NCBI RefSeq assembly: GCF_000165505.1
Contig: NC_014632.1
Coordinates: 930,001-994,000 of the forward strand
Length of the DNA: 64,000 nucleotides
Direction of reading: 5' to 3'
Source: Ilyobacter polytropus DSM 2926
Lineage (GTDB): Bacteria; Fusobacteriota; Fusobacteriia; Fusobacteriales; Fusobacteriaceae
This document shows, one piece after another, positions 1 to 64,000 of the stretch; within the stretch, counting starts at the first letter, position 1; each line of letters opens with the position of its first letter. The translations under genes and the position numbers were made by a program. Under the pieces are notes generated by a model that made no database searches, was not told the origin of the DNA, and saw only the letters and a program-made list of their open reading frames with translations.

Positions 1-432
1 AATCACGAGGCCTTTATAAAACAGTACCCTATGTTAGAAAGATTTACTTTAGAAGGAATGCTCAAAGACCCTTCACTTGTAGGAAGTAGAAGATATACAG
101 GGAGAACAGATTTGATGGTTAAAAGCCTTAGGATGATAATGGAAAAACCATTCTTAGGGTACGGTCTAGGTTCAGTTTATTCCCATAACATTATTTTGGA
201 ATGGACGGCATCTTTAGGTTTAATTGGATTGTTTCCATTTCTTCTTTTTATTTTTTCAATATTTAGTAAATTATTTAGACGAATTAAATATAATCCCAGG
301 TTTGCACTGTTTTTCACCTTAATGATTTACGTTTTTGTGCTTAGAATGGTCAGTTTTGCCATGGTTTCTCATAAAGCATTTTTTGCACTGGCAGGAGTTT
401 TCTTGTCTTATCATGATACACCAAAAGAATAG
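1..432 (+). CDS. O-antigen ligase/polymerase family membrane protein, C-terminal part
   Basis: The frame is open from base 1, so this is the 3' end of a gene that begins outside the window. What remains has a conserved-looking loop (GYGLGSVYSHNIILEW) followed by two hydrophobic stretches, the usual C-terminal arrangement of Wzy_C/WaaL-type proteins, which join or polymerise surface polysaccharide at the inner membrane. The His-Asn pair after the Gly-rich turn is typical of the family. The next gene is a glycosyltransferase, which fits a surface-polysaccharide locus. Ligase and polymerase cannot be told apart from this fragment. Confidence 0.75.
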   Translation, partial: NHEAFIKQYPMLERFTLEGMLKDPSLVGSRRYTGRTDLMVKSLRMIMEKPFLGYGLGSVYSHNIILEWTASLGLIGLFPFLLFIFSIFSKLFRRIKYNPRFALFFTLMIYVFVLRMVSFAMVSHKAFFALAGVFLSYHDTPKE

Positions 433-511
433 TACGAGTAATCGTAAGATGAAAAATATTCTGAAGTGAATATAGTTTGAGAAAAGATGGCTTAATTAAG
501 GAGGAATTTAT

Positions 512-1573
512 ATGAGTGACCTTTTAAAATATGAAAACAATTTTTCAAAAATAAATCATTTTGATTTAAAGTTATCTCATGGTGATTTAAATTATAATAA
601 AACTCCATTGGTAACTATAGCAATTCCAACATATAAAAGGGCAAATCTTTTGAAACAAGCTTTAGATAGTGCCTTAAATCAAAAAGGTTTTTCAGATTAT
701 GAGGTTATCGTAATTGATGATGAAAATGATCCTGGTAATGAGACAGAAACTCAAAAACTTATTAAAAAATATAATGATCCTAAACTTTTATACTATAGAT
801 ACGAAGGAAAGAGCACTCTTGGAATGGCAGGGGCTTGGAATAAGTGTCTTGAAATGGCAAGGGGTAAATGGTATTCAATGCTTCACGATGATGATCTACT
901 TAAAGAAAACTTTTTAGATGAGATGATGCAGATTTTAAATTCCAACCCAAATATTTCTTTTTTAAAAGCTCAGCATGACCATATTGATGAAAGAGACTTG
1001 TCTGATTTGAATTATGAATACCGATCTGGCACTGTTGAGAAAATGTTTGAAAAAAAAGTGGAAAAATTTTCTGAGATAGACTACATTCTTTTGAATCCAA
1101 TAGGAGGACCTGTTGGAATAATCTTAGATAGAGAAAAAGCTATTAAACTAGGTGGATTCAATGAAAAAACATATCCAGCAATTGATTATGCTTTTTTTAC
1201 AAAATACTGTCTAGAATATGATACATATTATTATCATAAAAATCTTTGTTCATATAGAATAGCTCAAAATATCTCTTTAAAAAATGGAGTTTTGATGAAT
1301 TGTGCAAAAATACATTATGATATAATAAATGATTTAATGTCAAAAAATATCCCAAGAAAAATATTTTTTAAAAAATATCCTGCATATTACTACCTGAAGG
1401 CAGCAAAGCATATAAAAGAATTTTGGGGAGTAGAAGTCACAGAAGAAGAGATTAAATTTTTAGAAAAAGACAAAAATTTGAGTATATTTTGGATGGGAAC
1501 ATATGGTGTTTTTAAAAGGTTGTGGAGGATAAAAAAAATGATCTTTAGCAAATACCCTGTTCAAGAAGTATGA
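512..1573 (+). CDS. Family 2 glycosyltransferase
   Basis: 353 residues. The N-terminus has the GT-A nucleotide-sugar fold: VTIAIPTYKR near residues 34-43, the strand EVIVIDD near 64-70, and the metal-binding acidic motif HDDD near 125-128. The C-terminal third is rich in Tyr and Lys and has no membrane segment, so the enzyme is probably cytoplasmic or peripheral and adds a sugar to a lipid-linked glycan. A strong SD (aaggagg) precedes the ATG. It follows an O-antigen ligase/polymerase fragment on the same strand, so it probably belongs to the same polysaccharide locus. Donor and acceptor cannot be predicted. Confidence 0.85.
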   Translation: MSDLLKYENNFSKINHFDLKLSHGDLNYNKTPLVTIAIPTYKRANLLKQALDSALNQKGFSDYEVIVIDDENDPGNETETQKLIKKYNDPKLLYYRYEGKSTLGMAGAWNKCLEMARGKWYSMLHDDDLLKENFLDEMMQILNSNPNISFLKAQHDHIDERDLSDLNYEYRSGTVEKMFEKKVEKFSEIDYILLNPIGGPVGIILDREKAIKLGGFNEKTYPAIDYAFFTKYCLEYDTYYYHKNLCSYRIAQNISLKNGVLMNCAKIHYDIINDLMSKNIPRKIFFKKYPAYYYLKAAKHIKEFWGVEVTEEEIKFLEKDKNLSIFWMGTYGVFKRLWRIKKMIFSKYPVQEV

Positions 1574-1922
1574 GTTTTTATATTTATAATTTTGAATAAT
1601 TAAATAAATAATTCCTTCTATAATGATTATTAGATATTTTTTTAATAAGATCAATAGAAGGAATTTTTTTATTGGTTGGTAAAATTTTGAGTTAATTCAA
1701 AAAATGATAAAATAATTTTTGAAAAAAATAACGTTAAAACTGCATATTTTGGTGGTTTTAAATCATCTTTAAAAAATAGAAAGAATAATTTTCTTCAAAA
1801 ATTATTGACTTTGAATTTTTTTCTATGTAAAATATAAGTAGAAGGTAATATGATTACATTAAAATCAAAGCTGATAATTTATAAATCAAGATTGTTTCTT
1901 TTGTGTTATAGGAGGTAATAAA
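1574..1922 (+). promoter_or_regulatory. Gene-free stretch with a sigma70-type promoter for the oadA-like gene
   Basis: This 349-base gap holds the terminator above and then AT-rich sequence. TTGACT (1805-1810) and TAAAAT (1828-1833) are spaced by 17 bases and would start a transcript near 1840 with a leader of about 80 nt before the SD aggaggt and the ATG at 1923. I see no riboswitch motif or small gene here. Confidence 0.5.
1611..1671 (+). terminator. Rho-independent terminator after the glycosyltransferase
   Basis: The arms attccttctat (1611-1621) and atagaaggaat (1654-1664) pair over 11 bp and are followed by a run of seven Ts. The loop is long (32 nt). It closes the polysaccharide locus. 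Confidence 0.7.
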
Positions 1923-3293
1923 ATGGGAAAATTAAAAATAACTGAGACCTGTCTGAGAGATGGACACCAGTCACTTATAGCTACAAGATTAAAAACATCA
2001 GAGATGCTACCGATATTAGAGAAAATGGATAAAGTAGGATATTATGCCCTTGAAATGTGGGGTGGAGCTACTTTTGACGCATGTATTAGATTTCTGAATG
2101 AGGATCCGTGGGAAAGACTAAGAGAGATCAGAAAAAGGGTTAAAAATACAAAGCTTCAGATGCTTCTTCGTGGTCAAAACCTTTTGGGCTATAGACACTA
2201 TTCAGACGATGTGGTGGATAAGTTTATAGAAAAATCAATTAAAAACGGGATAGACATAATAAGAGTATTTGATGCCTTAAATGATTATAGAAATCTAGAG
2301 CAATCCATAAAATCAATAAACAAATATGGTGGTCACTGCCAAGGAGCGATAGCTTACACAACAAGTAAGATTCATACAGTAGAATATTATGTAGAGAAGG
2401 TAAAGGAACTTGAAAATCTAGGTGCTCATTCTATATGTATAAAAGATATGGCTGGAGTTCTACTCCCGGACGTTGCTTATGAACTTGTAGTGAAAATAAA
2501 GGAAGTTACAGACCTTCCTTTAGAACTGCATACACACTGTACGAGTGGGATAGCGTCTATGATGTACATGAAAGCTATAGAGGCAGGAGTGGATATAATA
2601 GATACGGCAATATCTCCGTTTTCAGGGGGAACAAGTCAGCCTGCAACAGAGGTTTTTTCGCATATTTTAAAAGGGGATAAGAGAGACCCTGAGCTTGATA
2701 TGCAGCTTCTTTCAGAAATAGCAGATTATTTTAAACCAATCAAAGAAAAATACCGTTCAGAGGGAATACTGAAAGCCAAGGTAATGGATGTAGAACCTAA
2801 AACTTTAATTTATCAGGTACCAGGTGGAATGCTTTCAAATCTATTATCCCAGTTGGAGAGTCAAGGAGCAGCTCATAAGTATGATGAAGTATTAGCTGAA
2901 GTTCCAAAAGTAAGGGAAGATTTAGGATTTCCTCCGCTTGTAACTCCACTTTCCCAAATGGTTGGAACACAGGCAGTATTTAATGTACTTTTAGGAGAAA
3001 GATATAAAATAATTCCTACTGAAATAAAGAATTATGTGAAAGGGTTATATGGGCAGTCACCAGCCCCTATATCCAAAGAGATGCAGGAAAAAATTATAGG
3101 GGATATTGCTCCTATCACATATAGGCCTGCAGATGATATTTCTCCTGAATTTGACAAAATAAAAAAAGAGATAGGTAGTCTTGCAAAGTCTGATGAAGAT
3201 GTGCTTATGTATGCACTTTTCCCAGAGAATGCGAAAAAATTCCTTCAGAATAGAGCAGAGGATGATATGGAAGATTGGACTATAGCTATTTAA
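1923..3293 (+). CDS. oadA: Oxaloacetate decarboxylase alpha subunit, carboxyltransferase part only
   Basis: 456 residues of the OadA/PycB family. In the Na+-pumping decarboxylase this subunit moves the carboxyl group of oxaloacetate to biotin. The TIM-barrel motifs are intact: TCLRDGHQS with the metal ligand Asp13, the probable carbamoylated Lys174 in ICIKDMAG, and the metal pair His203/His205 in LHTHC. Full OadA proteins are about 590 residues and end in a biotinyl domain with an MKM motif; this one stops near the end of the conserved carboxyltransferase region, so the biotin carrier must be a separate protein. No beta or gamma pump subunit lies in the window. It could instead be the carboxyltransferase subunit of a two-part pyruvate carboxylase. 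The gene looks monocistronic. Confidence 0.88.
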   Translation: MGKLKITETCLRDGHQSLIATRLKTSEMLPILEKMDKVGYYALEMWGGATFDACIRFLNEDPWERLREIRKRVKNTKLQMLLRGQNLLGYRHYSDDVVDKFIEKSIKNGIDIIRVFDALNDYRNLEQSIKSINKYGGHCQGAIAYTTSKIHTVEYYVEKVKELENLGAHSICIKDMAGVLLPDVAYELVVKIKEVTDLPLELHTHCTSGIASMMYMKAIEAGVDIIDTAISPFSGGTSQPATEVFSHILKGDKRDPELDMQLLSEIADYFKPIKEKYRSEGILKAKVMDVEPKTLIYQVPGGMLSNLLSQLESQGAAHKYDEVLAEVPKVREDLGFPPLVTPLSQMVGTQAVFNVLLGERYKIIPTEIKNYVKGLYGQSPAPISKEMQEKIIGDIAPITYRPADDISPEFDKIKKEIGSLAKSDEDVLMYALFPENAKKFLQNRAEDDMEDWTIAI

Positions 3294-3312
3294 CTTTTAA
3301 ATCATATTTAAT

Positions 3313-3335
3313 GCCCCTGGAAACAGGGGTTTTTA
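3313..3335 (+). terminator. Terminator after oadA
   Basis: A compact hairpin cccctg-gaaa-caggggt followed by Ts. It separates oadA from ppnP. Confidence 0.85.
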
Positions 3336-3406
3336 AATTTATACTTTTCAAATTGTTAAAAAGATGGTTTAATAAGTAAAGTTTATTAGATATAAGGGGG
3401 GAAATA

Positions 3407-3688
3407 ATGTTTAAAACCAATGATTATTTTGACGGGAAGGTAAAATCAGTAGCATTTGAATCAGAGAAAGGTCCTGCGACTATAGGGGTTATGGCAGTAG
3501 GAGAATATGCATTTGGTACTTCAAAAAAGGAATATATGACGGTGACAAGTGGGAAACTAACTGTAAAACTTCCAGGAAGTCAAGAATGGAAAGAGTATAT
3601 GCCAAAAGAGACTTTTATTGTGGAAGCCAATCAAAAGTTTTTTGTAAAAACTGATGTGGAAAGTTCTTACCTTTGCATATATGAATAG
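3407..3688 (+). CDS. ppnP: Pyrimidine/purine nucleoside phosphorylase (DUF1255/YaiE family)
   Basis: 93 residues, matching the length of the one-domain cupin family to which E. coli PpnP (YaiE) belongs. That enzyme uses phosphate to split nucleosides into base and ribose 1-phosphate. Family features include the start MFKTNDYFDGKVKS, the turn TVTSGKLTVKLPGS and the late segment FIVEANQKFFVK. The SD aaggggg lies just upstream. It sits alone between two terminators. Confidence 0.88.
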   Translation: MFKTNDYFDGKVKSVAFESEKGPATIGVMAVGEYAFGTSKKEYMTVTSGKLTVKLPGSQEWKEYMPKETFIVEANQKFFVKTDVESSYLCIYE

Positions 3689-3721
3689 TATTTTTTAAAT
3701 AAAAATAAGAATTGAAATAAA

Positions 3722-3756
3722 AAGTCTCCTGAATTAATTTATTCAGGAGGCTTTTA
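3722..3756. terminator. Bidirectional terminator between ppnP and the rpiR-type gene
   Basis: gtctcctgaat and attcaggaggc form a long stem, with Ts on the plus side and a plus-strand A run that reads as Ts on the minus side. It can serve both converging genes. Confidence 0.8.
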
Positions 3757-3772
3757 TGATATTTATAAATTA

Positions 3773-4636
3773 TCAACTTCTTTTTACAAATATATTATTT
3801 TCATTGGCAAATTTCTCAAATCTTTGTAAATATTTTTCTGTTTTTTCTTTATCTTTATAAGAAAGAGAAAATATAATAGCGTTAATAAGGCACATAACAG
3901 CTGCTAAGTGGTCTACAAAAAATGACTTTCTCACAGGTATAATCAGTAAAATATCTGCAAATTCTGCAAGTGGTGATACTACACTGTCAGTTATAACAAT
4001 AATTTTACAATTTTTTTCTTTTAGTATATTAGCGATAGTGACTACATTTTTTGGGTATCTAGGAAATCCAAAAAGTAGTGCCGTTGTATTTTCGTTTAGA
4101 TCATTTAGGTAGTTGAACCATCTTTCATTCCATTCATCTACGATCTGTACATTCGAATGTATTTTACTTAAATTATATCCTGCATAACTCGAAAGACAAA
4201 AAGAACCTTTGAACCCGACAGTAAGTATGCTGTCTTTTTCGTAAAGGGCGTCCACTGCGGCATCGAAGGATTTTGCAGATATCTCATTTAGAGTGCTGTT
4301 TATGATCTCCACTTCAGATTCAAATATTTTTTCATAGGCAGTTCCATGACTGTCTACTTTTTCAATGGAAAATTTTTCCAAGGTAGAAAGTTCTATTTTG
4401 AGGAAGTCCCTAAGATCTTTTTGAAAGGCCGGGTATCCTTTGTAACCTAAAGACGAAGCAAATCTAATAACAGTAGATTCACTAACTTTAGCTGCGGATC
4501 CAAGAGCTGTAGATGTCATAAAGGCACACTGCTTTTGATTTTTTAGAATATAGTCTGCCAATTTTTTTTGTTTTGGAGGTAGCTCATTAACAATGTTCAT
4601 TATTTTTTTAGTCAGATCAAAATCTGCTATTTTCAT
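3773..4636 (-). CDS. MurR/RpiR family transcriptional regulator
   Basis: 287 residues from the chosen ATG at 4636, which has the SD gaaggtga. A longer frame reaches 4705 but would include the promoter. The N-terminal 75 residues are an HTH_6 domain with the recognition segment SESTVIRFASSLGYKG. The C-terminal half is a SIS sugar-phosphate-binding domain starting near ILTVGFKGSF. Members sense phosphorylated sugars and control sugar or amino-sugar genes. No sugar operon is adjacent, so the target is unknown. Confidence 0.88.
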   Translation of the reverse strand: MKIADFDLTKKIMNIVNELPPKQKKLADYILKNQKQCAFMTSTALGSAAKVSESTVIRFASSLGYKGYPAFQKDLRDFLKIELSTLEKFSIEKVDSHGTAYEKIFESEVEIINSTLNEISAKSFDAAVDALYEKDSILTVGFKGSFCLSSYAGYNLSKIHSNVQIVDEWNERWFNYLNDLNENTTALLFGFPRYPKNVVTIANILKEKNCKIIVITDSVVSPLAEFADILLIIPVRKSFFVDHLAAVMCLINAIIFSLSYKDKEKTEKYLQRFEKFANENNIFVKRS

Positions 4637-4676
4637 ACTATTCACCTTCACAATATTAAACTTTATTCGTCGTATT

Positions 4677-4705
4677 AGGATATAATTTTTACAGACCTTT
4701 GTCAA
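4677..4705 (-). promoter_or_regulatory. Promoter of the rpiR-type regulator
   Basis: Read on the minus strand, TTGACA (4700-4705) and TATCCT (4677-4682) are separated by 17 bases, about 40 bases upstream of the ATG at 4636. This supports the shorter start for the regulator. Confidence 0.6.
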
Positions 4706-4770
4706 GTATAGAAAGAAAACAAGGGAGTAAAATGGATGTCATATTTTTGAATTTCAAATGAAAGCAGAGT

Positions 4771-5388
4771 TTAAAGATTGTGAAAATGTTTTTTTAACCA
4801 AATTTTTAAAGAATTATTGTCGTCTATATAATTAAAAATAAGAGTACCTATGTTTTCGTTTACCTCTGAAGAGGTGAGAAAGATAATTATTCCCTCTATG
4901 GCAGATATGAATGATATACCGATTGTAAAATAAAAAAGAGTTTTGCTATAAATTCCTATAAAAAATGCATGTACAAGAAATAAATAAAGAATTACAGTAG
5001 AAAGTTTTGACAGATATAGATGTAGATTTGCAAATCGACCAAATTTTATGAAACCGATTAATAAAAAAGTTATGTATGCTCCTAATGTGATTAGAAAGAC
5101 AAGTTTGTTGTCTGTAAAAATTTCAGGCATAAGCATTACTGTCCAGATGATTCCTGAAATAAGTAAAAAATTGTCAGCCCATGAATCTAAACGACTTCCT
5201 ATTTCAGTGATTTGATTGAGTTTTCTAGCAAGAAATCCGTCTAAAAAATCTGTGATTCCGCATAATATAAGTCCAAAAGCCAAATAATAAGTGGGTTTTT
5301 CCTGAAAAACTCCAAGCCACATGAGAAACAAAAATAAAAATCTTAAAAGTGTTATTTGATTTGAAATTTTCTTGAGATCACTCCACAT
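4771..5388 (-). CDS. CDP-alcohol phosphatidyltransferase family membrane protein
   Basis: 205 residues from the ATG at 5388 (SD agagagg); a GTG three codons earlier is less well placed. It carries the complete catalytic signature D-x2-DG-x2-AR-x8-G-x3-D-x3-D, read as DFLDGFLARKL...GSRLDSWAD near residues 47-72. About six hydrophobic segments place it in the inner membrane. The family moves a phosphatidyl group from CDP-diacylglycerol to an alcohol such as glycerol 3-phosphate, inositol or another phospholipid. The acceptor cannot be read from the sequence. It is divergent from the short-chain dehydrogenase at 5625. Confidence 0.88.
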   Translation of the reverse strand: MWSDLKKISNQITLLRFLFLFLMWLGVFQEKPTYYLAFGLILCGITDFLDGFLARKLNQITEIGSRLDSWADNFLLISGIIWTVMLMPEIFTDNKLVFLITLGAYITFLLIGFIKFGRFANLHLYLSKLSTVILYLFLVHAFFIGIYSKTLFYFTIGISFISAIEGIIIFLTSSEVNENIGTLIFNYIDDNNSLKIWLKKHFHNL

Positions 5389-5624
5389 ATATTTCACCTC
5401 TCTGTAAAAACTATAATCTGACTTATATATTATTATGGTCTGTTACTTAGTAAGATACCATTTTTTTTATAAAATCCTAGTAAACCAAGGGTAAAAATAT
5501 TAGAATATATGAGAATCTACAAAAAATAAAACAGACTTACAGAGAGGAAACAAGGAATTAAAGAAAATTTGAGAATAATTAATTGGTAATTTGAATTTTT
5601 ACAAATGAGTATAGAGGTGATAGA

Positions 5625-6395
5625 TTGAATGTTATTATTACAGGGGCTAGCAGTGGGATAGGAAGAGAGCTCCTAAAAATTTTTGTTGATAACGGTCATT
5701 TTGTAATAGCCGTCGCAAGGCGTAAGGAAAAACTAGAGAAGATAAAAAAAGAATTTGATGAAAAAGTTGAAATTATTTGTACAGATATATCCAAGCTTGA
5801 AAATATAAGAGAACTTCATGAAGAAATAAAAAAAATGAATATAGATGTGGATCTTCTCATAAACAATGCGGGAACAGGGGAATACGGTTTTTTTTATGAG
5901 ACTGATATAAAATCTCATATAAAAACATTGGATTTAAACATAAGAGGATTAACTTACCTGACCAGAATTTTTGCAGAGGAGATGTTTAAAAAAGGAAGTG
6001 GTGGAATAATAAATGTAGCCTCTACAGCATCGTTTCAGAGCGGGGGGCCTTTAATGGGAGTGTACTACGCCTCTAAAGCTTATGTATTGTCCTTTACAGA
6101 GGCTTTAGTCGAGGAGATGGAGTATAGGGGGGTAAGGATAATGGCTCTTTGTCCTGGGCCTACCTCTACGGATTTCAAAGGGATTAGTTCTGAAAGAAAA
6201 GGAATGGAAAAGTTTTATGTGACAACTCCGAGACAGGTAGCCGAAAGCTGCTATAAAGATTACTTTAATGATAAAAACATTTGTATACCAGGGATATTAA
6301 ATAAAATTCTAGTCTTTATAACTAGGTTTATTCCAAGAAAAGTTCAGAGAAAAATAGTCAGAAAAATTCAGGAAAAGAAAAAGAGGCTTTTATGA
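5625..6395 (+). CDS. Short-chain dehydrogenase/reductase
   Basis: 256 residues starting at TTG, six bases after the SD gaggtga. An ATG at 5629 is out of frame. Rossmann features are complete: TGASSGIG near residues 6-13 binds the dinucleotide, NNAGTG follows, then a catalytic Ser in the NVASTAS segment and YYASK with the active Tyr and Lys. The basic C-terminal tail (FIPRKVQRKI) is common in the DltE/YqjQ-like subgroup that acts on lipid or acyl substrates. It ends three bases from the oppositely oriented acyltransferase gene. The substrate is unknown. Confidence 0.85.
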   Translation: MNVIITGASSGIGRELLKIFVDNGHFVIAVARRKEKLEKIKKEFDEKVEIICTDISKLENIRELHEEIKKMNIDVDLLINNAGTGEYGFFYETDIKSHIKTLDLNIRGLTYLTRIFAEEMFKKGSGGIINVASTASFQSGGPLMGVYYASKAYVLSFTEALVEEMEYRGVRIMALCPGPTSTDFKGISSERKGMEKFYVTTPRQVAESCYKDYFNDKNICIPGILNKILVFITRFIPRKVQRKIVRKIQEKKKRLL

Positions 6396-6412
6396 GCCTC
6401 ATTTGATTTTTT
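6383..6412 (+). terminator. Possible terminator overlapping the SDR stop codon
   Basis: gaggct (6383-6388) pairs with agcctc (6395-6400), followed after a few bases by eight Ts. The stem is only 6 bp and overlaps the stop codons of both converging genes. Confidence 0.4.
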
Positions 6413-7265
6413 TTGAAAGTCTCCATCTGTCGTGAAACCACATCCATTGCTCTGGATATTGGGAGATAACTTTCTCCATCTTATTTATTAAAAGTTGTGT
6501 GTTGGCTTGGACATCTTTTTTGAAATTTCCAGTTTTTATCATCTGGACTTCTTCTACTATTTTTGTTGTACATGAGTTGTCAGGATTTAGAATATTAAAT
6601 CCCCAGATAAGTGGAACATCATTTCTAAGAGCTAAAAATACTGCACCAGTTGGAGAGATAGTTGTTTCGCCAAAGAAATTTACAGTTGCTCCTTTGTCTC
6701 TGTGGTCACTAAATAGGGCTATTATATTTTTTTTCTTTATAGATTCCATGAGTTCTCGGGAAGTTCTTTTACTCTTTTTCAAAAGGGTTATATTTACTCT
6801 TTCCCTGTTTTTGGTTATAAGTTTATCTAAATAAGGATTTCTCTGTTTTTTAGCTACGGTGACTATATGATATTTTTGAGCAACCTTGAGGGAAGCTTCC
6901 ATGTTTCCCATATGAATACATGCAACTATCACACCTTTTCCTTTAGAGTAAGCTTTGTCTAAGATCTCCATGTTTTCAACAGTCACTTTACCTTCTTCGT
7001 TTAAGTAATCTTCAAACCAAAGTGATGACAAAAAAGCCTTAGACATTATTTTATAAGAATCCAGAGCTATTCTTTCAATTTCTTCCTGTGGTTTATCAGG
7101 GAAAGCCATTTTTAAGTTAGCTAGGGTGATAGTTCTTCTTTTTTTTATAAATTTATAGCCAGCTACAGCAAAAAATTCAGCAATTTTAAATCTTGTTTTT
7201 TCAGGTAAAATACAGAGAATTTTTATAAAAAAAAGTATAATTAAGTATTCGAGTTTGTGTTTCAT
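6399..7265 (-). CDS. LpxL/HtrB-type lysophospholipid or lipid A acyltransferase
   Basis: 288 residues with one N-terminal hydrophobic segment (YLIILFFIKILCILP), which anchors the family in the inner membrane. The catalytic H-x4-E motif is seen as HMGNME after IVACI. Other family features include the region with SDHRDKG and the late segment with EQWMWFHDRW. These enzymes add a secondary acyl chain to lipid A or a related lipid, in keeping with a bacterium that has an outer membrane. The SD ggaggt precedes the ATG. It converges on the SDR gene and has no lipid A partner nearby. Confidence 0.85.
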   Translation of the reverse strand: MKHKLEYLIILFFIKILCILPEKTRFKIAEFFAVAGYKFIKKRRTITLANLKMAFPDKPQEEIERIALDSYKIMSKAFLSSLWFEDYLNEEGKVTVENMEILDKAYSKGKGVIVACIHMGNMEASLKVAQKYHIVTVAKKQRNPYLDKLITKNRERVNITLLKKSKRTSRELMESIKKKNIIALFSDHRDKGATVNFFGETTISPTGAVFLALRNDVPLIWGFNILNPDNSCTTKIVEEVQMIKTGNFKKDVQANTQLLINKMEKVISQYPEQWMWFHDRWRLSKKIK

Positions 7266-7394
7266 AGAACCTCCAAAAATTTTAGATTTAATTCAAGTAA
7301 AATGATATGTTTCCAAATTATTCTATCATATGACTATGTATAGAACAAGAAAATATAGTGATGTACAATAATAGTTAATAAAATTAAAAAGAAT

Positions 7395-7423
7395 TTGACA
7401 GAACATAAAAAATACTATATAAA
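7395..7423 (+). promoter_or_regulatory. Promoter of the fructose-1,6-bisphosphatase gene
   Basis: TTGACA (7395-7400) and TATAAA (7418-7423) are separated by 17 bases, giving a short leader before the SD gggagag and the ATG at 7457. Confidence 0.7.
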
Positions 7424-7456
7424 AATAAAAAAGTATTATAGGGAGAGAAGATACTT

Positions 7457-9406
7457 ATGAGAGATTTGGATTATTTAAAACTTTTATCGAAACAGTACCC
7501 TAGCGTTGCAGATGTAGCAAATGAGATTATAAACCTTAAGGCGATACTAAATTTGCCTAAGGGGACAGAACATTTCCTAACAGATATGCACGGAGAATAT
7601 GAGGCATTTTCATATCATCTAAGAAGTGCTTCAGGTGTTTTAAAATTTAAGATAGATGATATTTTTGGACATACACTGACTATGGATGAAAAAAAGAATC
7701 TGGCAACTTTGATAATATATCCTGAAAAGCGTCTTAAATATGTTAAAACTTCTTACAGCGGTTCTATGACTGAATGGTATAAGGTAACTATTTACAGACT
7801 TATTACTATCTGCAAAGTTGTCTCATCAAAATATACTCGTTCTAAAGTAAAAAAAGCCTTACCCTCTGATTTTAATTATATTCTTGATGAACTTCTTAAT
7901 ATTGAAAGTAAACAACTGAATAAGGAAAAATACTATAATGAAATAGTTGACACGATAGTAGAATTAGAGAGAGCCGACAGGTTTATAGTGGCTATATGTG
8001 GATTGGTACAGAAGTTAGCAGTAGATATACTTCATATCATGGGAGATATATATGACAGAGGTCCCGGTCCCCATCTTATAATGGATGAGCTTATGAAGCA
8101 TTCAAATGTCGACATTCAATGGGGAAACCATGATATTTTATGGATGGGAGCCGCTTTAGGACACCAGACAATGATAGCAGAGGTCTTGAGAATAGCTCTT
8201 AGATACAGCAATGTAGAATGTTTAGAGGAGGGGTACGGAATAAATCTCCTTCCTTTGGGCTCTTTGGCTATGACAGTATATAAAGATGATCCCTGCAAAG
8301 AATTCATGCCAAAGGTAAGCAACGAACAGTTTTACGAAGAAAAGGACAAGCTTTTGATTGCTAGAATGCATAAAGCGATAGCAATAATACAATTTAAGCT
8401 AGAGGGACAGTTAATCAAGAGAAAAGAAGAATTTAAGAGGACAGACAGGCTACTTTTGGACATGGTAGACTATGAACGTGGAGTTCTAACAATAGACGGG
8501 GTCGAGTACCCTCTAACTAGCTGTAATTTTCCTACAATTGATTCTAATAATCCATATGTACTTACAAAATATGAAAAAGAAGTAATTGATAAGTTGTCTT
8601 CTTATTTTAAAAACAGTGAAAAACTGCAAAAACACATATATTATTTTTATACAAATGGAAGTCTTTACTTGAAATATAACGGGAATTTATTGTATCACGG
8701 GTGTATACTCTTAGATGAAAAAGGAGACTACCTCAATGCTTTTATAGAGGGTAAAAAGTATAAAGGTGTGGAACTTTTAGATAAATATGAAGAGTTGGCC
8801 AGAAGGGCATATTTTACAAGAAAAGAAAGTGATATAGACTGGTTGTGGTATTTATGGACTGGTAGAAAGTCGCCTATGTTCGCCAAGGAAAAAATGGCAA
8901 CTTTTGAAAGGTATTTTACTACAGACAAAAAACTTCATGAAGAAAAACTAAATCCATATTTCAAATACAGAGAAGATGAATCCATCTGCAGAAAAATACT
9001 TGAAAGTTTTGATCTCGATCCTGATAGTGGACATATAATAACTGGTCATACTCCTGTGAAGGTGAAAAAAGGAGAGAGCCCTCTAAAGGCTAATGGAAAA
9101 CTTTTGGTTATAGATGGTGGTATGTCTAGAGCATACCAAAATACCACGGGAATCGCTGGGTATACTCTGATGTATAATTCTTGGGGACTGAGACTGGTAT
9201 CCCATCACCCTTTCACATCTGAAGATGAAATAGTAAGAGAAGGGGTAAAAATTAATTCTAATATCGATGTTTTACAAAAGACAAATAGAAAAACAGTGGG
9301 AGACACTGATATAGGTAGAAAATTACTTTCTCAGATTGATGATCTAAAAGAACTTATGACGGTATACAGAAGTGGTCAGATACAAGAGCGAAGAAAAAAG
9401 TTATAA
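7457..9406 (+). CDS. fbp: Fructose-1,6-bisphosphatase, class 3 (Firmicutes type)
   Basis: 649 residues, the expected size for the large class 3 enzyme, which removes the 1-phosphate from fructose 1,6-bisphosphate in gluconeogenesis. It belongs to the calcineurin-like metallophosphoesterases: DMHGE near 43-47, GDIYDRGP near 196-203 and GNHD near 223-226 supply the metal ligands, and TGHTPVK near the C-terminus completes the site. Class 3 is best known from Firmicutes and Bacteroidetes. The gene has its own promoter and terminator, so it is a single-gene unit. Confidence 0.95.
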   Translation: MRDLDYLKLLSKQYPSVADVANEIINLKAILNLPKGTEHFLTDMHGEYEAFSYHLRSASGVLKFKIDDIFGHTLTMDEKKNLATLIIYPEKRLKYVKTSYSGSMTEWYKVTIYRLITICKVVSSKYTRSKVKKALPSDFNYILDELLNIESKQLNKEKYYNEIVDTIVELERADRFIVAICGLVQKLAVDILHIMGDIYDRGPGPHLIMDELMKHSNVDIQWGNHDILWMGAALGHQTMIAEVLRIALRYSNVECLEEGYGINLLPLGSLAMTVYKDDPCKEFMPKVSNEQFYEEKDKLLIARMHKAIAIIQFKLEGQLIKRKEEFKRTDRLLLDMVDYERGVLTIDGVEYPLTSCNFPTIDSNNPYVLTKYEKEVIDKLSSYFKNSEKLQKHIYYFYTNGSLYLKYNGNLLYHGCILLDEKGDYLNAFIEGKKYKGVELLDKYEELARRAYFTRKESDIDWLWYLWTGRKSPMFAKEKMATFERYFTTDKKLHEEKLNPYFKYREDESICRKILESFDLDPDSGHIITGHTPVKVKKGESPLKANGKLLVIDGGMSRAYQNTTGIAGYTLMYNSWGLRLVSHHPFTSEDEIVREGVKINSNIDVLQKTNRKTVGDTDIGRKLLSQIDDLKELMTVYRSGQIQERRKKL

Positions 9407-9407
9407 A

Positions 9408-9432
9408 GCCGCTGTTTTCAGCGGTTTTTTTC
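9408..9432 (+). terminator. Terminator after fbp
   Basis: ccgctg-tttt-cagcgg followed by seven Ts. Confidence 0.9.
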
Positions 9433-9515
9433 TTTTATGATTAAAAGTAAGAATCCGATTTCAGAAGGAATATTCATTTCCAGCTTTAATATAAATATGA
9501 TGGAGGTGAATTGTA

Positions 9516-10283
9516 ATGAAAATAAAAGTCGCCTATTATACAGGTATAGGAAACACAAGGGAAAATAATGAAGATTCAATATTAATCTATGACAATGTAT
9601 ATTCAGAATCAAATTTTGAGGATTTCAAATTAAGAGAGATAGACGTGGACGAAGGATTTTTCTCTGTTGCAGATGGTCTCGGTGGCCATGCAGGGGGGGA
9701 GATAGCAAGTGCTAGTGTACTCAAATGTTTAAAAAACTGCAGAGTTGGAGGAAATAAAGAACTAAAAAAAATATTTAAAATGGCCAATGACAAACTAGGG
9801 AATCTGGCAAATAAAACAATAGAACTTTACGGTATGGGGACTGTCTTGACGGGGGTTTACTTAAAAAGAGATAAAGCTATTATTTTTAATATAGGAGATA
9901 GCAGGACTTATTTTATGAGAAAGAATCTCATAAGGATGACAGATGACCATTCTCTAGTGTGGGAACTAGCTAAAAAAGAGGAGTTTGAAAATGAGGCCGA
10001 AATGCACAACTGGATAAGAAAACACCCTAGGAAAAATATTGTCACTTCTGCATTGATTGCTGGTTCAGATGAATTTGAATCTTCTGTCGAAGAGTTAGAG
10101 ATAAAAAAAAGAGATAAATTTTTTATCTCAAGTGACGGTGTGTGGGAGGAGTTGTCATTTAATGAAATTGAAGATTTTCTTTCTGAGGAGTTGAACACAG
10201 CAGCAGAGCTTATACTGGAAAAATGTAAAATAAGGGGAAAAGACAATATCTCCTTTGTAATAGTTGAAATTATTTATGTTTAG
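9516..10283 (+). CDS. PP2C-family serine/threonine protein phosphatase
   Basis: 255 residues with the metal-binding motifs of the PPM/PP2C family in order: TRENNEDS near the N-terminus, VADGLGGHAGGE near 46-57, GDSRTYFM near 127-134 and DNISFVIVE at the end. The product removes phosphate from Ser or Thr of proteins. Bacterial PP2C genes often pair with a PknB-type kinase, but none is present here; methionine aminopeptidase follows 9 bases later and is probably co-transcribed. SD ggaggtga. Confidence 0.9.
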   Translation: MKIKVAYYTGIGNTRENNEDSILIYDNVYSESNFEDFKLREIDVDEGFFSVADGLGGHAGGEIASASVLKCLKNCRVGGNKELKKIFKMANDKLGNLANKTIELYGMGTVLTGVYLKRDKAIIFNIGDSRTYFMRKNLIRMTDDHSLVWELAKKEEFENEAEMHNWIRKHPRKNIVTSALIAGSDEFESSVEELEIKKRDKFFISSDGVWEELSFNEIEDFLSEELNTAAELILEKCKIRGKDNISFVIVEIIYV

Positions 10284-10292
10284 GAGTAAACT

Positions 10293-11072
10293 ATGGAAAG
10301 TAATAAAAATATTGGGAGGTATGAATTGATTATATTAAAGAGCGAAAAAGAGATTGAAATCATGAGAGAGGCAGGAAGAATAGTAGCTGAATGCCACGGA
10401 CTAATCAAAAAAATGATAAAACCTGGGGTTACAACCCTTGAAATAGATGAAATGGTTGAAAAATATATAAGGGAAAAAGGAGCTATCCCAAGTTTTAAAG
10501 GTTACCACGGATTTCCTTTTTCCACCTGTGCAGCTCCTAACGATGTAATATGTCACGGGATGCCAAATAACGTGCCTCTAAAAGAAGGGGACGTTATAAC
10601 CATTGATATAGGGGCTTTGTACAATGGTTTTCACGGAGATTCGGCATGGTCTTATGCTGTTGGAGAAGTCAGACAAGAGATAAAGGACCTTATGGAGACA
10701 ACCTTAGAGGCACTTCACAAAGGTATTGAACAGGCTGTAGAGGGGAATTGTATAGGGGATATAGGAAATGCAATTGAGAAATATGTGAGACCTAAAGGTT
10801 ATGGTATAGTAGTTGGATTTGCAGGGCATGGAGTTGGAAGTACTCTTTGGGAAGAGCCTGAAATACTACATGTGGGAGAAGCAAAAACAGGTCCTAAATT
10901 AAAAAACGGGATGACTATAGCAATAGAACCGATGATTACCTTAGGACATTGGAAGGCTAAAATAGATTCTGATGGATGGACTGCTAGAACAATAGATGGA
11001 AGTGTATGTGTACAGTATGAACACTCTATAGCAATTACTCCTGAGGGTCCAAAGATACTGACAACTTTATAG
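10293..11072 (+). CDS. map: Methionine aminopeptidase, type I
   Basis: Removes the N-terminal methionine from new proteins. The five metal ligands of the family can be placed: Asp in DIGALYNGF, Asp in HGDSAW, His in GHGVG, Glu in IEPMI and Glu in YEHSIAI. Two starts are possible. ATG 10293 has the SD aggag, which overlaps the stop of the phosphatase gene. TTG 10326 has the better SD gggaggt and begins IILKSEKEIEIMREAG, where most type I enzymes begin. The longer form is listed; the true start may be 10326 (248 residues). Confidence 0.93.
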   Translation: MESNKNIGRYELIILKSEKEIEIMREAGRIVAECHGLIKKMIKPGVTTLEIDEMVEKYIREKGAIPSFKGYHGFPFSTCAAPNDVICHGMPNNVPLKEGDVITIDIGALYNGFHGDSAWSYAVGEVRQEIKDLMETTLEALHKGIEQAVEGNCIGDIGNAIEKYVRPKGYGIVVGFAGHGVGSTLWEEPEILHVGEAKTGPKLKNGMTIAIEPMITLGHWKAKIDSDGWTARTIDGSVCVQYEHSIAITPEGPKILTTL

Positions 11073-11081
11073 AAAAATTAG

Positions 11082-11119
11082 GCAAATAAAAAAACCGGAT
11101 ATCCGGTTTTTTTATTTGC
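11082..11119. terminator. Perfectly palindromic bidirectional terminator
   Basis: A 38-base perfect palindrome with the core aaaaccggatatccggtttt. Each direction ends in a T run, so it can stop both map and the converging gene on the minus strand. Confidence 0.9.
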
Positions 11120-12109
11120 TTAAAATGAAAAACTATTTTTAAGTTCCACTTTTTCTTTTTTAAATAGAAGGTCTATTGCCTTAAACATAGCGGATTTTCT
11201 AGAACTTACATCATAGGAACTGGCCGATGCAGTTTTACTTATGATATATGAATCCATCTCTTTATTTTGTGCAGTTATAGATAGATTAATAAAGGCTTCA
11301 AATCTCTCTTTGGTAATAGGTTTGTTGTTATATAAAATAGGTTCCTTTTTGTCGATAACATATGAGTTAACATTAATGTTGAAAATTGTATTTACATTTT
11401 CATCCATATCATTTACTATGGCAAGTTTTTTTGACGAGGTTTGAAAAATTTCTGTTATCAGATCATCGGCTTTGTTTTTTATATAGTCATAAGATTCGCT
11501 GGGAAAGTCTCCTGTAATAGATACAAAAACTATTCTAGGGGCATCTAATATGTTGTTTACATTGTTAAGTTGATTTCTTAACTGGGCCTTTGTGTACTGA
11601 ATGGAAAATACTTTTTCACTTCCAAGTATAGAGGCCATATTTTTATAATTATCATATAGTTCAAAATCAGAGATGCTTTTTTCTAAAAGTTCCTTTTTTT
11701 GAAGTAGGCTGTCAGTTTTTTCAACTTTTGATATATTTAAATATATCTCATTTTTGAGAGCAGATACTTTATTTTCATATAATGGAAGTTTTTTATCACT
11801 TATAGATGCACGTACTCTATATTTTTTTCTTAGGAAATATTTTTTAACCTTATATTCAACTCCTAAAAGTTCATTTTTAGAAAAAAGATTTACATTGTTT
11901 TTTAGATTTTTTTCCATTTCTCCATTTTTTAATGTTTTTTCACTGGAGTAGTTGCTTTCTACTGTAACCCTTATCTGTTGAGAAAGATTGTTTAGAGCGT
12001 TTTCCCTGGCTTCTTTTTCAGTAGAACCATATCCTGTGCCGACTATGTCACTAGCTAAAGCTAGAGTAAATAAGGCTATGCTAAAAATAAAAATTAAAAT
12101 TTTTTTCAT
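11120..12109 (-). CDS. Secreted LPP20-like protein with a C-terminal alpha/beta region
   Basis: 329 residues from the ATG at 12109, which has the SD aaagga; an ATG three codons upstream overlaps that SD. A signal peptide (KKILIFIFSIALFTLALA) precedes a domain with VGTGYGSTEKEAREN ALNNLS, the pattern of the LPP20/FlgP family. The second half (APRIVFVSITGDFP onward) looks like a separate alpha/beta domain, loosely recalling FlgT or CsgG-type folds. It lacks a lipobox Cys, so it is probably periplasmic. It lies just downstream of another LPP20-like gene, with a terminator between them. Exact function unknown. Confidence 0.6.
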   Translation of the reverse strand: MKKILIFIFSIALFTLALASDIVGTGYGSTEKEARENALNNLSQQIRVTVESNYSSEKTLKNGEMEKNLKNNVNLFSKNELLGVEYKVKKYFLRKKYRVRASISDKKLPLYENKVSALKNEIYLNISKVEKTDSLLQKKELLEKSISDFELYDNYKNMASILGSEKVFSIQYTKAQLRNQLNNVNNILDAPRIVFVSITGDFPSESYDYIKNKADDLITEIFQTSSKKLAIVNDMDENVNTIFNINVNSYVIDKKEPILYNNKPITKERFEAFINLSITAQNKEMDSYIISKTASASSYDVSSRKSAMFKAIDLLFKKEKVELKNSFSF

Positions 12110-12161
12110 TGGAATCATCCTTTCAGATAAATTAAATTGATATTTGTAGGGCTTAATTATT

Positions 12162-12180
12162 AAAAGGGCCTAACGGCCCC
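12162..12180 (-). terminator. Terminator after the LPP20 lipoprotein gene
   Basis: ggggcc-gtta-ggccc followed by TTTT on the minus strand, between the two LPP20-like genes. Confidence 0.65.
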
Positions 12181-12184
12181 TATA

Positions 12185-12724
12185 CTAATTGAAAAAGTTT
12201 TCTAATTCTTGATGTAGTCTGTCTCCAGCTTCATCAGCCTTTAATTTTATAAGTTCCGGATTTGTGGAGGTATCAATATTATTTACAGCTTTTTCAGCTG
12301 ATCGTATTATATCTTCATTGTCAACGACCATCAATACATAGAGTTCTCCTTGAGGATTTTCCCAAGCCTCGATAATCCGTGAATTGAAAAGGTCTTGACT
12401 AACAATATCCTCATAAACTTCTTCTACCATCTTATCAATTGCGGCATTGTCGCCTATCCCGGCCTTGGTAGTATAAGATTTTAAAGTAGAATTAACTTTG
12501 AGTCCTATCTGCTTGGCAAGATCAGCCCTTGCATTAGCCATAGCTTCCTTTCTGGCAAAATCAAATCCTAACTCTGTGATCTTAGATGAACCTACACCGG
12601 CAATTCCTTTTTTGTAGCTTGGTCTAAGCACCCAATCTGGATATTTCTTGTTTTCAGAATAATCCACACTAGAACATGCAACAGCAAGAAAAAGTATGGC
12701 TATCGAAAAAATAAGTTTTTTCAT
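12185..12724 (-). CDS. LPP20 family lipoprotein
   Basis: 179 residues from the ATG at 12724, which has the SD gggaggag; the longer frame reaching 12790 has no support. The start MKKLIFSIAILFLAVACSS is a lipoprotein signal with Cys as the likely lipidated residue. Then come PDWV, a GVGSSKI turn and ARKEAMANARADLAKQI, hallmarks of the LPP20 family first described in Helicobacter. Members are outer-membrane-associated lipoproteins, sometimes tied to flagella, but no flagellar gene is in the window. It probably acts in the envelope with the related protein downstream. Confidence 0.75.
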   Translation of the reverse strand: MKKLIFSIAILFLAVACSSVDYSENKKYPDWVLRPSYKKGIAGVGSSKITELGFDFARKEAMANARADLAKQIGLKVNSTLKSYTTKAGIGDNAAIDKMVEEVYEDIVSQDLFNSRIIEAWENPQGELYVLMVVDNEDIIRSAEKAVNNIDTSTNPELIKLKADEAGDRLHQELENFFN

Positions 12725-12894
12725 AAGACTCTCCTCCCTTCTTATGGGAAGTATACTTTTTACCAAATACAAAGTCAATAAAATCCCCATAATAATTGCT
12801 TAAAGGTATGGTATATGTTATACTTTTTTTGAAAAATTCTGTTGAAAAACAATGAAATTTAGAAGAAAAAAATTAAGAAAACGGAGGAAAAAAA

Positions 12895-13587
12895 TTGATC
12901 GGAATAATAGGAGCAATGAACGAAGAGATTATAGAATTAAAAGAAGTTATGGAAAATATTCAGGAGGAAAAAAAAGTAAATCTGACTTTTTATAGAGGTA
13001 AATTAAAAGGTAAAGATGTAGTGCTTGTAGAATGCGGAATAGGAAAGGTAAATGCTGCAATCTGTACCACTCTTCTTATAGACCACTATAAGGTTGATAA
13101 AATAATATTTACAGGTGTTGCCGGAGGAGTCAATCCTGATATAGAGGTGGGAGATATAGTAGTTTCTACAGAACTCATTCAGCATGACTTTGACACCACA
13201 GCCTTTGGAACTGACCATGGAGTTATACCTAGAATGGAAAATTCTGTTTTCACGGCAGATGTGACTCTTAAAAACATTGCTGAAGAGGTAGCCGTTCAGA
13301 AATTTGGAAAAGAAAAAGTGTGGACAGGAAGAATTCTGAGCGGAGATCAGTTTGTTGCTTCTATAGACAAGATCAAGTGGCTTAGAGATACTTTCAACGG
13401 AGAATGTACCGAGATGGAAGGAGCAGCTGTGGCACATGTGTGTTATTTATTTAATACTCCTTTTTTGATTTTAAGATCTATTTCAGATAAGGCAAATCAT
13501 GATGCAGATGTTGATTTCGCTGAATTTGTACATTTAGCTGCAAAGAACTCAAAGGAGATTTTAGAAGGGATACTAGAAAGGATCTAA
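12895..13587 (+). CDS. mtnN: 5'-methylthioadenosine/S-adenosylhomocysteine nucleosidase
   Basis: 230 residues, the usual size. The start is TTG behind cggagga, giving IGIIGAMNEEI, the standard N-terminus. The active-site segments are present: TGVAGG near residues 80-85, the loop with EMEGAAVAH, and SDKANHDADVDF with the catalytic Asp. The enzyme hydrolyses methylthioadenosine and S-adenosylhomocysteine to adenine and thioribose products, recycling SAM by-products. It is the first gene of a run of ten co-directional genes with short gaps or overlaps up to 21.9 kb. Confidence 0.94.
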   Translation: MIGIIGAMNEEIIELKEVMENIQEEKKVNLTFYRGKLKGKDVVLVECGIGKVNAAICTTLLIDHYKVDKIIFTGVAGGVNPDIEVGDIVVSTELIQHDFDTTAFGTDHGVIPRMENSVFTADVTLKNIAEEVAVQKFGKEKVWTGRILSGDQFVASIDKIKWLRDTFNGECTEMEGAAVAHVCYLFNTPFLILRSISDKANHDADVDFAEFVHLAAKNSKEILEGILERI

Positions 13588-13600
13588 AGGAAGGGAAATT

Positions 13601-14830
13601 ATGGATACAAATAAAATACTCGACGAACTTTATTCCTATTCAATGTTTGGCATAAAGCTCGGACTTGAAAACATCGAGAGAATGTGTGAGGCTCTCGGAA
13701 ACCCACAGGACAAATACAGGGTCATACACATAGCAGGTACAAATGGGAAAGGCTCTACAGCGACAACTATAGAGGCAGGGCTTATAGAAGCAGGATACAG
13801 AGTAGGGAAGTTTACCTCACCTCATATAATACGGTTCAATGAAAGAATACAGTTTGGTGGGAATGAAATAGAGGATCAAGAGATTTGCAGTTACTACCTT
13901 AAGGTAAAAGAGGTTGTAGAAGAAAAAAGGATTAAGGCGACTTTTTTTGAAATGACAACCGCTATGATGTTTTTGTATTTTGCAGATAAAAAAGCTGAAT
14001 TTGTAGTTTTAGAAACAGGAATGGGCGGAAGATATGATGCCACCAATGTTGTAAATTCTGAAATAGCTGTCATTACAAATGTAAGCTTAGACCATGTAGG
14101 TTTTTTAGGGGATAATATATATGATATTTCCAAAGAAAAAGCAGGGATAATTAAGAAGAAGTGCATAGTTGTGGTAGGAGATGACAATTTAGATTTTATA
14201 AAAGCCATAAGAAATGAGACAGAGAACTTTGTGAATATAAAGAGTAAGTATAAAAATATAGAGTATACTCTTGATAAGGAAAATTTTCTTACAGAGATAA
14301 ATATAGAAAATAAAAAATACTCTTTTTCTCTATTTGGAGAGTACCAGGTGGGGAATTTTTTATGTGCCTATGAAACATTAAAAATATTGGGCATAGAAAG
14401 TGAAGTAATACAAAGGGCTGCAGCAAAAGTAAGGTGGCCTGGAAGATTTGAAGTTTATAGCAAAACTCCTTTGGTAATACTAGATGGAGCTCACAATGCT
14501 GATGCTGCTGAAAAGCTGAGAGAAAATTTAAATCTTTCATTTTCTCCTGAAGAGGTTGTAGCGGTAGTTTCAGTTTTAGACGATAAGGATATTCCAAATA
14601 TAATGAGAGAGATTAGAGGTTTTTCTGATACTATTATCCTTACTTCTCTTGAGATGTTTAAAAGAGGTCTGAAAGGAGAGGAACTTTCTGTATATACAGA
14701 TTCCTTTAAATTATCCCTCATAGAAAATGATATAAAAGAAGCCTATAAAAAGGCATTTTTTATGGATAAAAAAGTAATAGTAATATGCGGCTCTTTTTAT
14801 CTTTTAAGCAGATTTAAGCAGGAGGCTTAA
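13601..14830 (+). CDS. folC: Bifunctional folylpolyglutamate synthase/dihydrofolate synthase
   Basis: 409 residues, Mur ligase fold. The P-loop HIAGTNGKGST lies near residues 43-53, with ETGMGGRYDATNV and the ligase signature DGAHNADA further on. It adds glutamate to dihydropteroate and to reduced folates. It starts 13 bases after mtnN and is followed almost directly by a small membrane-protein gene. Together with folB and folK further down, it makes this operon rich in folate genes. It could be the monofunctional form. Confidence 0.92.
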   Translation: MDTNKILDELYSYSMFGIKLGLENIERMCEALGNPQDKYRVIHIAGTNGKGSTATTIEAGLIEAGYRVGKFTSPHIIRFNERIQFGGNEIEDQEICSYYLKVKEVVEEKRIKATFFEMTTAMMFLYFADKKAEFVVLETGMGGRYDATNVVNSEIAVITNVSLDHVGFLGDNIYDISKEKAGIIKKKCIVVVGDDNLDFIKAIRNETENFVNIKSKYKNIEYTLDKENFLTEINIENKKYSFSLFGEYQVGNFLCAYETLKILGIESEVIQRAAAKVRWPGRFEVYSKTPLVILDGAHNADAAEKLRENLNLSFSPEEVVAVVSVLDDKDIPNIMREIRGFSDTIILTSLEMFKRGLKGEELSVYTDSFKLSLIENDIKEAYKKAFFMDKKVIVICGSFYLLSRFKQEA

Positions 14831-14832
14831 TT

Positions 14833-15099
14833 TTGAAGAAAAGAATAGTTTTTTTTAGACTTATGTTGTTGCTATTTTTGATAGCTGCTCCGTTGTATCT
14901 ATTTAGGATAGTTTATTTTCATTGCAAGGTTCATGTTTTAGAGCGGTCAGTTAGAAAAGAGAATTTGATCAGTAAAATACGAGAAAACTCTCTGACAAGA
15001 AATGAAGATTTTTTGGAAAATAAAAACTATAGAATTGCCCTTGAAAAATTAGAAAAAGAAAAACTACAAGTGGAAGGAGTTGTGATAGTTGAACAATAG
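14833..15099 (+). CDS. Small single-pass membrane protein of unknown function
   Basis: 88 residues from a TTG start. The SD caggaggct lies inside the end of folC, so translation is probably coupled. Residues 4-30 form one membrane segment; the rest is charged and predicted helical (RKENLISKIREN, ALEKLEKEKLQ). The layout resembles small bitopic division proteins such as FtsL or DivIC, but no sequence motif proves it. Its last 11 bases overlap the start of the hprK gene. I do not recognise the family. Confidence 0.55.
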   Translation: MKKRIVFFRLMLLLFLIAAPLYLFRIVYFHCKVHVLERSVRKENLISKIRENSLTRNEDFLENKNYRIALEKLEKEKLQVEGVVIVEQ

Positions 15100-17044
15100 A
15101 ATAATTACTCATAAATCGATATCTATAAGAGAGATTATATCAGAATTCGATCTAGAAGTTGTATGTGAGGGAAATCTAGACTATGAAATGACAACCCCAA
15201 ATATAAATAGGTCAGGCCCTGAATTAACTGGTTTTTTTGATGAGAATTCAGATATTTTAGACTCATATATTCAGGTTTTCGGGAATGAAGAAATGACTTA
15301 TTTAAAAAGATTAGAGGTCGATAAAAGAGTTGAAATTTTAAATAAATATTTTTCTTATGCTTTTCCAGCAATAATACTGTGTGACATAGATACAATCGAT
15401 GAAAAATTTCTTGAAATAGCTGAAAAAAACAATAAAAGTCTTCTCAGAAAAAAACAAAGAGCCAGTGTATTTATAAGGGATATCAAATACTTTCTCCAGA
15501 AAAAACTTGCTTCAGAGATGATGCTAAATGATCATATACTCTTAGAGATTTTTGGTATCGGAATTCTGATCACAGGAGATGTAGATGCAAAACAAGGTGT
15601 TACCATAGAGCTTATCGAAAGAGGGCATAAATTTATAACAGATAATAATGCTATTCTGAAAAAAACTGGAGATGACAAACTTGTAGGTGAAAACAGGTTT
15701 GATAAATCATCAGATTCTGAACACTTTTTTTTAGTTCATAAAGGTGGTGGGAAGATAGATCTAACTGATACCTTTGGATTGGGATCCACAAGAAAGGAAA
15801 AGCAGATAAACCTTCTTGTAAATCTTGAAAGATGGAATGAGAGAAAATTTTATGACAGACTTGGTTTAGATCAGGTTTTTGAAGATTTTCTAGGGATAAA
15901 AATTCAAAGGCTGACTCTTCCTGTACGTAAGGGAAGAAATCTGGCGGTTATTTTGGAAACAGCTGCAATAAATCACAGGTTGAAAAAATCTGGAGTTAAT
16001 TCAGCAGAGTATTTTTTAAATGAAACTAAGAAATTAATATTAGAAAATAAAATGAGAAATCAGGGAGAAGAAGGTATGAAAAACCATATATCTTTATCAG
16101 TCAATGATTTAAAGAAAAAGTTTAATTTAGAAGTATTATGTGGCGAGGACAAGTTAGAATCTGCTTTTATTTATAAAACCAGTATTCATCGACCTGCTCT
16201 GGCTCTGTCAGGATATTATGACATGATAGATGAGGATGGATCGGATAGGCTGCAGGTTTTTTCTGAAGGAGAGTTTAGATACTTAGAAAGTTTGGATGAA
16301 GAAACAAGAAAGAAAAATCTCGAGACTTATTTAGATTACAATTTTCCAGCTATAATTCTTTCTAAAATAGATGATATACCAAAATATTTTATAGATGCCA
16401 TAAAGGAAAAAGGAAGAATACTTCTCAGATATAATAAGAGCAAAACCAGTCAGATTATAGCCGATTTCAACTCGTTTCTTGAGACTTATTTTGCACCTTC
16501 TATTACACTACACGGTGTATTTGTAGAGATGTACGGTTTTGGGGTCTTACTAACAGGTAAAAGTGGAATAGGTAAAAGTGAAACTGCTCTTGAGCTTATA
16601 CACAGGGGACACAGGCTTATAGCAGACGACATGGTTAAGTTTATAAAGCACCCTAGTGGAGATATTTTGGGAAGAGCGGCTAAACTACCTCATTTCATGG
16701 AAATAAGAGGACTCGGTATTATTGACATAAAGGCTCTTTATGGTTTGGGGTCCGTGAGACTTACAAAAAGACTAGATGCCATACTGGAATTGAGGGAGTT
16801 AAAATCTGATGAATACCTTACTTCTACGAAGTACTCTGGAGGATCAATAGAACTCCTTGAAAGTTCAGTACATAAGGCAGAATTATATATTTCATCAGGA
16901 CGTAATGCTGCCGCTATGGTTGAGGTAGCGACTATGAATCTAATGGCAAAAAAATTGGGGCATGATCCTGAGAAAGCTTATGAAGAGAGTTACGGTAGAT
17001 TTACAGAGGAAGAAAAAAGAATCCTGGATTTTCAGGAAAATTAA
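15089..17044 (+). CDS. hprK: HPr kinase/phosphorylase, tandem fusion of a degenerate and an intact copy
   Basis: 651 residues, about twice the usual 310-320, made of two HprK repeats. The C-terminal copy (about 330-651) has catalytic His475, Walker A GKSGIGKS (490-497), Asp513/Asp514 and EIRGLGIID. In the N-terminal copy (1 to about 325) the matching positions are Asp148 and GDVDAKQG (163-170), and the RGLG loop reads KGGG, so it cannot bind ATP normally. Yet it keeps PVRKGRN (278-284), which has decayed in the C-terminal copy. HprK controls carbon catabolite repression through Ser46 of HPr. Translation starts at TTG, overlapping the previous gene. An internal ATG at 16076 with a good SD could give the C-terminal copy alone. 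Confidence 0.87.
   Translation: MNNRIITHKSISIREIISEFDLEVVCEGNLDYEMTTPNINRSGPELTGFFDENSDILDSYIQVFGNEEMTYLKRLEVDKRVEILNKYFSYAFPAIILCDIDTIDEKFLEIAEKNNKSLLRKKQRASVFIRDIKYFLQKKLASEMMLNDHILLEIFGIGILITGDVDAKQGVTIELIERGHKFITDNNAILKKTGDDKLVGENRFDKSSDSEHFFLVHKGGGKIDLTDTFGLGSTRKEKQINLLVNLERWNERKFYDRLGLDQVFEDFLGIKIQRLTLPVRKGRNLAVILETAAINHRLKKSGVNSAEYFLNETKKLILENKMRNQGEEGMKNHISLSVNDLKKKFNLEVLCGEDKLESAFIYKTSIHRPALALSGYYDMIDEDGSDRLQVFSEGEFRYLESLDEETRKKNLETYLDYNFPAIILSKIDDIPKYFIDAIKEKGRILLRYNKSKTSQIIADFNSFLETYFAPSITLHGVFVEMYGFGVLLTGKSGIGKSETALELIHRGHRLIADDMVKFIKHPSGDILGRAAKLPHFMEIRGLGIIDIKALYGLGSVRLTKRLDAILELRELKSDEYLTSTKYSGGSIELLESSVHKAELYISSGRNAAAMVEVATMNLMAKKLGHDPEKAYEESYGRFTEEEKRILDFQEN
16063..16078 (+). 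promoter_or_regulatory. Possible internal ribosome binding site inside hprK
   Basis: GGGAG (16063-16067) lies 8 bases before an in-frame ATG (16076-16078) exactly between the two HprK copies. Starting here gives 322 residues, the length of an ordinary HprK. Confidence 0.45.
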
Positions 17045-17068
17045 AGGTTAAATCAGAAAGGGAAAATA

Positions 17069-17947
17069 ATGAAAAGAAAGAGAAAAAGAAAAAGTATTTT
17101 CTTAGATTATTTTATAGTTAATCTAGGTTCTTTGATTACAGCAGCCGGCATAGCTTTTTTTCTAGCACCAGCGAGGATAGCTCCAGGAGGTGTCTCGGGA
17201 CTTGCAATTATAATAAATTCTATATGGGGAACTTCTGTAGGTGTAACCATGCTTTTTTTGAATGTACCTATATTTCTTATAGGACTTAAGATATTTGGAA
17301 AAGCTTATGGGTTTAAAACCTTCTTAGGAACTGTATTACTCTCTATTTATGTGGATCTTCTAAATTATTTATTTCCGAATATAGATACACTTATCGATTT
17401 TGCAAAGGGCGGAAACCTGTTTTTGGCAACAATATATGGTGGCCTTCTTGTGGGACTCGGTGTGGGTATGATAATGAAATTTGGTGGGAGTACAGGAGGA
17501 ACAGATATCCTGGCTCAGGTTATTAATAAATATTTAAAACTTTCAATGGGATATTCCATGATGGTTGTTGATTTTATTATTGTTTCGATCGCAGCATTAG
17601 TTTTTGGTTTTGAAAAGGCTCTTTACGCCATAATAACTCTTTATGCTATTGGAGTGGTAATTAACAAGGTATTTGAAGGTGTAAGTTACAGTAAGATGGT
17701 ATACATAATTAGCGATAAATATGAAGAGATAAGGAATATAATAATAACAGAATTAGATAGTACAGGAAACGGCTTGGATATAGAGGGGTTATATACAAGT
17801 AAAGAGAGAAAAATGATAATGACTGTAATGAGAAATAAGAAGATACATGATTTGAGAGAACATATAAAAGCAGTAGACCCTGAAGCCTTTGTTATAATAT
17901 CAGAAGTATATGAAGTTTTGGGTGAGGGATTTACTCCAATAAAATAA
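17069..17947 (+). CDS. YitT family membrane protein (DUF161/DUF2179)
   Basis: 292 residues. A basic N-terminus (KRKRKRKS) is followed by about five hydrophobic segments with the family motifs FLAPARIAPGGVSGLAII and KFGGSTGGTDILAQV. From about residue 220 a soluble DUF2179 domain runs to the end. Members are widespread inner-membrane proteins whose transported substrate or role is not settled. It starts 25 bases after hprK and 13 bases before folB, inside the long operon. Confidence 0.88.
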   Translation: MKRKRKRKSIFLDYFIVNLGSLITAAGIAFFLAPARIAPGGVSGLAIIINSIWGTSVGVTMLFLNVPIFLIGLKIFGKAYGFKTFLGTVLLSIYVDLLNYLFPNIDTLIDFAKGGNLFLATIYGGLLVGLGVGMIMKFGGSTGGTDILAQVINKYLKLSMGYSMMVVDFIIVSIAALVFGFEKALYAIITLYAIGVVINKVFEGVSYSKMVYIISDKYEEIRNIIITELDSTGNGLDIEGLYTSKERKMIMTVMRNKKIHDLREHIKAVDPEAFVIISEVYEVLGEGFTPIK

Positions 17948-17960
17948 TGGAAGTGGTAAG

Positions 17961-18323
17961 ATGGATAAAATAATAATAAAAAATATGGCTTTTTACGGAT
18001 ATCACGGAGTTTTATCAGAAGAGACGACCCTGGGTCAAAAGTTTTTTATTGACATGGAGATAAGTAAACCTTTGAAAGAAGCCGGAATTACAGATGACCT
18101 CACGAAAAGTGTAAGCTATGCAGATATTTATGAGAGGGTAGAGAATATTGCCAGGGGAAAAAGTTATAAGCTTATAGAGGCACTGGCAGAAGCTGTCGCT
18201 GGGGATATTCTAAAGAACTTTGATATAAATAAGATAAAAGTAAGAATAAAAAAACCAGAAGCCCCTATACCTGGTCATTTTGATTATGTAGGTGTAGAAA
18301 TAGAGAGAAGTAAAAATGACTAA
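17961..18323 (+). CDS. folB: Dihydroneopterin aldolase
   Basis: 120 residues, the normal size. The family start is seen as IIIKNMAFYGYHGVLSEE, with the substrate-binding Glu and then the SYADIYE and KLIEALAEA segments. The Lys in the closing VRIKKPEAP segment is the usual catalytic residue. It cleaves dihydroneopterin to 6-hydroxymethyl-dihydropterin in folate synthesis. Its end overlaps folK by 8 bases, so the two are translationally coupled. Confidence 0.93.
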   Translation: MDKIIIKNMAFYGYHGVLSEETTLGQKFFIDMEISKPLKEAGITDDLTKSVSYADIYERVENIARGKSYKLIEALAEAVAGDILKNFDINKIKVRIKKPEAPIPGHFDYVGVEIERSKND

Positions 18324-19191
18324 AGAAAGGCTGGCCTACCTCAGCCTCGGCTCTAATATGGGAAATAAACTTTATTATATTGTTTCTGCGATTCAAAGGA
18401 TAAATATCACTAATGGAGTAAAAGTAAGTAAAATATCCTCTTTTTATGAGACAGCTCCCTGGGGAGTAACAGAACAGGATAGTTTTTACAATATAGCCTT
18501 GGAGATAAAAACAACGCTTCTTCCCTTTGAGCTTTTGAGAAATCTGCAGAGGATAGAAATAGAGCTTAGCAGAATAAGAGAACTGAGGTGGGGTCCTAGG
18601 ACGATAGATATAGATATAATTTTTTATGATGATTTAAAGATTGATATACAAGAATTAACTATCCCACATCCTAGGTACATAGACAGAAATTTTGTATTAA
18701 AGCCTATGTATGAAATTCATCCTCATAATGAACTTCTCCTAAAATACATGAAAAGGGACAATTCAGAAATCAAAAAAATTAATCCTAAAATTCTTGTAAG
18801 CTCATGTCTTTTAGGTGAAAACTGTAATTATAAGGGCGGCAACAATAAAAGTAGTTTGCTAGAAAAACTTGAAAACAGCGTGTTATATATAAAAATTTGT
18901 CCAGAAGTAATGGGTGGCTTAGAAACTCCTAGAGTTCCAGCAGAGATAAAAAATAACAGAGTAATAAACAAAGAAAATACAGATGTAACAGAGAAATTTA
19001 ATAAAGGAGCTTATTTGGCTCTTGAAAAAGCATTAGCAAACAACTGCTCACTTGCCCTAATGAAAGGGAAAAGCCCATCCTGTGGCTATGGTAAAATTTA
19101 CAGTGGTGATTTCACAGGCAAATTGGTAGAAGGTGACGGTGTTACAGCAAAACTTTTAATAAAAAACAAAATAGATATTATACCAATTTAG
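18316..19191 (+). CDS. folK: folK-DUF523 fusion: HPPK with a C-terminal TudS-like domain
   Basis: 291 residues. Residues 1 to about 150 are 6-hydroxymethyl-7,8-dihydropterin pyrophosphokinase: LGSNMGNK, FYETAPWG, RWGPRTIDIDII and HPRYIDRNFVL are all present. From about 154 a DUF523 domain begins (ILVSSCLLGENCNYKGG). It keeps the Cys residues of that family: two in the first motif, one in KICPEVMGG and one in KSPSCGYG. DUF523 includes TudS, an iron-sulfur thiouracil desulfidase. No stop or start separates the two parts. The pterin kinase role is firm; the second activity is inferred from the family. Confidence 0.9.
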   Translation: MTKERLAYLSLGSNMGNKLYYIVSAIQRINITNGVKVSKISSFYETAPWGVTEQDSFYNIALEIKTTLLPFELLRNLQRIEIELSRIRELRWGPRTIDIDIIFYDDLKIDIQELTIPHPRYIDRNFVLKPMYEIHPHNELLLKYMKRDNSEIKKINPKILVSSCLLGENCNYKGGNNKSSLLEKLENSVLYIKICPEVMGGLETPRVPAEIKNNRVINKENTDVTEKFNKGAYLALEKALANNCSLALMKGKSPSCGYGKIYSGDFTGKLVEGDGVTAKLLIKNKIDIIPI

Positions 19192-19222
19192 GGGTTGTTA
19201 TCCCAAAAATTTAGGAGGATAA

Positions 19223-20209
19223 ATGAGTAATTATACCGAAATAATTGACAAAATAAAAAATTCTGAAAGAATTCTTCTGACGTCTCATATAAATCCAGAT
19301 GGAGATGCCCTAGGATCTGGACTTGCACTTTTTCTGGCATTGAACAGATATAATAGGATTCAAAGTCAGTTAGATGAGAACTATATGGACAAAGTTGTGA
19401 GATTTGTATTAGAAGACAATGTTCCAGGGAATCTTAAATTTCTCAAAGGAACCGAAATGATTGAAAATATAAAAAATGTTAATAGCAAATATAATTTTGA
19501 TCTCGTTATCTGTCTTGATTCTGCCAACAAGGAGAGGATAGGGAGTGTAGAAAAACTTATAGGGGATGACAGTTTCGTTATAAATATAGATCATCATACA
19601 AGCAATACCAGATATGGAGATATAGACTGCATAGAAAATATATCTTCGACTTCTGAGATAATGTATAAATTTATTAAAGAAATGGGAATAGAAATAGATA
19701 CACTTATAGGCGAGGCAATTTATACAGGAGTTGTAAATGACACTGGAAATTTTGCCCACTCAAATGTTACAACAAATACATTCTTACTAGCAAGTGATCT
19801 ATTAGAAAAGGGAGTAGATAATTCTAAAATTGTAAGGGAGTTTTATAACAGCAAAAGCATGTCAACTCTTAGGTTAATGGGAAAAGCTTTGGAAGATATG
19901 GTGTATGTTCCTGAAAAAAAACTTGTTCATCTGTTTATATCTATCGAAACTCTCAAAGAGCTAGATGCTAAAAAAGAGGAATCAGAAGGTCTGGTGGAAT
20001 TAATCAATTCCTATGAAGGTTCTGAAGTATCTCTGTTCTTAAGGGAAGAGGAAAAAGGTAAGATAAAAGGAAGTATGAGAAGTAAGCATGACAAAGATGT
20101 TAATGCCATTGCAAAATTATTTGGTGGCGGAGGACATATAAAGGCGGCAGGTTTCACAAGTAGTTTATCAGCAGAGGAGATAATAGAAAAAGTAAAAGCA
20201 ATGCTTTAA
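19223..20209 (+). CDS. nrnA: DHH-family phosphoesterase, NrnA-like oligoribonuclease/pAp phosphatase
   Basis: 328 residues. DHH domain motifs are present: SHINPDGDALGSG near the N-terminus, a CLDSAN segment, then DHHTSN, followed by the DHHA1 domain ending in the Gly-rich FGGGGHIKAAGF. NrnA degrades very short RNA oligonucleotides and dephosphorylates pAp, doing the job of Orn in many bacteria. It lies 31 bases after folK and 12 bases before the CsgG-like gene. The SD taggagg is strong. Confidence 0.9.
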   Translation: MSNYTEIIDKIKNSERILLTSHINPDGDALGSGLALFLALNRYNRIQSQLDENYMDKVVRFVLEDNVPGNLKFLKGTEMIENIKNVNSKYNFDLVICLDSANKERIGSVEKLIGDDSFVINIDHHTSNTRYGDIDCIENISSTSEIMYKFIKEMGIEIDTLIGEAIYTGVVNDTGNFAHSNVTTNTFLLASDLLEKGVDNSKIVREFYNSKSMSTLRLMGKALEDMVYVPEKKLVHLFISIETLKELDAKKEESEGLVELINSYEGSEVSLFLREEEKGKIKGSMRSKHDKDVNAIAKLFGGGGHIKAAGFTSSLSAEEIIEKVKAML

Positions 20210-20221
20210 GGGGGAAAAATC

Positions 20222-21130
20222 ATGAAAAAAATATTTGCGTTTTTTCTAATATTACTTACAATAACAGCTTGCAGTAAGACTACAAGTACTGTAAAAAAGG
20301 ATGACAAAATTCAAAAGCTAAGGGAGTATGATGAATCTAAGGAACAGGCTGGACCTAAGAGAAAGATAGTCATAGGCAAAGTCAAAAATGAAACAAGATT
20401 TGGAAATAAAAGACTTGGAGATATAGCAAAGGATGTTTTGATAGCTGAATTTTCCAAGACCAATAAGTTTATCGTTTTGGAAAGAGAAGATCTTGATGCT
20501 GTAATGGAGGAAACCGAGTTTTCCAATGCACTTGGACAGGGTATTATTTCCGGTCAGCAGCAGTTTTTAGATGCGGAATATGTAATTGTCGGTTCAATTA
20601 CAAAATATGCAGTAAATACGACAGGTTCAAGTAAAATAATTTCTAAATCAAAGGAACAGAGAGCAGAAGTGGCAATTGATATCAAAGTTATTGATGTTAG
20701 AACTGGTAAAGTTTGGAGTGAACTTGGAGAAGGTTATTCTACTGTAAAATATGGAACAACTTTTGGTGTAGGAACTTCAGGAGGGTATGATGAAAGTCTT
20801 GAGCAGGAGGCTTTTAGAGCTGCCACGATTGATTCTATGGAAAATATTATCGAGAGAATTGATAAGACACCGTGGAGTGCAAAAGTAGCAAAAGCATATT
20901 CAAATAAAATAATAATTAACTCAGGGAAAATAAGTAATCTAAAATTAGGGACTAAGCTAGATGTTTTTAAACAGGGAGAAAAAATAGAATTTGAAGGAGA
21001 ATTTTTAGGGTATATAGAAGAAAAGAAGGGAACAGCCAAAATAATTGATTATATGGGTGAAGACGCAGCCATTGCAGTTTTTGACGGTGAAAAATTTGAC
21101 CTTCCGGCAGTAGTAAAAATTAAAAGATAG
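20222..21130 (+). CDS. CsgG/HfaB family outer-membrane lipoprotein
   Basis: 302 residues. The signal MKKIFAFFLILLTITACSK ends in a lipobox. The CsgG-type core follows: KIVIGKVKNETRFG, then DVLIAEFSKTNKFIVLERE, and further on AEYVIVGSITKYAV. CsgG proteins form outer-membrane pores, best known from curli secretion. No curli subunit or CsgE/F gene is present, and the next gene encodes a GNA1162-like lipoprotein, a pairing known from other Gram-negative bacteria. It may form an envelope pore or assembly factor of unknown cargo. Confidence 0.85.
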   Translation: MKKIFAFFLILLTITACSKTTSTVKKDDKIQKLREYDESKEQAGPKRKIVIGKVKNETRFGNKRLGDIAKDVLIAEFSKTNKFIVLEREDLDAVMEETEFSNALGQGIISGQQQFLDAEYVIVGSITKYAVNTTGSSKIISKSKEQRAEVAIDIKVIDVRTGKVWSELGEGYSTVKYGTTFGVGTSGGYDESLEQEAFRAATIDSMENIIERIDKTPWSAKVAKAYSNKIIINSGKISNLKLGTKLDVFKQGEKIEFEGEFLGYIEEKKGTAKIIDYMGEDAAIAVFDGEKFDLPAVVKIKR

Positions 21131-21139
21131 GGTGTTTTT

Positions 21140-21937
21140 ATGAGAAGAGGAGTAATAACAACTATCCTTCTCCTGATTTTTTTTACAGGATGCAGCAGCA
21201 GAAGAATGGTGCGACAGAGTGAGACAAATGTTTCTCCTGCAAAACTTGCTATTTTACCTATAGACAACCTGACAAATGATGTATCAGGGGCAGAGGTTCT
21301 AAGGGAGGTTATCTATGCAGCTTTTATTGAAAATCCCAAAGGCTACGAGGTTCAGCCTATGCAAAAGACAGATGAACTTTTGCTCAATGAGGGTATAACT
21401 GATGGGGGGCAGCTTTCACTTGTTCATCCTATAGAACTTTCTGAAATTTTAGGAACAGACGGACTTCTTTATATAAAACTCGAAGAACTTTCTCTTATAA
21501 CTTTGCCTTTTTATCATGTTCGAAAAATAGATATGACTTACAGAATGTATAATATGGGAAAGCTTTACATCGAAGAACCTCTTGTTGTTGCCAATAGATT
21601 TTTAGATATAAACGGTATTTTAAAAACTATAGATGATCCTTCAAACGGACTAGCTTATGCTGGACAAGGGATTGCTATACACCAAGGTCTTAGATTTATA
21701 ACAGCAGGTCTAGGAAAGCATGAGTTAAGACCTGAGATGGGAATGATCTCATTAAAATTATTAAAAACACTGCCTATTGGTTTAGCAGGCAGTGAAGAAT
21801 ATATACAAGAGGTTGAAAAAGAGATATTGAAACTCAGGGAGAAATTTAAGAATAATGAAAATATTCTTCCTGATAATCTGGAAAATGAATATATTGAGAA
21901 AAAAATCATAGAAGATGGTATTCAATTAATAAATTAA
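21140..21937 (+). CDS. GNA1162-like (DUF799) lipoprotein
   Basis: 265 residues. The N-terminus RRGVITTILLLIFFTGCSS has a lipobox with Cys as the likely lipid-anchored residue. The body fits the DUF799/GNA1162 family: AILPIDNLTNDVSGAEVL near the start, then LGTDGLLYIKLEE. These putative lipoproteins usually sit next to a CsgG-like gene, as here, with a 9-base gap. It ends the long operon; no clear terminator follows, but sepF has its own leader. The function of the pair is unknown. Confidence 0.75.
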   Translation: MRRGVITTILLLIFFTGCSSRRMVRQSETNVSPAKLAILPIDNLTNDVSGAEVLREVIYAAFIENPKGYEVQPMQKTDELLLNEGITDGGQLSLVHPIELSEILGTDGLLYIKLEELSLITLPFYHVRKIDMTYRMYNMGKLYIEEPLVVANRFLDINGILKTIDDPSNGLAYAGQGIAIHQGLRFITAGLGKHELRPEMGMISLKLLKTLPIGLAGSEEYIQEVEKEILKLREKFKNNENILPDNLENEYIEKKIIEDGIQLIN

Positions 21938-22015
21938 ATTATGTCTTCCCTTGTATTTTCCCAATAAAAATATTAATATATAAAATAAGAACTATGTATT
22001 AAAAGGAGACAGCCT

Positions 22016-22339
22016 ATGAATTTCGATATAGTATTTCTAAAACCAGAAAAATTTGAGGAATGTATGAGTATAGTAGAGCACATTAAAAAAGAGAGAATAG
22101 TTCATATTAACCTTTCAAAATTGGATGCAAAAAATTCTCAGAGAGTATTGGACTTTGTCAGTGGAGCAGTTTATATTCAAGAAGCACAGATAATCCAGCC
22201 TGGAGAACAAGTATTTTGCTCAGTCCCAAAAGGCAAGAGCTATTTTATGGATGGGAAAGAAAAGGCCCTTAAAGGTGATACAGAACTTATTGATCTTAGA
22301 TATGATGAAGAAGAGGAGATAAAGCCCAAGTTTGGTTGA
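22016..22339 (+). CDS. sepF: Cell division protein SepF
   Basis: 107 residues containing the SepF core (DIVFLKPEKFEE, then HINLSKLDAKNSQRVLDFVSG, then PKGKSYF). SepF binds FtsZ and tethers it to the membrane. This copy lacks a long N-terminal linker and an obvious amphipathic membrane helix, unlike the 150-residue Bacillus protein. It is a single-gene unit. SepF is typical of Gram-positive bacteria and cyanobacteria, so it is notable beside outer-membrane genes. Confidence 0.85.
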   Translation: MNFDIVFLKPEKFEECMSIVEHIKKERIVHINLSKLDAKNSQRVLDFVSGAVYIQEAQIIQPGEQVFCSVPKGKSYFMDGKEKALKGDTELIDLRYDEEEEIKPKFG

Positions 22340-22361
22340 TAAAATTTTAATAGGATTGACA

Positions 22362-22394
22362 AAAAACAGCTGTTTGGATAATGCTGTTTTTTTA
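22362..22394 (+). terminator. Terminator after sepF
   Basis: aacagc and gctgtt form a short stem with a 12-base loop followed by a run of Ts. Confidence 0.65.
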
Positions 22395-22553
22395 TTTTTG
22401 AAGAAAAAATAAGAGGATTTTTTCAATCTGCATCATAAAACATATATATGAATGTACTTATAATTAATAGTCATATTTTGGTCTAGATTTTGCATATAAT
22501 CTATTTTTGATGGAAAGCTTATCGACTGTAAATTATAAAGGAGGAGAAAATCC

Positions 22554-22916
22554 ATGGAATTAATTGAAATGTTGACAAGTCAATTGGGGGTAACTGAAGA
22601 GCAAGCAAAAGGTGGTTCAGGTCTTATATTTAAAATGGCAAAGGACAAACTCCAGGGAGAAGAATTTAGTCAGGTAGCTGATGCAGTCCCTGATATAGAG
22701 GGGATGATTTCATCAGCTCCAAAAGCTGGAGTTATAGGTGGATTGACTTCTTTGCTAGGTGGTAAAGCGGGACATCTTGCAGGTCTAGCTAGTGGATTTA
22801 AACACCTTGATCTAGGTGGAGATATGGTAGGTAAATTTGTTCCTGTTATACTCTCTTTTGTACAGTCAAAAGGTGGAGAAGGGGTAAAAAACATACTTGA
22901 AAAAGTTATGAAATAG
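22554..22916 (+). CDS. DUF2780 family protein
   Basis: 120 residues, Gly- and Ala-rich. Two parts are seen: an N-terminal helical region (LTSQLGVTEEQAKGG SG, residues 7-24) and a repeated helix-Gly pattern (VIGGLTSLLGGKAGHLAGLASGF) before KFVPVILSFVQSKGG. This is the pattern of DUF2780 (VcgC/VcgE) and of related DUF937 proteins. No signal peptide is visible. It has its own strong SD (aaaggagga) and ends at a long hairpin. Function unknown. Confidence 0.75.
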   Translation: MELIEMLTSQLGVTEEQAKGGSGLIFKMAKDKLQGEEFSQVADAVPDIEGMISSAPKAGVIGGLTSLLGGKAGHLAGLASGFKHLDLGGDMVGKFVPVILSFVQSKGGEGVKNILEKVMK

Positions 22917-22924
22917 GTAAAAAG

Positions 22925-22970
22925 TAATAAAAAGAGGGACTCTAATAAATAAGAGCCCCTCTTTTTATTA
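22925..22970. terminator. Bidirectional terminator between the DUF2780 gene and dhaM
   Basis: A near-perfect stem of more than 15 bp (taataaaaagaggg with ccctctttttatta) that ends in Ts in both directions. Confidence 0.85.
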
Positions 22971-22981
22971 TAGTTATCTTG

Positions 22982-23377
22982 TCACTCGAGTTTAGAAAAA
23001 CTTCTGCTTTCTTCAATCTCTTCCACCAATTCCCCTATACTTATCCCTGGACAATTGGCAGACATTGCCACAAGAGCCCCCTCCACTATAGGTGCATCTG
23101 CTATTACTATTTTATCTTGCTGTTCAGGTTCTAAAAATTCTAAAGACATCTGAGCATTCATAACAGCACTTCCTAGATCGCATAGAATTACCGCTCCATC
23201 ACCCTCATCAGCTTCTTTAATAGCCTCAAGGATGATATTTGGTTCAGTTCCATAGTAGTCCCCTGAAGTACCGCTTCCATTCACAACTTTAAATGGATAA
23301 CTTTTCATTTCAGAAGTCAAGTTGATTATTTCTTCTCCTAAATTTCTATTGTGGGATACAATGATGAGTCCTATCAT
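22982..23377 (-). CDS. dhaM: PTS-dependent dihydroxyacetone kinase, phosphotransferase subunit DhaM
   Basis: 131 residues of the EIIA-mannose type. The phosphate-accepting residue is His9 in GLIIVSHNRNLGEEI. Further family segments are ICDLGSAVMNAQM and the VEGALVAMSA stretch. DhaM takes phosphate from HPr and passes it to ADP bound on DhaL. It is the last gene of dhaKLM. It is the single-domain form, without HPr or EI-like extensions. HPr kinase, which modifies the same HPr, is encoded 6 kb away. Confidence 0.92.
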   Translation of the reverse strand: MIGLIIVSHNRNLGEEIINLTSEMKSYPFKVVNGSGTSGDYYGTEPNIILEAIKEADEGDGAVILCDLGSAVMNAQMSLEFLEPEQQDKIVIADAPIVEGALVAMSANCPGISIGELVEEIEESRSFSKLE

Positions 23378-23390
23378 GAATTCCTCCTAA

Positions 23391-24014
23391 TTATAAAACT
23401 TCTAAGATCGCCTCTAAAATCAATTTGGTAGATGTAGCACCAGGATCAGCATGCCCAATACTTCTGTCTCCTAAGTAACTTGCTCTTCCCTTGGTAGCTT
23501 TAATAGTCTTTGTATACTCCACTCCGTCTCTTGCAGCTATTACTGCCTGCTCTAAAGCCTTTGTTCCAGACTCTTCATCACTGAGGGATTTCTCATAGGC
23601 TTCATATGCAGGGATAAGAGAATCGAGTATTGTTTTTTCACCTTTTACGGCTTTTCCCCTCATTTGGATGCCGTCTATAGAAGCTTTGAGTATGCTCAAA
23701 AAAGCTTTGGAGTCGATGGATTCCATTCCTTTTACTGCAGCGGCACTTTTCATAAAAGCTGTTCCATACAGAGGTCCAGAAGCTCCTCCGACTGTTGAAA
23801 TAAGAGTCATAGCGACAGTATTTAAAATTGTAGTACAGTCTTTACCTTCGAGGTCCTTTAGTTTATCTTTTACATTTGTAAAACCTCTTGACATATTAAT
23901 GCCGTGGTCTCCGTCTCCAATCGCAGTATCGAGGTCATTCAAAACCATTTTATTTTCTATTATACGATCCCCTATATTATTAAGAACATCTAAAAGTTTT
24001 TTGTTGTCAATCAT
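23391..24014 (-). CDS. dhaL: Dihydroxyacetone kinase, ADP-binding subunit DhaL
   Basis: 207 residues from the ATG at 24014, which has the SD aaaggaga; a longer frame would run into dhaK. The nucleotide and magnesium site is seen in the Asp-rich DLDTAIGDGDHG. Further family segments are TVGGASGPLYG and the closing GRASYLGDRSIGHADPGA. DhaL carries a tightly bound ADP that cycles to ATP and phosphorylates dihydroxyacetone held by DhaK. It starts 13 bases after the dhaK stop. Confidence 0.93.
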   Translation of the reverse strand: MIDNKKLLDVLNNIGDRIIENKMVLNDLDTAIGDGDHGINMSRGFTNVKDKLKDLEGKDCTTILNTVAMTLISTVGGASGPLYGTAFMKSAAAVKGMESIDSKAFLSILKASIDGIQMRGKAVKGEKTILDSLIPAYEAYEKSLSDEESGTKALEQAVIAARDGVEYTKTIKATKGRASYLGDRSIGHADPGATSTKLILEAILEVL

Positions 24015-24027
24015 AGTATTATCTCCT

Positions 24028-25026
24028 TTAGAATTGTTTGAATGCAGGTGTATCAGCTTTTGCATTTAAAAGTTTTTTAAGTTCGTCGTCTAATTTAAGG
24101 ATGCTTATAGAGAATCCAGGCATCTCAAGAGAGGTCATAAAATTACCGACAAAAGTGTTTGCTATTTTGATTTCTTTTGCTTTCATAATTTCTGCTACTT
24201 TTCTGTTTACAATGTAAAGTTCCATGAGAGGAGTAGCCCCTAGACCGTTTACCATTACAGCTACCTCTTCTCCCTTTTCTATTTGGATATCCTCTAATAT
24301 TTTATTCATAAGTTCTTCAGTATGTTCATCTGCAGTTTTTATTTTTTCTTTAGAAACTCCAGGTTCTCCGTGAATTCCAAGACCTATCTCCACTTCGTCT
24401 GCTTCTAATATAAAACCTTTTTTACCAGCAGCAGGAACGATACATGCATCTAGTGACATTCCCATACTTCTCACATTTTCTATTACTTTCTCAGCAACTT
24501 TTTTTACCTCAGAAAGGTCTCTTCCCTCTTCAGCTGCTGCCCCGGCTATTTTATGGATAAATACTGTTCCGGCGACTCCTCTTCTACCAGCAGTATATGT
24601 ACTGTTTTCTACTGCAACATCATCATTGACAACAACTTTTTCTACTTTTATGTTGTCCATGGCAGCCATTTCAGCAGCCATCTCAAAATTCATTACATCT
24701 CCTGTATAATTTTTAATAACAAGAAGAACTCCTTTTCCTCCATCTACAGCTTTTATAGCTTCAAGGACCTGATCTGGAGTAGGTGATGTAAAGACCTCTC
24801 CTGCTACGGCACCATTTAGCATACCTGTACCTACATATCCTCCGTGTGAAGGTTCGTGTCCACTCCCTCCTCCACTTACGAGAGCTACCTTCCCTTTGAT
24901 TGGTGAATCTTTTCTAACAAGGACATGAAACCCATCTAATTTTTTCAGGTATTCAGGGTGTGCTTCTACAACACCCTCTAACATTTCAGTTACTACATTT
25001 TCAGGGTTATTGATTATTTTTTTCAT
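24028..25026 (-). CDS. dhaK: Dihydroxyacetone kinase, substrate-binding subunit DhaK
   Basis: 332 residues. The first motif GGGSGHEPSHGGYVG binds substrate, and GIHGEPG holds the His that bonds covalently to dihydroxyacetone. The final domain has VNGLGATPLMELY. With DhaL and DhaM it converts dihydroxyacetone to its phosphate, feeding glycerol breakdown into glycolysis. SD ggaggaga. The 433-base upstream region is unusually long and contains a paired-looking segment that may be a regulatory leader. No glycerol dehydrogenase gene is adjacent. Confidence 0.94.
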   Translation of the reverse strand: MKKIINNPENVVTEMLEGVVEAHPEYLKKLDGFHVLVRKDSPIKGKVALVSGGGSGHEPSHGGYVGTGMLNGAVAGEVFTSPTPDQVLEAIKAVDGGKGVLLVIKNYTGDVMNFEMAAEMAAMDNIKVEKVVVNDDVAVENSTYTAGRRGVAGTVFIHKIAGAAAEEGRDLSEVKKVAEKVIENVRSMGMSLDACIVPAAGKKGFILEADEVEIGLGIHGEPGVSKEKIKTADEHTEELMNKILEDIQIEKGEEVAVMVNGLGATPLMELYIVNRKVAEIMKAKEIKIANTFVGNFMTSLEMPGFSISILKLDDELKKLLNAKADTPAFKQF

Positions 25027-25459
25027 ACATCTCCTCCTCGATTATTTTTATGTTAAAATCAAATTTCAACTCTAATTAATATTTTAGAAAAACTTATGTA
25101 TATTTCCTTTATTGTTTTAATATTTACATATGCTGTAAACAAAAAAGGAAACCCAAAGATTGGCAGCCAGATAGCTGTCTGTCTTGTGTAGTCTCTCTAA
25201 TTCTCCGCTACATATTTTAAGTTTTAAAATCATTTATAAATCTTTTTGTGCTTATTTACTACAATTTAATGATATTTCATTTTTAAAACAAAGTCAACAA
25301 AGGTATACTATATTTGTTTTCACATTTTGTTAAAAGGAAGAGCTTAAAATTTCAGAAAACTAAATTGAGGTTAGATATGTTTATAAAAAGAATTTAAGAA
25401 TACTTTTTATTACGAGAGGTTACAGGTGAATTTATTAGAAAAATTTTAGGAGGGGAAAA
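25027..25459. promoter_or_regulatory. Long divergent intergenic region between dhaK and the glycerophosphodiesterase gene
   Basis: Most of this 433-base gap is very AT-rich. A less AT-rich block at about 25140-25215 stands out. It contains cagatagctgtctg, which can fold on itself, and on the minus strand it ends in ggtttccttttttg, a T run. This could be an RNA leader of dhaKLM. It does not match the riboswitch consensus patterns I know (TPP, cobalamin, glycine, SAM, purine, c-di-GMP). No ORF is convincing. Confidence 0.35.
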
Positions 25460-26206
25460 TTGAAGATATTTGGACACAGAGGAGCATCAGGTTATGCACC
25501 ACAAAATACTATATCGTCAGTAAGACTGGCTTTAGATCAGGGAAGTGACGGGGTAGAAATTGATGTACAGCTTACTAAAGACAATGAGGTTGTGGTTTGT
25601 CATGATTGGATTATAGATAATGTCTCTGATGGAAAGGGTAAAGTTAGTGATTTTGCATTGGTTGAGATCAAAAAAAATGACTTTGGATCTTATTTTTTAG
25701 AGGATTTTAAAGGGGAAAAAATTCCGACTTTAAGTGAAGTTTTAGAATTTTTTCCAAAAGATATTATTCTAAATATAGAGCTCAAAATCAAAGGAAAAAG
25801 CAGGGATCTTGTTGCTGAAAAAGTGGCAGATTTATTGCTGTTTCATGAAAGAATTGAAAACACCATTGTATCTTCATTTAATCATTCTTCACTGAAAAAA
25901 ATTAAAAAATTAATTCCGGAAATTAAAATAGCATTTCTATACAAAAGATGTATTTCTACTATTAATAAAGATATATCCGACTTTGGAATGGATATATACA
26001 GTATTCACATTAATGCAAAGTGTGCAAACAAGGAAATTATAAAAGAGATCCATAATCATAATAAGAAGGTATATGTATGGAATTCTAATGATATTGAGAC
26101 TACGAAAAAATTATACGACATGGAAGCTGATGGTATTATGACTGATTTTCCAATTGATATGAAAAATGCCCTTTGGAAATATATAACAAATAAATCTAAA
26201 AATTAA
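25460..26206 (+). CDS. Glycerophosphodiester phosphodiesterase
   Basis: 248 residues from a TTG start behind aggagggg. The GDPD catalytic signature is complete: HRGASGYAPQNT near the N-terminus with the first His, EIDVQLTKD near 34-42 with metal ligands, and CHDW with the second His. LNIELK and ADGIMTDFP close the barrel. The enzyme releases glycerol 3-phosphate from deacylated phospholipids. No signal peptide, so it is cytoplasmic. The position beside dhaKLM suggests a shared link to glycerol use, but the genes diverge. Confidence 0.92.
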   Translation: MKIFGHRGASGYAPQNTISSVRLALDQGSDGVEIDVQLTKDNEVVVCHDWIIDNVSDGKGKVSDFALVEIKKNDFGSYFLEDFKGEKIPTLSEVLEFFPKDIILNIELKIKGKSRDLVAEKVADLLLFHERIENTIVSSFNHSSLKKIKKLIPEIKIAFLYKRCISTINKDISDFGMDIYSIHINAKCANKEIIKEIHNHNKKVYVWNSNDIETTKKLYDMEADGIMTDFPIDMKNALWKYITNKSKN

Positions 26207-26234
26207 ATTTTTAAAAAGCAAAAAAAAATAAAAA

Positions 26235-26258
26235 AAAGCTGTCTTTTAAGACAGCTTT
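26235..26258 (-). terminator. Terminator after the cold-shock gene
   Basis: aaagctgtctt-tt-aagacagcttt; on the minus strand it is followed by a run of Ts. It may also help stop the converging glycerophosphodiesterase transcript. Confidence 0.85.
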
Positions 26259-26268
26259 AATTATTTAA

Positions 26269-26469
26269 TTAAACAGTTTTGATGTTAGAAGCTTGAGGAC
26301 CTTTTTGCCCTTGAGTGATTTCAAAAGTTACTTGCTCTCCCTCTTCTAAAGTTTTGAATCCGTCTTTTTGAATTTCAGAGAAATGTGCGAATACATCTGT
26401 TCCCTCTTCAGAAGTGATGAATCCGAATCCTTTTTCTCCATTAAACCATTTTACAGTTCCCTTTACCAT
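26269..26469 (-). CDS. Cold-shock protein (CspA family)
   Basis: 66 residues from the ATG at 26469, placed 7 bases after ggaggt; the frame extends five more codons upstream without support. It starts [18 protein letters not shown] and holds both RNA-binding motifs: KGFGFI (RNP1) and VFAHF (RNP2). Such proteins bind single-stranded RNA or DNA and act as RNA chaperones. The region upstream to the next feature is AT-rich and about 290 bases long, consistent with the long leaders typical of cold-shock genes. Confidence 0.95.
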
Positions 26470-26760
26470 TTGTAATACCTCCATAAATTTTGTTTTGAAA
26501 TTTAGAACAATTTTTAACTACATCATCACAAAACTTATAAAGTATTGAACGAAAATTAGAAATAAATTTTATTCTTAATAACTGAGTACAGTCTAACATA
26601 TATAACAAAAATAGTAAAGGAAATATTTTAAAGACAATTCTTTCTTGTAGATTTAATATCTTATCTAGGACATAAAATTATATGTATTAATGAAATTTAA
26701 TGAGGTTTTAGTGTCTAAATAATTCAAAGTATTTTATCAATAAATTGTTTTAATAAATTA
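26470..26760 (-). promoter_or_regulatory. AT-rich upstream region of the cold-shock gene
   Basis: About 290 bases with no plausible gene. It must hold the promoter and leader of the cold-shock gene. I could not place a convincing promoter or a defined RNA fold in it. Confidence 0.3.
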
Positions 26761-26788
26761 AAAAAGAGGGCTTGTTTACCAAGCCCTC
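26761..26788 (-). terminator. Strong terminator of the candidate noncoding RNA
   Basis: Nine base pairs (gagggcttg/caagccctc) with a 5-base loop, followed on the minus strand by at least five Ts. There is no protein gene before it on that strand for several hundred bases. Confidence 0.85.
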
Positions 26789-27110
26789 CCACAGTGAAAC
26801 ATCACTTTGTTTATTTAATACTTACTAAGAAACCTAAACCTTTAAATACCTAACTGTTGATTTAAATGACTTTTAAACAGTTAATGGTGCTTCAAATCTA
26901 AAACTAAATGTCTTCTTGAAATTCTTAAAAAAACTAACATGGTATTTATGATGCCGTCTTACTTGAAAATCCCTTCGGACATCACGTTCGAAACAGAATA
27001 ACTTAAACATTAAATCAAATTAATACGTGGATATTACCTACTTAAAACTTTAATCTTCTAAACCAGTCACTTAATCAACCTATCGATGCTCACTGTGAAG
27101 ATAGAATACG
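26761..27110 (-). ncRNA. Candidate structured noncoding RNA with its own terminator
   Basis: No ORF explains this block, yet it is richer in G and C than its flanks and highly paired. On the minus strand cacagtga (27090-27097) at the 5' end pairs with tcactgtg (26790-26797) at the 3' end, and the adjoining catc and gatg pair too, so the ends of a chain of about 310 nt are closed together. Inside are the hairpin taactgtt...aacagtta flanked by acc/ggt, and a paired block tgatg...catca. Right after the closing stem comes the terminator gagggcttg-gtaaa-caagccctc with a run of Ts. RNase P, tmRNA, SRP RNA and 6S RNA hallmarks are absent. Both ends are approximate. Confidence 0.65.
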
Positions 27111-27130
27111 CCACAAATATTAATAATAAC

Positions 27131-27161
27131 TTAAAATGAAATTAATATAATTTCATTTTAA
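27131..27161. promoter_or_regulatory. 14-bp inverted repeat upstream of the noncoding RNA
   Basis: ttaaaatgaaatta (27131-27144) and taatttcattttaa (27148-27161) are perfect inverted copies with a 3-base spacer. The site lies just upstream of the candidate RNA (minus strand) and about 110 bases before the VOC gene (plus strand). It may be an operator or a cruciform; which regulator binds is not known. Confidence 0.5.
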
Positions 27162-27273
27162 AATTGAATAGCGATATTTGAGATAATAATTACCGTATTT
27201 TAAATTTGAAAATTAGAAACTTGTGATATAATTAGACTGATAATTATAAAAAAAGAAATTTAGGTGAAAAAAT

Positions 27274-27684
27274 ATGAAAATAAAGAAACTACATCATATA
27301 TGTATTCAGACTGATTGCTATGAAAAATCTAAAAAATTTTATATTGAAGTTTTGGGATTTGAGCTTGTAAAAGAAACTACTGGTTTTCATCAGAGAGATT
27401 ATAATACTTGGATGAAATTGGATGATTTTATGATAGAGCTTCAGACACCGAAATCAGGAACAAAATTTTCTAAATGGAGTTCTATGAATTCAGGTCCAGT
27501 ACATCTATCCTTTTTAGTAGAAAATGTTCAAAAAGCTTATAATAAAATAAAAGCCCAGGGACATACAGATTTTAAGGTAAAAAATGGAAAAGAAATTTAT
27601 AAGGTGGAAAATGGCTATCTTTTTAAAGTAAAAGCTCCTGAAGGAACTGAAATAGAAGTAAGGGACGATGCAGACATAAATTAA
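27274..27684 (+). CDS. VOC superfamily (glyoxalase-like) protein
   Basis: 136 residues with two beta-alpha-beta-beta-beta modules. Metal-site residues of the fold can be placed: His in KLHHICIQT near residue 7, Glu in MIELQTP, His in PVHLSFLVEN and Glu in TEIEVRDD near the end. The N-terminal pattern YEKSKKFYIEVLGFEL is typical of lactoylglutathione-lyase relatives. The substrate could be methylglyoxal adducts or a small antibiotic-like molecule; it cannot be assigned. It is a single-gene unit. Confidence 0.85.
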   Translation: MKIKKLHHICIQTDCYEKSKKFYIEVLGFELVKETTGFHQRDYNTWMKLDDFMIELQTPKSGTKFSKWSSMNSGPVHLSFLVENVQKAYNKIKAQGHTDFKVKNGKEIYKVENGYLFKVKAPEGTEIEVRDDADIN

Positions 27685-27692
27685 AATAAAAA

Positions 27693-27723
27693 CCCTCTTC
27701 AGGAATTACTGTAGAGGGCTTTT
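27693..27723. terminator. Terminator between the VOC gene and pepD
   Basis: ccctcttcag and ctgtagaggg pair with one T-T mismatch, with Ts after it on the plus strand and an upstream A run that serves the minus strand. Confidence 0.75.
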
Positions 27724-27739
27724 ATTGATATAAAAATCT

Positions 27740-29203
27740 TTAAATAATGCTTTTAAAATCCTTTAAAACCTTCAAGAGCAACTCCCAAGATTTTTTTGTA
27801 GAAGAGATGGAGAGCTTTTCCTGAGGAGTGTGAGCATTTAGTATATCAGGTCCAAAAGAAATAATATCTACATCGGGCAGTTTGTATTTTAAAATACCAC
27901 ATTCAAGTCCAGCGTGTATAGCTTTTATTTGTGGAGTTTTGCCGAATAAATCGATGAAGGAAGACACCATATATTCTCTGAGCTTAGAAGTTTCAAGATA
28001 ATTCCATGATGGGTATCTAGCACCTGCCTCAAATGAGCCTTCTGAAACTTCTGCTAGTGCCATGAGCTCTTCTGCAATATAATCTAGTTTATGTTCCTGA
28101 GAACTTCTAATGAGTGATTCTAAAATCATATTTTTATTCTCTAGTCTTATTCTGCCTAAATTCAAAGAGGATTCTACAAAATTATCAATATTTGAACTTA
28201 GAGAATCTATACCATTTGGATGAAGAAGGATAGTGTTTATGAGTCGTTTGGTGGAAGGTTTGTCTAGCACAGTCTTGTAGTAATTGGCAGTTATTTTTTC
28301 TATACTTACCTGTATATCTGGGTCAGTTGTGTAGAATGCTTTTCGTAACTGAGTATTAATAGTTTTTATTGTATTTTCCAATGATACATAGTCAGGGTTT
28401 TCTATATAAAGAACAGCTTCAGCCTCTCTTGGAATAGCATTTTCTTTTGAACCACCTGTGAGATCAACTAGATATATTGTATTTTCAAAAGATAATTTTT
28501 TTAAGACTTTTCCCAAAGTTTTAATGGCGTTTGCCCTTTGAAAAATAATGTCGGCACCAGAATGTCCTCCTGTTAGACCGTATATTTTTATCTTAAAAAA
28601 ATTATTTTTCTCAATTGATATTGTCTGAAATGGTATAGACACTTTGAACCTTAATCCTCCTGCACAGCTCACATAAAAAGCTCCTTCTTCCTCTGTATCT
28701 ATATTTATAAGATATTTACCATTTAGTAAACTTCCGTCTAAGAATTTGGCCCCTGTCATACCTGTTTCTTCATCAGATGTGATAAGGATCTCTAAATAAG
28801 GATGGGGAATATCTTCTGAATCTAAAAGTGCAAGGCAAAACGCCAGAGCTATTCCATTATCAGCACCTAGAGTTGTTTTATCAGCAGATATCCAGTCATT
28901 TTCAGCTATTAATTTTATTCCCTGAGATTCAAAATCAAAGTCAGTTTCCTGATTTTTTTCCCATACCATGTCCATATGCCCCTGTAGAATAATACCAGGT
29001 AAGGTTTCATAGCCTTGACTAGCTTGTTTTTTTATTATGACATTAAGTGCTTTATCTTGTATTACTTCTAGGCCTTTATCCTTAGCAAAGTTTACCAGAT
29101 AATTACTTATTTTTTCCTCTTTTTTAGAACCTCTTGGAATAGAGCTGATTTCCTCAAAATATTGAAAAACTTTCTTTGGTTCAATATTATTTAAATTAGA
29201 CAA
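27740..29203 (-). CDS. pepD: Aminoacyl-histidine dipeptidase (M20 family)
   Basis: 487 residues from a TTG start behind aggagga. The M20 di-zinc site is intact: LQGHMDMVWEK with the first His and catalytic Asp, TLGADNGIALAF with the bridging Asp, and TSDEETGMTGA with the general-base Glu. The late segment AIHAGLECGIL holds another His and Glu. PepD cleaves beta-Ala-His and other dipeptides in the cytoplasm. The length matches the family (about 485). It is a single-gene unit. Confidence 0.93.
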   Translation of the reverse strand: MSNLNNIEPKKVFQYFEEISSIPRGSKKEEKISNYLVNFAKDKGLEVIQDKALNVIIKKQASQGYETLPGIILQGHMDMVWEKNQETDFDFESQGIKLIAENDWISADKTTLGADNGIALAFCLALLDSEDIPHPYLEILITSDEETGMTGAKFLDGSLLNGKYLINIDTEEEGAFYVSCAGGLRFKVSIPFQTISIEKNNFFKIKIYGLTGGHSGADIIFQRANAIKTLGKVLKKLSFENTIYLVDLTGGSKENAIPREAEAVLYIENPDYVSLENTIKTINTQLRKAFYTTDPDIQVSIEKITANYYKTVLDKPSTKRLINTILLHPNGIDSLSSNIDNFVESSLNLGRIRLENKNMILESLIRSSQEHKLDYIAEELMALAEVSEGSFEAGARYPSWNYLETSKLREYMVSSFIDLFGKTPQIKAIHAGLECGILKYKLPDVDIISFGPDILNAHTPQEKLSISSTKKSWELLLKVLKDFKSII

Positions 29204-29414
29204 TTGAATTTCCTCCTGTGATATTTATAAGATATTTTATCATTAAACTTTCAAATAAATATATTATTTTTTTAGTTTATAATAAAACTTATTGTATGAA
29301 AAAAGTATATTTGGTATATTATAATTAAGAATTATACAACTTCTGCTGATTGCCATTGGTAAAAAATACCGAAGTAAGTCAAATCAGTTTGAACTTGAGG
29401 GAGGAACATTATCA

Positions 29415-29870
29415 ATGAATTACGAAGACAAGGCTCTGTTGAGCTATTTAGGAAAAGAAAAAGGATTTGAATGGTATAAAAAATCTTTTGCCAAACATGA
29501 TGCAAAAAAGGGGAAATTTGCGTGGAGCTGGTCATTTTGGGCATTTATAGGGGGAGGATGGTACTTTATTTATAGAAGGATGTTTGTAGAAGGAGTCTGT
29601 CTGCTTGCTTTAGGTGTATTTCTAGCAACGACATATCCGGCTATGATGTTATCTCTAAAAATATCAATGGGTGGAATAGCACCTTATATGTTATATGTAA
29701 GGTATAAAAATACTAAAAATGATGTTGAAAGCAAATATAAAAAAGAGAAAGGAAGATTAGAAGCTCTTAGAGAAAGAGGCGGCTACTTTCAACCGGCAAT
29801 ATATTTGGCTGTGGGAGTTTATCTTCTAGCAATATTATTTCTAATTTATGCATATGTTACAGCAGCATAA
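29415..29870 (+). CDS. DUF2628-type membrane protein
   Basis: 151 residues. A soluble start (EKGFEWYKKSFAKHD) is followed by WSWSFWAFIGGGWYFIYRRM, the signature of DUF2628-like proteins, and three hydrophobic segments, the last at the very end. A charged stretch (KYKKEKGRLEALRERGG) lies before the final segment. Function unknown; such proteins are often found as small inner-membrane proteins. It has an SD-like gaggga upstream and its own terminator. Confidence 0.7.
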   Translation: MNYEDKALLSYLGKEKGFEWYKKSFAKHDAKKGKFAWSWSFWAFIGGGWYFIYRRMFVEGVCLLALGVFLATTYPAMMLSLKISMGGIAPYMLYVRYKNTKNDVESKYKKEKGRLEALRERGGYFQPAIYLAVGVYLLAILFLIYAYVTAA

Positions 29871-29888
29871 ATCATAAATAAGTATAAC

Positions 29889-29917
29889 AAAATCCCGATA
29901 TATTTATCGGGATTTTT
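29889..29917. terminator. Bidirectional terminator
   Basis: aaaatcccgata and tatcgggattttt with a 4-base loop, between the DUF2628 gene and the converging HAD gene. Confidence 0.9.
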
Positions 29918-29921
29918 AAAT

Positions 29922-30704
29922 TTATAGCAAAATTTCTTTTATTTTTTTAACAACACCATTTTGATTGTTGGTTTCTGCTATAAAGTTTGCTTCTTTTTTT
30001 AGAAGAGGATGTGCATTTTCCATTGCAAAGCTGTATTTTGCATTTTTTACCATTTCCAGATCATTTAGGTAATCTCCAAAAACCATGGTCTCACACGGAG
30101 TTATTTGAAAAAATTCCTGTATTTTTTTAATGGCAGCTCCTTTATTTGCTTTATTATGTATAATATCGAGCCATAATTTCCCAGAGACAGCTATATTAAA
30201 CTTATCTTCATAGTTTATAAAGTGTTTGTGGCTGTTTTCTTCAGAACCTTTAAAGTCGCATAGAGTGATTTTTAAAATATCATCCTCAATCTTAGTGACA
30301 TCTTCCACTACTTCAAAACGGGAATAATATCTAGACACTTCTGATACAAGTTTCTCATCACTGTTTTCAATATAAGCAGATTTCTTTCCGCAAATAACTA
30401 TATGGGCACCCTCTATACCCCGCCCTATCTCTATGAGTTCTATGGCATCTTTTTTATCGATGGTTACAGAAAAAAACTCTATCCCATTTTTCACTACATA
30501 TGTGCCATTTTCTGCTATAAAAAGCATATCATCCTTTATAGAATCAAATTTTTCTAAGAGATTATAATACTGTCTTCCACTGGCTGCAGAAAATATAATA
30601 TTTTTCTTTCTGATCTCTTTAAAAACTTCCCAAAATTCATCATCAATTTTATGGTCATCATTGAGTAGACTTCCGTCCATATCTGTTGCGATTAGTTTAA
30701 TCAT
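29922..30704 (-). CDS. HAD superfamily phosphatase, Cof type
   Basis: 260 residues. HAD motif I is DMDGSLLN near residues 8-15, motif II is SAASGRQ near 40-46, motif III is the Lys in NKANKGAA, and motif IV is GDYLNDLEM. The large insert between motifs II and III is the C2 cap of the Cof group. These enzymes dephosphorylate small molecules such as sugar phosphates, flavin mononucleotide or pyridoxal phosphate; the substrate cannot be assigned. A strong SD precedes the ATG. It is transcribed alone. Confidence 0.9.
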   Translation of the reverse strand: MIKLIATDMDGSLLNDDHKIDDEFWEVFKEIRKKNIIFSAASGRQYYNLLEKFDSIKDDMLFIAENGTYVVKNGIEFFSVTIDKKDAIELIEIGRGIEGAHIVICGKKSAYIENSDEKLVSEVSRYYSRFEVVEDVTKIEDDILKITLCDFKGSEENSHKHFINYEDKFNIAVSGKLWLDIIHNKANKGAAIKKIQEFFQITPCETMVFGDYLNDLEMVKNAKYSFAMENAHPLLKKEANFIAETNNQNGVVKKIKEILL

Positions 30705-30905
30705 TGAACCTCCTTTATAGCTGATTGTGATTTATTTATTAATATTATTTTATAAAATATGGTAACGTTCTTAAGATATAAAGTCAATATCAAATATTAA
30801 TTTTTCTGTAAAAAGCTTTTAAAGATAGCTAAATTTTAGGAGGAATTTTATTATAAAACCTGAATATGCAGATAAATAAATCAAAAAAAATTTTAGGAGG
30901 TTTCT

Positions 30906-31136
30906 ATGAAATTTGTAAAATTTGATAACTCTCTTGTGAGGACAGATGCCATTATAGTCCTTAGAATAAAATTCAGAAATAGCTTTAAAGAATCGGTATG
31001 GAATGTAGAAATTTTTATGGAAGATATTTTGTTAGAAGACGAAAAAAATTATTTTTTTGAAAGTTATAAAAGCAAGGAAGAGGCCAAAGAAAGGCTAGAG
31101 GAGATAGTGGCGAAAATAGGTATAGAGGTTATTTAA
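30906..31136 (+). CDS. Small protein of unknown function
   Basis: 76 residues behind a strong SD (taggaggt). The sequence is KFVKFDNSLVRTDAIIVLRI at the start, with no Cys, signal peptide or membrane segment; a beta-rich first half precedes an acidic helix (SKEEAKERLEEIVAKIG). It has its own terminator. I do not recognise the family; it may be a small dimeric regulator or a phage-like accessory protein. Confidence 0.6.
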   Translation: MKFVKFDNSLVRTDAIIVLRIKFRNSFKESVWNVEIFMEDILLEDEKNYFFESYKSKEEAKERLEEIVAKIGIEVI

Positions 31137-31202
31137 ATATTTGCTTTGTAATTTTTAATTGTTACAGACTTTAAACTTTGTTATTTTTGCTTTGAAAACA
31201 AT

Positions 31203-31242
31203 AAAAATCAGAGAGCTGTCTTAATACAGCTCTCTGATTTTT
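31203..31242. terminator. Perfect bidirectional terminator
   Basis: aaaaatcagagagctgt and its exact reverse complement with a 6-base loop, between the small gene and ssb. Confidence 0.92.
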
Positions 31243-31272
31243 ATTGTAATTAGATTCCTGCACATACAAATA

Positions 31273-31713
31273 TTAGAAAGGAAATTCGTCATCATCTTCA
31301 AATGATTCTGTTTCTGGCTTAGAAGGTGTAGGAGCCTTTGGTTTTGAAGGTTTTGAGTAAGAATTAGAATATCCACCTTGAGAATTGCTGTTGTCATGAG
31401 ATGATTCGCTGTTTCTTCCCTCTAAAAACTCGATATTATCTACAATAACATCATAAGTAGTTCTTTTTTCACCTTCCACTTCATATCTATTCATCTGAAG
31501 TCTTCCCTGTACACCAGTTTTTCTACCTTTTCTTAGGTATTCTCCTATTAATTCTGCAGTTTTTCCAAAAGCTACACAATTGATGAAATCAGCTTCACCT
31601 TTTTGGAATGGTCTGTCCACAGCTAGTGAAAATCTACAGTATGCTTTTCCGCTTTGTCCATACTTTAATTCAGGATCTCTTGTGAGCCTTCCCGTTAATA
31701 CTACTAAATTCAA
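31273..31713 (-). CDS. ssb: Single-stranded DNA-binding protein
   Basis: 146 residues from the TTG at 31713, giving the family start NLVVLTGRLTRDPELK; a GTG three codons upstream is inside the likely SD (ggtga). The OB fold covers the first 105 residues. A Ser/Asn/Pro-rich linker follows, then the acidic tip DDDEFPF, which binds partner proteins in replication and repair. It protects single-stranded DNA at forks. It stands alone, not in the usual rpsF-ssb-rpsR operon, so it may be a second ssb copy. Confidence 0.93.
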   Translation of the reverse strand: MNLVVLTGRLTRDPELKYGQSGKAYCRFSLAVDRPFQKGEADFINCVAFGKTAELIGEYLRKGRKTGVQGRLQMNRYEVEGEKRTTYDVIVDNIEFLEGRNSESSHDNSNSQGGYSNSYSKPSKPKAPTPSKPETESFEDDDEFPF

Positions 31714-31937
31714 TATAATCACCGTCCTAGATAAGTTTATTATTTAAAGTCGATATAAAATATTGTAGAAAATCAACATTTCAAATCATTAAGTATCTAT
31801 TTTCTGTAGGGTATGGGATACCCAAAATATATAGACAAAAGAATTATATCATAAAAAATCTGAAAACAAAATTTTAAATTTAACTATTGGCAGAGTCTGA
31901 AAAAAGGTAGTCATAGAGTAAATTTTAAAATATAAGA

Positions 31938-32079
31938 GCCTGCATATTAATTATTTTGAATTGTTAAAATATTACTCGCCAATAATTTAAAGTAGATGAA
32001 AAACTGATTTTTTAGGAATCAATATCAGCAATTGATTTAAGGAATCTAACAAAAACATAACGAGGATTAATATGCAGGC
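31938..32079. repeat. 142-bp element bounded by 14-bp perfect inverted repeats
   Basis: gcctgcatattaat (31938-31951) and attaatatgcaggc (32066-32079) are exact inverted copies, 114 bases apart. Inside, aattatt and aataatt can also pair. It could be a structured RNA or a small degenerate mobile element. No target-site duplication is visible on either side. Confidence 0.55.
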
Positions 32080-32335
32080 AATTTAATTATATCCCCATTT
32101 TACCCAAAATAAAATAGTATAAAAATACAATTACTCATAAAAATTTTTTTTCTCTTGGAAATCATCATTTAGTAAAATAATGTTCATTTTTGATCCTTTA
32201 TAAATTAGTATTACATGTAAATAAGGACTAGATTTTTTTATTTGATGACAAGAATAAAATACAACTAGATTATGAAAAATAAAAATAAAAAGGTTAAAAA
32301 AAAATAGTCATAGAGTTTAGAATGATGAGAAAGTT

Positions 32336-32345
32336 ATGCTATAAT
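32336..32345 (+). promoter_or_regulatory. Extended -10 promoter upstream of the small membrane protein
   Basis: tgctataat is a perfect TGnTATAAT extended -10 element, about 35 bases before the TTG at 32380. The -35 region is weak. Confidence 0.55.
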
Positions 32346-32379
32346 AGAGAATGAAAAATAAAAAAAGGGGGGAAGGTTG

Positions 32380-32502
32380 TTGATTTTAAAAAAACGTACA
32401 CATAAAACAAAAGGAGAATTGAAAAGAACATTAACTTTTTACAGAATAATTGTTGTTCTGCTTATTACTTATATTTTAGGATCACACCTTGGAGTATTTT
32501 AA
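32380..32502 (+). CDS. Very small membrane protein
   Basis: 40 residues from a TTG behind an SD-like ggggggaagg. A basic start (LKKRTHKTKGELKRT) is followed by one hydrophobic helix (IIVVLLITYILGS). It lies just after a good promoter and 61 bases before the MipA-like gene, so the two may be co-transcribed. I do not recognise the family. Its shortness makes this call uncertain. Confidence 0.45.
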   Translation: MILKKRTHKTKGELKRTLTFYRIIVVLLITYILGSHLGVF

Positions 32503-32563
32503 ATACTATACTGATTTAGAGTGTTCCAATAATTAAGTCACATCTATAATTAGGAGATTAAAA

Positions 32564-33334
32564 ATGAAAAATAAGTTTGCTTTAATTTTTTTAGTTTGTT
32601 TGCTTTTTTCTGCAACTGCCAAGGGAGAAAATGAAAATAAAATTACACTTTCTGTCGGAGCAGGTGCTATTACACAAAATAGTATCTACCAGTCAGAGGA
32701 TAAGTATGAGACTTTTTCAGTGCCAGCTGTAAATTTGAGATATGATAATTTTTATATCAATTACGATGAAATCGGATATGACCTATATAACCAAGACGGT
32801 ATGAAATTAGGTCTTATTGGGAAAATCCACTTAGGTTACGATTCTGATGATCTGAAAGATGAATATGAGGCTATGGAGGACAGAGATTTTGATTTTCACC
32901 TTGGACTGAAAACTACGTATAATTATGAAAATTTTAAATTTGTTACCTTTGCAACTGGTGACATAAGCGGAAAAAGTGACGGTAAAACCCTTGGGTTTGA
33001 AGGGAGTTCAAGATATATGCTGATTAACAGGAGACTTTATTTTATACCTGCAGCAGGAATTACCTATGTTGATGGAAATTATGTAGATTATTTCTACGGA
33101 GTAAAGGGAAGCGAAGCAGTCTCTGGAGGAATAAACGGCGGATCAGAGTATAGAGGTGCCGGAGATTTGATATATGGATTAAAAGGAACCTTTAGTTTTA
33201 TCTATAGCAGAGATCTTTCTTTTCAATGGATAAACGGTGTGAAACTATACGGTGGGAATATAAACAATTCTCCCATAGTTAGAAAGGACTATTCTGTTTA
33301 TACAGGTTTGGTTGTGACGTACAGATTTCTATAG
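32564..33334 (+). CDS. MipA/OmpV family outer-membrane protein
   Basis: 256 residues. The signal peptide KNKFALIFLVCLLFSATAKG is followed by alternating hydrophobic strands and ends in VVTYRFL, with the C-terminal aromatic expected of an outer-membrane beta-barrel. The N-terminal pattern SVGAGAITQNSIYQSEDKY and the INYDEIGYDLY strand fit MipA/OmpV scaffolds. MipA proteins are described as partners of the murein hydrolase MltA, but here only the barrel can be inferred. An SD (taggaga) precedes the ATG and a short terminator follows. Confidence 0.75.
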   Translation: MKNKFALIFLVCLLFSATAKGENENKITLSVGAGAITQNSIYQSEDKYETFSVPAVNLRYDNFYINYDEIGYDLYNQDGMKLGLIGKIHLGYDSDDLKDEYEAMEDRDFDFHLGLKTTYNYENFKFVTFATGDISGKSDGKTLGFEGSSRYMLINRRLYFIPAAGITYVDGNYVDYFYGVKGSEAVSGGINGGSEYRGAGDLIYGLKGTFSFIYSRDLSFQWINGVKLYGGNINNSPIVRKDYSVYTGLVVTYRFL

Positions 33335-33358
33335 GGGCTCTAGGGCCTCTTTTTTTTT
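33331..33358 (+). terminator. Terminator after the MipA-like gene
   Basis: aggggc and gcctct pair with one G-T wobble, followed by eight Ts. Confidence 0.7.
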
Positions 33359-33502
33359 AATAATGATTTAAATATTAAATATTAAAAGATTTACAGACAA
33401 ACTACTTTTAGTAAATACTTATTTAACACTAGAATGTTAGACTTGCTTCGGAACAAGGGGAATAGAGTTTATGAAATTTTACAAAAGGAGAGGATTGAGA
33501 AA

Positions 33503-34462
33503 ATGAAAAAAAAAATTGCATTGTTACTGGCGGGACTATCAATTGTATCAGGTACAGCTTTAGGAGCATCTTTTAAATTAACAGATGAGATTAAGATCAA
33601 TGACGAAACAAACTACAGATCAGATGAAAGAACCAAGACAGAATGGACTATAGCTAAAGGTGAATACAAGGCTGACAATGGCTTAAAATTAAAATTTGAT
33701 GTTGATAGAGATGATATTAATTACGACGCATCTGGTTATGAGGATCATGAAGGCTGGGATACATATTTTGCAGCATACTACCCACTTGCATCTGTTGAAT
33801 TGGGTGGCCTTACATTTAAAAACGAAATAGGTGCAGAGATGTACTATGACCAAGAGGATTCTTATGATAAAAACGGGTCTGATCAAACAGAAAAAGAAGA
33901 AACAGAATTAGGGCTTGCTCTTAAAACTAAGACCAAACTAAACGATACTACAACTTGGTCAACTAAGTTATGGGCTAGAAATATTGATTATGAAAAAGGA
34001 ACAACTGATGAGGATGAGGTGTTATATGGAATAGAAACTTCAATGGGAATGGATTTCAACAGAAACTGGTCGGCTGAAGTGGAAGTTGACGGTTTCTGGG
34101 GAGGATACAGTGACAGCGCTAACACATTTGCAGGTGACGGAATTGATTCATTCAACTATGAGGTCTTTGCATACTTAGACTATGCTCAAGATTTATATAA
34201 GACAGATAATTTCAAATTATTCTTTTCAACAGAGTTTGCCATGGAATTCTATGCTCAAGGAGATGACTATAAGGACGCAGAAGAAGATTACTCTGAATAT
34301 TACATACAGCCTGGGCTCGGGTTCAAATATGGTGTGACAGAATCTGTAGCCCTTCACGGTTGGACAGGCTACAAGGTGTTAGGAGAAACAGCCAACGGCG
34401 ACGGAACAGTAGATGATAACAATGAGTGGGAATCGGTAGTAGGATTTAAGGTAGCTATGTAA
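33503..34462 (+). CDS. Putative outer-membrane beta-barrel (porin-like) protein
   Basis: 319 residues from the ATG at 33503, which has the SD aaaggagagg; the frame extends 23 codons upstream without support. The signal peptide KKKIALLLAGLSIVSGTALG ends at ASFKL. The mature part is acidic and Asp/Glu/Tyr-rich, with alternating strands throughout and no predicted helix. The last residue is Met (GFKVAM), not Phe, though the strand before it fits a barrel. It resembles fusobacterial porins in style but I cannot assign it firmly. It ends in a clear terminator. Confidence 0.6.
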   Translation: MKKKIALLLAGLSIVSGTALGASFKLTDEIKINDETNYRSDERTKTEWTIAKGEYKADNGLKLKFDVDRDDINYDASGYEDHEGWDTYFAAYYPLASVELGGLTFKNEIGAEMYYDQEDSYDKNGSDQTEKEETELGLALKTKTKLNDTTTWSTKLWARNIDYEKGTTDEDEVLYGIETSMGMDFNRNWSAEVEVDGFWGGYSDSANTFAGDGIDSFNYEVFAYLDYAQDLYKTDNFKLFFSTEFAMEFYAQGDDYKDAEEDYSEYYIQPGLGFKYGVTESVALHGWTGYKVLGETANGDGTVDDNNEWESVVGFKVAM

Positions 34463-34502
34463 TCTGATTTTTATTTAACTCTCCCCGAGTTAAATATAGA
34501 TT

Positions 34503-34527
34503 AAGCCCGACTTTTAGCCGGGCTTTT
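34503..34527 (+). terminator. Terminator after the porin-like gene
   Basis: aagcccg and cgggctt with a 9-base loop followed by Ts. Confidence 0.85.
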
Positions 34528-34544
34528 GACTTTAGAATAAATAA

Positions 34545-34736
34545 TCACCTAGATTCATTTACAGTTTCTAAATATCTCTGACAGTGGGAACATTTGACCT
34601 TGTTTCCTTCCCTTATAAACTCTATAGGCTCACAGCTTATTTGTTTATTACAGTAAGGGCACTCCTGGGTGCAGAAAAGATAAGAAATTTTTCTTTTGAT
34701 GGATTCAAAAATTTTATAAAAATTAAAATCATACAT
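34545..34736 (-). CDS. Small zinc-ribbon protein
   Basis: 63 residues. Two Cys pairs, CPYC and CSHC, lie 22 residues apart, the layout of a zinc ribbon that probably binds one zinc. The N-terminal half is helical and basic (FESIKRKISYLF). The SD gaggtga lies six bases before the ATG, which supports it as a real gene. It is divergent from the secreted-protein gene at 34900. Function unknown. Confidence 0.65.
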   Translation of the reverse strand: MYDFNFYKIFESIKRKISYLFCTQECPYCNKQISCEPIEFIREGNKVKCSHCQRYLETVNESR

Positions 34737-34899
34737 AAAAAATCACCTCAAAAATATGTATTCGGCATATAGATAAAATCCTTTTTTTATCTTTTATACT
34801 ATCATTATAACCTTAAACAGATAAAAAATGTAGAAAATTTAAAAGAATTAAAGGAAATATTCTTGGAATATGTAAATATCACATTAGGGGGGGATGTTA

Positions 34900-35307
34900 A
34901 TGAAGCGATTTTTATTATTAGCAATAATGTTGTTGAGCTTCTCTTTTTCTTATAGCTCTAGTAGCTACACAGCTGAGAAGGGGATAGTGCAATCATTACT
35001 GGAAAAAACAGGTATAAAAAAAGATCGGAGCAAGGATTTCAAAGTAGACGATATAAAAGTTTTTACTGAAAAAAAAGATTATAGAAGGATAAACATAGAT
35101 ATAAAGAATGTTGGATCTGAGAATTATGAGTCAGTTACCTTTTCAATTTTGTTGGGAAAGACAGAGGAATCAATGTCAGAAGTATATACTTTTACTATTT
35201 ATGACTTTGATTCTGGTAAAAAATATAAATTCGACTCTAAGGTATATGTGGGAGATGTAAGAGGCAGAAATGCAGAAGTTAGATTTATAGGGGGAAAAGC
35301 TGAATAG
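34900..35307 (+). CDS. Small secreted protein of unknown function
   Basis: 135 residues from the ATG at 34900, six bases after a G-rich SD; an ATG two codons earlier lies too close to it. A signal peptide (KRFLLLAIMLLSFSFSYS) is followed by Ser-rich sequence, then a beta-rich segment (RRINIDIKNVGSENYESVTF) that resembles an Ig-like or FxLYD-type fold. It has no Cys in the mature part. Its stop lies inside the terminator hairpin before polA. I do not recognise the family. Confidence 0.65.
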   Translation: MKRFLLLAIMLLSFSFSYSSSSYTAEKGIVQSLLEKTGIKKDRSKDFKVDDIKVFTEKKDYRRINIDIKNVGSENYESVTFSILLGKTEESMSEVYTFTIYDFDSGKKYKFDSKVYVGDVRGRNAEVRFIGGKAE

Positions 35308-35320
35308 CTTTTCCTCTTTT
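35293..35320 (+). terminator. Terminator overlapping the end of the secreted-protein gene
   Basis: ggaaaagct-gaat-agcttttcc followed by TcTTTT. The stop codon at 35305-35307 falls in it. Confidence 0.8.
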
Positions 35321-35322
35321 GT

Positions 35323-35352
35323 TTTGCAGAGGAAGTTTAGCTGTGTTATAAT
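35323..35352 (+). promoter_or_regulatory. Promoter of the polA operon
   Basis: TTTGCA (35323-35328) and TATAAT (35347-35352) are separated by 18 bases, with the -10 36 bases before the polA ATG. Confidence 0.55.
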
Positions 35353-35388
35353 AAGGCGAAAAATCCGAAAAAAAGGGAGATCTGAAAT

Positions 35389-38100
35389 ATGAAAAGAGCT
35401 GTGCTTTTGGATGTAAGTGCAATTATGTATAGAGCATTTTTTGCTCATATGAATTTTAAGACAAAAAATGAACCTACAGGAGCAGTATTTGGTTTTACAA
35501 ATACGCTGTTGTCAATTATTGATGAGTTTTCCCCTGATTATATAGGGGCTGCCTTTGACGTCAAAAGATCAACTCTGAAAAGAAGTGAAAAGTATAAAGA
35601 TTATAAATCTGCCAGAAAACCAATACCTGAAGACCTAGTAACTCAAATTCCAAGGATAGAGGACCTTTTGGATTGTTTTGGTATAGAAAAATTTAAAATA
35701 GACGGTCACGAGGCAGATGATGTTATAGGGGCCTTGGCCAAGAAACTCTCTGCAGACAATATTGAAGTCTATATAATAACAGGAGATAAAGACCTTTCTC
35801 AGCTTGTTGATGACAACATAAACATAGCTCTTTTGGGAAAAGGTGAGGGAAAAGAAAGGTTCAAAATACTCAGAACCGAAGAAGATGTGGTAGAACAGTT
35901 AGGAGTAAAACCTAATGATATACCTGATTTATTTGGACTTATAGGGGATGCCAGTGACGGTATTCCAGGAGTTCGTAAGATAGGGTCTAAAAAAGCTTTG
36001 GTAATGCTACAAAAGTATAAGAATCTAGAAGGAGTCTATAATCACATTGATGAACTATCTGATCTTCCGGGAATAGGAAAGGGCCTCGTAAAGAATATAG
36101 AGGAAGATAAAGACCTTGCATTTCTGAGCAGAGATTTGGCAACAATAGATTTAGAGATACCTGTAGATTATGATCCTCATAAACTTCAGCACGGTATAGA
36201 AAAGAATAGGCTTTATAACCTCTTTAAAAATCTAGAGTTCAAGGCTCTTATAAAAAAGTTAAACCTGAAAGAACAAGAGCCGGAAAAAGAAGCTTTAGAA
36301 GAGCATAAAAAGAATTCTTCAAAGGAAAATAAACAAATGAGTCTTTTCGGAGGGAAAGTTTCAGAAGAGATCGTTGTTGAAAGAGAAAATAAAATAATTA
36401 CAACTGAAGATATGTTTGAAGATATGCTTAAAAAAGCAAAGTCTGAAAAAATTGCAGCTATTTTATATGGAGATTGTGGAATATCTGTAACCTTAAAAAG
36501 TGGGAATTATTATATGCCTCTTAGTCATGACTATATAGGGTCTGAGAATAACAGCATAGAACTTTTGAAAAAATTCTTATCTGCTGATATAGAATTTATC
36601 TCATATAAGTTTAAGGATATTTTAAATGAAGGATATGAGATAAAAAACATTCATTTTGATGTCATGATAGCGTATTTTCTTCTAACTGCCCAGACTAAAG
36701 AGAGTATAGAGGTTGTTCTTCATAATGAAACTGGGGATGATTTTCCTCTGTATAAAGATATTTTCGGGAAAGAAGACCCATCAAAACTTCCAGTAGAAGA
36801 ATACGGAGAATTTATGATGAAAAGAAGTGAATCTCTATATGATATATATAAAGATCTGAAAAATAGAATCGAACTAGAGGATATGCATGATCTTTTTTAT
36901 AATGTAGAGATGAAACTAATTTTAATTCTTTCTAAGATGGAACAAGAGGGGATAGCCATAGACCCTGAATATTTTCGAGAATTTAGTTTAGAACTTTCCG
37001 ATAAACTTCAAGAGTTGAAAAAAAATATATTCAAGATATCTGAAGAGGAATTTAACCTGAATTCACCAAAACAACTTGCAGAAATACTTTTTATGAAGCT
37101 CAATATTGAGCCAGTTAGTAAGACTAAGACCGGTTTTTCTACAAATGTAGATGTGTTAGAGACACTTAGAGACAGAGGAGAGAAAATAGCTGAATATATA
37201 TTAGACTACAGGAAACTTACAAAACTTCAGAGCACATATGTAGACGCCCTTCCCAAACTGGCAGATGAAAGAAACAGGCTTCATACAACTTTTAATCAGA
37301 CAGGTGCGGCCACAGGAAGGCTGTCATCTTCAAACCCAAATCTTCAGAATATACCTGTAAAAAGTGACGAGGGAATAAAAATAAGACGTGGTTTTATATC
37401 TGATAAAGGGAATACCCTTTTGGCAATTGATTATTCTCAGATAGAACTCCGAGTACTAGCAGAACTTTCAAAAGATGAGACTCTCATAAAAGCTTACTCA
37501 GACGGACTAGACCTTCATGATCTTACGGCAAAAAAAATATTTGATATAGACACAGATGTAACAAGAAGTCAAAGAACCATGGCAAAAATAGTTAATTTTA
37601 GTATTATTTACGGTAAAACCCCTTTTGGACTTTCTAAAGAGTTGGGAATAAGTCAAAAAGACGCTAAAGAGTATATAAAAAGATATTTTGAACAATATCC
37701 GAGAGTCAAAGAACTTGAAGAGAAAATTATAAAAAATGCAGAAGAAACTGGATATGTAAAAACTTATTTTGGAAGAAAAAGATCAGTAGACGGGATCAGT
37801 TCAAAGAACGGGAATATAAAAAAACAGGCTGACAGAATGGCTGTAAATACTGTTATTCAGGGAACAGCAGCTGATATTCTAAAAAAAGTGATGATAGAGA
37901 TAGATAAAAAGATCAAAGATAAAAACGATATTAAAATGAATCTTCAAGTTCATGATGAACTAATTTTTGAAGTTAAAGATGAGAGCGTAGAAAAATATGC
38001 AGATCTAATAAAAAATATAATGGAAAACAGCATAAAATTCAAAAATGTTAAACTAGAGGCAAATGTTGCCCAAGGAAAAAACTGGGCAGAAGCCAAATAA
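35389..38100 (+). CDS. polA: DNA polymerase I
   Basis: 903 residues. The 5'-nuclease domain is N-terminal (LLDVSAIMYRAFFA; IDGHEADDVIGALA; TGDKDLSQL). The middle 3'-5' exonuclease domain, about residues 310-480, lacks the FDTET-type acidic motif: the matching region reads AAILYGDCGIS, so proofreading is probably lost, as in Taq and Bacillus enzymes. The polymerase motifs are complete: A, AIDYSQIELR; B, RSQRTMAKIVNFSIIYG; C, QVHDELIFE. It fills gaps in repair and removes RNA primers. whiA follows after 12 bases. Confidence 0.97.
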   Translation: MKRAVLLDVSAIMYRAFFAHMNFKTKNEPTGAVFGFTNTLLSIIDEFSPDYIGAAFDVKRSTLKRSEKYKDYKSARKPIPEDLVTQIPRIEDLLDCFGIEKFKIDGHEADDVIGALAKKLSADNIEVYIITGDKDLSQLVDDNINIALLGKGEGKERFKILRTEEDVVEQLGVKPNDIPDLFGLIGDASDGIPGVRKIGSKKALVMLQKYKNLEGVYNHIDELSDLPGIGKGLVKNIEEDKDLAFLSRDLATIDLEIPVDYDPHKLQHGIEKNRLYNLFKNLEFKALIKKLNLKEQEPEKEALEEHKKNSSKENKQMSLFGGKVSEEIVVERENKIITTEDMFEDMLKKAKSEKIAAILYGDCGISVTLKSGNYYMPLSHDYIGSENNSIELLKKFLSADIEFISYKFKDILNEGYEIKNIHFDVMIAYFLLTAQTKESIEVVLHNETGDDFPLYKDIFGKEDPSKLPVEEYGEFMMKRSESLYDIYKDLKNRIELEDMHDLFYNVEMKLILILSKMEQEGIAIDPEYFREFSLELSDKLQELKKNIFKISEEEFNLNSPKQLAEILFMKLNIEPVSKTKTGFSTNVDVLETLRDRGEKIAEYILDYRKLTKLQSTYVDALPKLADERNRLHTTFNQTGAATGRLSSSNPNLQNIPVKSDEGIKIRRGFISDKGNTLLAIDYSQIELRVLAELSKDETLIKAYSDGLDLHDLTAKKIFDIDTDVTRSQRTMAKIVNFSIIYGKTPFGLSKELGISQKDAKEYIKRYFEQYPRVKELEEKIIKNAEETGYVKTYFGRKRSVDGISSKNGNIKKQADRMAVNTVIQGTAADILKKVMIEIDKKIKDKNDIKMNLQVHDELIFEVKDESVEKYADLIKNIMENSIKFKNVKLEANVAQGKNWAEAK

Positions 38101-38112
38101 AGGGGTGGGGAG

Positions 38113-39027
38113 ATGTCATATACTCACATGGTAAAAGAGGAGGTCTTAAAAAAAGAGATTAGTTCTCCTTTGGAAAAATTTTTAGAGATATATTCTTTTT
38201 TAAAGGGTAAAAATTCAATTTTAGAAGACAGGATAGAGATAAAACTTGAGAATAGAGAGATAGCAGAGAGAGTATATGAATTTTTAAAAGAGATTACTCA
38301 GATGAAGATTTTTATAAAGTATTCTGTGAGCAGAAGGTTAGGGGAGCATAATGTTTATACCATAAGCCTTCCTAAACAAAAAGGCTACACTGATTTTATA
38401 CGCAAGCTTAACAGATATGATAATATCGAACTTGCTGCTTATGATGAAAAATTCAAGGGTTTTTTAAGGGGGCTTTTTCTTAGCTGTGGATACATAAAAT
38501 CACCTGATAAAGAGTATGCAATGGATTTTTTTATCGATAGTGAAGAAATCGGAGAAAAACTTTATAAGACTTTGAAAAAGAAGAACAAAAGAGTATTTAA
38601 AACTAAAAAAAGAAATAAAGCTCTTATTTATCTCAGAAATTCTGAAGATATTATGGATATAATGGTCAACGTGGGAGCTATCACAGAGTTTTTCAAATAT
38701 GAAGAAGTAACTATGATGAGAGATTTGAAAAATAAAACCATTAGAGAGATCAATTGGGAAGTGGCCAATGAAACTAAGACTCTAGACACTGGAAAAAAAC
38801 AGATAAAAATGATAAAATACATTGGCAAGAAAATTGGATTAAATAATCTGACTGGTGTTCTTGAAGAAGTAGCTTTTTTAAGACTTCATAATCCTGAAAG
38901 TTCTCTTACAGAACTTGCAGAGATGGTGGGAATATCCAAATCTGGAATAAGAAATAGATTTCGTAGAATAGAACAGGTTTACAATGAGTTGATAGAAAAA
39001 GAAAAAACAGGAGACAAACAAGAGTGA
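38113..39027 (+). CDS. whiA: DNA-binding protein WhiA
   Basis: 304 residues. The N-terminal half is a degenerate LAGLIDADG-type domain (KGFLRGLFLSCGYIKSP). The C-terminal third holds the WhiA helix-turn-helix (SLTELAEMVGISKSGIRNRF). WhiA is best known from actinobacteria and Firmicutes, where it affects sporulation, division and chromosome segregation. The usual neighbours there are yvcK and yvcJ; here it lies between polA and ribF. It suggests a role in growth control in this diderm. Confidence 0.92.
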   Translation: MSYTHMVKEEVLKKEISSPLEKFLEIYSFLKGKNSILEDRIEIKLENREIAERVYEFLKEITQMKIFIKYSVSRRLGEHNVYTISLPKQKGYTDFIRKLNRYDNIELAAYDEKFKGFLRGLFLSCGYIKSPDKEYAMDFFIDSEEIGEKLYKTLKKKNKRVFKTKKRNKALIYLRNSEDIMDIMVNVGAITEFFKYEEVTMMRDLKNKTIREINWEVANETKTLDTGKKQIKMIKYIGKKIGLNNLTGVLEEVAFLRLHNPESSLTELAEMVGISKSGIRNRFRRIEQVYNELIEKEKTGDKQE

Positions 39028-39033
39028 GGGGCT

Positions 39034-39975
39034 ATGAAAATAATAGAAAATATATTTACAACAGAGGAAAAGTTCCCAAATACATATGTAGCTATTGGTT
39101 CTTTTGACGGAATACATTCGGGACATAAAGAGGTTATATGTTCTGCAGTCAAAAGAGCAAAGGAAAAAAACGGCAAGTCGGTTGTATTTACCTTTGCCAA
39201 TCATCCCATGGAGGTTGTGGACAAAAACAGAGCTCCAAAACTTATAAATTCAAAAGAGGAGAAGATCCATATTCTAGAGGACATGGGAGTTGACTATATA
39301 ATTTTCCAACCCTTTGACAATGAGTTTTCTACAATGGCTCCTTTCGATTTTGTAGAAGAGGTACTTAAAGAAAAATTAAGTGCTAAGGAGATTTTTGTCG
39401 GTTTTAACTTTTCCTTTGGTGAAGGTGGAGTTGCTAAGACTGATGATCTCATAGAATTGGGTAAGGCAGTGAATATAAAAGTAAATAAGATACCTCCTGT
39501 AAAAATAGATGACCGTGTAATAAGTTCTACCCTTATAAGAAAACTTATTACTAAGGGTGATTTAGATAGAGTTAAAGAATATCTGGGATACCCGGTTTTT
39601 ATAATAGGAGAAGTAATTCACGGTAAAAAATACGGAAGGAAAATGGGCTTTCCCACAGCAAATCTGAGTATATTGAATAAGGTGTATCCGCCTTTTGGTA
39701 TATACGGAGCCTCTGTGAAAATAGAGGGAGACGAAAAAGAACATGATGCAGTGGTAAATATAGGAAGAAATCCCACTTTAAAGCCTGGAGAGCAGAGTAT
39801 AGAGGTTCATATCCTTGATTTTGATGAATACATCTATGGGAAAAAGCTTTATGTAAAACTTGTAAAGTTTTTAAGAGAGGAAAAAAGATTTTCGTCTATG
39901 GATGAGCTAAAAAAAGTAATAAGAAATGATGTCATGACATGGAAAAATTATTTAGAAGAGGGACCTTATGAATAA
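39034..39975 (+). CDS. ribF: Bifunctional riboflavin kinase/FAD synthetase
   Basis: 313 residues. The N-terminal FAD synthetase half has the nucleotidyltransferase motif AIGSFDGIHSGH near residues 18-29 and the SSTLIRKLI signature near 165-173. The C-terminal flavokinase half has GRKMGFPTANLS and NIGRNPTL. It makes FMN and then FAD from riboflavin. The gene starts seven bases after whiA and its end overlaps scpA by eight bases. Confidence 0.95.
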   Translation: MKIIENIFTTEEKFPNTYVAIGSFDGIHSGHKEVICSAVKRAKEKNGKSVVFTFANHPMEVVDKNRAPKLINSKEEKIHILEDMGVDYIIFQPFDNEFSTMAPFDFVEEVLKEKLSAKEIFVGFNFSFGEGGVAKTDDLIELGKAVNIKVNKIPPVKIDDRVISSTLIRKLITKGDLDRVKEYLGYPVFIIGEVIHGKKYGRKMGFPTANLSILNKVYPPFGIYGASVKIEGDEKEHDAVVNIGRNPTLKPGEQSIEVHILDFDEYIYGKKLYVKLVKFLREEKRFSSMDELKKVIRNDVMTWKNYLEEGPYE

Positions 39976-40645
39976 TGTAACTCTTAAAATTGACAATTTT
40001 GAGGGACCGTTGGACCTTTTACTTCATCTAATTGATAAAAAAGAGTTAGAGATTGCTAAAATAAAGATATCTCAGCTTATAGATGAGTATCTTAGTTTTT
40101 TATCAAATCTAAAAAGAGAAAATTTAAGTATTAAAGTTGAGTTTCTCATAATAGCTAGTGAACTCCTTGAAATAAAAGCTCTTTCTATACTGAATATGAG
40201 AGAGAGAGAAAAACGGGAAGAAGAACTAGGAAAAAGACTACAGGAATATAAATTTTATAAAGATATAACAGTTAAAATAAGGGAATTGGAAAATGAATTT
40301 AATATCCCCTATACCAGAGAGGAAGGTAAAAGAATAAAAAAAATTCCTTCCCAGGAGTTTGATCTTAGTAAACTTTCAATAATTGATATATTTAAGGCCT
40401 ATAGCAATTACATTGAAGAAAATGTGAGAGAAACTCTGGAAATAAATACAGATCAAAAGTATTATCTCCAGGAAGAGATGGAAAAAATAAAAGAATTTTC
40501 TTCTGAAGAAAAAATTAATTTAAATAAAATCTTTGAAAATGCAGAAAACAAGATACATCTTGTATATATTCTTCTTGCCATTTTAGAATTATACAAAGTA
40601 AATTTAATAGAAATAGAAGGGGAAACCCTGAAAGTTTTAAAATAA
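39968..40645 (+). CDS. scpA: Segregation and condensation protein A
   Basis: 225 residues. The N-terminus IDNFEGPLDLLLHLIDKKEL is diagnostic. The middle is a charged helical stretch (REREKREEELGKRLQEYKFY) and the C-terminal part is a winged-helix region. ScpA is the kleisin that closes the SMC ring in chromosome organisation. The partner scpB is not in the window. Its stop lies at the edge of a strong terminator, so this ends the polA operon. Confidence 0.94.
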   Translation: MNNVTLKIDNFEGPLDLLLHLIDKKELEIAKIKISQLIDEYLSFLSNLKRENLSIKVEFLIIASELLEIKALSILNMREREKREEELGKRLQEYKFYKDITVKIRELENEFNIPYTREEGKRIKKIPSQEFDLSKLSIIDIFKAYSNYIEENVRETLEINTDQKYYLQEEMEKIKEFSSEEKINLNKIFENAENKIHLVYILLAILELYKVNLIEIEGETLKVLK

Positions 40646-40670
40646 GTGACAAGGTTCTTGTCACTTTTTA
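40644..40670 (+). terminator. Terminator after scpA
   Basis: aagtgacaag-gtt-cttgtcacttttt, a 10-bp stem with Ts, just before murJ. Confidence 0.9.
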
Positions 40671-40701
40671 TATGATTACTATAAAAGATGATGGTGATGA
40701 A

Positions 40702-42162
40702 ATGTTTAGAAGTGGAATATTGGTAATGTTAATAACAATGGCAAGTAGAATTTTAGGTCTGGTCAGAACGGCATTGATAGCCTATTATTTTGGAGCTACT
40801 AAATTTACAGATGCTTATTTTAGTGCATTTAAAATAAGTAACTTATTCAGACAGCTTCTAGGAGAGGGGGCCTTAGGGACTGTTTTTATCCCTATCTATA
40901 ACGAAAGAGTTGTCAAACACGGTGAAAACTCAGGGAAACAGCTTATTTTTTCAATACTAAATCTTCTCTTTATAGGAACATCTATTATCACTTTATGTAT
41001 GATTGTTTTTTCTAATCAGATTATAGACATGATAGTAATGGGGTATCCTCTAGAAACTAAAATTATAGCATCTAGACTTCTAAAAATTATGTCGGTTTAT
41101 CTCGTATTTATAGGAATGTCCGGAATGATATGTGCCGTCTTAAATAATTTTAAACAATTTGCAGTACCTGCTTCGACTTCCCTTCTTTTTAATATTGCGA
41201 TAATTATATCTGCTGTATTTTGGGGTAAATCAGTTGGAATTGACGCATTGGCAATTGGTGTTGTTGTAGGTGGTTTGCTCCAGCTTTTTATAGTATTGCC
41301 TAGTTTTTTTAAAATTATAAAGAAATATAAATTTTCTATAGATCTGAAAGATCCGTCACTGAAAAGAGTTTTTTATCTTATTTTGCCAATGCTTTTAGGA
41401 ATATTTGCAAAGCAGATCAATAGTGTAGTGGATCAATTTTTTGCTTCTTATTTAAAATCCGGGGGAGTAACAGCTTTAGAAAATGCAACGAGACTCTACA
41501 ATTTACCCTTAGGGGTCTTTGGAATATCGATTGCTACAGTTATCTACCCCAGTATGTCTAAATCAATAGAGAGAAAAGATTTTGATGATGTGAAAAAGAG
41601 TCTTGGCAAGGGTTTAAATGTCCTTTTATTTCTTATAATTCCCTCTATGGCAGTACTTACCATATACTCTAAAGATGTTATATCTCTTGTGTTTTCATAC
41701 GGGAAATACAGCGAAAATGCAGTGATGATAACTTCTCAGTCATTATTTTATTATTCTGTAGGTCTTTATTTTTATACTGCTATCCATCTTCTCAGCAGAG
41801 CTTTCTACGGCATGAAAAATACAAAAGACCCGGTAAAATTTTCTATTTTTTCTATAATAATCAATATAATTTTTAATGCACTTCTTATACAAAAACTTCA
41901 GCACAGAGGACTGGCTCTTGCTACTTCTATTGCTTCAGGAGTCAACTTTTTTCTCCTAATATATTATTTTAGAAAGAAATATATAGGGGTAGATCTAAAA
42001 AAGATGGGCGGATTTTTATTGAAAATTTTGGCTTCAACAATAATAGCTATATTTTCAAGTTATTTTATAGATATAATTTTTATCAAACTTTTGGTTTTTT
42101 CAATTGTTTATCTTGTTCCTTGGGCAATACCTCTTAAAAGGAGGGGAATAGATGTATTCTAA
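40702..42162 (+). CDS. murJ: Lipid II flippase MurJ
   Basis: 486 residues with about 14 membrane segments and the MviN/MurJ start FRSGILVMLITMASRILGLVR. The ATG at 40702 has a weak SD (ggtga); an ATG 30 bases upstream lies in the T run of the previous terminator and is rejected. The family features RQLLGEGALGTVFIPIYNE and the GGLLQL segment are present. MurJ flips lipid II across the inner membrane for peptidoglycan synthesis. The methyltransferase gene overlaps its end by 11 bases. Confidence 0.93.
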   Translation: MFRSGILVMLITMASRILGLVRTALIAYYFGATKFTDAYFSAFKISNLFRQLLGEGALGTVFIPIYNERVVKHGENSGKQLIFSILNLLFIGTSIITLCMIVFSNQIIDMIVMGYPLETKIIASRLLKIMSVYLVFIGMSGMICAVLNNFKQFAVPASTSLLFNIAIIISAVFWGKSVGIDALAIGVVVGGLLQLFIVLPSFFKIIKKYKFSIDLKDPSLKRVFYLILPMLLGIFAKQINSVVDQFFASYLKSGGVTALENATRLYNLPLGVFGISIATVIYPSMSKSIERKDFDDVKKSLGKGLNVLLFLIIPSMAVLTIYSKDVISLVFSYGKYSENAVMITSQSLFYYSVGLYFYTAIHLLSRAFYGMKNTKDPVKFSIFSIIINIIFNALLIQKLQHRGLALATSIASGVNFFLLIYYFRKKYIGVDLKKMGGFLLKILASTIIAIFSSYFIDIIFIKLLVFSIVYLVPWAIPLKRRGIDVF

Positions 42163-43687
42163 TGAACTCTCTACATCAACTAATTATAAAGTTTATACCC
42201 CGAAAAAGATAGCTGATGAAATGGTAGATAAATCCTTGGAATTTTATTTTGAAGGAGAGTATTCAAAAGAAAAAATAGATAAACTTCGAATTGCAGATAT
42301 ATCCTGTGGTACGGGAAACTTACTCTTAGCTGTTCTTGAAAAGATGATGGAGATTTCAAAAGAAGTATACGGAGAGTATAAATACAATCCCAAATGGATA
42401 GAGGGCTACGATATTGATATAGAGGCTCTAGAAAAACTCAGAATTCGAAGCCAAATATTATTAAAAAAATATGGTGTGACAGGAGAGATATCGACATTTT
42501 GTAAAAATTCTATAATATATTCCAATGAAAAAAAGTATAAAATTATATTGGGAAATCCACCTTATTTCGGAGAAAAAAATAATAAAGAGATATTTCAGGA
42601 ATTAAAAAAAAATGATTTCGGAAGTCGATATTACGAGGGTAAGATGGATTATTTTTATTACTTTATTGAGAAAGGAATTGACCTTTTAGAAAATAAAGGT
42701 ATATTATCCTATATAACAACAAATTACTGGCTTAAAGCAGACCATGCCACCAAACTGCGGGAGAAAATTAAAACTGAGACAGACTTCAAATATGTAAATA
42801 ATTATAATATTTCAGTTTTTAAAAATGCACCTGGACAACATAATTTTGTTTTTTCTCTCCAAAAGTCAAAAGGAAATGATGAATTTGAAGTTATAGATGA
42901 AAACAAAAAATATATTTCAAGAAATTCACTTATTTATAATGGCATTGGGAAAATAATATTGGCTTCACAAGAGGAATTGAAAAATCTAAAAAAAATATAT
43001 AATAACCGAACTCACACACTAGGTGAATTACTAAATATAAATCAAGGTATCGTTAGCGGGTGTGATAAAGCATTCGTATTTAAAGAGTATCAGGAAAATT
43101 TTTCTGAGTATTTAAAACCCTTTTATAAAAACAAAGATATTCATAAATATGTGGTTGAAGAATATAGCAAATTTTGGATACTTTATATTGATAGAGATAC
43201 TAAAGTTAATGAGAGAGTTTTAGATCATTTGGAAAAACACAGAGAAAAATTGGAGTCTAGAAGAGAGGCTAAAAATAAAAAAATCAACTGGTGGGAACTT
43301 CAGTGGGCACGGGATAATAAAATTTTTGGACAACCAAAAATAGTCGGACGTCAAAGAAGCAGATATAATAAATTTGCATATACGGAAAAAGAATTTCACG
43401 GAAGTGCAGACATCTATTATCTAACTAAAAAATCTAAAAAGATAAATCTTTTATATATTTTAGGCTATCTTAATTCAAGTTCTTTTTATAGTTGGTTTAG
43501 ATATAACGGCAAAGTAAAAGGATATAATCTTGAATTATATTCTACTCCATTAAAAGAAACACCTATTTATTACCCAGATGATCCAAATAAAATTAACTAT
43601 ATTGAAACCTTGGTAAAACAGCAAATAGTAAATTATGACGAAAAAATTCAAACTAAGATAGACGAATATTTTAAAAATACATATTAA
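42152..43687 (+). CDS. Solitary TaqI-like N6-adenine DNA methyltransferase
   Basis: 511 residues. Motif I (SAM binding) is ADISCGTGNLL at 48-58, and motif IV is GNPPYFG at 134-140, with Asn135-Pro-Pro-Tyr138, the N6-adenine signature. After about residue 290 a TaqI-type specificity region follows (LGELLNINQGIVSG; KIVGRQRSRYNKF; LGYLNSSSFYSW). The domain order is gamma-class, Eco57I/TaqI type, but no endonuclease domain is fused and no restriction gene is adjacent. Its start overlaps murJ, so it is probably co-expressed with cell-wall synthesis. It may be an orphan regulatory methyltransferase or a degenerate restriction system. Confidence 0.87.
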   Translation: MYSNELSTSTNYKVYTPKKIADEMVDKSLEFYFEGEYSKEKIDKLRIADISCGTGNLLLAVLEKMMEISKEVYGEYKYNPKWIEGYDIDIEALEKLRIRSQILLKKYGVTGEISTFCKNSIIYSNEKKYKIILGNPPYFGEKNNKEIFQELKKNDFGSRYYEGKMDYFYYFIEKGIDLLENKGILSYITTNYWLKADHATKLREKIKTETDFKYVNNYNISVFKNAPGQHNFVFSLQKSKGNDEFEVIDENKKYISRNSLIYNGIGKIILASQEELKNLKKIYNNRTHTLGELLNINQGIVSGCDKAFVFKEYQENFSEYLKPFYKNKDIHKYVVEEYSKFWILYIDRDTKVNERVLDHLEKHREKLESRREAKNKKINWWELQWARDNKIFGQPKIVGRQRSRYNKFAYTEKEFHGSADIYYLTKKSKKINLLYILGYLNSSSFYSWFRYNGKVKGYNLELYSTPLKETPIYYPDDPNKINYIETLVKQQIVNYDEKIQTKIDEYFKNTY

Positions 43688-43710
43688 AGGGGTGCCTAGG
43701 CACCCCTTTA
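43685..43710. terminator. Perfectly palindromic bidirectional terminator
   Basis: A 26-base perfect palindrome centred on gtgcctaggcac. It overlaps the methyltransferase stop codon and faces the converging gene at 43717. Confidence 0.85.
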
Positions 43711-43716
43711 ATATTT

Positions 43717-43998
43717 TTAAGATATTTTAACTCCCTTGATATCGTCTAAGTCAAATTTTAATGAGAAGAAAATTTGAGATTTATCGGAACATCCTCTTTC
43801 ACTTGCTTGTTTGATATCCTCTATATCCATATCTAGAATATCACCCTTTTCAAAACTTCTTAACTTACAATTCCTACACTTTTCCAGTGCAGGATCATAA
43901 CATCCGTATCCTTCTAAAAGAAGATTATTTTTTTCAATAAAATATACAATTTTTGCTTCCCGATCAAAATCTCGTGGAAAATTGATGCTTAAAACCAT
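43717..43998 (-). CDS. Small Cys-containing protein of unknown function
   Basis: 93 residues from the ATG at 43998, five bases after aaggagg; a longer frame upstream lacks an SD. It contains GYGCYDPALEKCRNCKLR, whose three Cys residues could form a metal or disulfide site, plus a lone Cys later. The remainder is acidic and beta-rich. There is no signal peptide or membrane segment. I do not recognise it. Confidence 0.6.
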   Translation of the reverse strand: MVLSINFPRDFDREAKIVYFIEKNNLLLEGYGCYDPALEKCRNCKLRSFEKGDILDMDIEDIKQASERGCSDKSQIFFSLKFDLDDIKGVKIS

Positions 43999-44204
43999 TT
44001 GTCCCTCCTTAATCATATAACCTAAAGATATTTACTCCATAAACTGAACTTTCCTTCATTTTTGACAACTTTTTTTTTGAGAATATCGACCCAAGGACAG
44101 TTAAAAATCTCTTTGGAAAATAAGATACTTAAACAAACATAAGATGCCAAATCATCAGCGTGAATAAGACAACAAACATTTATTTAGTGTGGAAGTAGGA
44201 AAGA

Positions 44205-44480
44205 CTAATATCGTTCAACAATAATTGAGTAATAAGATTTTTTAGTCTCACCTGTTGCTATGTCTAGTATCTCAGGTTCATGTTCTGTAACTTTAAATTT
44301 AAGAAGATGTTCTTTTATATCTTCAGCTTCGAAGATATGGGGCTCTAATTCAACTTTATCATCACTTTTGAACCGTATGATAATCTCTTTATTGTTCACC
44401 ATACACCTTTTGGATTCTGGATCTAATAACTCATATCCAAATCTTTCAAGCTGATTAATCAACTCATCTATTAAAGCCAT
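44205..44480 (-). CDS. Small protein of unknown function
   Basis: 91 residues from the ATG at 44480, six bases after gaggaggtg; a GTG three codons upstream sits inside the SD. The sequence is a short helix (ALIDELINQLERFGYELL) followed by beta strands with many acidic residues (VELEPHIFEAEDIKEHL) and one Cys. It has no signal peptide. A neighbour on the same strand also encodes a small protein. I do not recognise the family. Confidence 0.6.
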   Translation of the reverse strand: MALIDELINQLERFGYELLDPESKRCMVNNKEIIIRFKSDDKVELEPHIFEAEDIKEHLLKFKVTEHEPEILDIATGETKKSYYSIIVERY

Positions 44481-44542
44481 ATTGAACACCTCCTCTTATA
44501 TATTTTTTCTTCATGAAGATTAATTTTCCTTTAAAAAAATAA

Positions 44543-44576
44543 AAAACCTGTCTAAAAAAAATAGAAAGGTTTTTTT
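44543..44576 (-). terminator. Terminator after the macAB-tolC operon
   Basis: tagaaaggtttt and aaaacctgtcta pair with one mismatch near the end of the last gene. Ts on the minus strand come from the A run on the left. Confidence 0.65.
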
Positions 44577-44585
44577 ATAATTAGA

Positions 44586-45800
44586 TTATTCATTTCTAAG
44601 GGCATCAATGGGGTTCATACGAGCTGCCTGATTGGCAGGATAAACTCCAAATATAAGTCCTATAAGTGTAGAAATCACTACAGATATTGTCATAACATTA
44701 ACTGAGAATATAGGGGTAATTCCTGAAACAATTCCAAAGATCTCGGCAGCCAGAAAGCCCATAAAAATACCGATGGCCCCTCCTGATATGGATAATACAA
44801 TGGCTTCGGTTAAAAACTGAAAGAGAATATCTCTGTTTTTTGCCCCTATAGCCTTCCTTATACCGATCTCCTTTATCCTTTCGGTGACACTGACCAGCAT
44901 AATATTCATAACGCCTATACCACCTACTAAGAGGGATATAGAGGCCACAAATGTAACAAAGACATTCAATGTAGATAAGATTTCATTAAAGGAACTTCCA
45001 CGGGAAACCTGTTCCTCATACTCATAAATATCTGTCACATTTTTATTCTCTAGCTCAGTCATTATATCTGTGAGCATTACCTGGGACATGGATGTATCAG
45101 AAGCTTTTACAAGTATAGAGGAATATTCATCTGTTTCGGTGATTCTTTCCATCAGAGGAAGAGAAATTCTTCCAAGTGCAGGTATAAATCTGCTTATTCC
45201 CAGTTCATTCATAGCAGCATCTGGATGCTGGAAAACACCTACTATTGTAAAGTTTTCTATTTTATTAAGTCCTCTAAAATCTATGGAAATTTTTTCTCCC
45301 AAAGGATTTTTATCCGGGAAGATTTTATTTGCAGTGATATGGTCTATAACTATAACGTGGGTTTTTTCTAAAAATTCATTTTCCAGAATAGGTCTTCCCA
45401 TTATATAGGTGAGTTCATCTATAACCTCGAATCCAGGACTTGTCCCGAATAAGCCACCTCTTAAATTTTTATTGTTAGTATTTTTATAATCGACTCGTTG
45501 GAACATCCTAGGTGAGATTGCCTCTAAGTTGTCGTTGTCTTTTAGCAATGCTACGTCACCGCTGTTCAGAGCATAGGAGCTTCTGTAATTTTCGTGGTCT
45601 GTATCCACAGATATTTCGTATACCCCAAATCCACTTTTGGCAAGGGAACCGGTTATTTTTTTCTGACCTCCCTGTCCGATGGCAGACATTGCTATGACTG
45701 AGGATATACCTATTATAATACCAAGCATAGTCAGTAGAGATCGCAGCTTGTTGCCACTTAGACATTGAATTGCGCTTTTAAAAATCTCTATAAAATTCAT
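44586..45800 (-). CDS. MacB-type ABC transporter permease
   Basis: 404 residues. The first membrane segment is followed by MLGIIIGISSVIAMSAIG, then a large periplasmic MacB core of about 220 residues, then three membrane segments of the FtsX domain (VGGIGVMNIMLVSVTERIKEIGIRKAIGAK is the classic region, here read in two parts). It does not transport through the membrane itself but drives the TolC tunnel from ATP. It overlaps the ATPase gene by 23 bases. Together with the next three genes it makes a MacA-MacB-TolC-like efflux set. Confidence 0.92.
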   Translation of the reverse strand: MNFIEIFKSAIQCLSGNKLRSLLTMLGIIIGISSVIAMSAIGQGGQKKITGSLAKSGFGVYEISVDTDHENYRSSYALNSGDVALLKDNDNLEAISPRMFQRVDYKNTNNKNLRGGLFGTSPGFEVIDELTYIMGRPILENEFLEKTHVIVIDHITANKIFPDKNPLGEKISIDFRGLNKIENFTIVGVFQHPDAAMNELGISRFIPALGRISLPLMERITETDEYSSILVKASDTSMSQVMLTDIMTELENKNVTDIYEYEEQVSRGSSFNEILSTLNVFVTFVASISLLVGGIGVMNIMLVSVTERIKEIGIRKAIGAKNRDILFQFLTEAIVLSISGGAIGIFMGFLAAEIFGIVSGITPIFSVNVMTISVVISTLIGLIFGVYPANQAARMNPIDALRNE

Positions 45801-46500
45801 AGTCAGTTACCTCGTCTTTTATTATTTTTCCGTCTCGGAAACGGATAATTCTCTTACAGTGAGTTGCTACATTGTCTTCATGGGTGACCATGACAATTGT
45901 AACACCTTTATTATTTAAGCCTTTAAAAATCTCCAGAACCTCCTCTTCAGATTTAGAATCAAGGTTACCTGTAGGTTCATCAGCTAAAATTATGCTGGGA
46001 TTGGTTACAAGGGCTCTTGCCAGAGCAGCTCTTTGCCTCTGCCCTCCGGAAAGTTCATTTGGTTTGTGGTCAACCCTGTCGCCCAGACCGACACCTTCCA
46101 GGGCTTTAACTGCCCTTTTTTTTCTTTCATGGGCGTGAACTCCAGAATAGACAAGGGGCAGAGCCACATTTTCCCAAGCTTTTAATTTTGGCAGCAGATT
46201 AAAGGACTGAAATACAAAACCAATTTTATTATTTCTTATTCCAGCAAGCTGATTTTCATCTAGATCCTCTATACTTACCCCTGAGAGTTTATATTCTCCT
46301 TCTGTTGTGTGATCAAGACATCCTAGTATATTCATCATAGTAGATTTACCGCTTCCGCTAGGTCCCATTATGGCCACAAATTCCCCTTCTTTCACTACAA
46401 AGGAGACATTATCTAAGGCCTTTAGTGATATATCACCAGTAACATATGTTTTATTCAGATTATTTATTTCAATAACATTTTTTTTAGAAGAATAATTCAT
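45778..46500 (-). CDS. MacB-type ABC transporter ATPase (LolD/MacB family)
   Basis: 240 residues from the ATG at 46500, which has the SD ggtgg; a GTG three codons upstream falls inside the SD. Walker A is GPSGSGKST near residues 44-52, the signature motif is LSGGQRQRAALARAL, and Walker B is IILADEPTGNLD. It powers the FtsX-type permease encoded just downstream. It belongs to the MacB/LolD group that includes macrolide and lipoprotein exporters. It starts 10 bases after the adaptor gene. Confidence 0.93.
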   Translation of the reverse strand: MNYSSKKNVIEINNLNKTYVTGDISLKALDNVSFVVKEGEFVAIMGPSGSGKSTMMNILGCLDHTTEGEYKLSGVSIEDLDENQLAGIRNNKIGFVFQSFNLLPKLKAWENVALPLVYSGVHAHERKKRAVKALEGVGLGDRVDHKPNELSGGQRQRAALARALVTNPSIILADEPTGNLDSKSEEEVLEIFKGLNNKGVTIVMVTHEDNVATHCKRIIRFRDGKIIKDEVTDYEFYRDF

Positions 46501-46509
46501 ATTATCCAC

Positions 46510-47616
46510 CTAGTCCTTTTTCTTTCTAGTAGGTCTATTTTCAGCGGTTTCTATTTTTACCGCTGTACCTTCGGTTAGTATCTGATCTGGATCTTTTAAA
46601 ATCTTCATATTGTTCTCTAGCCCTTCTACCAATAGTACACTACTGTTGTTCATCTGAATTTCTATATATTTTTTTGTTATTGTAGAATCAGGGTTTAGTT
46701 GGAAGACATAGTATTTTTCGCCATCCTGAAGTATTGAAGTTCTTGGAACTGCTATGCTGTCTTTGTTTACAGAGGTGATAATTTCCACATCCACATTGAA
46801 GCCTGGTCTTAATTGTTCTGGTACATTTTCCATTGTTATTTCTACTTCTACATAAGCTTCAGTTTCAGCAGAAGATGAGTTATCAGAGCTTGTGGCTGTA
46901 GAAAGTGTGGATATTTTGCTTACGGTACCTTGAAAAGTCTTTTTGTATGACTCAGGAGATATTCTGACCTTTTGTCCAAGCTCTACTCCGTTTATGCTGT
47001 ACTCAGGAACATCTGCCACTACTATAATGTCAGATAAATCTGCTATTTCAAAAAGTTCTACTTCTGTATTTACCCTGTAATTTTCTTCTGCAACCATAGA
47101 TATAATTGTCCCGTTAAAGGGACTTTTTATCTCATCAAGCATTTTAGAAAGTTCCTCTTTATACTCTTCTATTTCTAAGAGTGAGGTTTCTATGTCAAAT
47201 TCTAAATCCTCTACCTCTGTTTTGGAAGATCCTCCTATATCAAGGAGTTCCTTTGCATTTTTAAGGTCCCTTTTTAATTTTTTTAGATTTATTTCCTCTT
47301 TTTTTAGTTCTCTCTTTACGGTATTTTTATCTTCAGGATCAAAAGTCATGATGACATCGCCTTTTTCCACATAATCTCCTTCATCATAGTAAAGTTTGTC
47401 TACTTTCAAACTTTCGTCGGCGTATACAAGTTTAGTATCTCTTGCTTCCATTACGCCATCAGCCTCTACTATCTTTTCAAAGTCTGACTTTTCAACCTTG
47501 TATGCAGAATAGCTTCTGTTTATGTCTTCTGAGTGAAGGTTTTTTTTGTAGAGAAAAAAAGCTAAAACTGCGAGAAATATTATAACAATTATTAATATCA
47601 TTTTTTTCGACTTCAT
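46510..47616 (-). CDS. MacA-like periplasmic adaptor protein
   Basis: 368 residues. One N-terminal membrane segment (MILIIVIIFLAVLAFFLY) anchors it in the inner membrane. Then come the lipoyl half (VEADGVMEARDTKLVYAD), a coiled-coil hairpin (KRELKKEEINLKKLKRDL), the second lipoyl half (SPFNGTIISM) and a C-terminal beta domain. Adaptors of this RND/MacA type bridge the inner-membrane ABC pump and TolC. It is second in an operon led by the TolC-like gene. Confidence 0.9.
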   Translation of the reverse strand: MKSKKMILIIVIIFLAVLAFFLYKKNLHSEDINRSYSAYKVEKSDFEKIVEADGVMEARDTKLVYADESLKVDKLYYDEGDYVEKGDVIMTFDPEDKNTVKRELKKEEINLKKLKRDLKNAKELLDIGGSSKTEVEDLEFDIETSLLEIEEYKEELSKMLDEIKSPFNGTIISMVAEENYRVNTEVELFEIADLSDIIVVADVPEYSINGVELGQKVRISPESYKKTFQGTVSKISTLSTATSSDNSSSAETEAYVEVEITMENVPEQLRPGFNVDVEIITSVNKDSIAVPRTSILQDGEKYYVFQLNPDSTITKKYIEIQMNNSSVLLVEGLENNMKILKDPDQILTEGTAVKIETAENRPTRKKKD

Positions 47617-47618
47617 TG

Positions 47619-48863
47619 TTACCTCCTGTATTTTATCTCATAGATGAGAGCATTGAGTTCATTGTTTTTTCGCTCTAAGGTTATAGAGTTTTCTACAAAT
47701 TCATCATACTTTTCAATATAGTCAGTGTAGGATTCACTACCCTGCTCATATTTTAGTTTGTAAATTTCATATTTTTTTTCTAATATAATATTTTCCCTTT
47801 TTAAATTTGATACCTCTTTTAAAAGTGAGGAGTATTTATTTTCAAAATCTTTTCTGAGATTATTGACTTTATATAATGTTTTTTCCTTTTCTAATTCCAA
47901 CTCATTAATTTCAACTTCGTAAAGTTGACTAGAGTCATCATATTCAAAAAGTGTTTTTTCTAATTCAAGGGAAACTACTACTTGACCATCTACAGTATCA
48001 TAAAAAGCACCTGCGGTAATATCCGGCCACTTATTGTCAAATTTTGAATATTTATAATTTTCTTTGGATTTTTCCAAAAGTAAATCAGAATTTTCCAAAT
48101 CTCTTTTTCCAATGTTTTCAAAAATTTCTTTTTCCAATTTTTCAGCAGGAGAAAAATATTCTATTTCTTCTCCAGATAAATCAATTTTATAAAGGTCATA
48201 AAAATCAGTTTTTAATTTTTTAATATCTTCTTTTAGTTGTATGATATCACTTGTGGAATTTTCTACCAGCATCTGAGAATACATATAATCAAATTCGGTT
48301 CCAGCACCAAGTTCAAACTCTTTTTTTAATTTTTCCATGTCACTTATAAGTCCGGGATGGAGTTTCTCCTTTAAGTCTAGCTCAAGCTTTGTATCCATAT
48401 AAGTCTGATAAAGAGAAATGACAGCTAATATCTCTTCTTCAACTGTTTCATTTTCAAGGTTTAGCCTGTATTCTTTATCATATGAGAAAATATTTGTCTC
48501 ATATTTTCTGTCACTAAAGAATATATCTTTGAGTTCTTTTTCTATTCCGATAAGTTCCTCATCTGTACTTCCTGTAGTATGGTCATATTCAGCAGAATAT
48601 TTGAAAATGTCATATTGGGCAGAAAAAGTACTGTCAAATTCTTCACTTTCATTGTAGTAATCGGAATCGGCCTCTATATCCACTCCGTCTCGGTCAGTGA
48701 GGTTTACTTTTGTTTCCTCGATATTTAAACGATTTGTTTCAAATTTCTTGAAGTCATTGGAATAGCCTTTAGTCTGAATAACTTTTAGCATATCATCTAA
48801 AGTCATAGCATGAATTTGCAGTGTGAGAGAAAGGGATAAAAAAATTATATAAATTTTTTTCAA
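47619..48863 (-). CDS. TolC-family outer-membrane efflux protein
   Basis: 414 residues from a TTG start behind aggaggt. The signal peptide KKIYIIFLSLSLTLQIHA is cleaved before MTLDDML. The body is built from two long helical repeats with heptad-like leucines and coiled coils (ELDLKEKLHPGLISDMEKL), as in TolC. It forms the outer-membrane channel for the adaptor and MacB-type pump encoded downstream. It begins the operon. Extended helix repeats make the family clear even though sequence identity is probably low. Confidence 0.85.
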   Translation of the reverse strand: MKKIYIIFLSLSLTLQIHAMTLDDMLKVIQTKGYSNDFKKFETNRLNIEETKVNLTDRDGVDIEADSDYYNESEEFDSTFSAQYDIFKYSAEYDHTTGSTDEELIGIEKELKDIFFSDRKYETNIFSYDKEYRLNLENETVEEEILAVISLYQTYMDTKLELDLKEKLHPGLISDMEKLKKEFELGAGTEFDYMYSQMLVENSTSDIIQLKEDIKKLKTDFYDLYKIDLSGEEIEYFSPAEKLEKEIFENIGKRDLENSDLLLEKSKENYKYSKFDNKWPDITAGAFYDTVDGQVVVSLELEKTLFEYDDSSQLYEVEINELELEKEKTLYKVNNLRKDFENKYSSLLKEVSNLKRENIILEKKYEIYKLKYEQGSESYTDYIEKYDEFVENSITLERKNNELNALIYEIKYRR

Positions 48864-48896
48864 AGTATTACCTCCTTTAGATTATATTTTACATAA

Positions 48897-48929
48897 ATTA
48901 TAACAAAAAACTATGTCAAAAATATGACA
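48897..48929 (-). promoter_or_regulatory. Promoter and operator-like repeat of the efflux operon
   Basis: On the minus strand tgttataat (TGnTATAAT) is an extended -10 element, about 34 bases before the TolC TTG. Just upstream tgtca and tgaca (48914-48918 and 48925-48929) form an inverted repeat with a 6-base spacer. A repressor bound there would block the promoter. The regulator is unknown. Confidence 0.5.
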
Positions 48930-49011
48930 AAAAAAAGTCAAATGTGATTTTAAACATAATCAGGGAAAGTTTAGAAAATGATATTTTAATCTGGAAATTT
49001 TATCTAAATTA

Positions 49012-49031
49012 TTAGTTGTGACACCAACTAA
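49012..49031. promoter_or_regulatory. Inverted repeat ttagttg-N6-caactaa
   Basis: Perfect 7-bp arms with a 6-base spacer, in the gap between the efflux operon and the hemolysin III-like gene. It looks like a regulator binding site, but no promoter can be assigned to it. Confidence 0.35.
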
Positions 49032-49112
49032 GTTATGTAAATAAAACTCTAGCATAGTTTGGATGGTGAGTCAACAATTTAACTATTTAAAAATTCTTTT
49101 TAATAATTATTT

Positions 49113-49140
49113 TATAAAAAAAAGAGCCATTAGGCTCTTT
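49113..49140 (-). terminator. Terminator after the hemolysin III-like gene
   Basis: aaagagcc-atta-ggctcttt with a run of Ts on the minus strand. It overlaps the gene end. Confidence 0.8.
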
Positions 49141-49765
49141 ATATAGAATAGTATATAGATAGGTAGTTCAATACACTTCCTCCAATGACGAACAGATGCC
49201 ATATTACATGAGTAAACTTTATCTTTTTAAGGAGATAAAATATCGCTCCTACGGAGTATGTTATACCACTTGCTAAAAGAAAGTTCAGAGCTTCAGAGTT
49301 TAGATTTGCCTTGAGATTTTTAAAGACAAATATTATCATCCATCCCATGAAAAGATAAATAAGTGTGGAAACAAAGGTAAACCTGCCTGTAAATTTTATT
49401 TTGAAAATTATTCCCATCAGGGTGAGCATCCACTGTATAACTAATAGTACAATAGCAACTTGACCTTTGACTACTGTGAGTAGATATGGAGTATACGAGC
49501 TAGAAATAAGTATGTATATTGCAGAATGATCAAATATTTTAAAAAGTTTTTTTGCTTTTCCAGGCTGTAGAATATGATAGGTACCTGACATAGAATATAG
49601 CAGTACAAGTGCTGCTCCAAATATACTAAAACTTATAAGATGTGCTATAGTTCCAAAATTCAATGCCCTGAATATGAGAAGTACAAGACCGTATACTGCT
49701 GTAAGAGCACCGAGATAGTGCGTTATTGAATTCATATATTCCTCTAATTTATTATGATCTGTCAT
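49139..49765 (-). CDS. Hemolysin III/PAQR family membrane protein
   Basis: 208 residues from the ATG at 49765, seven bases after ggagga; a TTG five codons upstream lies in the SD. Seven membrane segments are visible. The family residues are Asn and His in NSITHYLGAL near the start, SGTYHILQPG and DHSAIYILISSSYTP in the middle, and VIWHLFVIGGS near the end, which would supply metal ligands. Members of the YqfA/Hly-III family are integral membrane proteins; their activity as hemolysins is uncertain. It probably acts as a membrane receptor or hydrolase-like protein. Confidence 0.88.
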   Translation of the reverse strand: MTDHNKLEEYMNSITHYLGALTAVYGLVLLIFRALNFGTIAHLISFSIFGAALVLLYSMSGTYHILQPGKAKKLFKIFDHSAIYILISSSYTPYLLTVVKGQVAIVLLVIQWMLTLMGIIFKIKFTGRFTFVSTLIYLFMGWMIIFVFKNLKANLNSEALNFLLASGITYSVGAIFYLLKKIKFTHVIWHLFVIGGSVLNYLSIYYSI

Positions 49766-49798
49766 GGCTGATTCCTCCAATTAAATATTTATAAATTA

Positions 49799-49829
49799 AT
49801 TATACCACATTCTTAACTAATTTAGTCAA
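49799..49829 (-). promoter_or_regulatory. Promoter of the hemolysin III-like gene
   Basis: On the minus strand TTGACT (49824-49829) and TATAAT (49799-49804) are 19 bases apart, with TGG before the -10 giving an extended -10 that could compensate for the long spacer. Confidence 0.5.
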
Positions 49830-50073
49830 GAATACATTAAAAAAAATATAAATTTTTTTTAATGTAAAATGACTAAATGTTTAAAAAAGGTTGAATATTA
49901 TATATTTTTTTATTATAAACAATTTTATTAAACTGTAATGAATGAAATTATCCTTTTAAAGAGATTAATGTCATAATAAAAAAACATATGTTATTAAATG
50001 GTCAAAAGTCTAAAAACACCATAAAATAAAGGATAGAAACGGACTGGGGATTTTCTTATCAAATTGGTAAAGT

Positions 50074-50102
50074 TTGACATTTTTTTTAAAAGTATATATA
50101 CT
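50074..50102 (+). promoter_or_regulatory. Promoter of the small regulator with a palindrome over the -10
   Basis: TTGACA (50074-50079) and TATACT (50097-50102) have ideal 17-base spacing. The 12-base palindrome agtatatatact (50091-50102) covers the -10, which would suit autorepression by the HTH protein encoded just downstream. Confidence 0.6.
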
Positions 50103-50148
50103 ATTTTTAGGAAGGGTCTAACAAAATTTAAATCTGAGGAGGTATAAG

Positions 50149-50346
50149 GTGAAAGTTAGAATTAAAAAGATTCTAGAAGAAAAAGGTAGATCAATTTACT
50201 GGCTGGCAATCCAATGTAATGTTACATATAAAAGTATGTTCAACTTAGTGAATAATAAAACATCTTCTGTTAAATTTATGCTTTTAGAAAGAATATGCAA
50301 TGTATTAGAAGTAACTCCTAATGATATCTTTGATTTTGAAAATTAA
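50149..50346 (+). CDS. Small XRE-family HTH regulator (Cro/CI type)
   Basis: 65 residues from a GTG behind gaggaggt. The fold is a single Cro/CI-type helix-turn-helix: RIKKILEEKGRSIYWLAIQCNVTYKSMFNLVNNK is typical (read in parts), closing with LEVTPNDIFDF, the pattern of YozG-like proteins. It has no other domain. A palindromic site lies over its own promoter, so it probably represses itself. No toxin, phage or restriction gene is next to it. Confidence 0.88.
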   Translation: MKVRIKKILEEKGRSIYWLAIQCNVTYKSMFNLVNNKTSSVKFMLLERICNVLEVTPNDIFDFEN

Positions 50347-50347
50347 A

Positions 50348-50369
50348 AATGGGGCTTTTTAGCCCCATT
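50348..50369. terminator. Terminator shared by the regulator and the zinc-ribbon gene
   Basis: aatggggct-tttt-agccccatt. Ts follow on the minus strand. It overlaps the stop of the converging small gene. Confidence 0.7.
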
Positions 50370-50529
50370 AACTAAGATGCATACTCGAGAAAAATATTCC
50401 ATTTGATCTTTTTTTTCTACATACCGGGCACAGCTTGTTATAAGGAACACCTCTATTATCCAATTCGCTTTTAAAATTCTTCTTACATTTCAAACATGTT
50501 ATGGCCTTAGATTTTATTTTAGTTTCCAT
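50368..50529 (-). CDS. Small two-CxxC zinc-ribbon protein
   Basis: 53 residues. Two Cys pairs, CLKC and CPVC, are 18 residues apart and flanked by Lys/Arg, as in zinc ribbons that bind nucleic acid. An SD (gggagggg) lies seven bases before the ATG. It converges on the XRE-type regulator. The gene is below common length cut-offs and easily missed. The family is not recognised; a role in transcription or translation is only a guess. Confidence 0.65.
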   Translation of the reverse strand: METKIKSKAITCLKCKKNFKSELDNRGVPYNKLCPVCRKKRSNGIFFSSMHLS

Positions 50530-50719
50530 TAACATACCCCTCCCATTTTAAAAACAATAAATTATTCTTTAGACGGACTTTTAATAAAAAAAGTTTATTT
50601 TTTTATTTTTTATTTAAAAGTCCTATAATTTATTAATATTAAATTTTTTGTAAAAAAATAAAAAATAAGATATAATAAATCAGTACAAAATATTTCAAAG
50701 AATAGGAGAAAATATATAA

Positions 50720-51436
50720 ATGAATATAGAATTAAAAAAAATAGTTTTAGATATAAAACCAGGACAGGAAAATTTAGATTTTGAAAAACTCTATGAAAAT
50801 TCTTATAAAGAAGCCTTAAAAAGGGAAACCTTGACAGACAAAGAAAAAATACAATGGTCTGGAATATTTCACATAGAAGATGATGAGATTGAGATGGAAT
50901 TTTTAGCAGATACAAAGGGAAATTATATAACCTACCTCGATCTAGATGGATATTTAAATGGTGAAGTTGCAGAGATTGACGAAGGAAGTGCACTGCATCT
51001 TGTGTCTGAAGGAAGCAATATCTATGAAGCAATTTGTTTTATGGAGATAAAAAAGTTGAAAGTTCTTCCAGAGCCGAAATTAAAGGCTTTAGAATATAGC
51101 TTGTTTCCTAAATTTGCTCAGGGTTTTATAGCAAGTGACCTTTCTGGGGAAAATAATGTAAGTGAATTTATGGAATTATTTACTCCTATTCTTTCAAATT
51201 TAGAGCTTATAAAAAAAATAAACATCAGTTGTGAATGGAGTGAGATTATAGGTGGAAACAGCGAGACTAAAGAAAGATTTGAAAAATTTCTGAAAGATTA
51301 TGTTGAAAAGGAACTATTCTTTTTATACTATGATACCGAGTATGGTGAGATGCTCTCTAAGAAAGAGTATAACGAACTTTTTGCTCAAGGTATAAAATAT
51401 AATCCCAATACTGATATTTTAGACCTTTATGAATAA
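50720..51436 (+). CDS. Protein of unknown function
   Basis: 238 residues, acidic, with no signal peptide or membrane segment. It starts IELKKIVLDIKPGQENLDFE and looks beta-rich in the first half (WSGIFHIEDDEIEMEFLAD) and helical in the second. The SD aggaga precedes the ATG. It lies alone, bounded by a perfect terminator. I do not recognise it. Confidence 0.7.
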   Translation: MNIELKKIVLDIKPGQENLDFEKLYENSYKEALKRETLTDKEKIQWSGIFHIEDDEIEMEFLADTKGNYITYLDLDGYLNGEVAEIDEGSALHLVSEGSNIYEAICFMEIKKLKVLPEPKLKALEYSLFPKFAQGFIASDLSGENNVSEFMELFTPILSNLELIKKINISCEWSEIIGGNSETKERFEKFLKDYVEKELFFLYYDTEYGEMLSKKEYNELFAQGIKYNPNTDILDLYE

Positions 51437-51444
51437 AGAAGGAT

Positions 51445-51480
51445 AAACAAAAGAGGCAGCAAATGCTGCCTCTTTTGTTT
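51445..51480. terminator. Perfect bidirectional terminator
   Basis: aaacaaaagaggcagca and its exact reverse complement with a 2-base loop; Ts on both strands. Confidence 0.92.
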
Positions 51481-51742
51481 ATATTATTCGTACCCTAAAT
51501 ATAATTATTTCATCTTTATCAGGAGTGATGTGGATGAAATTAACTGTATCTTCATTTTCATACTGAACTTCGTCTACTTTACAAACAATCTTTGTATCAT
51601 TGTCTAAAATCATTATTAAAAGTTTATTTAGCTTGGAGATCTCTTTTACAGAACCTATAGAATCTATTTCTATCAGTTCCCATCTTGACTCTACCATAAC
51701 TTCTTTATTCATTAGAAGAGTTTTAAGTTTTTCTAATTCCAT
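51479..51742 (-). CDS. Small protein of unknown function
   Basis: 87 residues behind aaaggagtg. It has a helical start (MELEKLKTLLMNKEV) followed by an SH3-like run of short beta strands (LLIMILDNDTKIVCKVDEVQ) and one Cys. There is no signal peptide. It converges on the unknown gene before it across the shared terminator. I do not recognise it. Confidence 0.6.
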   Translation of the reverse strand: MELEKLKTLLMNKEVMVESRWELIEIDSIGSVKEISKLNKLLIMILDNDTKIVCKVDEVQYENEDTVNFIHITPDKDEIIIFRVRII

Positions 51743-51952
51743 AGATACTCACTCCTTTTTAATATAAGGTTAAATATTCTTTAGATATTAATCTGGCGAT
51801 AAATTTTAAATATTTCCCATCAAAAGACATTCACTAAAAGTAGTATTTGACAAGAACAGCTTTTATCCTTTTCAGAAAAATATAGTTCCTTCTATAAAAT
51901 CATTCTTTATGGTAAAATACTATAAGTGTAAGAAATAGGAGGAAAGATATAA

Positions 51953-52498
51953 GTGAGGAAAAAAATAAAAGAAACAATCGTAGTAGAGGGAAGAGATGAC
52001 ATAACTGCGGTAAAGGCGGCAGTGGATGCAGAACTTATAGAGGTAAACGGATTTGCTGTAAGAAAGAGAAGTACACTGGAAAAAATAAAGAATGCACAGG
52101 AAAGGACAGGAGTTATTATTCTTACAGATCCTGATTTTGCAGGAGAAAAAATAAGAAAGACTATAGAAAACTATGTCCCAGGTGTAAGACATGCATATAT
52201 CGGAAGGAAAGAGGGTACCAGACTAAAAGACGGGAATGTTGGAGTAGAAAATGCTTCTCCATCTGTTATTATAAGGGCTCTTAATGATGCAAAATGCAAG
52301 CTCATAGAAAGAAATGATATATTTACTTCTATGGATATGCTAGAGTATGGCCTGACAGGTGGAGATGACTCTAAAAATAAAAGGCAGATAGTTGGAGTTA
52401 AATTGGGTATAGGATACGGAAACGGCAAGCAATTTTTAGCCAAACTCAACCACTTTGGCATAACAAAAGATGAATTTCTGAAAGCAATGGAAAAATAG
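51953..52498 (+). CDS. rnmV: Ribonuclease M5
   Basis: 181 residues from a GTG behind taggagga. The Toprim domain comes first: VEGRDDITAVKAA holds the catalytic Glu, ILTDPDFAGEKIR the metal-binding Asp-x-Asp. The second part (KEGTRLKDGNVGVENAS) is the RNase M5 signature. The enzyme trims the 5S rRNA precursor on both sides in a structure-dependent way. It is most common in Firmicutes. Its usual neighbour ksgA is not next to it, and no rRNA gene is in the window. Confidence 0.93.
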   Translation: MRKKIKETIVVEGRDDITAVKAAVDAELIEVNGFAVRKRSTLEKIKNAQERTGVIILTDPDFAGEKIRKTIENYVPGVRHAYIGRKEGTRLKDGNVGVENASPSVIIRALNDAKCKLIERNDIFTSMDMLEYGLTGGDDSKNKRQIVGVKLGIGYGNGKQFLAKLNHFGITKDEFLKAMEK

Positions 52499-52522
52499 GC
52501 TCCTAACAGGAGCCTATTTTTT
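52492..52522. terminator. Bidirectional terminator overlapping the rnmV stop
   Basis: aaaataggctcct-aac-aggagcctatttt. It overlaps the stop codons of both converging genes. Confidence 0.9.
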
Positions 52523-52624
52523 ATTTGTACCTTTTTTAACTTTTTCTTTCTTTTTATCTTTTATTTTATCCTTCTCTTCTTTTTTCAAATCCTCTATAAT
52601 GTCTTCCATCTCTCTTCTGCTCAT
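52514..52624 (-). CDS. Very small lysine-rich protein
   Basis: 36 residues. Almost half are Lys or Glu: SRREMEDIIEDLKKEEKDK is a likely single helix, then a Lys-rich tail. The SD aagaggaggt precedes the ATG. It converges on rnmV, ending inside the shared terminator. The coding call rests on the SD and terminator alone; no homologue is known to me. Confidence 0.45.
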   Translation of the reverse strand: MSRREMEDIIEDLKKEEKDKIKDKKKEKVKKGTNKK

Positions 52625-52757
52625 ATCTACCTCCTCTTAAAATTAGGTCCTTTAATATCTTATTTGATAATAAATAAATATTCCTTTTACATTATAAAGA
52701 GGAAAAAGAGTAAATATAAAAAACATTATTTATAGATACATATAAGGAGGGATAAAT

Positions 52758-53036
52758 ATGTTTACAGAAAAAATTATTATAAATAAGGGAGCAGTATATC
52801 TACTTTTTGATAAAGACGAGAATTTTATTGGAAGAGCCTTTATAGAGGATTTAAGTGAAAGCCCGGTCAAAATATTCACTTATGTTGGTAGAACGTATAA
52901 AAAAGATTATGAGGAGATAGCAGGATCCATTTCTAAAGCCTTAAAAGAGGATTATAAAGGAAAAAGTGAAATGAAAATGGAATTTCTTTTAAATTTCATT
53001 GAAGACGATGCAACCAGGACTATAACTTTAGATTAA
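52758..53036 (+). CDS. Small protein of unknown function
   Basis: 92 residues behind aaggagg. It looks like an alpha/beta protein with a beta start (KIIINKGAVYLLFDKDENFIG), no Cys, no signal peptide. The last part, with KMEFLLNFIEDDATRTITLD, is beta again. The gap before it has no promoter I can name. I do not recognise the family. Confidence 0.6.
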   Translation: MFTEKIIINKGAVYLLFDKDENFIGRAFIEDLSESPVKIFTYVGRTYKKDYEEIAGSISKALKEDYKGKSEMKMEFLLNFIEDDATRTITLD

Positions 53037-53100
53037 AAATAAACTACAAATTTCAAATACTAGAACTTGAAATTATGGATGATATATTTTAAAGTTTCGT

Positions 53101-53130
53101 AAAAAAATCCCCTGTTAATAAATACAGGGG
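53101..53130 (-). terminator. Terminator after the radical SAM gene
   Basis: cccctgt and acaggg g pair; on the minus strand it is followed by a run of seven Ts. Confidence 0.75.
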
Positions 53131-53152
53131 ACTTATTGCATATGAATAAAAA

Positions 53153-54364
53153 CTAGTTTTCTTCGTTATTAATGTAATCTTCAAAACCTTGATAAAATTC
53201 TTCTTCACTTTCTTCATGAGAAAGGGATTCAAGAATAGCTTCTTTAAAATTTTCTAACTTTAAGTTTTCAGGAAGTGGAGTTTCACTTAGAAACTTAAAG
53301 TCTTTATCTTTTAATATAGGAAGAAAAAGATAAGGCAACTGTCTGTCAAACTCTGAAAAATAAGAATGTGCTCCAAATGAATTTCCCTGTTTGGATGCCT
53401 TATTTATCTCTCTTGCATATTTAGTGTGATTTGAACAGTCATGGACCAACATATCCCATTTTTCCTTAGAAGCCATTTCCATAAATTTGCACGTTATTTT
53501 TCTAGACCACGTAGGAGATAGATATCCATTTTTATAGACATAAAATTTTTCTCCGATATAGTTGTTAATATTGTCAGGCCCAACATGAAATTCTGCACAG
53601 TTCATAAAATCAAGACCGATAGATAGAATTTCTTCTTTTTTTTCAATAAAACTCTCATAGAATTCAGGAGTCATAGGTGTTTCAATTCCCACAGCCTTAA
53701 AATATTTTTTTGCTGTTTTCATGGCTTTTATTACCTTGTCAGAGCAGTTGGAAGCTCCTAGATTAAATCTCAATTCATCTAGCCCGCTTTCTGCAAGTTT
53801 TTTTAGATTTTCATCTGTACAAAGGACTCCGTTGGTGTACATATGCTGATGAATTCCGGCTTTACTAAATTTTTTCACAACCGAATAATATTCTTCTATC
53901 TCCATGAAAGGCTCTAAATACACATAGGCTATACCACTTGGATTCTTCTGAATGGAGAGAAGGAGATCAATATCTTCTTCTTCATAAAGGTTGTCCCCTA
54001 TATCCCACATACCCTCTGGAATCTGTTCTACATCTTCCATAGAATCGTGATAATAGCAAAATTTACACGTAAGGTTACAGGTGTGTGTCTTTCTAATACC
54101 TCCTAGTCCGTCGCCGAAAAGACACGACATACATCCTTTTGGAAAGTTTTTTTCCTCTCCTACGTAATATGTTCTTCCTTGTAAATTTTTAAGTCCGGGA
54201 ATATTATCCTGAAGTTTTTTTATTTCATTCATATAGCTTTTTTCGATCTGTCTCAATGTGGATTTTATTATATTGTTATATTCTTCAAATACCTGTTGAC
54301 TGTCACTTGGTATTTCAGATAAAAATTCAAACCACTCTAAAGCTTCTTTTTTACTAATCTTCAT
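53153..54364 (-). CDS. Uncharacterised radical SAM protein
   Basis: 403 residues from the ATG at 54364, five bases after ggagg; an ATG four codons upstream lies in that SD. The radical SAM cluster motif is CNLTCKFC (Cys96, Cys100, Cys103), and an extra CMSC at 78-81 precedes it. Later Cys residues (NCAEFHVG, KITCKFM, HDCSNH) could bind a further cluster. The Gly-rich segment LGGIRKTHT is just before the motif, and a helical N-terminal extension of about 75 residues comes first. The gene stands alone, with no peptide precursor or partner nearby, so its substrate is unknown. Confidence 0.8.
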   Translation of the reverse strand: MKISKKEALEWFEFLSEIPSDSQQVFEEYNNIIKSTLRQIEKSYMNEIKKLQDNIPGLKNLQGRTYYVGEEKNFPKGCMSCLFGDGLGGIRKTHTCNLTCKFCYYHDSMEDVEQIPEGMWDIGDNLYEEEDIDLLLSIQKNPSGIAYVYLEPFMEIEEYYSVVKKFSKAGIHQHMYTNGVLCTDENLKKLAESGLDELRFNLGASNCSDKVIKAMKTAKKYFKAVGIETPMTPEFYESFIEKKEEILSIGLDFMNCAEFHVGPDNINNYIGEKFYVYKNGYLSPTWSRKITCKFMEMASKEKWDMLVHDCSNHTKYAREINKASKQGNSFGAHSYFSEFDRQLPYLFLPILKDKDFKFLSETPLPENLKLENFKEAILESLSHEESEEEFYQGFEDYINNEEN

Positions 54365-54606
54365 TTTTTCCTCCATAATTCAAATACAGGGTTATCTAGT
54401 TATTTTATCATTTAACTTTTACTATTACAATGAAAAACTTTCTTATCTATTTTATTACATATGATTTAGTATTAATAAAAATGGTATTTACAGAAAAATA
54501 AAATAAAATAAATATTTTTAGAAATTTGAAGGATTGAGTTGAAAAAATTAGTATATATATAGTGATTCGAATAGGTATGATTTTTTTAACATAAGGAGGA
54601 GAGAAA

Positions 54607-55635
54607 ATGAGAAAGAAAATATTAATAGGAGCATTTATAGCTGTTGCGGCTATGGCAAGTGCAGCTGAGTTAGAATTAAAATTGGGTGCTGATTTATACA
54701 GAGACTTGACAGAGGATGCCGCAGGACATAACCCTGTTAAAATATACCCTGGAGGATCAGCAGGATTGGAATTATTGGTTAATGAAGATTCACCTTTTAG
54801 ATTTGGTATAGGTGCTGAAGCTAAGAGTTCTGTAGAAGGAAGTGGCGGATATGATGGACACTATGCCTTCCCTGTATACGGTGTAGGAAAGTATGATGTT
54901 GCCGATACATGGTATCTACTAGGTAGAGCTGGTTATGCCTTTGCCAAAGAAGGGGATGCCGACGATGTGATTGATGCTAATGGTGGTCTATATGGAGCTG
55001 TAGGTGTAGGTAAGGAGTTTATGGATGAAAGGTTCAACCTTGAGTTCATGTATGAACTTATGGATTATGACTATGATACAAATACATCTGCTTCTAACGA
55101 GGACGGATTATACCATGTGGCTTCCCTTAAATTCGGTATTAAATTCGGAGGACCTTCACCTGCTGTAGCTGCTCCTGCACCTATGGTGGTAGAGAAGCCA
55201 GAGCCAGTTATGGTTGTAGAGCCCGAACCTGAGCCGATGCCAGTAGTTGAAAAACCAGCTCCGGCTCCTGAACCTGTTATAATGGTTCCTGAAGAGGGAT
55301 TAAAATTAAGAGAGCTATTCTCAGTAAATAGCTATGAAGTAACAGGAGCAGGACTTGCAGAAATAGATGAAATTTCTCAAGTTTTAGAAGGACACAAAGG
55401 AACTCTAACTATAGAGGGAAATACAGACTCAACAGGAGCTGCAAAGTATAACATGATGCTATCAGAAAAAAGAGCAGAAGCTGTAGCAAATGTGTTTAAG
55501 GCAAGACTTGAAGGCGAAGAGATAGAAATAGTTTCAAAAGGATTTGGAGAGGAAAACCCATTGGTTCCTAACACAACTCCAGAAGCAAAAGCCCAAAACA
55601 GAAGAGTAGAGGTATTCTGGGCTCCAGCAGAATAA
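54607..55635 (+). CDS. OmpA-family outer-membrane protein
   Basis: 342 residues. The signal RKKILIGAFIAVAAMASA is cleaved before AELELK. A beta-barrel of about 175 residues follows, then a Pro/Glu/Val-rich linker (APAPMVVEKPEPVMVVEPEP) and an OmpA-type peptidoglycan-binding domain with GNTDSTGAAKYNMMLSEKRA. It anchors the outer membrane to the cell wall. It has a strong SD (aaggagga) and its own terminator, and it uses codons suggesting high expression. Confidence 0.93.
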   Translation: MRKKILIGAFIAVAAMASAAELELKLGADLYRDLTEDAAGHNPVKIYPGGSAGLELLVNEDSPFRFGIGAEAKSSVEGSGGYDGHYAFPVYGVGKYDVADTWYLLGRAGYAFAKEGDADDVIDANGGLYGAVGVGKEFMDERFNLEFMYELMDYDYDTNTSASNEDGLYHVASLKFGIKFGGPSPAVAAPAPMVVEKPEPVMVVEPEPEPMPVVEKPAPAPEPVIMVPEEGLKLRELFSVNSYEVTGAGLAEIDEISQVLEGHKGTLTIEGNTDSTGAAKYNMMLSEKRAEAVANVFKARLEGEEIEIVSKGFGEENPLVPNTTPEAKAQNRRVEVFWAPAE

Positions 55636-55678
55636 CAAATAAAAAAAACGGCTGCGAAAGCAGCCTTTTTTATTTGTT
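55632..55678. terminator. Bidirectional terminator after ompA
   Basis: ggctgc-gaaa-gcagcc flanked by A and T runs; it also faces the converging gene. Confidence 0.9.
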
Positions 55679-55696
55679 ATTCATTATATTATTTCT

Positions 55697-56128
55697 TTAG
55701 TTTCTATTTTTATATCTTTCATTTCTTTCATATTTTTTAGCCTGTACATGAGGAACCCTGTTTCGAGATTTATGATAGTTATTGATAACTACAACTTTTT
55801 GAGGTTCTCTAGATCTGTTTTTATATTTCTTACTATATCTAGGTTTTTCATATCTGTGGACAACTTTTTTTACATACCTAGGTCTTTTGTATATGTGTAC
55901 CTCTTTTTCGATGTATCTAGGCTGTTTATATATATGCACTTCTTTTTCAATATACCTAGACCTCCTAGGTTCACGATATCTGTGGTGATATCCGTCATTG
56001 ACGCTGAGTGAAACAGAAACATCTGCCTTTCCCCTATGCCCGTCTCCAAAGTTTAAAGACAAACTTCCACTATCTGCAAAGGTTAGAGTGGAAATAAATA
56101 CGAATCCTATCATCAGTAATTTTTTCAT
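55697..56128 (-). CDS. Secreted basic protein with 13-residue repeats
   Basis: 143 residues. A signal peptide (KKLLMIGFVFISTLTFA) is followed by a short strand region and then three tandem 13-residue repeats (residues 57-95) of the type PRYIEKEVHIYKR, and a fourth partial copy. The repeats are rich in Arg, Tyr, Lys, Glu and His, and the C-terminal tail is strongly basic. The protein is probably periplasmic or surface-exposed and may bind anionic polymers such as polysaccharide or nucleic acid. It converges on ompA. I do not recognise the family. Confidence 0.65.
   Translation of the reverse strand: MKKLLMIGFVFISTLTFADSGSLSLNFGDGHRGKADVSVSLSVNDGYHHRYREPRRSRYIEKEVHIYKQPRYIEKEVHIYKRPRYVKKVVHRYEKPRYSKKYKNRSREPQKVVVINNYHKSRNRVPHVQAKKYERNERYKNRN
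55844..55960 (-). repeat. Three tandem 39-bp repeats inside the secreted basic protein gene
   Basis: Each unit encodes a 13-residue copy of [SP]RY(I/V)(E/K)K(E/V)VH(I/R)Y(K/E)x. The first two copies are almost identical, which suggests recent unit duplication. Confidence 0.85.
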
Positions 56129-56323
56129 TTTTATTCCTCCTTATTATCTTATAATTTTCTATAACTAAGTCTACTCATTGACTGTGACGGCAATGTGACA
56201 ATAAAAAGAAAGATAAAACAGCTTAAAGGAAGGATAGATTAAAGTAAAGGAATATGAAATAAAAATTGGTATTTACTTTGAAAGAGCTAGTTTTGTAGCT
56301 GATTATGAAATGTGGTGATATAT

Positions 56324-57697
56324 ATGGAAAGACTTGAAAAATATAAAAAAGTACTAAAACTAGCTCTGCCTGCAGTGGGTGAGATGCTTTTATACATGCT
56401 TATATGGACGGTGGATACTCTGATGGTAGGGAAATATGGGGGGAGAGTAGCAGTCAGTGCAGTAGGACTCTCAGGACAGATATTGTATACAGTTTCTGCT
56501 ATATTTTCTGCGATGGGTATAGGGGTTGCTCTCACATCACTTGTTTCTAGGAAGATCGGAGAAGAAAATGGTGAAGAGGCCAACATCTATGGTAGTATAG
56601 GATTTTTTATGGGAGTAGCCATATCATTAGTTTTAGGTGTTTTGTTTTTTACCCTTCCACAGGAATTTTTGAAGTTTGCAAATGCCAGAGGAGAGGTTTT
56701 ACTGTTAGGTAGTATTTATTTAAAAATAAGTTCTTTTGCTCTTTTGATGACAATCTGGAGAGGACTCTTAAACGGAATTATAAGAGGGGCACAAAATACA
56801 AAGATCCCTCTATACACAACCGCAGTAATGACAGTAGTTAATTTAGGACTGGATTACCTCCTTATATTTGGTAAAATGGGGTTCCCTGAAATGGGAGTAA
56901 AAGGAGCAGCTATAGCAACTGTAGCTGCTAATTTAGTTGGGTTTTTATACACCATGTTTTATCTTCAGAAATATTCTTGCATTAGCCTGGGTCTATGTAT
57001 GGGAATAAAGAGCAGCCATCTCTTATATTTAAAAGACAAGTGGTGGGAAATAATGAAAATTGCTTTGCCTGCATCATTTCAAGAGGGAGCCATTAGTATC
57101 TCAAGACTTGCTGCCGTATTTATAATAATGATCTTAGGAGAAACAGCATTTTCGGCCAATCAAATCGCTCTTACAGTAGAATCTATTTCTTTTATGCCTG
57201 GTTGGGGGTTTGCCGTGGCAGCAACTTCACTTGCAGGTCTAAAAATAGGTGAAAAAAATTATGAAGAAGCAGAAGATATGATAGGAATCTGCCTTCAAAT
57301 GGGAATTGTAGTAATGGGAGTTATCGCCTTTTCATTTGTACTTTTTCCAGAATTTCTCATATCTCTTTTTATAAAAATTGAGGAAAAAGAAGTTATATCA
57401 TTAGGTGCCACTTGCCTTATGATAGCGTCTTTAGAGCAAATTCCACTTGCCTATTCTATGATTGTCAGTGGAGCACTGCGTGGTATGGGAGATACCAAGA
57501 CACCTTTTTATATATCAGTATTTTCACACTGGTTTATAAGACTACCTCTGATCTACTATTTGATTTATCTAAAAAGATACCCTGTATACTACGTGTGGAT
57601 TGTGCAAATATTTCACTGGATTATAGACGGAGGACTTTTGTATATATTTTATAAAAAGAAAATAAATGCCCTATTAAAGTACAAAGTTAAAAATTGA
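56324..57697 (+). CDS. MATE family efflux transporter
   Basis: 457 residues from the ATG at 56324, which has the SD ggtga; two GTGs upstream are in that SD. Twelve membrane segments in two halves are visible. Early family features are LALPAVGEMLLYMLIWTVD and MVGKYGGRVAVSAVGLSGQ, with a similar pattern (LPASFQEGAI; LGETAFSANQIAL) in the second half. MATE proteins export cationic drugs or metabolites in exchange for Na+ or H+. A Na+-based exchange would suit a Na+-pumping decarboxylase but is a guess. It stands alone. Confidence 0.9.
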   Translation: MERLEKYKKVLKLALPAVGEMLLYMLIWTVDTLMVGKYGGRVAVSAVGLSGQILYTVSAIFSAMGIGVALTSLVSRKIGEENGEEANIYGSIGFFMGVAISLVLGVLFFTLPQEFLKFANARGEVLLLGSIYLKISSFALLMTIWRGLLNGIIRGAQNTKIPLYTTAVMTVVNLGLDYLLIFGKMGFPEMGVKGAAIATVAANLVGFLYTMFYLQKYSCISLGLCMGIKSSHLLYLKDKWWEIMKIALPASFQEGAISISRLAAVFIIMILGETAFSANQIALTVESISFMPGWGFAVAATSLAGLKIGEKNYEEAEDMIGICLQMGIVVMGVIAFSFVLFPEFLISLFIKIEEKEVISLGATCLMIASLEQIPLAYSMIVSGALRGMGDTKTPFYISVFSHWFIRLPLIYYLIYLKRYPVYYVWIVQIFHWIIDGGLLYIFYKKKINALLKYKVKN

Positions 57698-58072
57698 AAT
57701 AGAAGCTGCAAAAGTGAGAAATCAAAAAATATAAAATTATTTTCAGATTTTACTCTAATTTTAAGTTTGTTATTTTATACTATCTGTACTCAAAAAAAAG
57801 TATATGAAGCAATATTGAAAATATGTTCATTATTGTGAAAAATACTTTTTTTTTATACAAAAAATTAATAGAAAAGTATAAATTAATTAAAAAAAAGGAT
57901 TTCAAAAATAGAAATTATGTTTAAAAAAATATTTTTTGTTCTTTTTAAGAACTGATTTGAATCAAAAAAATACTATATGATATTAAAATTTTAATTAGTA
58001 AATTTAATTTTATGATTTCTTAATTATAAAGATATTTATATGATTACATAATGTAATTTTATAAAAAAAATA

Positions 58073-58101
58073 TTGACCTTTGGATAAATATAATATATAT
58101 T
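58073..58101 (+). promoter_or_regulatory. Promoter of amtB
   Basis: TTGACC (58073-58078) and TATATT (58096-58101) are separated by 17 bases. The transcript would carry a leader of about 175 nt. Confidence 0.55.
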
Positions 58102-58140
58102 GTATGAATATAATTCGACAAAAGAATAATTTGTATCAAT

Positions 58141-58186
58141 AAAAGTGCGGTGCTGTTCTATAAATGATCTCTTCACTTTTTTATTT
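58141..58186 (+). promoter_or_regulatory. Leader hairpin with T run before amtB
   Basis: aaaagtg (58141-58147) pairs with cactttt (58174-58180), followed by more Ts. It sits between the promoter and the amtB start and may attenuate transcription. The 7-bp stem is modest. Confidence 0.35.
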
Positions 58187-58285
58187 TGAATAAAATACAG
58201 TAAAATTAATAAAAATTTAAAAAAATAACATAATAATCAAAAAAATCTTTAGTTTTAAAATTTTCAATAGGAGGGTTTGTTACAT

Positions 58286-59566
58286 ATGAAAAAAATGTCG
58301 TTTTTAGGAAAGCTAGGGGTTATTTCTTTGATATGTCCTACTTTATTATTTGCATCTTCAGATATTCAGACAAATCTTAACATAGTTTGGCTTGGAATAG
58401 CCGGTGCTATGGTAATGTTTATGCAGGTTGGTTTTATAGCGCTAGAATCAGGGTTTACCAGAGGTAAAAATGCAGTTAATGTTGCTTCAAAAGGTATACT
58501 GGATTTTGCAGTGGGAGCTATATTGTATTTTTCAATCGGTTATGCATTTATGTTTGGAGAAGGTGGATTTATAGGAACCACTAATTTTTTTCTGACAGAT
58601 TATATCAGCTCGGGAGATAGCTGGGGAATCATGGTTTGGTTCTTTCAGGTAATGTTTGCAGGAGCGGCGGCTACAATAGTATCAGGTGCAGTTGCAGAAA
58701 GAGTAAAACTTTCAGGTTATGTAGTAGCATGTGCTTTAATCGCAGGTTTCATTTACCCTATATTTGGGCACTGGGCATGGAGTGGCGAAGGATGGCTTGC
58801 TGCTATGAATTTTCATGATTTTGCAGGATCGACAGTAATACACTCACTAGGAGGTTGGCTTGCCTTAGCAGGGGCAATAGTTGTGGGACCTAGATTTGGA
58901 AAATTCGGAAAAGATGGAAAAGTTAATGCCATACCTGGTCACAACATTCCGTTAGCTACTTTAGGAACTTTTATACTATGGTTCGGCTGGTATGGTTTTA
59001 ACGGTGGTTCGACTCTTTTAGGTGACGGTTCTATAGCAATAGTTCTTTTGAATACAACACTTGGAGGAGCTGCAGGAGCACTTTCTGCAATGATCTATTC
59101 GGTATTCAAGCAGAACAAACTAGTTGATCTAGGTATGACTCTAAACGGAGCTTTGGCAGGATTGGTATCAGTAACGGCTGGGGCAGATGTATTACATCCT
59201 GGGTTTTCGATACTTATAGGACTTGTAGCAGGGATACTTGTATCAGTTTCGGTTCCTTTCTTTGATAAAATAGGTGTTGATGATCCTGTAGGTGCAGTTT
59301 CAGTGCATGGGGTAAATGGTGCATGGGGAACTATTGCCGTAGGGCTTTTCACAGCAGAGTATAGTTTAGGGACACAGCTTATAGGTTCAGTTACTGTATT
59401 TGTTTATGCTTTTGGAATTGGAATGATTATGTTTAAACTAATAGATAAAATGATGGGAATAAGAGTAACTGCAAACGAAGAGTTGATGGGGCTTGATCTT
59501 GCAGAGCACGGATATTCAGCATATCCAGAATTTCCTTCACATTCTGAGGTTTCCCTATTTAAATAA
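58286..59566 (+). CDS. amtB: Ammonium transporter
   Basis: 426 residues from the ATG at 58286, behind aggaggg; a TTG three codons upstream is too close to it. A signal peptide (SFLGKLGVISLICPTLLFAS) is followed by 11 membrane segments. The twin pore His residues appear in FHDFAGSTVIHSLGG and VHGVNGAWGT, and the entry signature is GFNGGSTLLGDG. The transporter moves ammonium into the cytoplasm. The P-II gene follows 53 bases later, the usual pairing. Confidence 0.94.
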   Translation: MKKMSFLGKLGVISLICPTLLFASSDIQTNLNIVWLGIAGAMVMFMQVGFIALESGFTRGKNAVNVASKGILDFAVGAILYFSIGYAFMFGEGGFIGTTNFFLTDYISSGDSWGIMVWFFQVMFAGAAATIVSGAVAERVKLSGYVVACALIAGFIYPIFGHWAWSGEGWLAAMNFHDFAGSTVIHSLGGWLALAGAIVVGPRFGKFGKDGKVNAIPGHNIPLATLGTFILWFGWYGFNGGSTLLGDGSIAIVLLNTTLGGAAGALSAMIYSVFKQNKLVDLGMTLNGALAGLVSVTAGADVLHPGFSILIGLVAGILVSVSVPFFDKIGVDDPVGAVSVHGVNGAWGTIAVGLFTAEYSLGTQLIGSVTVFVYAFGIGMIMFKLIDKMMGIRVTANEELMGLDLAEHGYSAYPEFPSHSEVSLFK

Positions 59567-59619
59567 TAAGTATTTTAGGGTAGAATTTAAATGAGGATAA
59601 TATTCTAGGAGGTGTTTTT

Positions 59620-59958
59620 ATGAAAATGTTGTCAGCAATAATTAGACCTGAGGGTCTGAATCTTTTAAAAGAGGCCCTGCATGAAGAGGGAATAAACGGT
59701 ATGACAATAAGTGAAGTAAGAGGATTCGGTAGACAACTTGGTAAAAAGGAGATTTTCAGAGGTGTTGAATACCTTGTGGAATTCATCCCAAAACTAAGAA
59801 TAGAAATATTACTTAAAGATGATGATGTGGAAAAAACAGTAGATATTCTACTAAAAAATCTAAAAACAGGAGAAATAGGAGATGGAAAAATATTTATATA
59901 TCCTGTAGAAGATGTTATAAGAATAAGTTCTTCTGAAAGAGGAGAAAAAGCAATATAA
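59620..59958 (+). CDS. glnB: Nitrogen regulatory protein P-II
   Basis: 112 residues, standard length. The T-loop holds Tyr51 (RGVEYLVEF), the uridylylation site; GRQLGKKEI precedes it. The B-loop is KTGEIGDGKIFI, which binds ATP and 2-oxoglutarate. It controls the ammonium channel and nitrogen enzymes according to nitrogen and energy state. It lies directly after amtB, so it could be named glnK. A large palindromic terminator follows. Confidence 0.94.
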   Translation: MKMLSAIIRPEGLNLLKEALHEEGINGMTISEVRGFGRQLGKKEIFRGVEYLVEFIPKLRIEILLKDDDVEKTVDILLKNLKTGEIGDGKIFIYPVEDVIRISSSERGEKAI

Positions 59959-60003
59959 ATAAAAAAAATTGGCAGTTTAATTAAACTGCCAATTTTTTTT
60001 ATT
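59958..60003. terminator. 46-base palindromic terminator
   Basis: aaattggcagttt and aaactgccaattt meet at the centre with no loop and long A/T runs. It overlaps the glnB stop and the converging pmbA stop. Confidence 0.92.
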
Positions 60004-61345
60004 AGTCTGCAGAAATATTTAAGTTACTTATAAGAACAGAGGGAGCACCTACAGGAGAAAGTCCAAAATTCAGGTCATCTCCTAATAAGTTTATTTCTTT
60101 TAAAAGTTCGAAAAAGTTCCCTGAGACGGTTATCTGTTTTAAAGAACTTGATATTTCCCCCTCAGAAATAACAAAGCCTTCAGATGCCAGGGAAAAGTCC
60201 CCTGAGATAGAATTGAGACCTGAGTGAAGTCCGCTTAGAGAGGTAATTAACACACCATTATCTATTGACTCTAAAAGTTCATTAAAGGTAGTTTCTCCCT
60301 CTTTCATATAAAAGTTACTAGGAGATATTCCCAGTGTTCCCTTGTAACCACCTTTTGAAGCATTTCCAGTAGATTTTACCCCATCTTTTTTTGCAGTTTT
60401 GAGATTGTAGAGATAACTAGTAAGAATACCATTTTTTACTATCTCTTTATATTTAGTGGGAACCCCCTCAGCATCAAAAGAAGAAGAAGCCATACCATTT
60501 TTCATATGTGGATTGTCAATAAGAGTTACTTTGCTACTGGCTATGCTGGCTCCTAACTTTTCTTTGAGTTTGGAGACACCTTTTTGCACATTATCAGATG
60601 AAAAAATTCCTGTGAAGGCCCCTAACATACTTGCAAAGGCCTTATTTTTTATAATAACTTTATATTGTTTTGATTCTATAGATACAGGATTTAATTTAGA
60701 GACTGCATCTTCTACTGCATCTTTTGCAACAGTATCAGCATCAAATAATGAAAAGTCATTTGAAACCTTAAAACCAGACCCGGATTTTGTAATCCCATTA
60801 TCTTCTGCAACAACTGATACATAAACATAGGCTGAATTTCCTTTTTCTGATAAATTAAGTCCTTTGGAATTCTTAATTATTCTAGTGGAAGAACCATTTC
60901 CAAACACACAATAGTTTACTCTCTTTATTTTGCTATCGAGTTCCTTTGTGATTTTTTCAGTATTCATAAGTAAAGAGATCTTATCCCCTATACTGACTGT
61001 CTCTAAGTCTGGGTTATAAAGCTCTAATTCTTTATATTCTTCCTCGCCTTTATAAATCTCCTCAATATCCTAATTTTCGATAATTGCAGCATTTTCAAGG
61101 GCTTCATTTATAAGAAAATCGATCTCTTTTTCAGAAATTGATTCTGTATAAGAATATCCCATTTTTCCCTTTTCAATCAATCTAAAAGATATCCCCTGGG
61201 AGTTAGAATCCGAATATGAGTCCACTTCCTGGTTAAACACCTTTATAGAAGAACTTTTTGAAGATGTATAATATATCTCAAAATTTTCGATACAACGTTC
61301 TTCTGCTTTTTTAAAAAGAATATCAATAAAATTATTTATTTCCAT
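60002..61345 (-). pseudogene. pmbA: pmbA (tldE) interrupted by one in-frame TAG
   Basis: From the ATG at 61345 (SD ggagg) the frame runs 91 codons, meets TAG at 61070-61072, and continues in the same frame without further stops to 60002, 448 codons in total with the final stop, the length of PmbA. The family pattern spans the lesion: the N-terminus with EIYYTSSKSSSIKVFNQE, then NGSSTRIIKNSKG, VTLIDNPHMKNGM and SGDFSLASEG. PmbA/TldE works with TldD as a peptidase. An ATG at 60967 follows without an SD. No tldD is in the window. TAG is the stop of several intact genes here (for example the PP2C gene and the CsgG-like gene). Confidence 0.85.
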
Positions 61346-61516
61346 TATTTTTTCCTCCAAATCACATATTTGTTATATGAACCATTGATATTTCCATATA
61401 GTTTAATATACTTTACATATTTTATAATATTAATTCGTTATAAATGCAAATAAAAAATGGATTTGTCAGAATTTAAATAATAATTTATAAACTTTTATGA
61501 TTAAAAGTAAAAGAGA

Positions 61517-61543
61517 CAGATAAGCCTGTTTATAGCTTATCTG
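61517..61543 (-). terminator. Terminator after the Spy/CpxP-like gene
   Basis: cagataagc and gcttatctg with a 9-base loop, followed by a T-rich stretch on the minus strand. Confidence 0.65.
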
Positions 61544-61580
61544 CCTTGGTGTGTTTTTGATTAATATTCAAAATACTCCT

Positions 61581-62006
61581 TTATCTTTTAGTGTTTTCAT
61601 GATTTATTTTCATGATTTCGGTTCTGACCTTGGCTTCTAATAAAGCTATCTCATTATTTAGATTTTCTACTTTCTTCCAATCGGGACCTTCTTTTAATAA
61701 TTCTCTTTCTAACTGGATCTGCTTTTTATTTATCTCTAGACCATAGTTACTGTATACCTTAAAGCTCTCTTCCTTGATTTTTAAGTATTCTTTCCCCTCT
61801 TCAGGTGTAAGTTGCTGAAATCTATGCATTGGCATATATTCATCTCTGTAAGGGCTCTCATAGCTATAACCCATCATATGGCTTCCCTGCACCATTCTAT
61901 ATCCATCTCCCCTGTTGACAACTCTTTTCATACCAAAATTCATGAATACAATAAAAAGTATGAATATCAAGAATAAAGCACCTAAAAATGATAAAAGTTT
62001 TCTCAT
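61581..62006 (-). CDS. Membrane-anchored periplasmic protein (CpxP/Spy/ZraP-like)
   Basis: 141 residues. One N-terminal membrane segment (SFLGALFLIFILFIVFM) is followed by a Tyr/Met/His-rich linker and a helical C-terminus (QIQLERELLKEGPDWKKVE; LNNEIALLEAKVRTEIMKI). This resembles LTXXQ-type periplasmic stress or heavy-metal sensors. The helix LTPEEGKEYLKIKEES is consistent with that group. No sensor kinase is nearby. The call rests on overall layout. Confidence 0.55.
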   Translation of the reverse strand: MRKLLSFLGALFLIFILFIVFMNFGMKRVVNRGDGYRMVQGSHMMGYSYESPYRDEYMPMHRFQQLTPEEGKEYLKIKEESFKVYSNYGLEINKKQIQLERELLKEGPDWKKVENLNNEIALLEAKVRTEIMKINHENTKR

Positions 62007-62141
62007 GAGTCTCCTCCTTTTATAAAGAACATCTATTTATATTATTCTTTAGCTGTTGTAATAATCCTATTTAATTATTTTAAAAAAAGGATAGAAAATA
62101 CATAGGAGTATACTTTTCTGTACACTATAGGGGGTGTTATT

Positions 62142-62549
62142 ATGAAAAATATGATTTCTTTATTAATTCCAAAATTTATTTCTATTTCCACATCCTCTAA
62201 AGTAAAGGACATTTATGATATAGATAAATTAAAATCAAAATTTGGTAAATTAAATGTTTTTGTAAATGAACTCCAAATTGAAATATGGTCGGATAATACT
62301 TGGGCGATACTTCAAGACGGTGTTGAAAAACCGTTCGAAGGTAGATTTTTGGATTTAATAGATGAATCTTTGAGAAAAGAAGGAATATCAAAACTTGGAA
62401 TTAAAAAAAGAGGTCATGTGTACTACGATCCTGCCAGGGAGAAATATACAGTTATAAATTGTTCCAGCCGTTTAGTTTTCATAGGTACAGGAAAAAATAT
62501 AGATGATATATCCAAGTTATTTAGAATAGTAAGCAAATCCAGAAACTGA
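62142..62549 (+). CDS. Protein of unknown function
   Basis: 135 residues with no signal peptide or membrane segment. It has a beta-rich middle (ELQIEIWSDNTWAILQDG) and a basic segment (KLGIKKRGHVYYDPAREK). An SD-like gggggtg precedes the ATG. It is bounded by a large hairpin. I do not recognise the family. Confidence 0.6.
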   Translation: MKNMISLLIPKFISISTSSKVKDIYDIDKLKSKFGKLNVFVNELQIEIWSDNTWAILQDGVEKPFEGRFLDLIDESLRKEGISKLGIKKRGHVYYDPAREKYTVINCSSRLVFIGTGKNIDDISKLFRIVSKSRN

Positions 62550-62561
62550 TAAAATATTTAT

Positions 62562-62609
62562 CAATCATAAAGAAAGCCAGACTATTATGTCTGGCTTTCT
62601 TTATGATTG
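62562..62609. terminator. Long bidirectional terminator hairpin
   Basis: Arms of 21 bp (caatcataaagaaagccag and its complement) with a 6-base loop; the stop codon of the converging zinc-ribbon gene lies inside it. Confidence 0.75.
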
Positions 62610-62838
62610 CTCTTTTAGAAAAAATTCAATGGTTTTTTTAGATTTTAGCTCATTACAGTTGTTACAAAAAAAATTGTGTTGAACCACATGCTGAAAGTAT
62701 TTCTACTTCATTTCCACACTTATCACATAAAGCAGCTTTGGTAAAAAATTTATTACACTTTTCACAGTGGTACTTTCCTGTGGAACTATTCTTAGTTACT
62801 TCATTTTTGCAAATTGGGCAGAATTTTAGTTTATCCAT
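62601..62838 (-). pseudogene. YfgJ-like zinc-ribbon gene with a frameshift in a run of eight Ts
   Basis: The ATG at 62838 has the SD aaggagacg. The frame reads CPIC, CEKC and CDKC and then reaches a run of eight Ts (minus strand) that leads to TAA at 62662-62664 after 58 residues. If one T is skipped, the frame continues with FFCNNCNELKSKKTIEFF to 62601, 78 residues, completing a fourth Cys pair. The corrected end matches the zinc-ribbon family of E. coli YfgJ (ALCDKCGN...LSACGS...FFC...SKKTIEF; E. coli has a similar order). The lesion is a +1 change in a homopolymer. It may be a real mutation, a slippage site or a sequencing error. Confidence 0.75.
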
Positions 62839-63267
62839 ATGATCGTCTCCTTATTATAATTTTTTATAGTCTTTAAAAATTATAAAGTTCTTTTATATAG
62901 ATTTCAAGTTCTTATTTTCAGATATTATATTTCAAATTCAAAAAATAAAGTTATAAAGTTTGGACTACCTCTGATGCCACTTATGATTCCCCGAATTCCA
63001 GATCTATGTGAAATTTCTATTCCTGTGTAACAATTATTCCATTTTTCATCTTAAAATATATTCCCTGTATTAATAGAGGTTATCCTATAAATAAAATTGC
63101 GTTTAAAGAACGAAATATAACCGTGGTACATATTTTAACATCTTTTATATTTATAAATAAAATGTTGATAAAACTTGTAAATATATGTACAATTCTTATT
63201 GATAGTGCTTATATTAGGTTTGAAAATATAGATACTATTAACTGAAATATTTTAAAGGGGGAAATTC
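62839..63267. other. Gene-free region with a possible coding remnant
   Basis: 429 bases between the zinc-ribbon gene and the lyase gene. The minus strand has a short open stretch (about 62922-63050) with a protein-like composition, preceded by an in-frame stop and no start. Promoter elements for the lyase gene must lie here, but none is clear. Confidence 0.35.
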
Positions 63268-64000
63268 ATGTCAGAGTCTATAGAAGGTAAATTAATATAC
63301 AGTTTTAAAAATGACTACAGTGAGGGAGCTCACTCTAATATTTTGAATGCAATGATGAATGCAAACATGGATCAGCATGACGGCTATGGGGAAGACTCAT
63401 ACTCAAAAGAAGCTGTGGAGATTCTAAAGGAAAAGATCAACAATCAAAATGTTGATATACATTTTGTTGTCGGAGGTACTCAGGCCAACTTAGTGGTGAT
63501 ATCATCTATATTGAGGCCCTATGAATCTGTCATTGCTGCAGAAAGCGGACATATAAGCACACATGAGACGGGAGCTATAGAGGCCACCGGACATAAAATA
63601 AATACCGTCGAAACATCTGACGGGAAATTAACTCCTGAAAAAATAAAGAAAATTCTGGATGAACATAACAGTGAGCATATGGTTAAACCTTCTATGGTTT
63701 TTATATCAAATTCTACAGAACTGGGAACTGTCTATAAAAAGAATGAATTAGAAAAAATTTCGTTATTTTGCAGAGAGAATAATCTTATTCTCTATTTGGA
63801 CGGGGCTAGACTTGGAACTGCATTGTCATCTGATAAAAATGATATGACTATAGAGGACATTTCAAAGCTTGTGGATGTTTTTTATATAGGAGGAACAAAA
63901 AACGGAGCACTTTTAGGAGAAGCAATAGTTATTTCCAACGAAAGATTAAAAAAGAATTTCAGATATAATATAAAACAAAAAGGTGCACTTTTGGCAAAGG
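63268..64000 (+). CDS. Threonine aldolase/beta-eliminating lyase family protein, N-terminal part
   Basis: 244 full codons are visible and the frame is still open at the window edge. The ATG follows aaaggggg. The fold-type I PLP pattern is seen: SFKNDYSEGAHSNIL near the start, FVVGGTQANL (cofactor phosphate region), ESGHISTHETGA, YLDGARLGTALS with the PLP-binding Asp, and IGGTKNGALLGEA with the PLP Lys. Low-specificity L-threonine aldolases have exactly this layout and split threonine to glycine and acetaldehyde. A tryptophanase-like or other lyase role cannot be excluded from the fragment. Confidence 0.9.
   Translation, partial: MSESIEGKLIYSFKNDYSEGAHSNILNAMMNANMDQHDGYGEDSYSKEAVEILKEKINNQNVDIHFVVGGTQANLVVISSILRPYESVIAAESGHISTHETGAIEATGHKINTVETSDGKLTPEKIKKILDEHNSEHMVKPSMVFISNSTELGTVYKKNELEKISLFCRENNLILYLDGARLGTALSSDKNDMTIEDISKLVDVFYIGGTKNGALLGEAIVISNERLKKNFRYNIKQKGALLAK

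What the first reader, a model, noticed from the sequence alone, without database searches (positions are those of the whole stretch)
15089..17044. HPr kinase as a fused pair: degenerate N-terminal copy and active-looking C-terminal copy
Two HprK repeats lie in one chain. The first has lost the P-loop (GDVDAKQG against GKSGIGKS), the catalytic His and the RGLG loop, but keeps the PVRKGRN segment that has decayed in the second. The features of one normal subunit are thus split between the copies. Inference: the two halves assemble so that each supplies part of the site, a built-in pseudo-kinase arrangement that may change the kinase/phosphorylase balance.
Basis: partly seen in the sequence, partly recalled or inferred. 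Interest (0 to 1): 0.72.

Follow-up and report, generated by a model that had tools for sequence, protein, structure and literature searches.

The report
Split-site fused HPr kinase of Fusobacteriota
A bacterial sugar-control enzyme that normally works as a ring of identical subunits is here two copies in one chain, each having lost the half of the shared active site that the other kept, and this division of labour is conserved across the whole phylum.

Summary
One 651-aa ORF (15089-17044, +) contains two complete HPr kinase/phosphorylase repeats. Across 64 full-length fusions (18 genera, 5 families), copy 1 has lost His140, the P-loop, Asp179 and E204/RGLG but keeps Trp237, YDR245LG, the PVRxGRN (K3) loop and the C-terminal helix. 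Copy 2 is the mirror image. Of positions conserved in 62 single-domain enzymes, 17 in 136-215 are lost only in copy 1 and 12 in 235-300 only in copy 2, none the other way. In the known hexamer one subunit supplies His140/P-loop/Asp179/Glu204 and its neighbour Arg245, K3 and the C-terminal helix (PMC9399212). So the fusion most likely has one live composite site and one dead reciprocal site per pair. Two findings support this: a naturally shrunken homologue (269 aa) keeps copy 1's trans part followed by copy 2's catalytic part; and one HPr paralogue has Ser46 in every sampled genome with the gene, Asn46 in genomes that lost it. A ribosome-binding site and in-frame start before copy 2 occur in 64/64 genomes, suggesting a second product. 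The tandem fusion was noted in 2008 for F. nucleatum; the site split, shrunken form and internal start were not found in the literature searched. No activity was tested.

The parts
15089..17044 (+). hprK-hprK fusion ORF, 651 aa, TTG start
   Evidence: TIGR00679 520 bits over two stretches
15074..15079 (+). Shine-Dalgarno AAGGAG of the fusion; the start overlaps the end of the upstream 88-aa ORF
   Evidence: sequence
15119..15496 (+). copy 1 N-terminal domain (Hpr_kinase_N, residues 11-136)
15506..16021 (+). copy 1 C-terminal domain (Hpr_kinase_C, residues 140-311); AlphaFold model of copy 1 matches 1KO7 with Z 27.2
15575..15598 (+). copy 1 dead P-loop GDVDAKQG (one residue shorter than a true P-loop in the alignment)
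15833..15865 (+). copy 1 flexible-loop region W249...YDR257LG, holding the equivalent of catalytic Arg245
   Evidence: role from PMC9399212
15920..15940 (+). copy 1 K3 loop PVRKGRN (residues 278-284), kept
   Evidence: role from PMC9399212
15941..16060 (+). copy 1 C-terminal helices (residues 285-324), the part that touches HPr in trans in the homohexamer
   Evidence: secondary structure
16063..16078 (+). internal ribosome-binding site (GGGAG, 16063-16067) and in-frame ATG (16076-16078) at the start of copy 2; candidate second translation start
16097..16480 (+). copy 2 N-terminal domain (Hpr_kinase_N, residues 337-464)
16490..16987 (+). copy 2 C-terminal domain (Hpr_kinase_C, residues 468-633), best match 1KKM Z 26.2
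16511..16513 (+). copy 2 His475 (His140 equivalent)
16556..16579 (+). copy 2 P-loop GKSGIGKS (residues 490-497)
16625..16630 (+). copy 2 Asp513-Asp514 (Asp178-Asp179 equivalents)
16700..16717 (+). copy 2 E538-IRGLG (Glu204/RGLG loop)
16886..16906 (+). copy 2 rebuilt K3 loop YISSGRN (PV[RK]x lost, GRN kept)

Best explanation
A covalently fused pseudo-heterodimer of HPr kinase/phosphorylase. In the ordinary homohexamer each active site is shared: one subunit gives His140, the P-loop, Asp179 and Glu204/RGLG, and an adjacent subunit gives Arg245, the K3 loop and the C-terminal helix that grips HPr. After an ancestral duplication and fusion, the two reciprocal sites between copy 1 and copy 2 diverged. 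The site made of copy 2's catalytic part plus copy 1's trans part stayed under selection. The reciprocal site (copy 1 catalytic part plus copy 2 trans part) was freed, so copy 1 lost the catalytic half and copy 2 the trans half. Three chains would then make a pseudo-hexamer with three live and three dead sites. Its substrate is most likely HPr paralogue (i) (...NGKSIMGLM...), phosphorylated on Ser46 and dephosphorylated by phosphorolysis. Shown: the split, its conservation, the predicted fold of both copies, and the Ser46 association. Inferred: the pseudo-hexamer, the trans supply in this protein, and the activity.
For: Mirror-image loss against 62 single-domain enzymes, 17:0 and 0:12. The split is the same in all 64 full-length fusions. 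In-trans/in-cis roles of the same residues come from the solved hexamer (PMC9399212). Independently, phmmer against 1KO7 stitches copy 2's N-side (337-562) to copy 1's C-side (228-328). Copy 1 and copy 2 are each one clade, so a single old fusion. Both halves are predicted as HPrK folds: fusion pLDDT 87, pTM 0.75; copy 1 alone pLDDT 90, Z 27.2 to 1KO7. The shrunken form in G067 (269 aa, between mtn and the nrnA-type gene) keeps copy 1's W..FDRLG, IPIKKGRD and helix, then copy 2's SVHG, GKSGVGKS, ADD, EVRGLG, and lacks both N-domains. HPr-(i) residue 46 is Ser in 38/38 sequences from genomes with hprK (including G067) and Asn in 16/16 from genomes without.
Against: No biochemical data are known to me for any of these proteins. 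The inter-copy packing of the model could not be inspected (no coordinates returned), and pTM 0.75 does not prove the pairing. The trans roles rest on structures of Firmicutes enzymes read through one paper. Copy 2 keeps GRN and part of its C-helix, so some use of its own K3 region is not excluded. The Ser46 association reflects one or two evolutionary events (Asn46 rows form two clades). The shrunken form is one genome, an 88%-complete assembly.
Confidence: 0.8

Rival explanations
1. Copy 1 is a purely structural or allosteric pseudo-subunit: it holds the oligomer together or senses metabolites, while copy 2 forms its active sites with other copy 2 subunits.
For: Copy 1 keeps a full HPrK fold; pseudo-subunits are often regulatory; copy 2 keeps GRN and Glu278.
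Against: Copy 2 lacks Arg245, Trp237, YDRLG and the PV[RK] of K3 in essentially all 64 fusions, so a copy 2-copy 2 site would lack Arg245 and half of K3. Copy 1 keeps exactly these at 94-100%. The shrunken form keeps these rather than a sensing domain.
Confidence: 0.1
2. The gene makes two products: the fusion and, from the conserved internal start at 16076, free copy 2. Free copy 2 alters the make-up of the hexamer. This adds to the main explanation rather than replacing it.
For: An SD-like site plus in-frame ATG/GTG/TTG at the copy 2 boundary in 64/64 genomes; best in-frame start of the gene in 44, in the top 10% in 62. Window null combined p about 1e-22 over 18 genera. The start codon switches between ATG, GTG and TTG but stays start-capable.
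Against: Given the linker residues, ordinary codon usage gives SD-like strength often enough (synonymous null p=0.09). A role as a pause site at a domain border or a Gly/Glu-rich linker constraint is possible. No expression data.
Confidence: 0.45
3. Copy 1 is simply decaying after duplication.
For: Its P-loop, His and RGLG loop are gone.
Against: Positions 235-300 of copy 1 are more conserved than in single-domain enzymes (mean entropy of flexible loop 0.87 versus 1.44, helices 1.02 versus 1.46), over a whole phylum.
Confidence: 0.02
4. The fusion no longer acts on HPr and has another protein or metabolite as substrate.
For: No CcpA above the NCBIfam cut-off in 98 Fusobacteriota genomes, so the classical Firmicutes read-out is missing.
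Against: Ser46 with the canonical KSIMG context tracks presence of the gene.
Confidence: 0.08

Closest known systems
HPr kinase/phosphorylase (HprK/P; TIGR00679, PF02603+PF07475; structures 1KO7, 1JB1, 1KKL, 1KKM, 1KNX)
   Same: Same two-domain fold in each half, same catalytic residues, presumably the same HPr Ser46 substrate.
   Different: Known enzymes are homo-oligomers in which every subunit carries the whole set; here the set is divided between two fused copies.
Tandem HPrK of Fusobacterium nucleatum (Comas et al. 2008, PMC2405797)
   Same: Same phylum-wide fusion; the paper states that it has two HPrK domains in tandem.
   Different: That paper, as far as its main text was searched, does not describe the complementary loss of site residues, the internal start, the shrunken form or the Ser46 association.
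Pseudo-heterodimeric enzymes with one live and one dead composite site, such as C1/C2 of mammalian adenylyl cyclases or NBD1/NBD2 of asymmetric ABC proteins (from own knowledge)
   Same: Same logic: a shared two-subunit site, duplication, then complementary loss leaving one live site.
   Different: Unrelated folds; not known to me for a bacterial P-loop protein kinase/phosphorylase.

Membership tests
HPr kinase/phosphorylase (HprK/P) | Hpr_kinase_N and Hpr_kinase_C domains in order | tested here: met
   Both halves, far above Pfam cut-offs
HPr kinase/phosphorylase (HprK/P) | TIGR00679 equivalog score of 240 or more | tested here: met
   Whole protein 520.1 and copy 2 290.8 bits pass; copy 1 alone 234.9 falls just short
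HPr kinase/phosphorylase (HprK/P) | Walker A, His140, Asp179, Glu204/RGLG | tested here: met
   Present in copy 2 only; absent in copy 1
HPr kinase/phosphorylase (HprK/P) | Arg245 flexible loop and PV[RK]xGRN signature | tested here: met
   Present in copy 1 only; Arg245 and PV[RK] absent in copy 2
HPr kinase/phosphorylase (HprK/P) | HPrK fold of each repeat | tested here: met
   Predicted models match 1KO7/1KKM with Z 25-27
HPr kinase/phosphorylase (HprK/P) | An HPr with Ser46 in the same genome | tested here: met
   G000 HPr-(i) KSIMG with its own enzyme I; HPr-(ii) also has Ser at 46
HPr kinase/phosphorylase (HprK/P) | Homohexamer of identical one-copy subunits | not testable with these tools
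   Sequence shows a two-copy chain; assembly state needs experiment
HPr kinase/phosphorylase (HprK/P) | ATP-dependent kinase and Pi-dependent phosphorylase activity | not testable with these tools
CcpA-dependent catabolite repression (the classical read-out) | CcpA equivalog (TIGR01481) present | tested here: not met
   0 of 98 Fusobacteriota genomes over the cut-off, while 2 of the 14 named control genomes pass it

The most novel reading that the evidence does not exclude
An obligately asymmetric protein kinase/phosphorylase: one live composite site and one dead site per fused pair, with the dead site and the rebuilt copy 2 K3 loop (YISSGRNAAAMVE) turned into a regulatory pocket, and with a conserved internal start that makes free copy 2 to tune the assembly. 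In one lineage natural deletion has pared it to a permuted minimal kinase (trans part first, catalytic part second).
Probability: 0.3. Interest if true: 0.78.

Novelty: new variant of a known kind. Interest (0 to 1): 0.66.

Why it matters
HprK/P is a bacterial protein kinase that also runs backwards with phosphate, and how its six shared sites cooperate is hard to study because every mutation hits all subunits. A natural enzyme in which the two halves of the site sit on different copies lets each half be mutated alone, and lets half-site behaviour be tested directly. It also gives a clear case of complementary degeneration after gene fusion, with a natural minimal version as an internal test.

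Tried and rejected
Decay of copy 1 and chance similarity were rejected by conservation and E-values. The careful tree did not finish; the quick tree is used. The model's inter-copy contacts could not be measured since no coordinates are returned. Fieulaine 2001 and two MMBR reviews are not held, so an earlier mention of the split in subscription reviews cannot be excluded; literature searches found only PMC2405797.

Full report
What is there. The ORF at 15089-17044 (+) encodes 651 aa from a TTG start with AAGGAG at 15074-15079. It holds two HPr kinase/phosphorylase (HprK/P) repeats in a row, each with Hpr_kinase_N and Hpr_kinase_C domains (TIGR00679 520 bits). The genome has 3,132,314 bases in 3 contigs, which by my own knowledge fits Ilyobacter polytropus. 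This gene is its only HprK. Neighbours are mtn, folC, a small ORF, then a YitT-type gene, folB, folK and an nrnA-type DHH gene; parts of this order recur in most genera tested.

The split. Numbering follows Enterococcus (L084), which agrees with the published numbering (His140, P-loop 155-162, Asp179, Glu204, Arg245, K3 266-271). I aligned copy 1 and copy 2 of 64 fusions with 62 single-domain enzymes from Bacillota, Bacteroidota, Spirochaetota and others. Among positions at least 90% conserved in single-domain enzymes, 17 between 136 and 215 are lost in copy 1 and kept in copy 2 (H140, G141, S157, G158, G160, S162, E163, D179, E204, R206, G207, G209 and others). Twelve between 235 and 300 are lost in copy 2 and kept in copy 1 (E235, W237, Y243, D244, R245, G247, P266, I276, A281, R285, N292, A294). 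None go the other way (Fisher p=1.9e-8). phmmer against solved structures shows the same thing without being asked: the best alignment to 1KO7 uses copy 2 for the first part and copy 1 for the last. Copy 1's kept part is, if anything, more conserved than in single-domain enzymes. Copy 2's K3 loop is rebuilt as YISSGRNAAAMVE rather than decayed.

Why this matters mechanistically. In the solved homohexamer, HPr sits between two subunits. The substrate site lists Arg245, Thr294, Leu301 and Ile305 from one subunit and His140', Ser157', Asp179', Arg180', Ile198', Leu199' and Glu204' from the other; the K3 loop of the adjacent subunit packs next to the P-loop (PMC9399212). Copy 1 therefore keeps the trans set and copy 2 the cis set. 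The simplest reading is that in each fused pair one reciprocal site is live and the other is dead on both sides, which explains why both copies lost something and why the losses are complementary. The assembly itself is inferred.

Distribution and age. PF07475 is found in 69 of 98 Fusobacteriota genomes. Sixty-four give a full-length fusion (18 genera, families f1, f2, f3, f4, f6), four are cut by contig ends or carry frame breaks (G013, G056, G060, G061), and one is the shrunken form. No single-copy HprK was seen in the phylum. Most of family f4 lacks the gene. Copy 1 and copy 2 each form one clade (SH-aLRT 99, quick tree), so one fusion event at or before the base of the sampled phylum. None of the 76 loci L077-L152 is a double; L076 apart, which is a fusion from Fusobacteriales, these lie outside the phylum. 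Comas et al. 2008 surveyed 222 genomes and named F. nucleatum as the only one with a tandem HPrK (PMC2405797).

A natural deletion experiment. In G067 (family f4, genus g20) the gene between mtn/SPOR-type and nrnA-type genes is an intact 269-aa ORF (L269 5612-6421). Both N-terminal domains are gone. It reads: a short copy 1 remnant with NWNKEEHFDRLG, IPIKKGRD and the C-helix, then SVHGVLLEINGTGTLIMGKSGVGKSE...FIADD...EVRGLG of copy 2. Pfam finds two stretches of the same domain; in the genome search profile positions 98-169 come first and 6-118 second. What deletion spared is what the composite-site model needs. It is one genome, 88% complete.

Substrate. Fusobacteriota have two main HPr types. 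In the window's genome HPr-(i) (HARPSS...NGKSIMGLM) lies next to its own enzyme I, ispH and rpsA. HPr-(ii) (HTRPG...SLLKVLS) lies next to another enzyme I and fructose-type genes. HPr-(i) has Ser46 in all 38 sequences from genomes with hprK, including G067, and Asn46 in all 16 from genomes without; several genomes without hprK yielded only HPr-(ii). The raw Fisher p of 5e-14 ignores ancestry: the Asn46 rows form two clades, so one or two independent events. A few second HPr hits in genomes without hprK (for example in G076, G081, G091, G094) were not fetched. CcpA is absent by the NCBIfam cut-off in all 98 genomes, so Ser46-P must act by another route, such as blocking phosphotransfer on HPr (inference).

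Possible second product. At the border of copy 2 every one of 64 fusions has an SD-like site and an in-frame ATG, GTG or TTG. It is the best in-frame start inside the gene in 44 and within the top tenth in 62. Compared with other windows of the same genes this is far beyond chance (combined p about 1e-22 over 18 genera). A synonymous-codon null is not rejected (p=0.09), meaning that the signal is written through the choice of linker residues. A free copy 2 product is plausible; a pausing site is the rival.

Structure. AlphaFold2 of the fusion gives pLDDT 87.1 and pTM 0.75; the best matches are 1KKM, 1KKL and 1KO7 for copy 2 (Z 25-26). Copy 1 alone gives pLDDT 90.3 and Z 27.2 to 1KO7 over 283 residues. 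So copy 1 is predicted to be a full HPrK fold with a dead nucleotide site.

Verdict. Real, old, conserved and informative. The fusion is known; the complementary site split, its shrunken natural version, the Ser46 association and the internal start appear undescribed in the literature I could search, which lacks most subscription journals.

Noticed in passing
window 16063-16078 and the same border in 63 other loci: Conserved internal ribosome-binding site and start codon at the start of copy 2 in all 64 fusions.
   Followed up: partly
L269 5612-6421 (G067:C10): A 269-aa shrunken HPr kinase with copy 1's trans part followed by copy 2's catalytic part and no N-terminal domains.
   Followed up: partly
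L266 6033-8078 and L267 3264-5351 (G000 chromosome): Two complete enzyme I-HPr pairs: one with ispH/rpsA and Ser46 in KSIMG context, one with fructose-type genes.
   Followed up: partly
L231, L240, L241 (G088-G090): A third HPr-like protein with Arg at position 46 (KRILSLLKLG) in genus g25.
   Followed up: no
G031:C1:105640-105831 and G033:C2:163792-163932: Weak extra matches to Hpr_kinase_C in 309-313 aa ORFs of genus g6, below the Pfam cut-off; nature unknown.
   Followed up: no
window 9516-10283: A PP2C-type protein phosphatase a few genes upstream of the kinase.
   Followed up: no
window 11120-12118, 12185-12790, 20222-21937: Several lipoprotein-like genes (weak LPP20 match; CsgG domain) flank the operon.
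   Followed up: no

What the first reader, a model, noticed from the sequence alone, without database searches (positions are those of the whole stretch)
26761..27110. Unassigned structured noncoding RNA of about 320 nt
Seen: a gene-free block on the minus strand whose two ends pair (cacagtga with tcactgtg, plus catc with gatg), with at least two further long-range pairings inside, followed at once by a strong terminator and no ORF. Known families with comparable size were checked by eye: no RNase P conserved blocks, no tmRNA CCA end or tag frame, no SRP core, no 6S-like bubble. Inference: an independent noncoding RNA, possibly a family restricted to Fusobacteriota.
Basis: partly seen in the sequence, partly recalled or inferred. 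Interest (0 to 1): 0.8.

Follow-up and report, generated by a model that had tools for sequence, protein, structure and literature searches.

The report
Genus-restricted structured noncoding RNA of Ilyobacter
Next to a cold-shock gene, the marine mud bacterium Ilyobacter polytropus and its two nearest sequenced relatives carry a conserved stretch that looks like a gene for a folded RNA of about 310-340 bases, which is not a protein gene and not any RNA in the reference library; what it does is unknown.

Summary
Minus strand 27100-26764 of the window (Ilyobacter polytropus DSM 2926, chromosome I) carries a gene-free block whose ends pair and which ends in a strong intrinsic terminator. No Rfam family reaches its cut-off. 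The block is 90-91% identical in the two other genomes of its genus, while the flanks fall to 41-66%; the block has sharp edges and includes about 60 bases of upstream DNA. Folding is much better than in shuffles (z -4.4 for one sequence, -4.3 for the alignment). Changes between species break fewer pairs of the structure predicted from one sequence than expected (p about 0.015 in each of two comparisons, which are not independent). There is no two-sided covariation, because only three close sequences exist. tmRNA and RNase P lie elsewhere in the genome, and a 6S-like RNA lies behind aspS, so it is none of these. Covariance models found it in 3 of 98 Fusobacteriota genomes, all in one genus, so 'restricted to Fusobacteriota' is too wide on present evidence. 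The 45-codon ORF inside is not conserved. It is most likely an independently transcribed, trans-acting RNA; target or partner unknown. Transcription itself was not testable here.

The parts
27101..27160 (-). Conserved upstream DNA, presumed promoter region of the RNA gene (AT-rich; invariant TGGCGTA close to the presumed 5' end)
   Evidence: Alignment of the three genomes: 40-column windows here have 68-80% invariant columns, against 15-42% further upstream. No sigma-70 consensus site was found within it on the minus strand, so 'promoter' is inferred from position and conservation.
26764..27100 (-). Structured noncoding RNA, about 310 nt plus terminator; 5' end inferred, not mapped
   Evidence: 90-91% identical in G001 and G002 over the full length; fold z -4.4, alignment fold z -4.3; no Rfam hit; no conserved ORF.
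27084..27097 (-). 5' arm of the closing stem P1 (CACAGTGAGCATCG)
   Evidence: 100% of cells paired in three genomes, two one-sided A-U to G-U changes.
26790..26804 (-). 3' arm of the closing stem P1 (TGATGTTTCACTGTG), directly adjacent to the terminator stem
   Evidence: invariant in three genomes.
27039..27059 (-). 5' strand of the long inner helix (19 predicted pairs)
   Evidence: invariant, so neither supported nor contradicted by covariation.
26828..26848 (-). 3' strand of the long inner helix
26888..26995 (-). Long arm; most of the variation between species lies in its distal part (10 pairs with one-sided pair-preserving changes, 2 with only unpaired departures); apical loop CAUAAAUACC (26950-26941) invariant and unpaired
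26849..26887 (-). 3' hairpin (TAACTGTT...AACAGTTA), nearly invariant
26764..26790 (-). Intrinsic terminator GGGAGGGCTTGGTAAACAAGCCCTCTT + T run
   Evidence: stem invariant in three genomes while the loop varies.
26485..26640 (-). Separately conserved leader of the downstream cold-shock gene; not part of the RNA
   Evidence: 70-100% invariant, separated from the RNA by a poorly conserved spacer (26640-26745) with a 33-nt length difference.
26269..26484 (-). cspA-type cold-shock protein gene, 71 aa; neighbour
   Evidence: orthologue in the same place in G001 and G002.

Best explanation
Minus strand 27100-26764 is a stand-alone noncoding RNA gene. A conserved upstream region starts the transcript, which folds into a closed molecule held by the end-to-end stem P1, with a long inner helix, one variable arm and one invariant 3' hairpin; it is ended by the intrinsic terminator directly behind P1. 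It most likely acts in trans as a regulatory RNA, through an exposed invariant loop (the best candidate is the apical loop CAUAAAUACC) pairing with an mRNA. Supported here by comparison: the discrete unit, its noncoding nature, folding and conservation in one genus. Inferred: transcription, the 5' end and trans action. Unknown: target or partner. I put about 0.85 on 'independent structured RNA gene' and about 0.45-0.5 on the regulatory, loop-pairing mode of action.
For: Own terminator and sharp conservation edges at about 27160 and 26764 with unconserved DNA on both sides. Identity 90-91% against 41-66% in the flanks and 79-85% for two neighbouring protein genes. Fold z -4.4; alignment z -4.3 against column shuffles. 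With the structure taken from G000 alone, substitutions in the two relatives break 2 and 5 pairs where 5.8 and 9.7 are expected (p 0.015 and 0.014). The only sizeable ORF is not conserved and indels are not multiples of three. Single copy. The longest invariant, unpaired run is the apical loop CAUAAAUACC.
Against: No expression data. No pair with changes on both sides, so single helices are not proven. The promoter is not recognisable by consensus. The complement of the apical loop, searched in three genomes with up to 2 mismatches, matched only somewhat more often than a reversed control, and the 12 matches inspected lie inside coding sequence, not at gene starts; base pairing by that loop is therefore only a guess. 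The near-uniform conservation of the core is also what a protein-bound RNA would show.
Confidence: 0.5

Rival explanations
1. A stand-alone structured RNA whose core serves as a protein-bound scaffold or sponge (working like 6S, SRP or raiA/ModT RNA), not by pairing with mRNAs.
For: Invariant core (closing stem, inner helix, 3' hairpin) with variation concentrated in one peripheral arm, a pattern typical of protein-bound or tertiary-structured RNAs. No pairing target found for the best candidate loop. The base-pairing sRNAs described in F. nucleatum have C-rich seeds (PMC11005410), which this RNA lacks.
Against: No protein partner can be named; narrow distribution is unusual for housekeeping ribonucleoproteins.
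Confidence: 0.3
2. A cis-acting leader or attenuator of the downstream cold-shock gene cspA: the terminator would be conditionally read through into cspA.
For: Same strand, next gene is cspA in all three genomes; cspA mRNAs are known for long, temperature-sensitive leaders (established knowledge).
Against: The spacer between terminator and cspA leader is not conserved and differs by 33 nt; cspA has its own conserved leader region 26640-26485, weakly similar to the Rfam cspA thermoregulator model, whose match also spans coding sequence; no antiterminator: the terminator's 5' arm pairs with upstream RNA at best at -7.3 kcal/mol against -19.4 with its own 3' arm.
Confidence: 0.1
3. A conserved DNA element or remnant (for example a decayed gene or mobile element) without an RNA product.
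For: No expression data. Overall identity (90%) is only moderately above coding neighbours (79-85%) and below tmRNA (95%).
Against: Fold z-scores, pair-preserving substitutions, invariant terminator stem with a variable loop, no similarity to phage or plasmid records.
Confidence: 0.08
4. A diverged member of a known housekeeping RNA (tmRNA, RNase P, SRP or 6S RNA).
For: Comparable length to tmRNA and RNase P; RF00013 finds no 6S in this genus apart from one sub-threshold match in G001.
Against: tmRNA at C1:1783369-1783712, RNase P at C1:217960-218300, and a 6S-like RNA behind aspS at about C1:480345-480708 all lie elsewhere in the same genome; no Rfam match in the region. SRP RNA was not located, but nothing in the region matched the SRP models.
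Confidence: 0.02

Closest known systems
Large bacterial regulatory RNAs with paired ends (RNAIII of Staphylococcus aureus, VR-RNA of Clostridium perfringens; from memory)
   Same: Stand-alone gene of a few hundred nucleotides, AU-rich, intrinsic terminator, narrow taxonomic range; RNAIII also has a long-range closing helix
   Different: No sequence relation known; no C-rich seed loops; no known target; no conserved encoded peptide
6S RNA (RF00013)
   Same: Stand-alone, closed rod-like RNA
   Different: The genome has a separate 6S-like RNA behind aspS; no RF00013 match here; about 310 nt instead of about 190
tmRNA (RF00023) and RNase P RNA (RF00010)
   Same: Similar length, ends paired
   Different: Both present elsewhere in the genome; no match here
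raiA motif / ModT RNA (PMC11706538, abstract only)
   Same: Structured independent RNA that is not a riboswitch
   Different: No Rfam match; raiA is found in more than 2,500 species, this one in one genus
FoxI and FoxJ sRNAs of Fusobacterium nucleatum (PMC11005410)
   Same: Same phylum; discrete sRNAs
   Different: FoxJ has a C-rich seed and lies upstream of ylmH near the 4.5S RNA gene; no such seed and a different locus here
cspA thermoregulator (RF01766)
   Same: Adjacent gene is cspA
   Different: The weak RF01766 match lies on cspA and its own leader, not on this RNA

Membership tests
Any Rfam 15 family | Covariance-model score at or above gathering cut-off | tested here: not met
   No match in the window; permissive search of region and of orthologues gives no credible match on the RNA
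6S RNA | RF00013 match, or being the genome's 6S locus | tested here: not met
   No match; a 6S-like RNA with the motifs of RF00013-positive relatives lies between aspS and argS in G000
tmRNA | tRNA-like ends and tag frame, RF00023 / ARAGORN | tested here: not met
   ARAGORN none in window; the tmRNA is at C1:1783369-1783712
RNase P RNA | RF00010 match | tested here: not met
   RNase P RNA at C1:217960-218300 with 305.6 bits; no match here
SRP RNA | RF00169 / RF01854 match | tested here: not met
   No match in the region; own SRP gene not located
cis-regulatory leader of cspA | Conserved link to the downstream gene and an alternative (anti)terminator pairing | tested here: not met
   Spacer not conserved, separate leader, no antiterminator; neighbour order itself is conserved in the three genomes
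Independent structured noncoding RNA | Own terminator, conserved noncoding block with edges, fold better than chance | tested here: met
Independent structured noncoding RNA | Significant two-sided covariation | tested here: inconclusive
   0 pairs with changes on both sides; only three sequences at 90% identity
Independent structured noncoding RNA | Discrete transcript | not testable with these tools
   No expression data available

The most novel reading that the evidence does not exclude
The RNA is the first recognised member of a new class of large structured RNA that works with a protein partner or with tertiary structure of its own, and it is present in other Fusobacteriota in forms too diverged for the present models.
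Probability: 0.1. Interest if true: 0.7.

Novelty: new member of a known kind. Interest (0 to 1): 0.36.

Why it matters
It adds a well-delimited, testable noncoding RNA candidate in a phylum that has few characterised ones. It also shows that a reader of raw sequence can pick a conserved RNA-like block that Rfam passes over. Without a transcript or a target it remains a candidate.

Tried and rejected
6S reading: attractive at first because RF00013 finds no convincing 6S in this genus, rejected when a 6S-like RNA was found behind aspS. Weak BLAST hits in other genera (L004-L015) lie in or overlap coding sequence as far as inspected and are taken as chance. An exact 19-base motif in 84,980 species gave three unrelated genomes; a 16-base motif in viral contigs gave 63 scattered matches, not read one by one, taken as chance. 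Phages and plasmids: none. Relatives at cold-shock genes of G006, G011 and G012 (233 kb) and at the sepF-type gene of eight genomes (149 kb): no credible model match and no shared neighbourhood of the RNA. The R2 match in G010 (E 0.14) is not convincing by eye. Pairing target for the apical loop: nothing at gene starts among the matches inspected. A 45-codon peptide: not conserved. The 7-base match AAAUACC (26947-26941) / GGUAUUU (26850-26844), invariant, could be an alternative or pseudoknot pairing, but a match of that length can arise by chance and was not tested further.

Full report
What was checked. The minus strand of 26761-27110 was read. The ends pair as described: CACAGTGA (27097-27090) with TCACTGTG (26797-26790), and CATC with GATG just inside. 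A strong intrinsic terminator (26790-26764) follows at once. No Rfam family reaches its cut-off anywhere in the window, and the permissive search of the region gives only terminator-like or chance matches. No tRNA or tmRNA is in the window. The predicted fold is -85.1 kcal/mol against -65.0 +/- 4.6 in shuffles, z -4.4, none of 100 as low.

Where it is. The window lies at C1:930001-994000 of a genome of 3,132,314 bases whose first contig has 2,046,464 bases. These are exactly the sizes published for Ilyobacter polytropus DSM 2926 and its chromosome I (PMC3035301), a marine anoxic-mud bacterium of the Fusobacteriaceae. The RNA lies upstream of, and on the same strand as, a cspA-type cold-shock gene; on the other side is a VOC-family gene (my reading of its sequence) in the opposite orientation.

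Conservation. A DNA search of 61 related genomes finds full-length matches only in the two other genomes of the genus (90 and 91% identity); all other matches are short, and those inspected lie in or overlap coding sequence. In the three-genome alignment the block from about 27160 to 26764 has 68-97% invariant columns in its 40-column windows, while upstream (41-65% pairwise identity) and the spacer to cspA (42-66%) are poorly conserved. For comparison, tmRNA is 95% identical among the same genomes, cspA 94-98%, and two neighbouring protein genes 85 and 79%. The block therefore evolves more slowly than those ordinary genes and faster than tmRNA. Its terminator stem is invariant while the loop differs. 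The 45-codon ORF on the RNA strand is broken in both relatives, and indels are of 1 and 2 bases, so it is not a protein gene.

Structure. The consensus fold has a closing stem P1, a second interrupted helix, a long inner helix (19 pairs, invariant), a long arm with most of the variation, a small variable hairpin, and a nearly invariant 3' hairpin. Against shuffles of alignment columns within conservation classes, the consensus energy has z -4.3, though at least one of 150 shuffles came as low. When the structure is taken from the I. polytropus sequence alone, the substitutions in the two relatives break 2 and 5 pairs, where 5.8 and 9.7 are expected if the same substitutions fell on random positions with the same base (p 0.015 and 0.014). 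The two tests share ancestry and are not independent. No pair has changes on both sides, which with three sequences at 90% identity is not informative; the 19-pair helix never varies, so the comparison says nothing about it.

Distribution. A covariance model of the full RNA searched over 98 Fusobacteriota genomes of 29 genera finds only the three genus members; a model of the 3' domain over 39 genomes gives the same, apart from one unconvincing match at E 0.14. These searches use a seeded first look, so strongly diverged homologues can be missed. Direct model searches at cold-shock loci of the near genera (233 kb) and at the syntenic sepF-type locus of eight genomes (149 kb) found nothing credible. 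An exact-motif scan of 84,980 species gave three unrelated chance matches; phage and plasmid records gave none. 'One genus' is therefore the observed range, not a proven limit. As a yardstick, the intergenic region with the 6S-like RNA is 96-98% identical within the genus and about 70% between genera; an RNA that is only 90% identical within the genus could easily fall below detection elsewhere.

Is it a known housekeeping RNA? tmRNA is at C1:1783369-1783712 and RNase P RNA at C1:217960-218300. 6S needed more work: RF00013 finds it in other families of the order but not convincingly in this genus. In several relatives that do match, the gene lies behind aspS; the same place in I. polytropus and most of its family holds an RNA with the same motifs (GGCCTAA, TTGGC.CTG, TCACG, ACGGA..CTGTAT, CTGACTACCAC, GCGACCAAAA), one of which (L176) matches RF00013 below cut-off with E 2e-4. 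So the RNA under study is not the 6S RNA. The SRP gene was not located, but the region does not match the SRP models.

Mechanism. That the block is a discrete, noncoding, folded transcription unit is well supported by comparison but not by expression data. A role as cspA leader is unlikely: the spacer is not conserved, cspA has its own conserved leader, and there is no antiterminator pairing. Between trans-acting modes the evidence does not decide. The longest invariant unpaired stretch is the apical loop CAUAAAUACC (26950-26941), a candidate pairing site, but its complement does not recur at gene starts among the matches inspected, and its frequency is not far from the reversed control. The invariant core with a variable arm fits a protein-bound RNA as well. 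I commit to a trans-acting regulatory RNA as most likely (about 0.45-0.5), with a protein-bound scaffold or sponge as the main rival (about 0.3).

Verdict. A well-supported, apparently uncatalogued structured RNA candidate, conserved in one genus, function unknown.

Noticed in passing
Own genome C1 about 480345-480708 (L166:346-709), and equivalents L167-L171, L173-L177: A 6S-like RNA lies between aspS and argS in I. polytropus and most Fusobacteriaceae examined, yet the Rfam 6S model misses it in most of them; the Rfam family could be widened with these sequences. L172 (G014) showed none at that place.
   Followed up: partly
window 26485-26640, minus strand: The leader of the cold-shock gene is itself almost invariant among the three genomes (93-100% in its last 100 bases), suggesting its own regulatory structure.
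   Followed up: no
window about 27180-27273: An NADPH-dependent FMN reductase-like gene lies between the RNA and the VOC gene in G002 (L003:2009-2644) and in shortened or interrupted reading frames in G001 (L002:2218-2657), but is absent at this place in I. polytropus.
   Followed up: no
L039 (G001:C2:1377249): The weak RF00013 match in G001 lies in a stretch of GC-rich sequence that looks foreign to this genome, possibly contamination, an acquired island or a mis-joined contig.
   Followed up: no
window 26947-26941 and 26850-26844: Invariant 7-base complementarity AAAUACC / GGUAUUU between the apical loop and the base of the 3' hairpin; possible alternative or pseudoknot pairing, but could be chance.
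   Followed up: no
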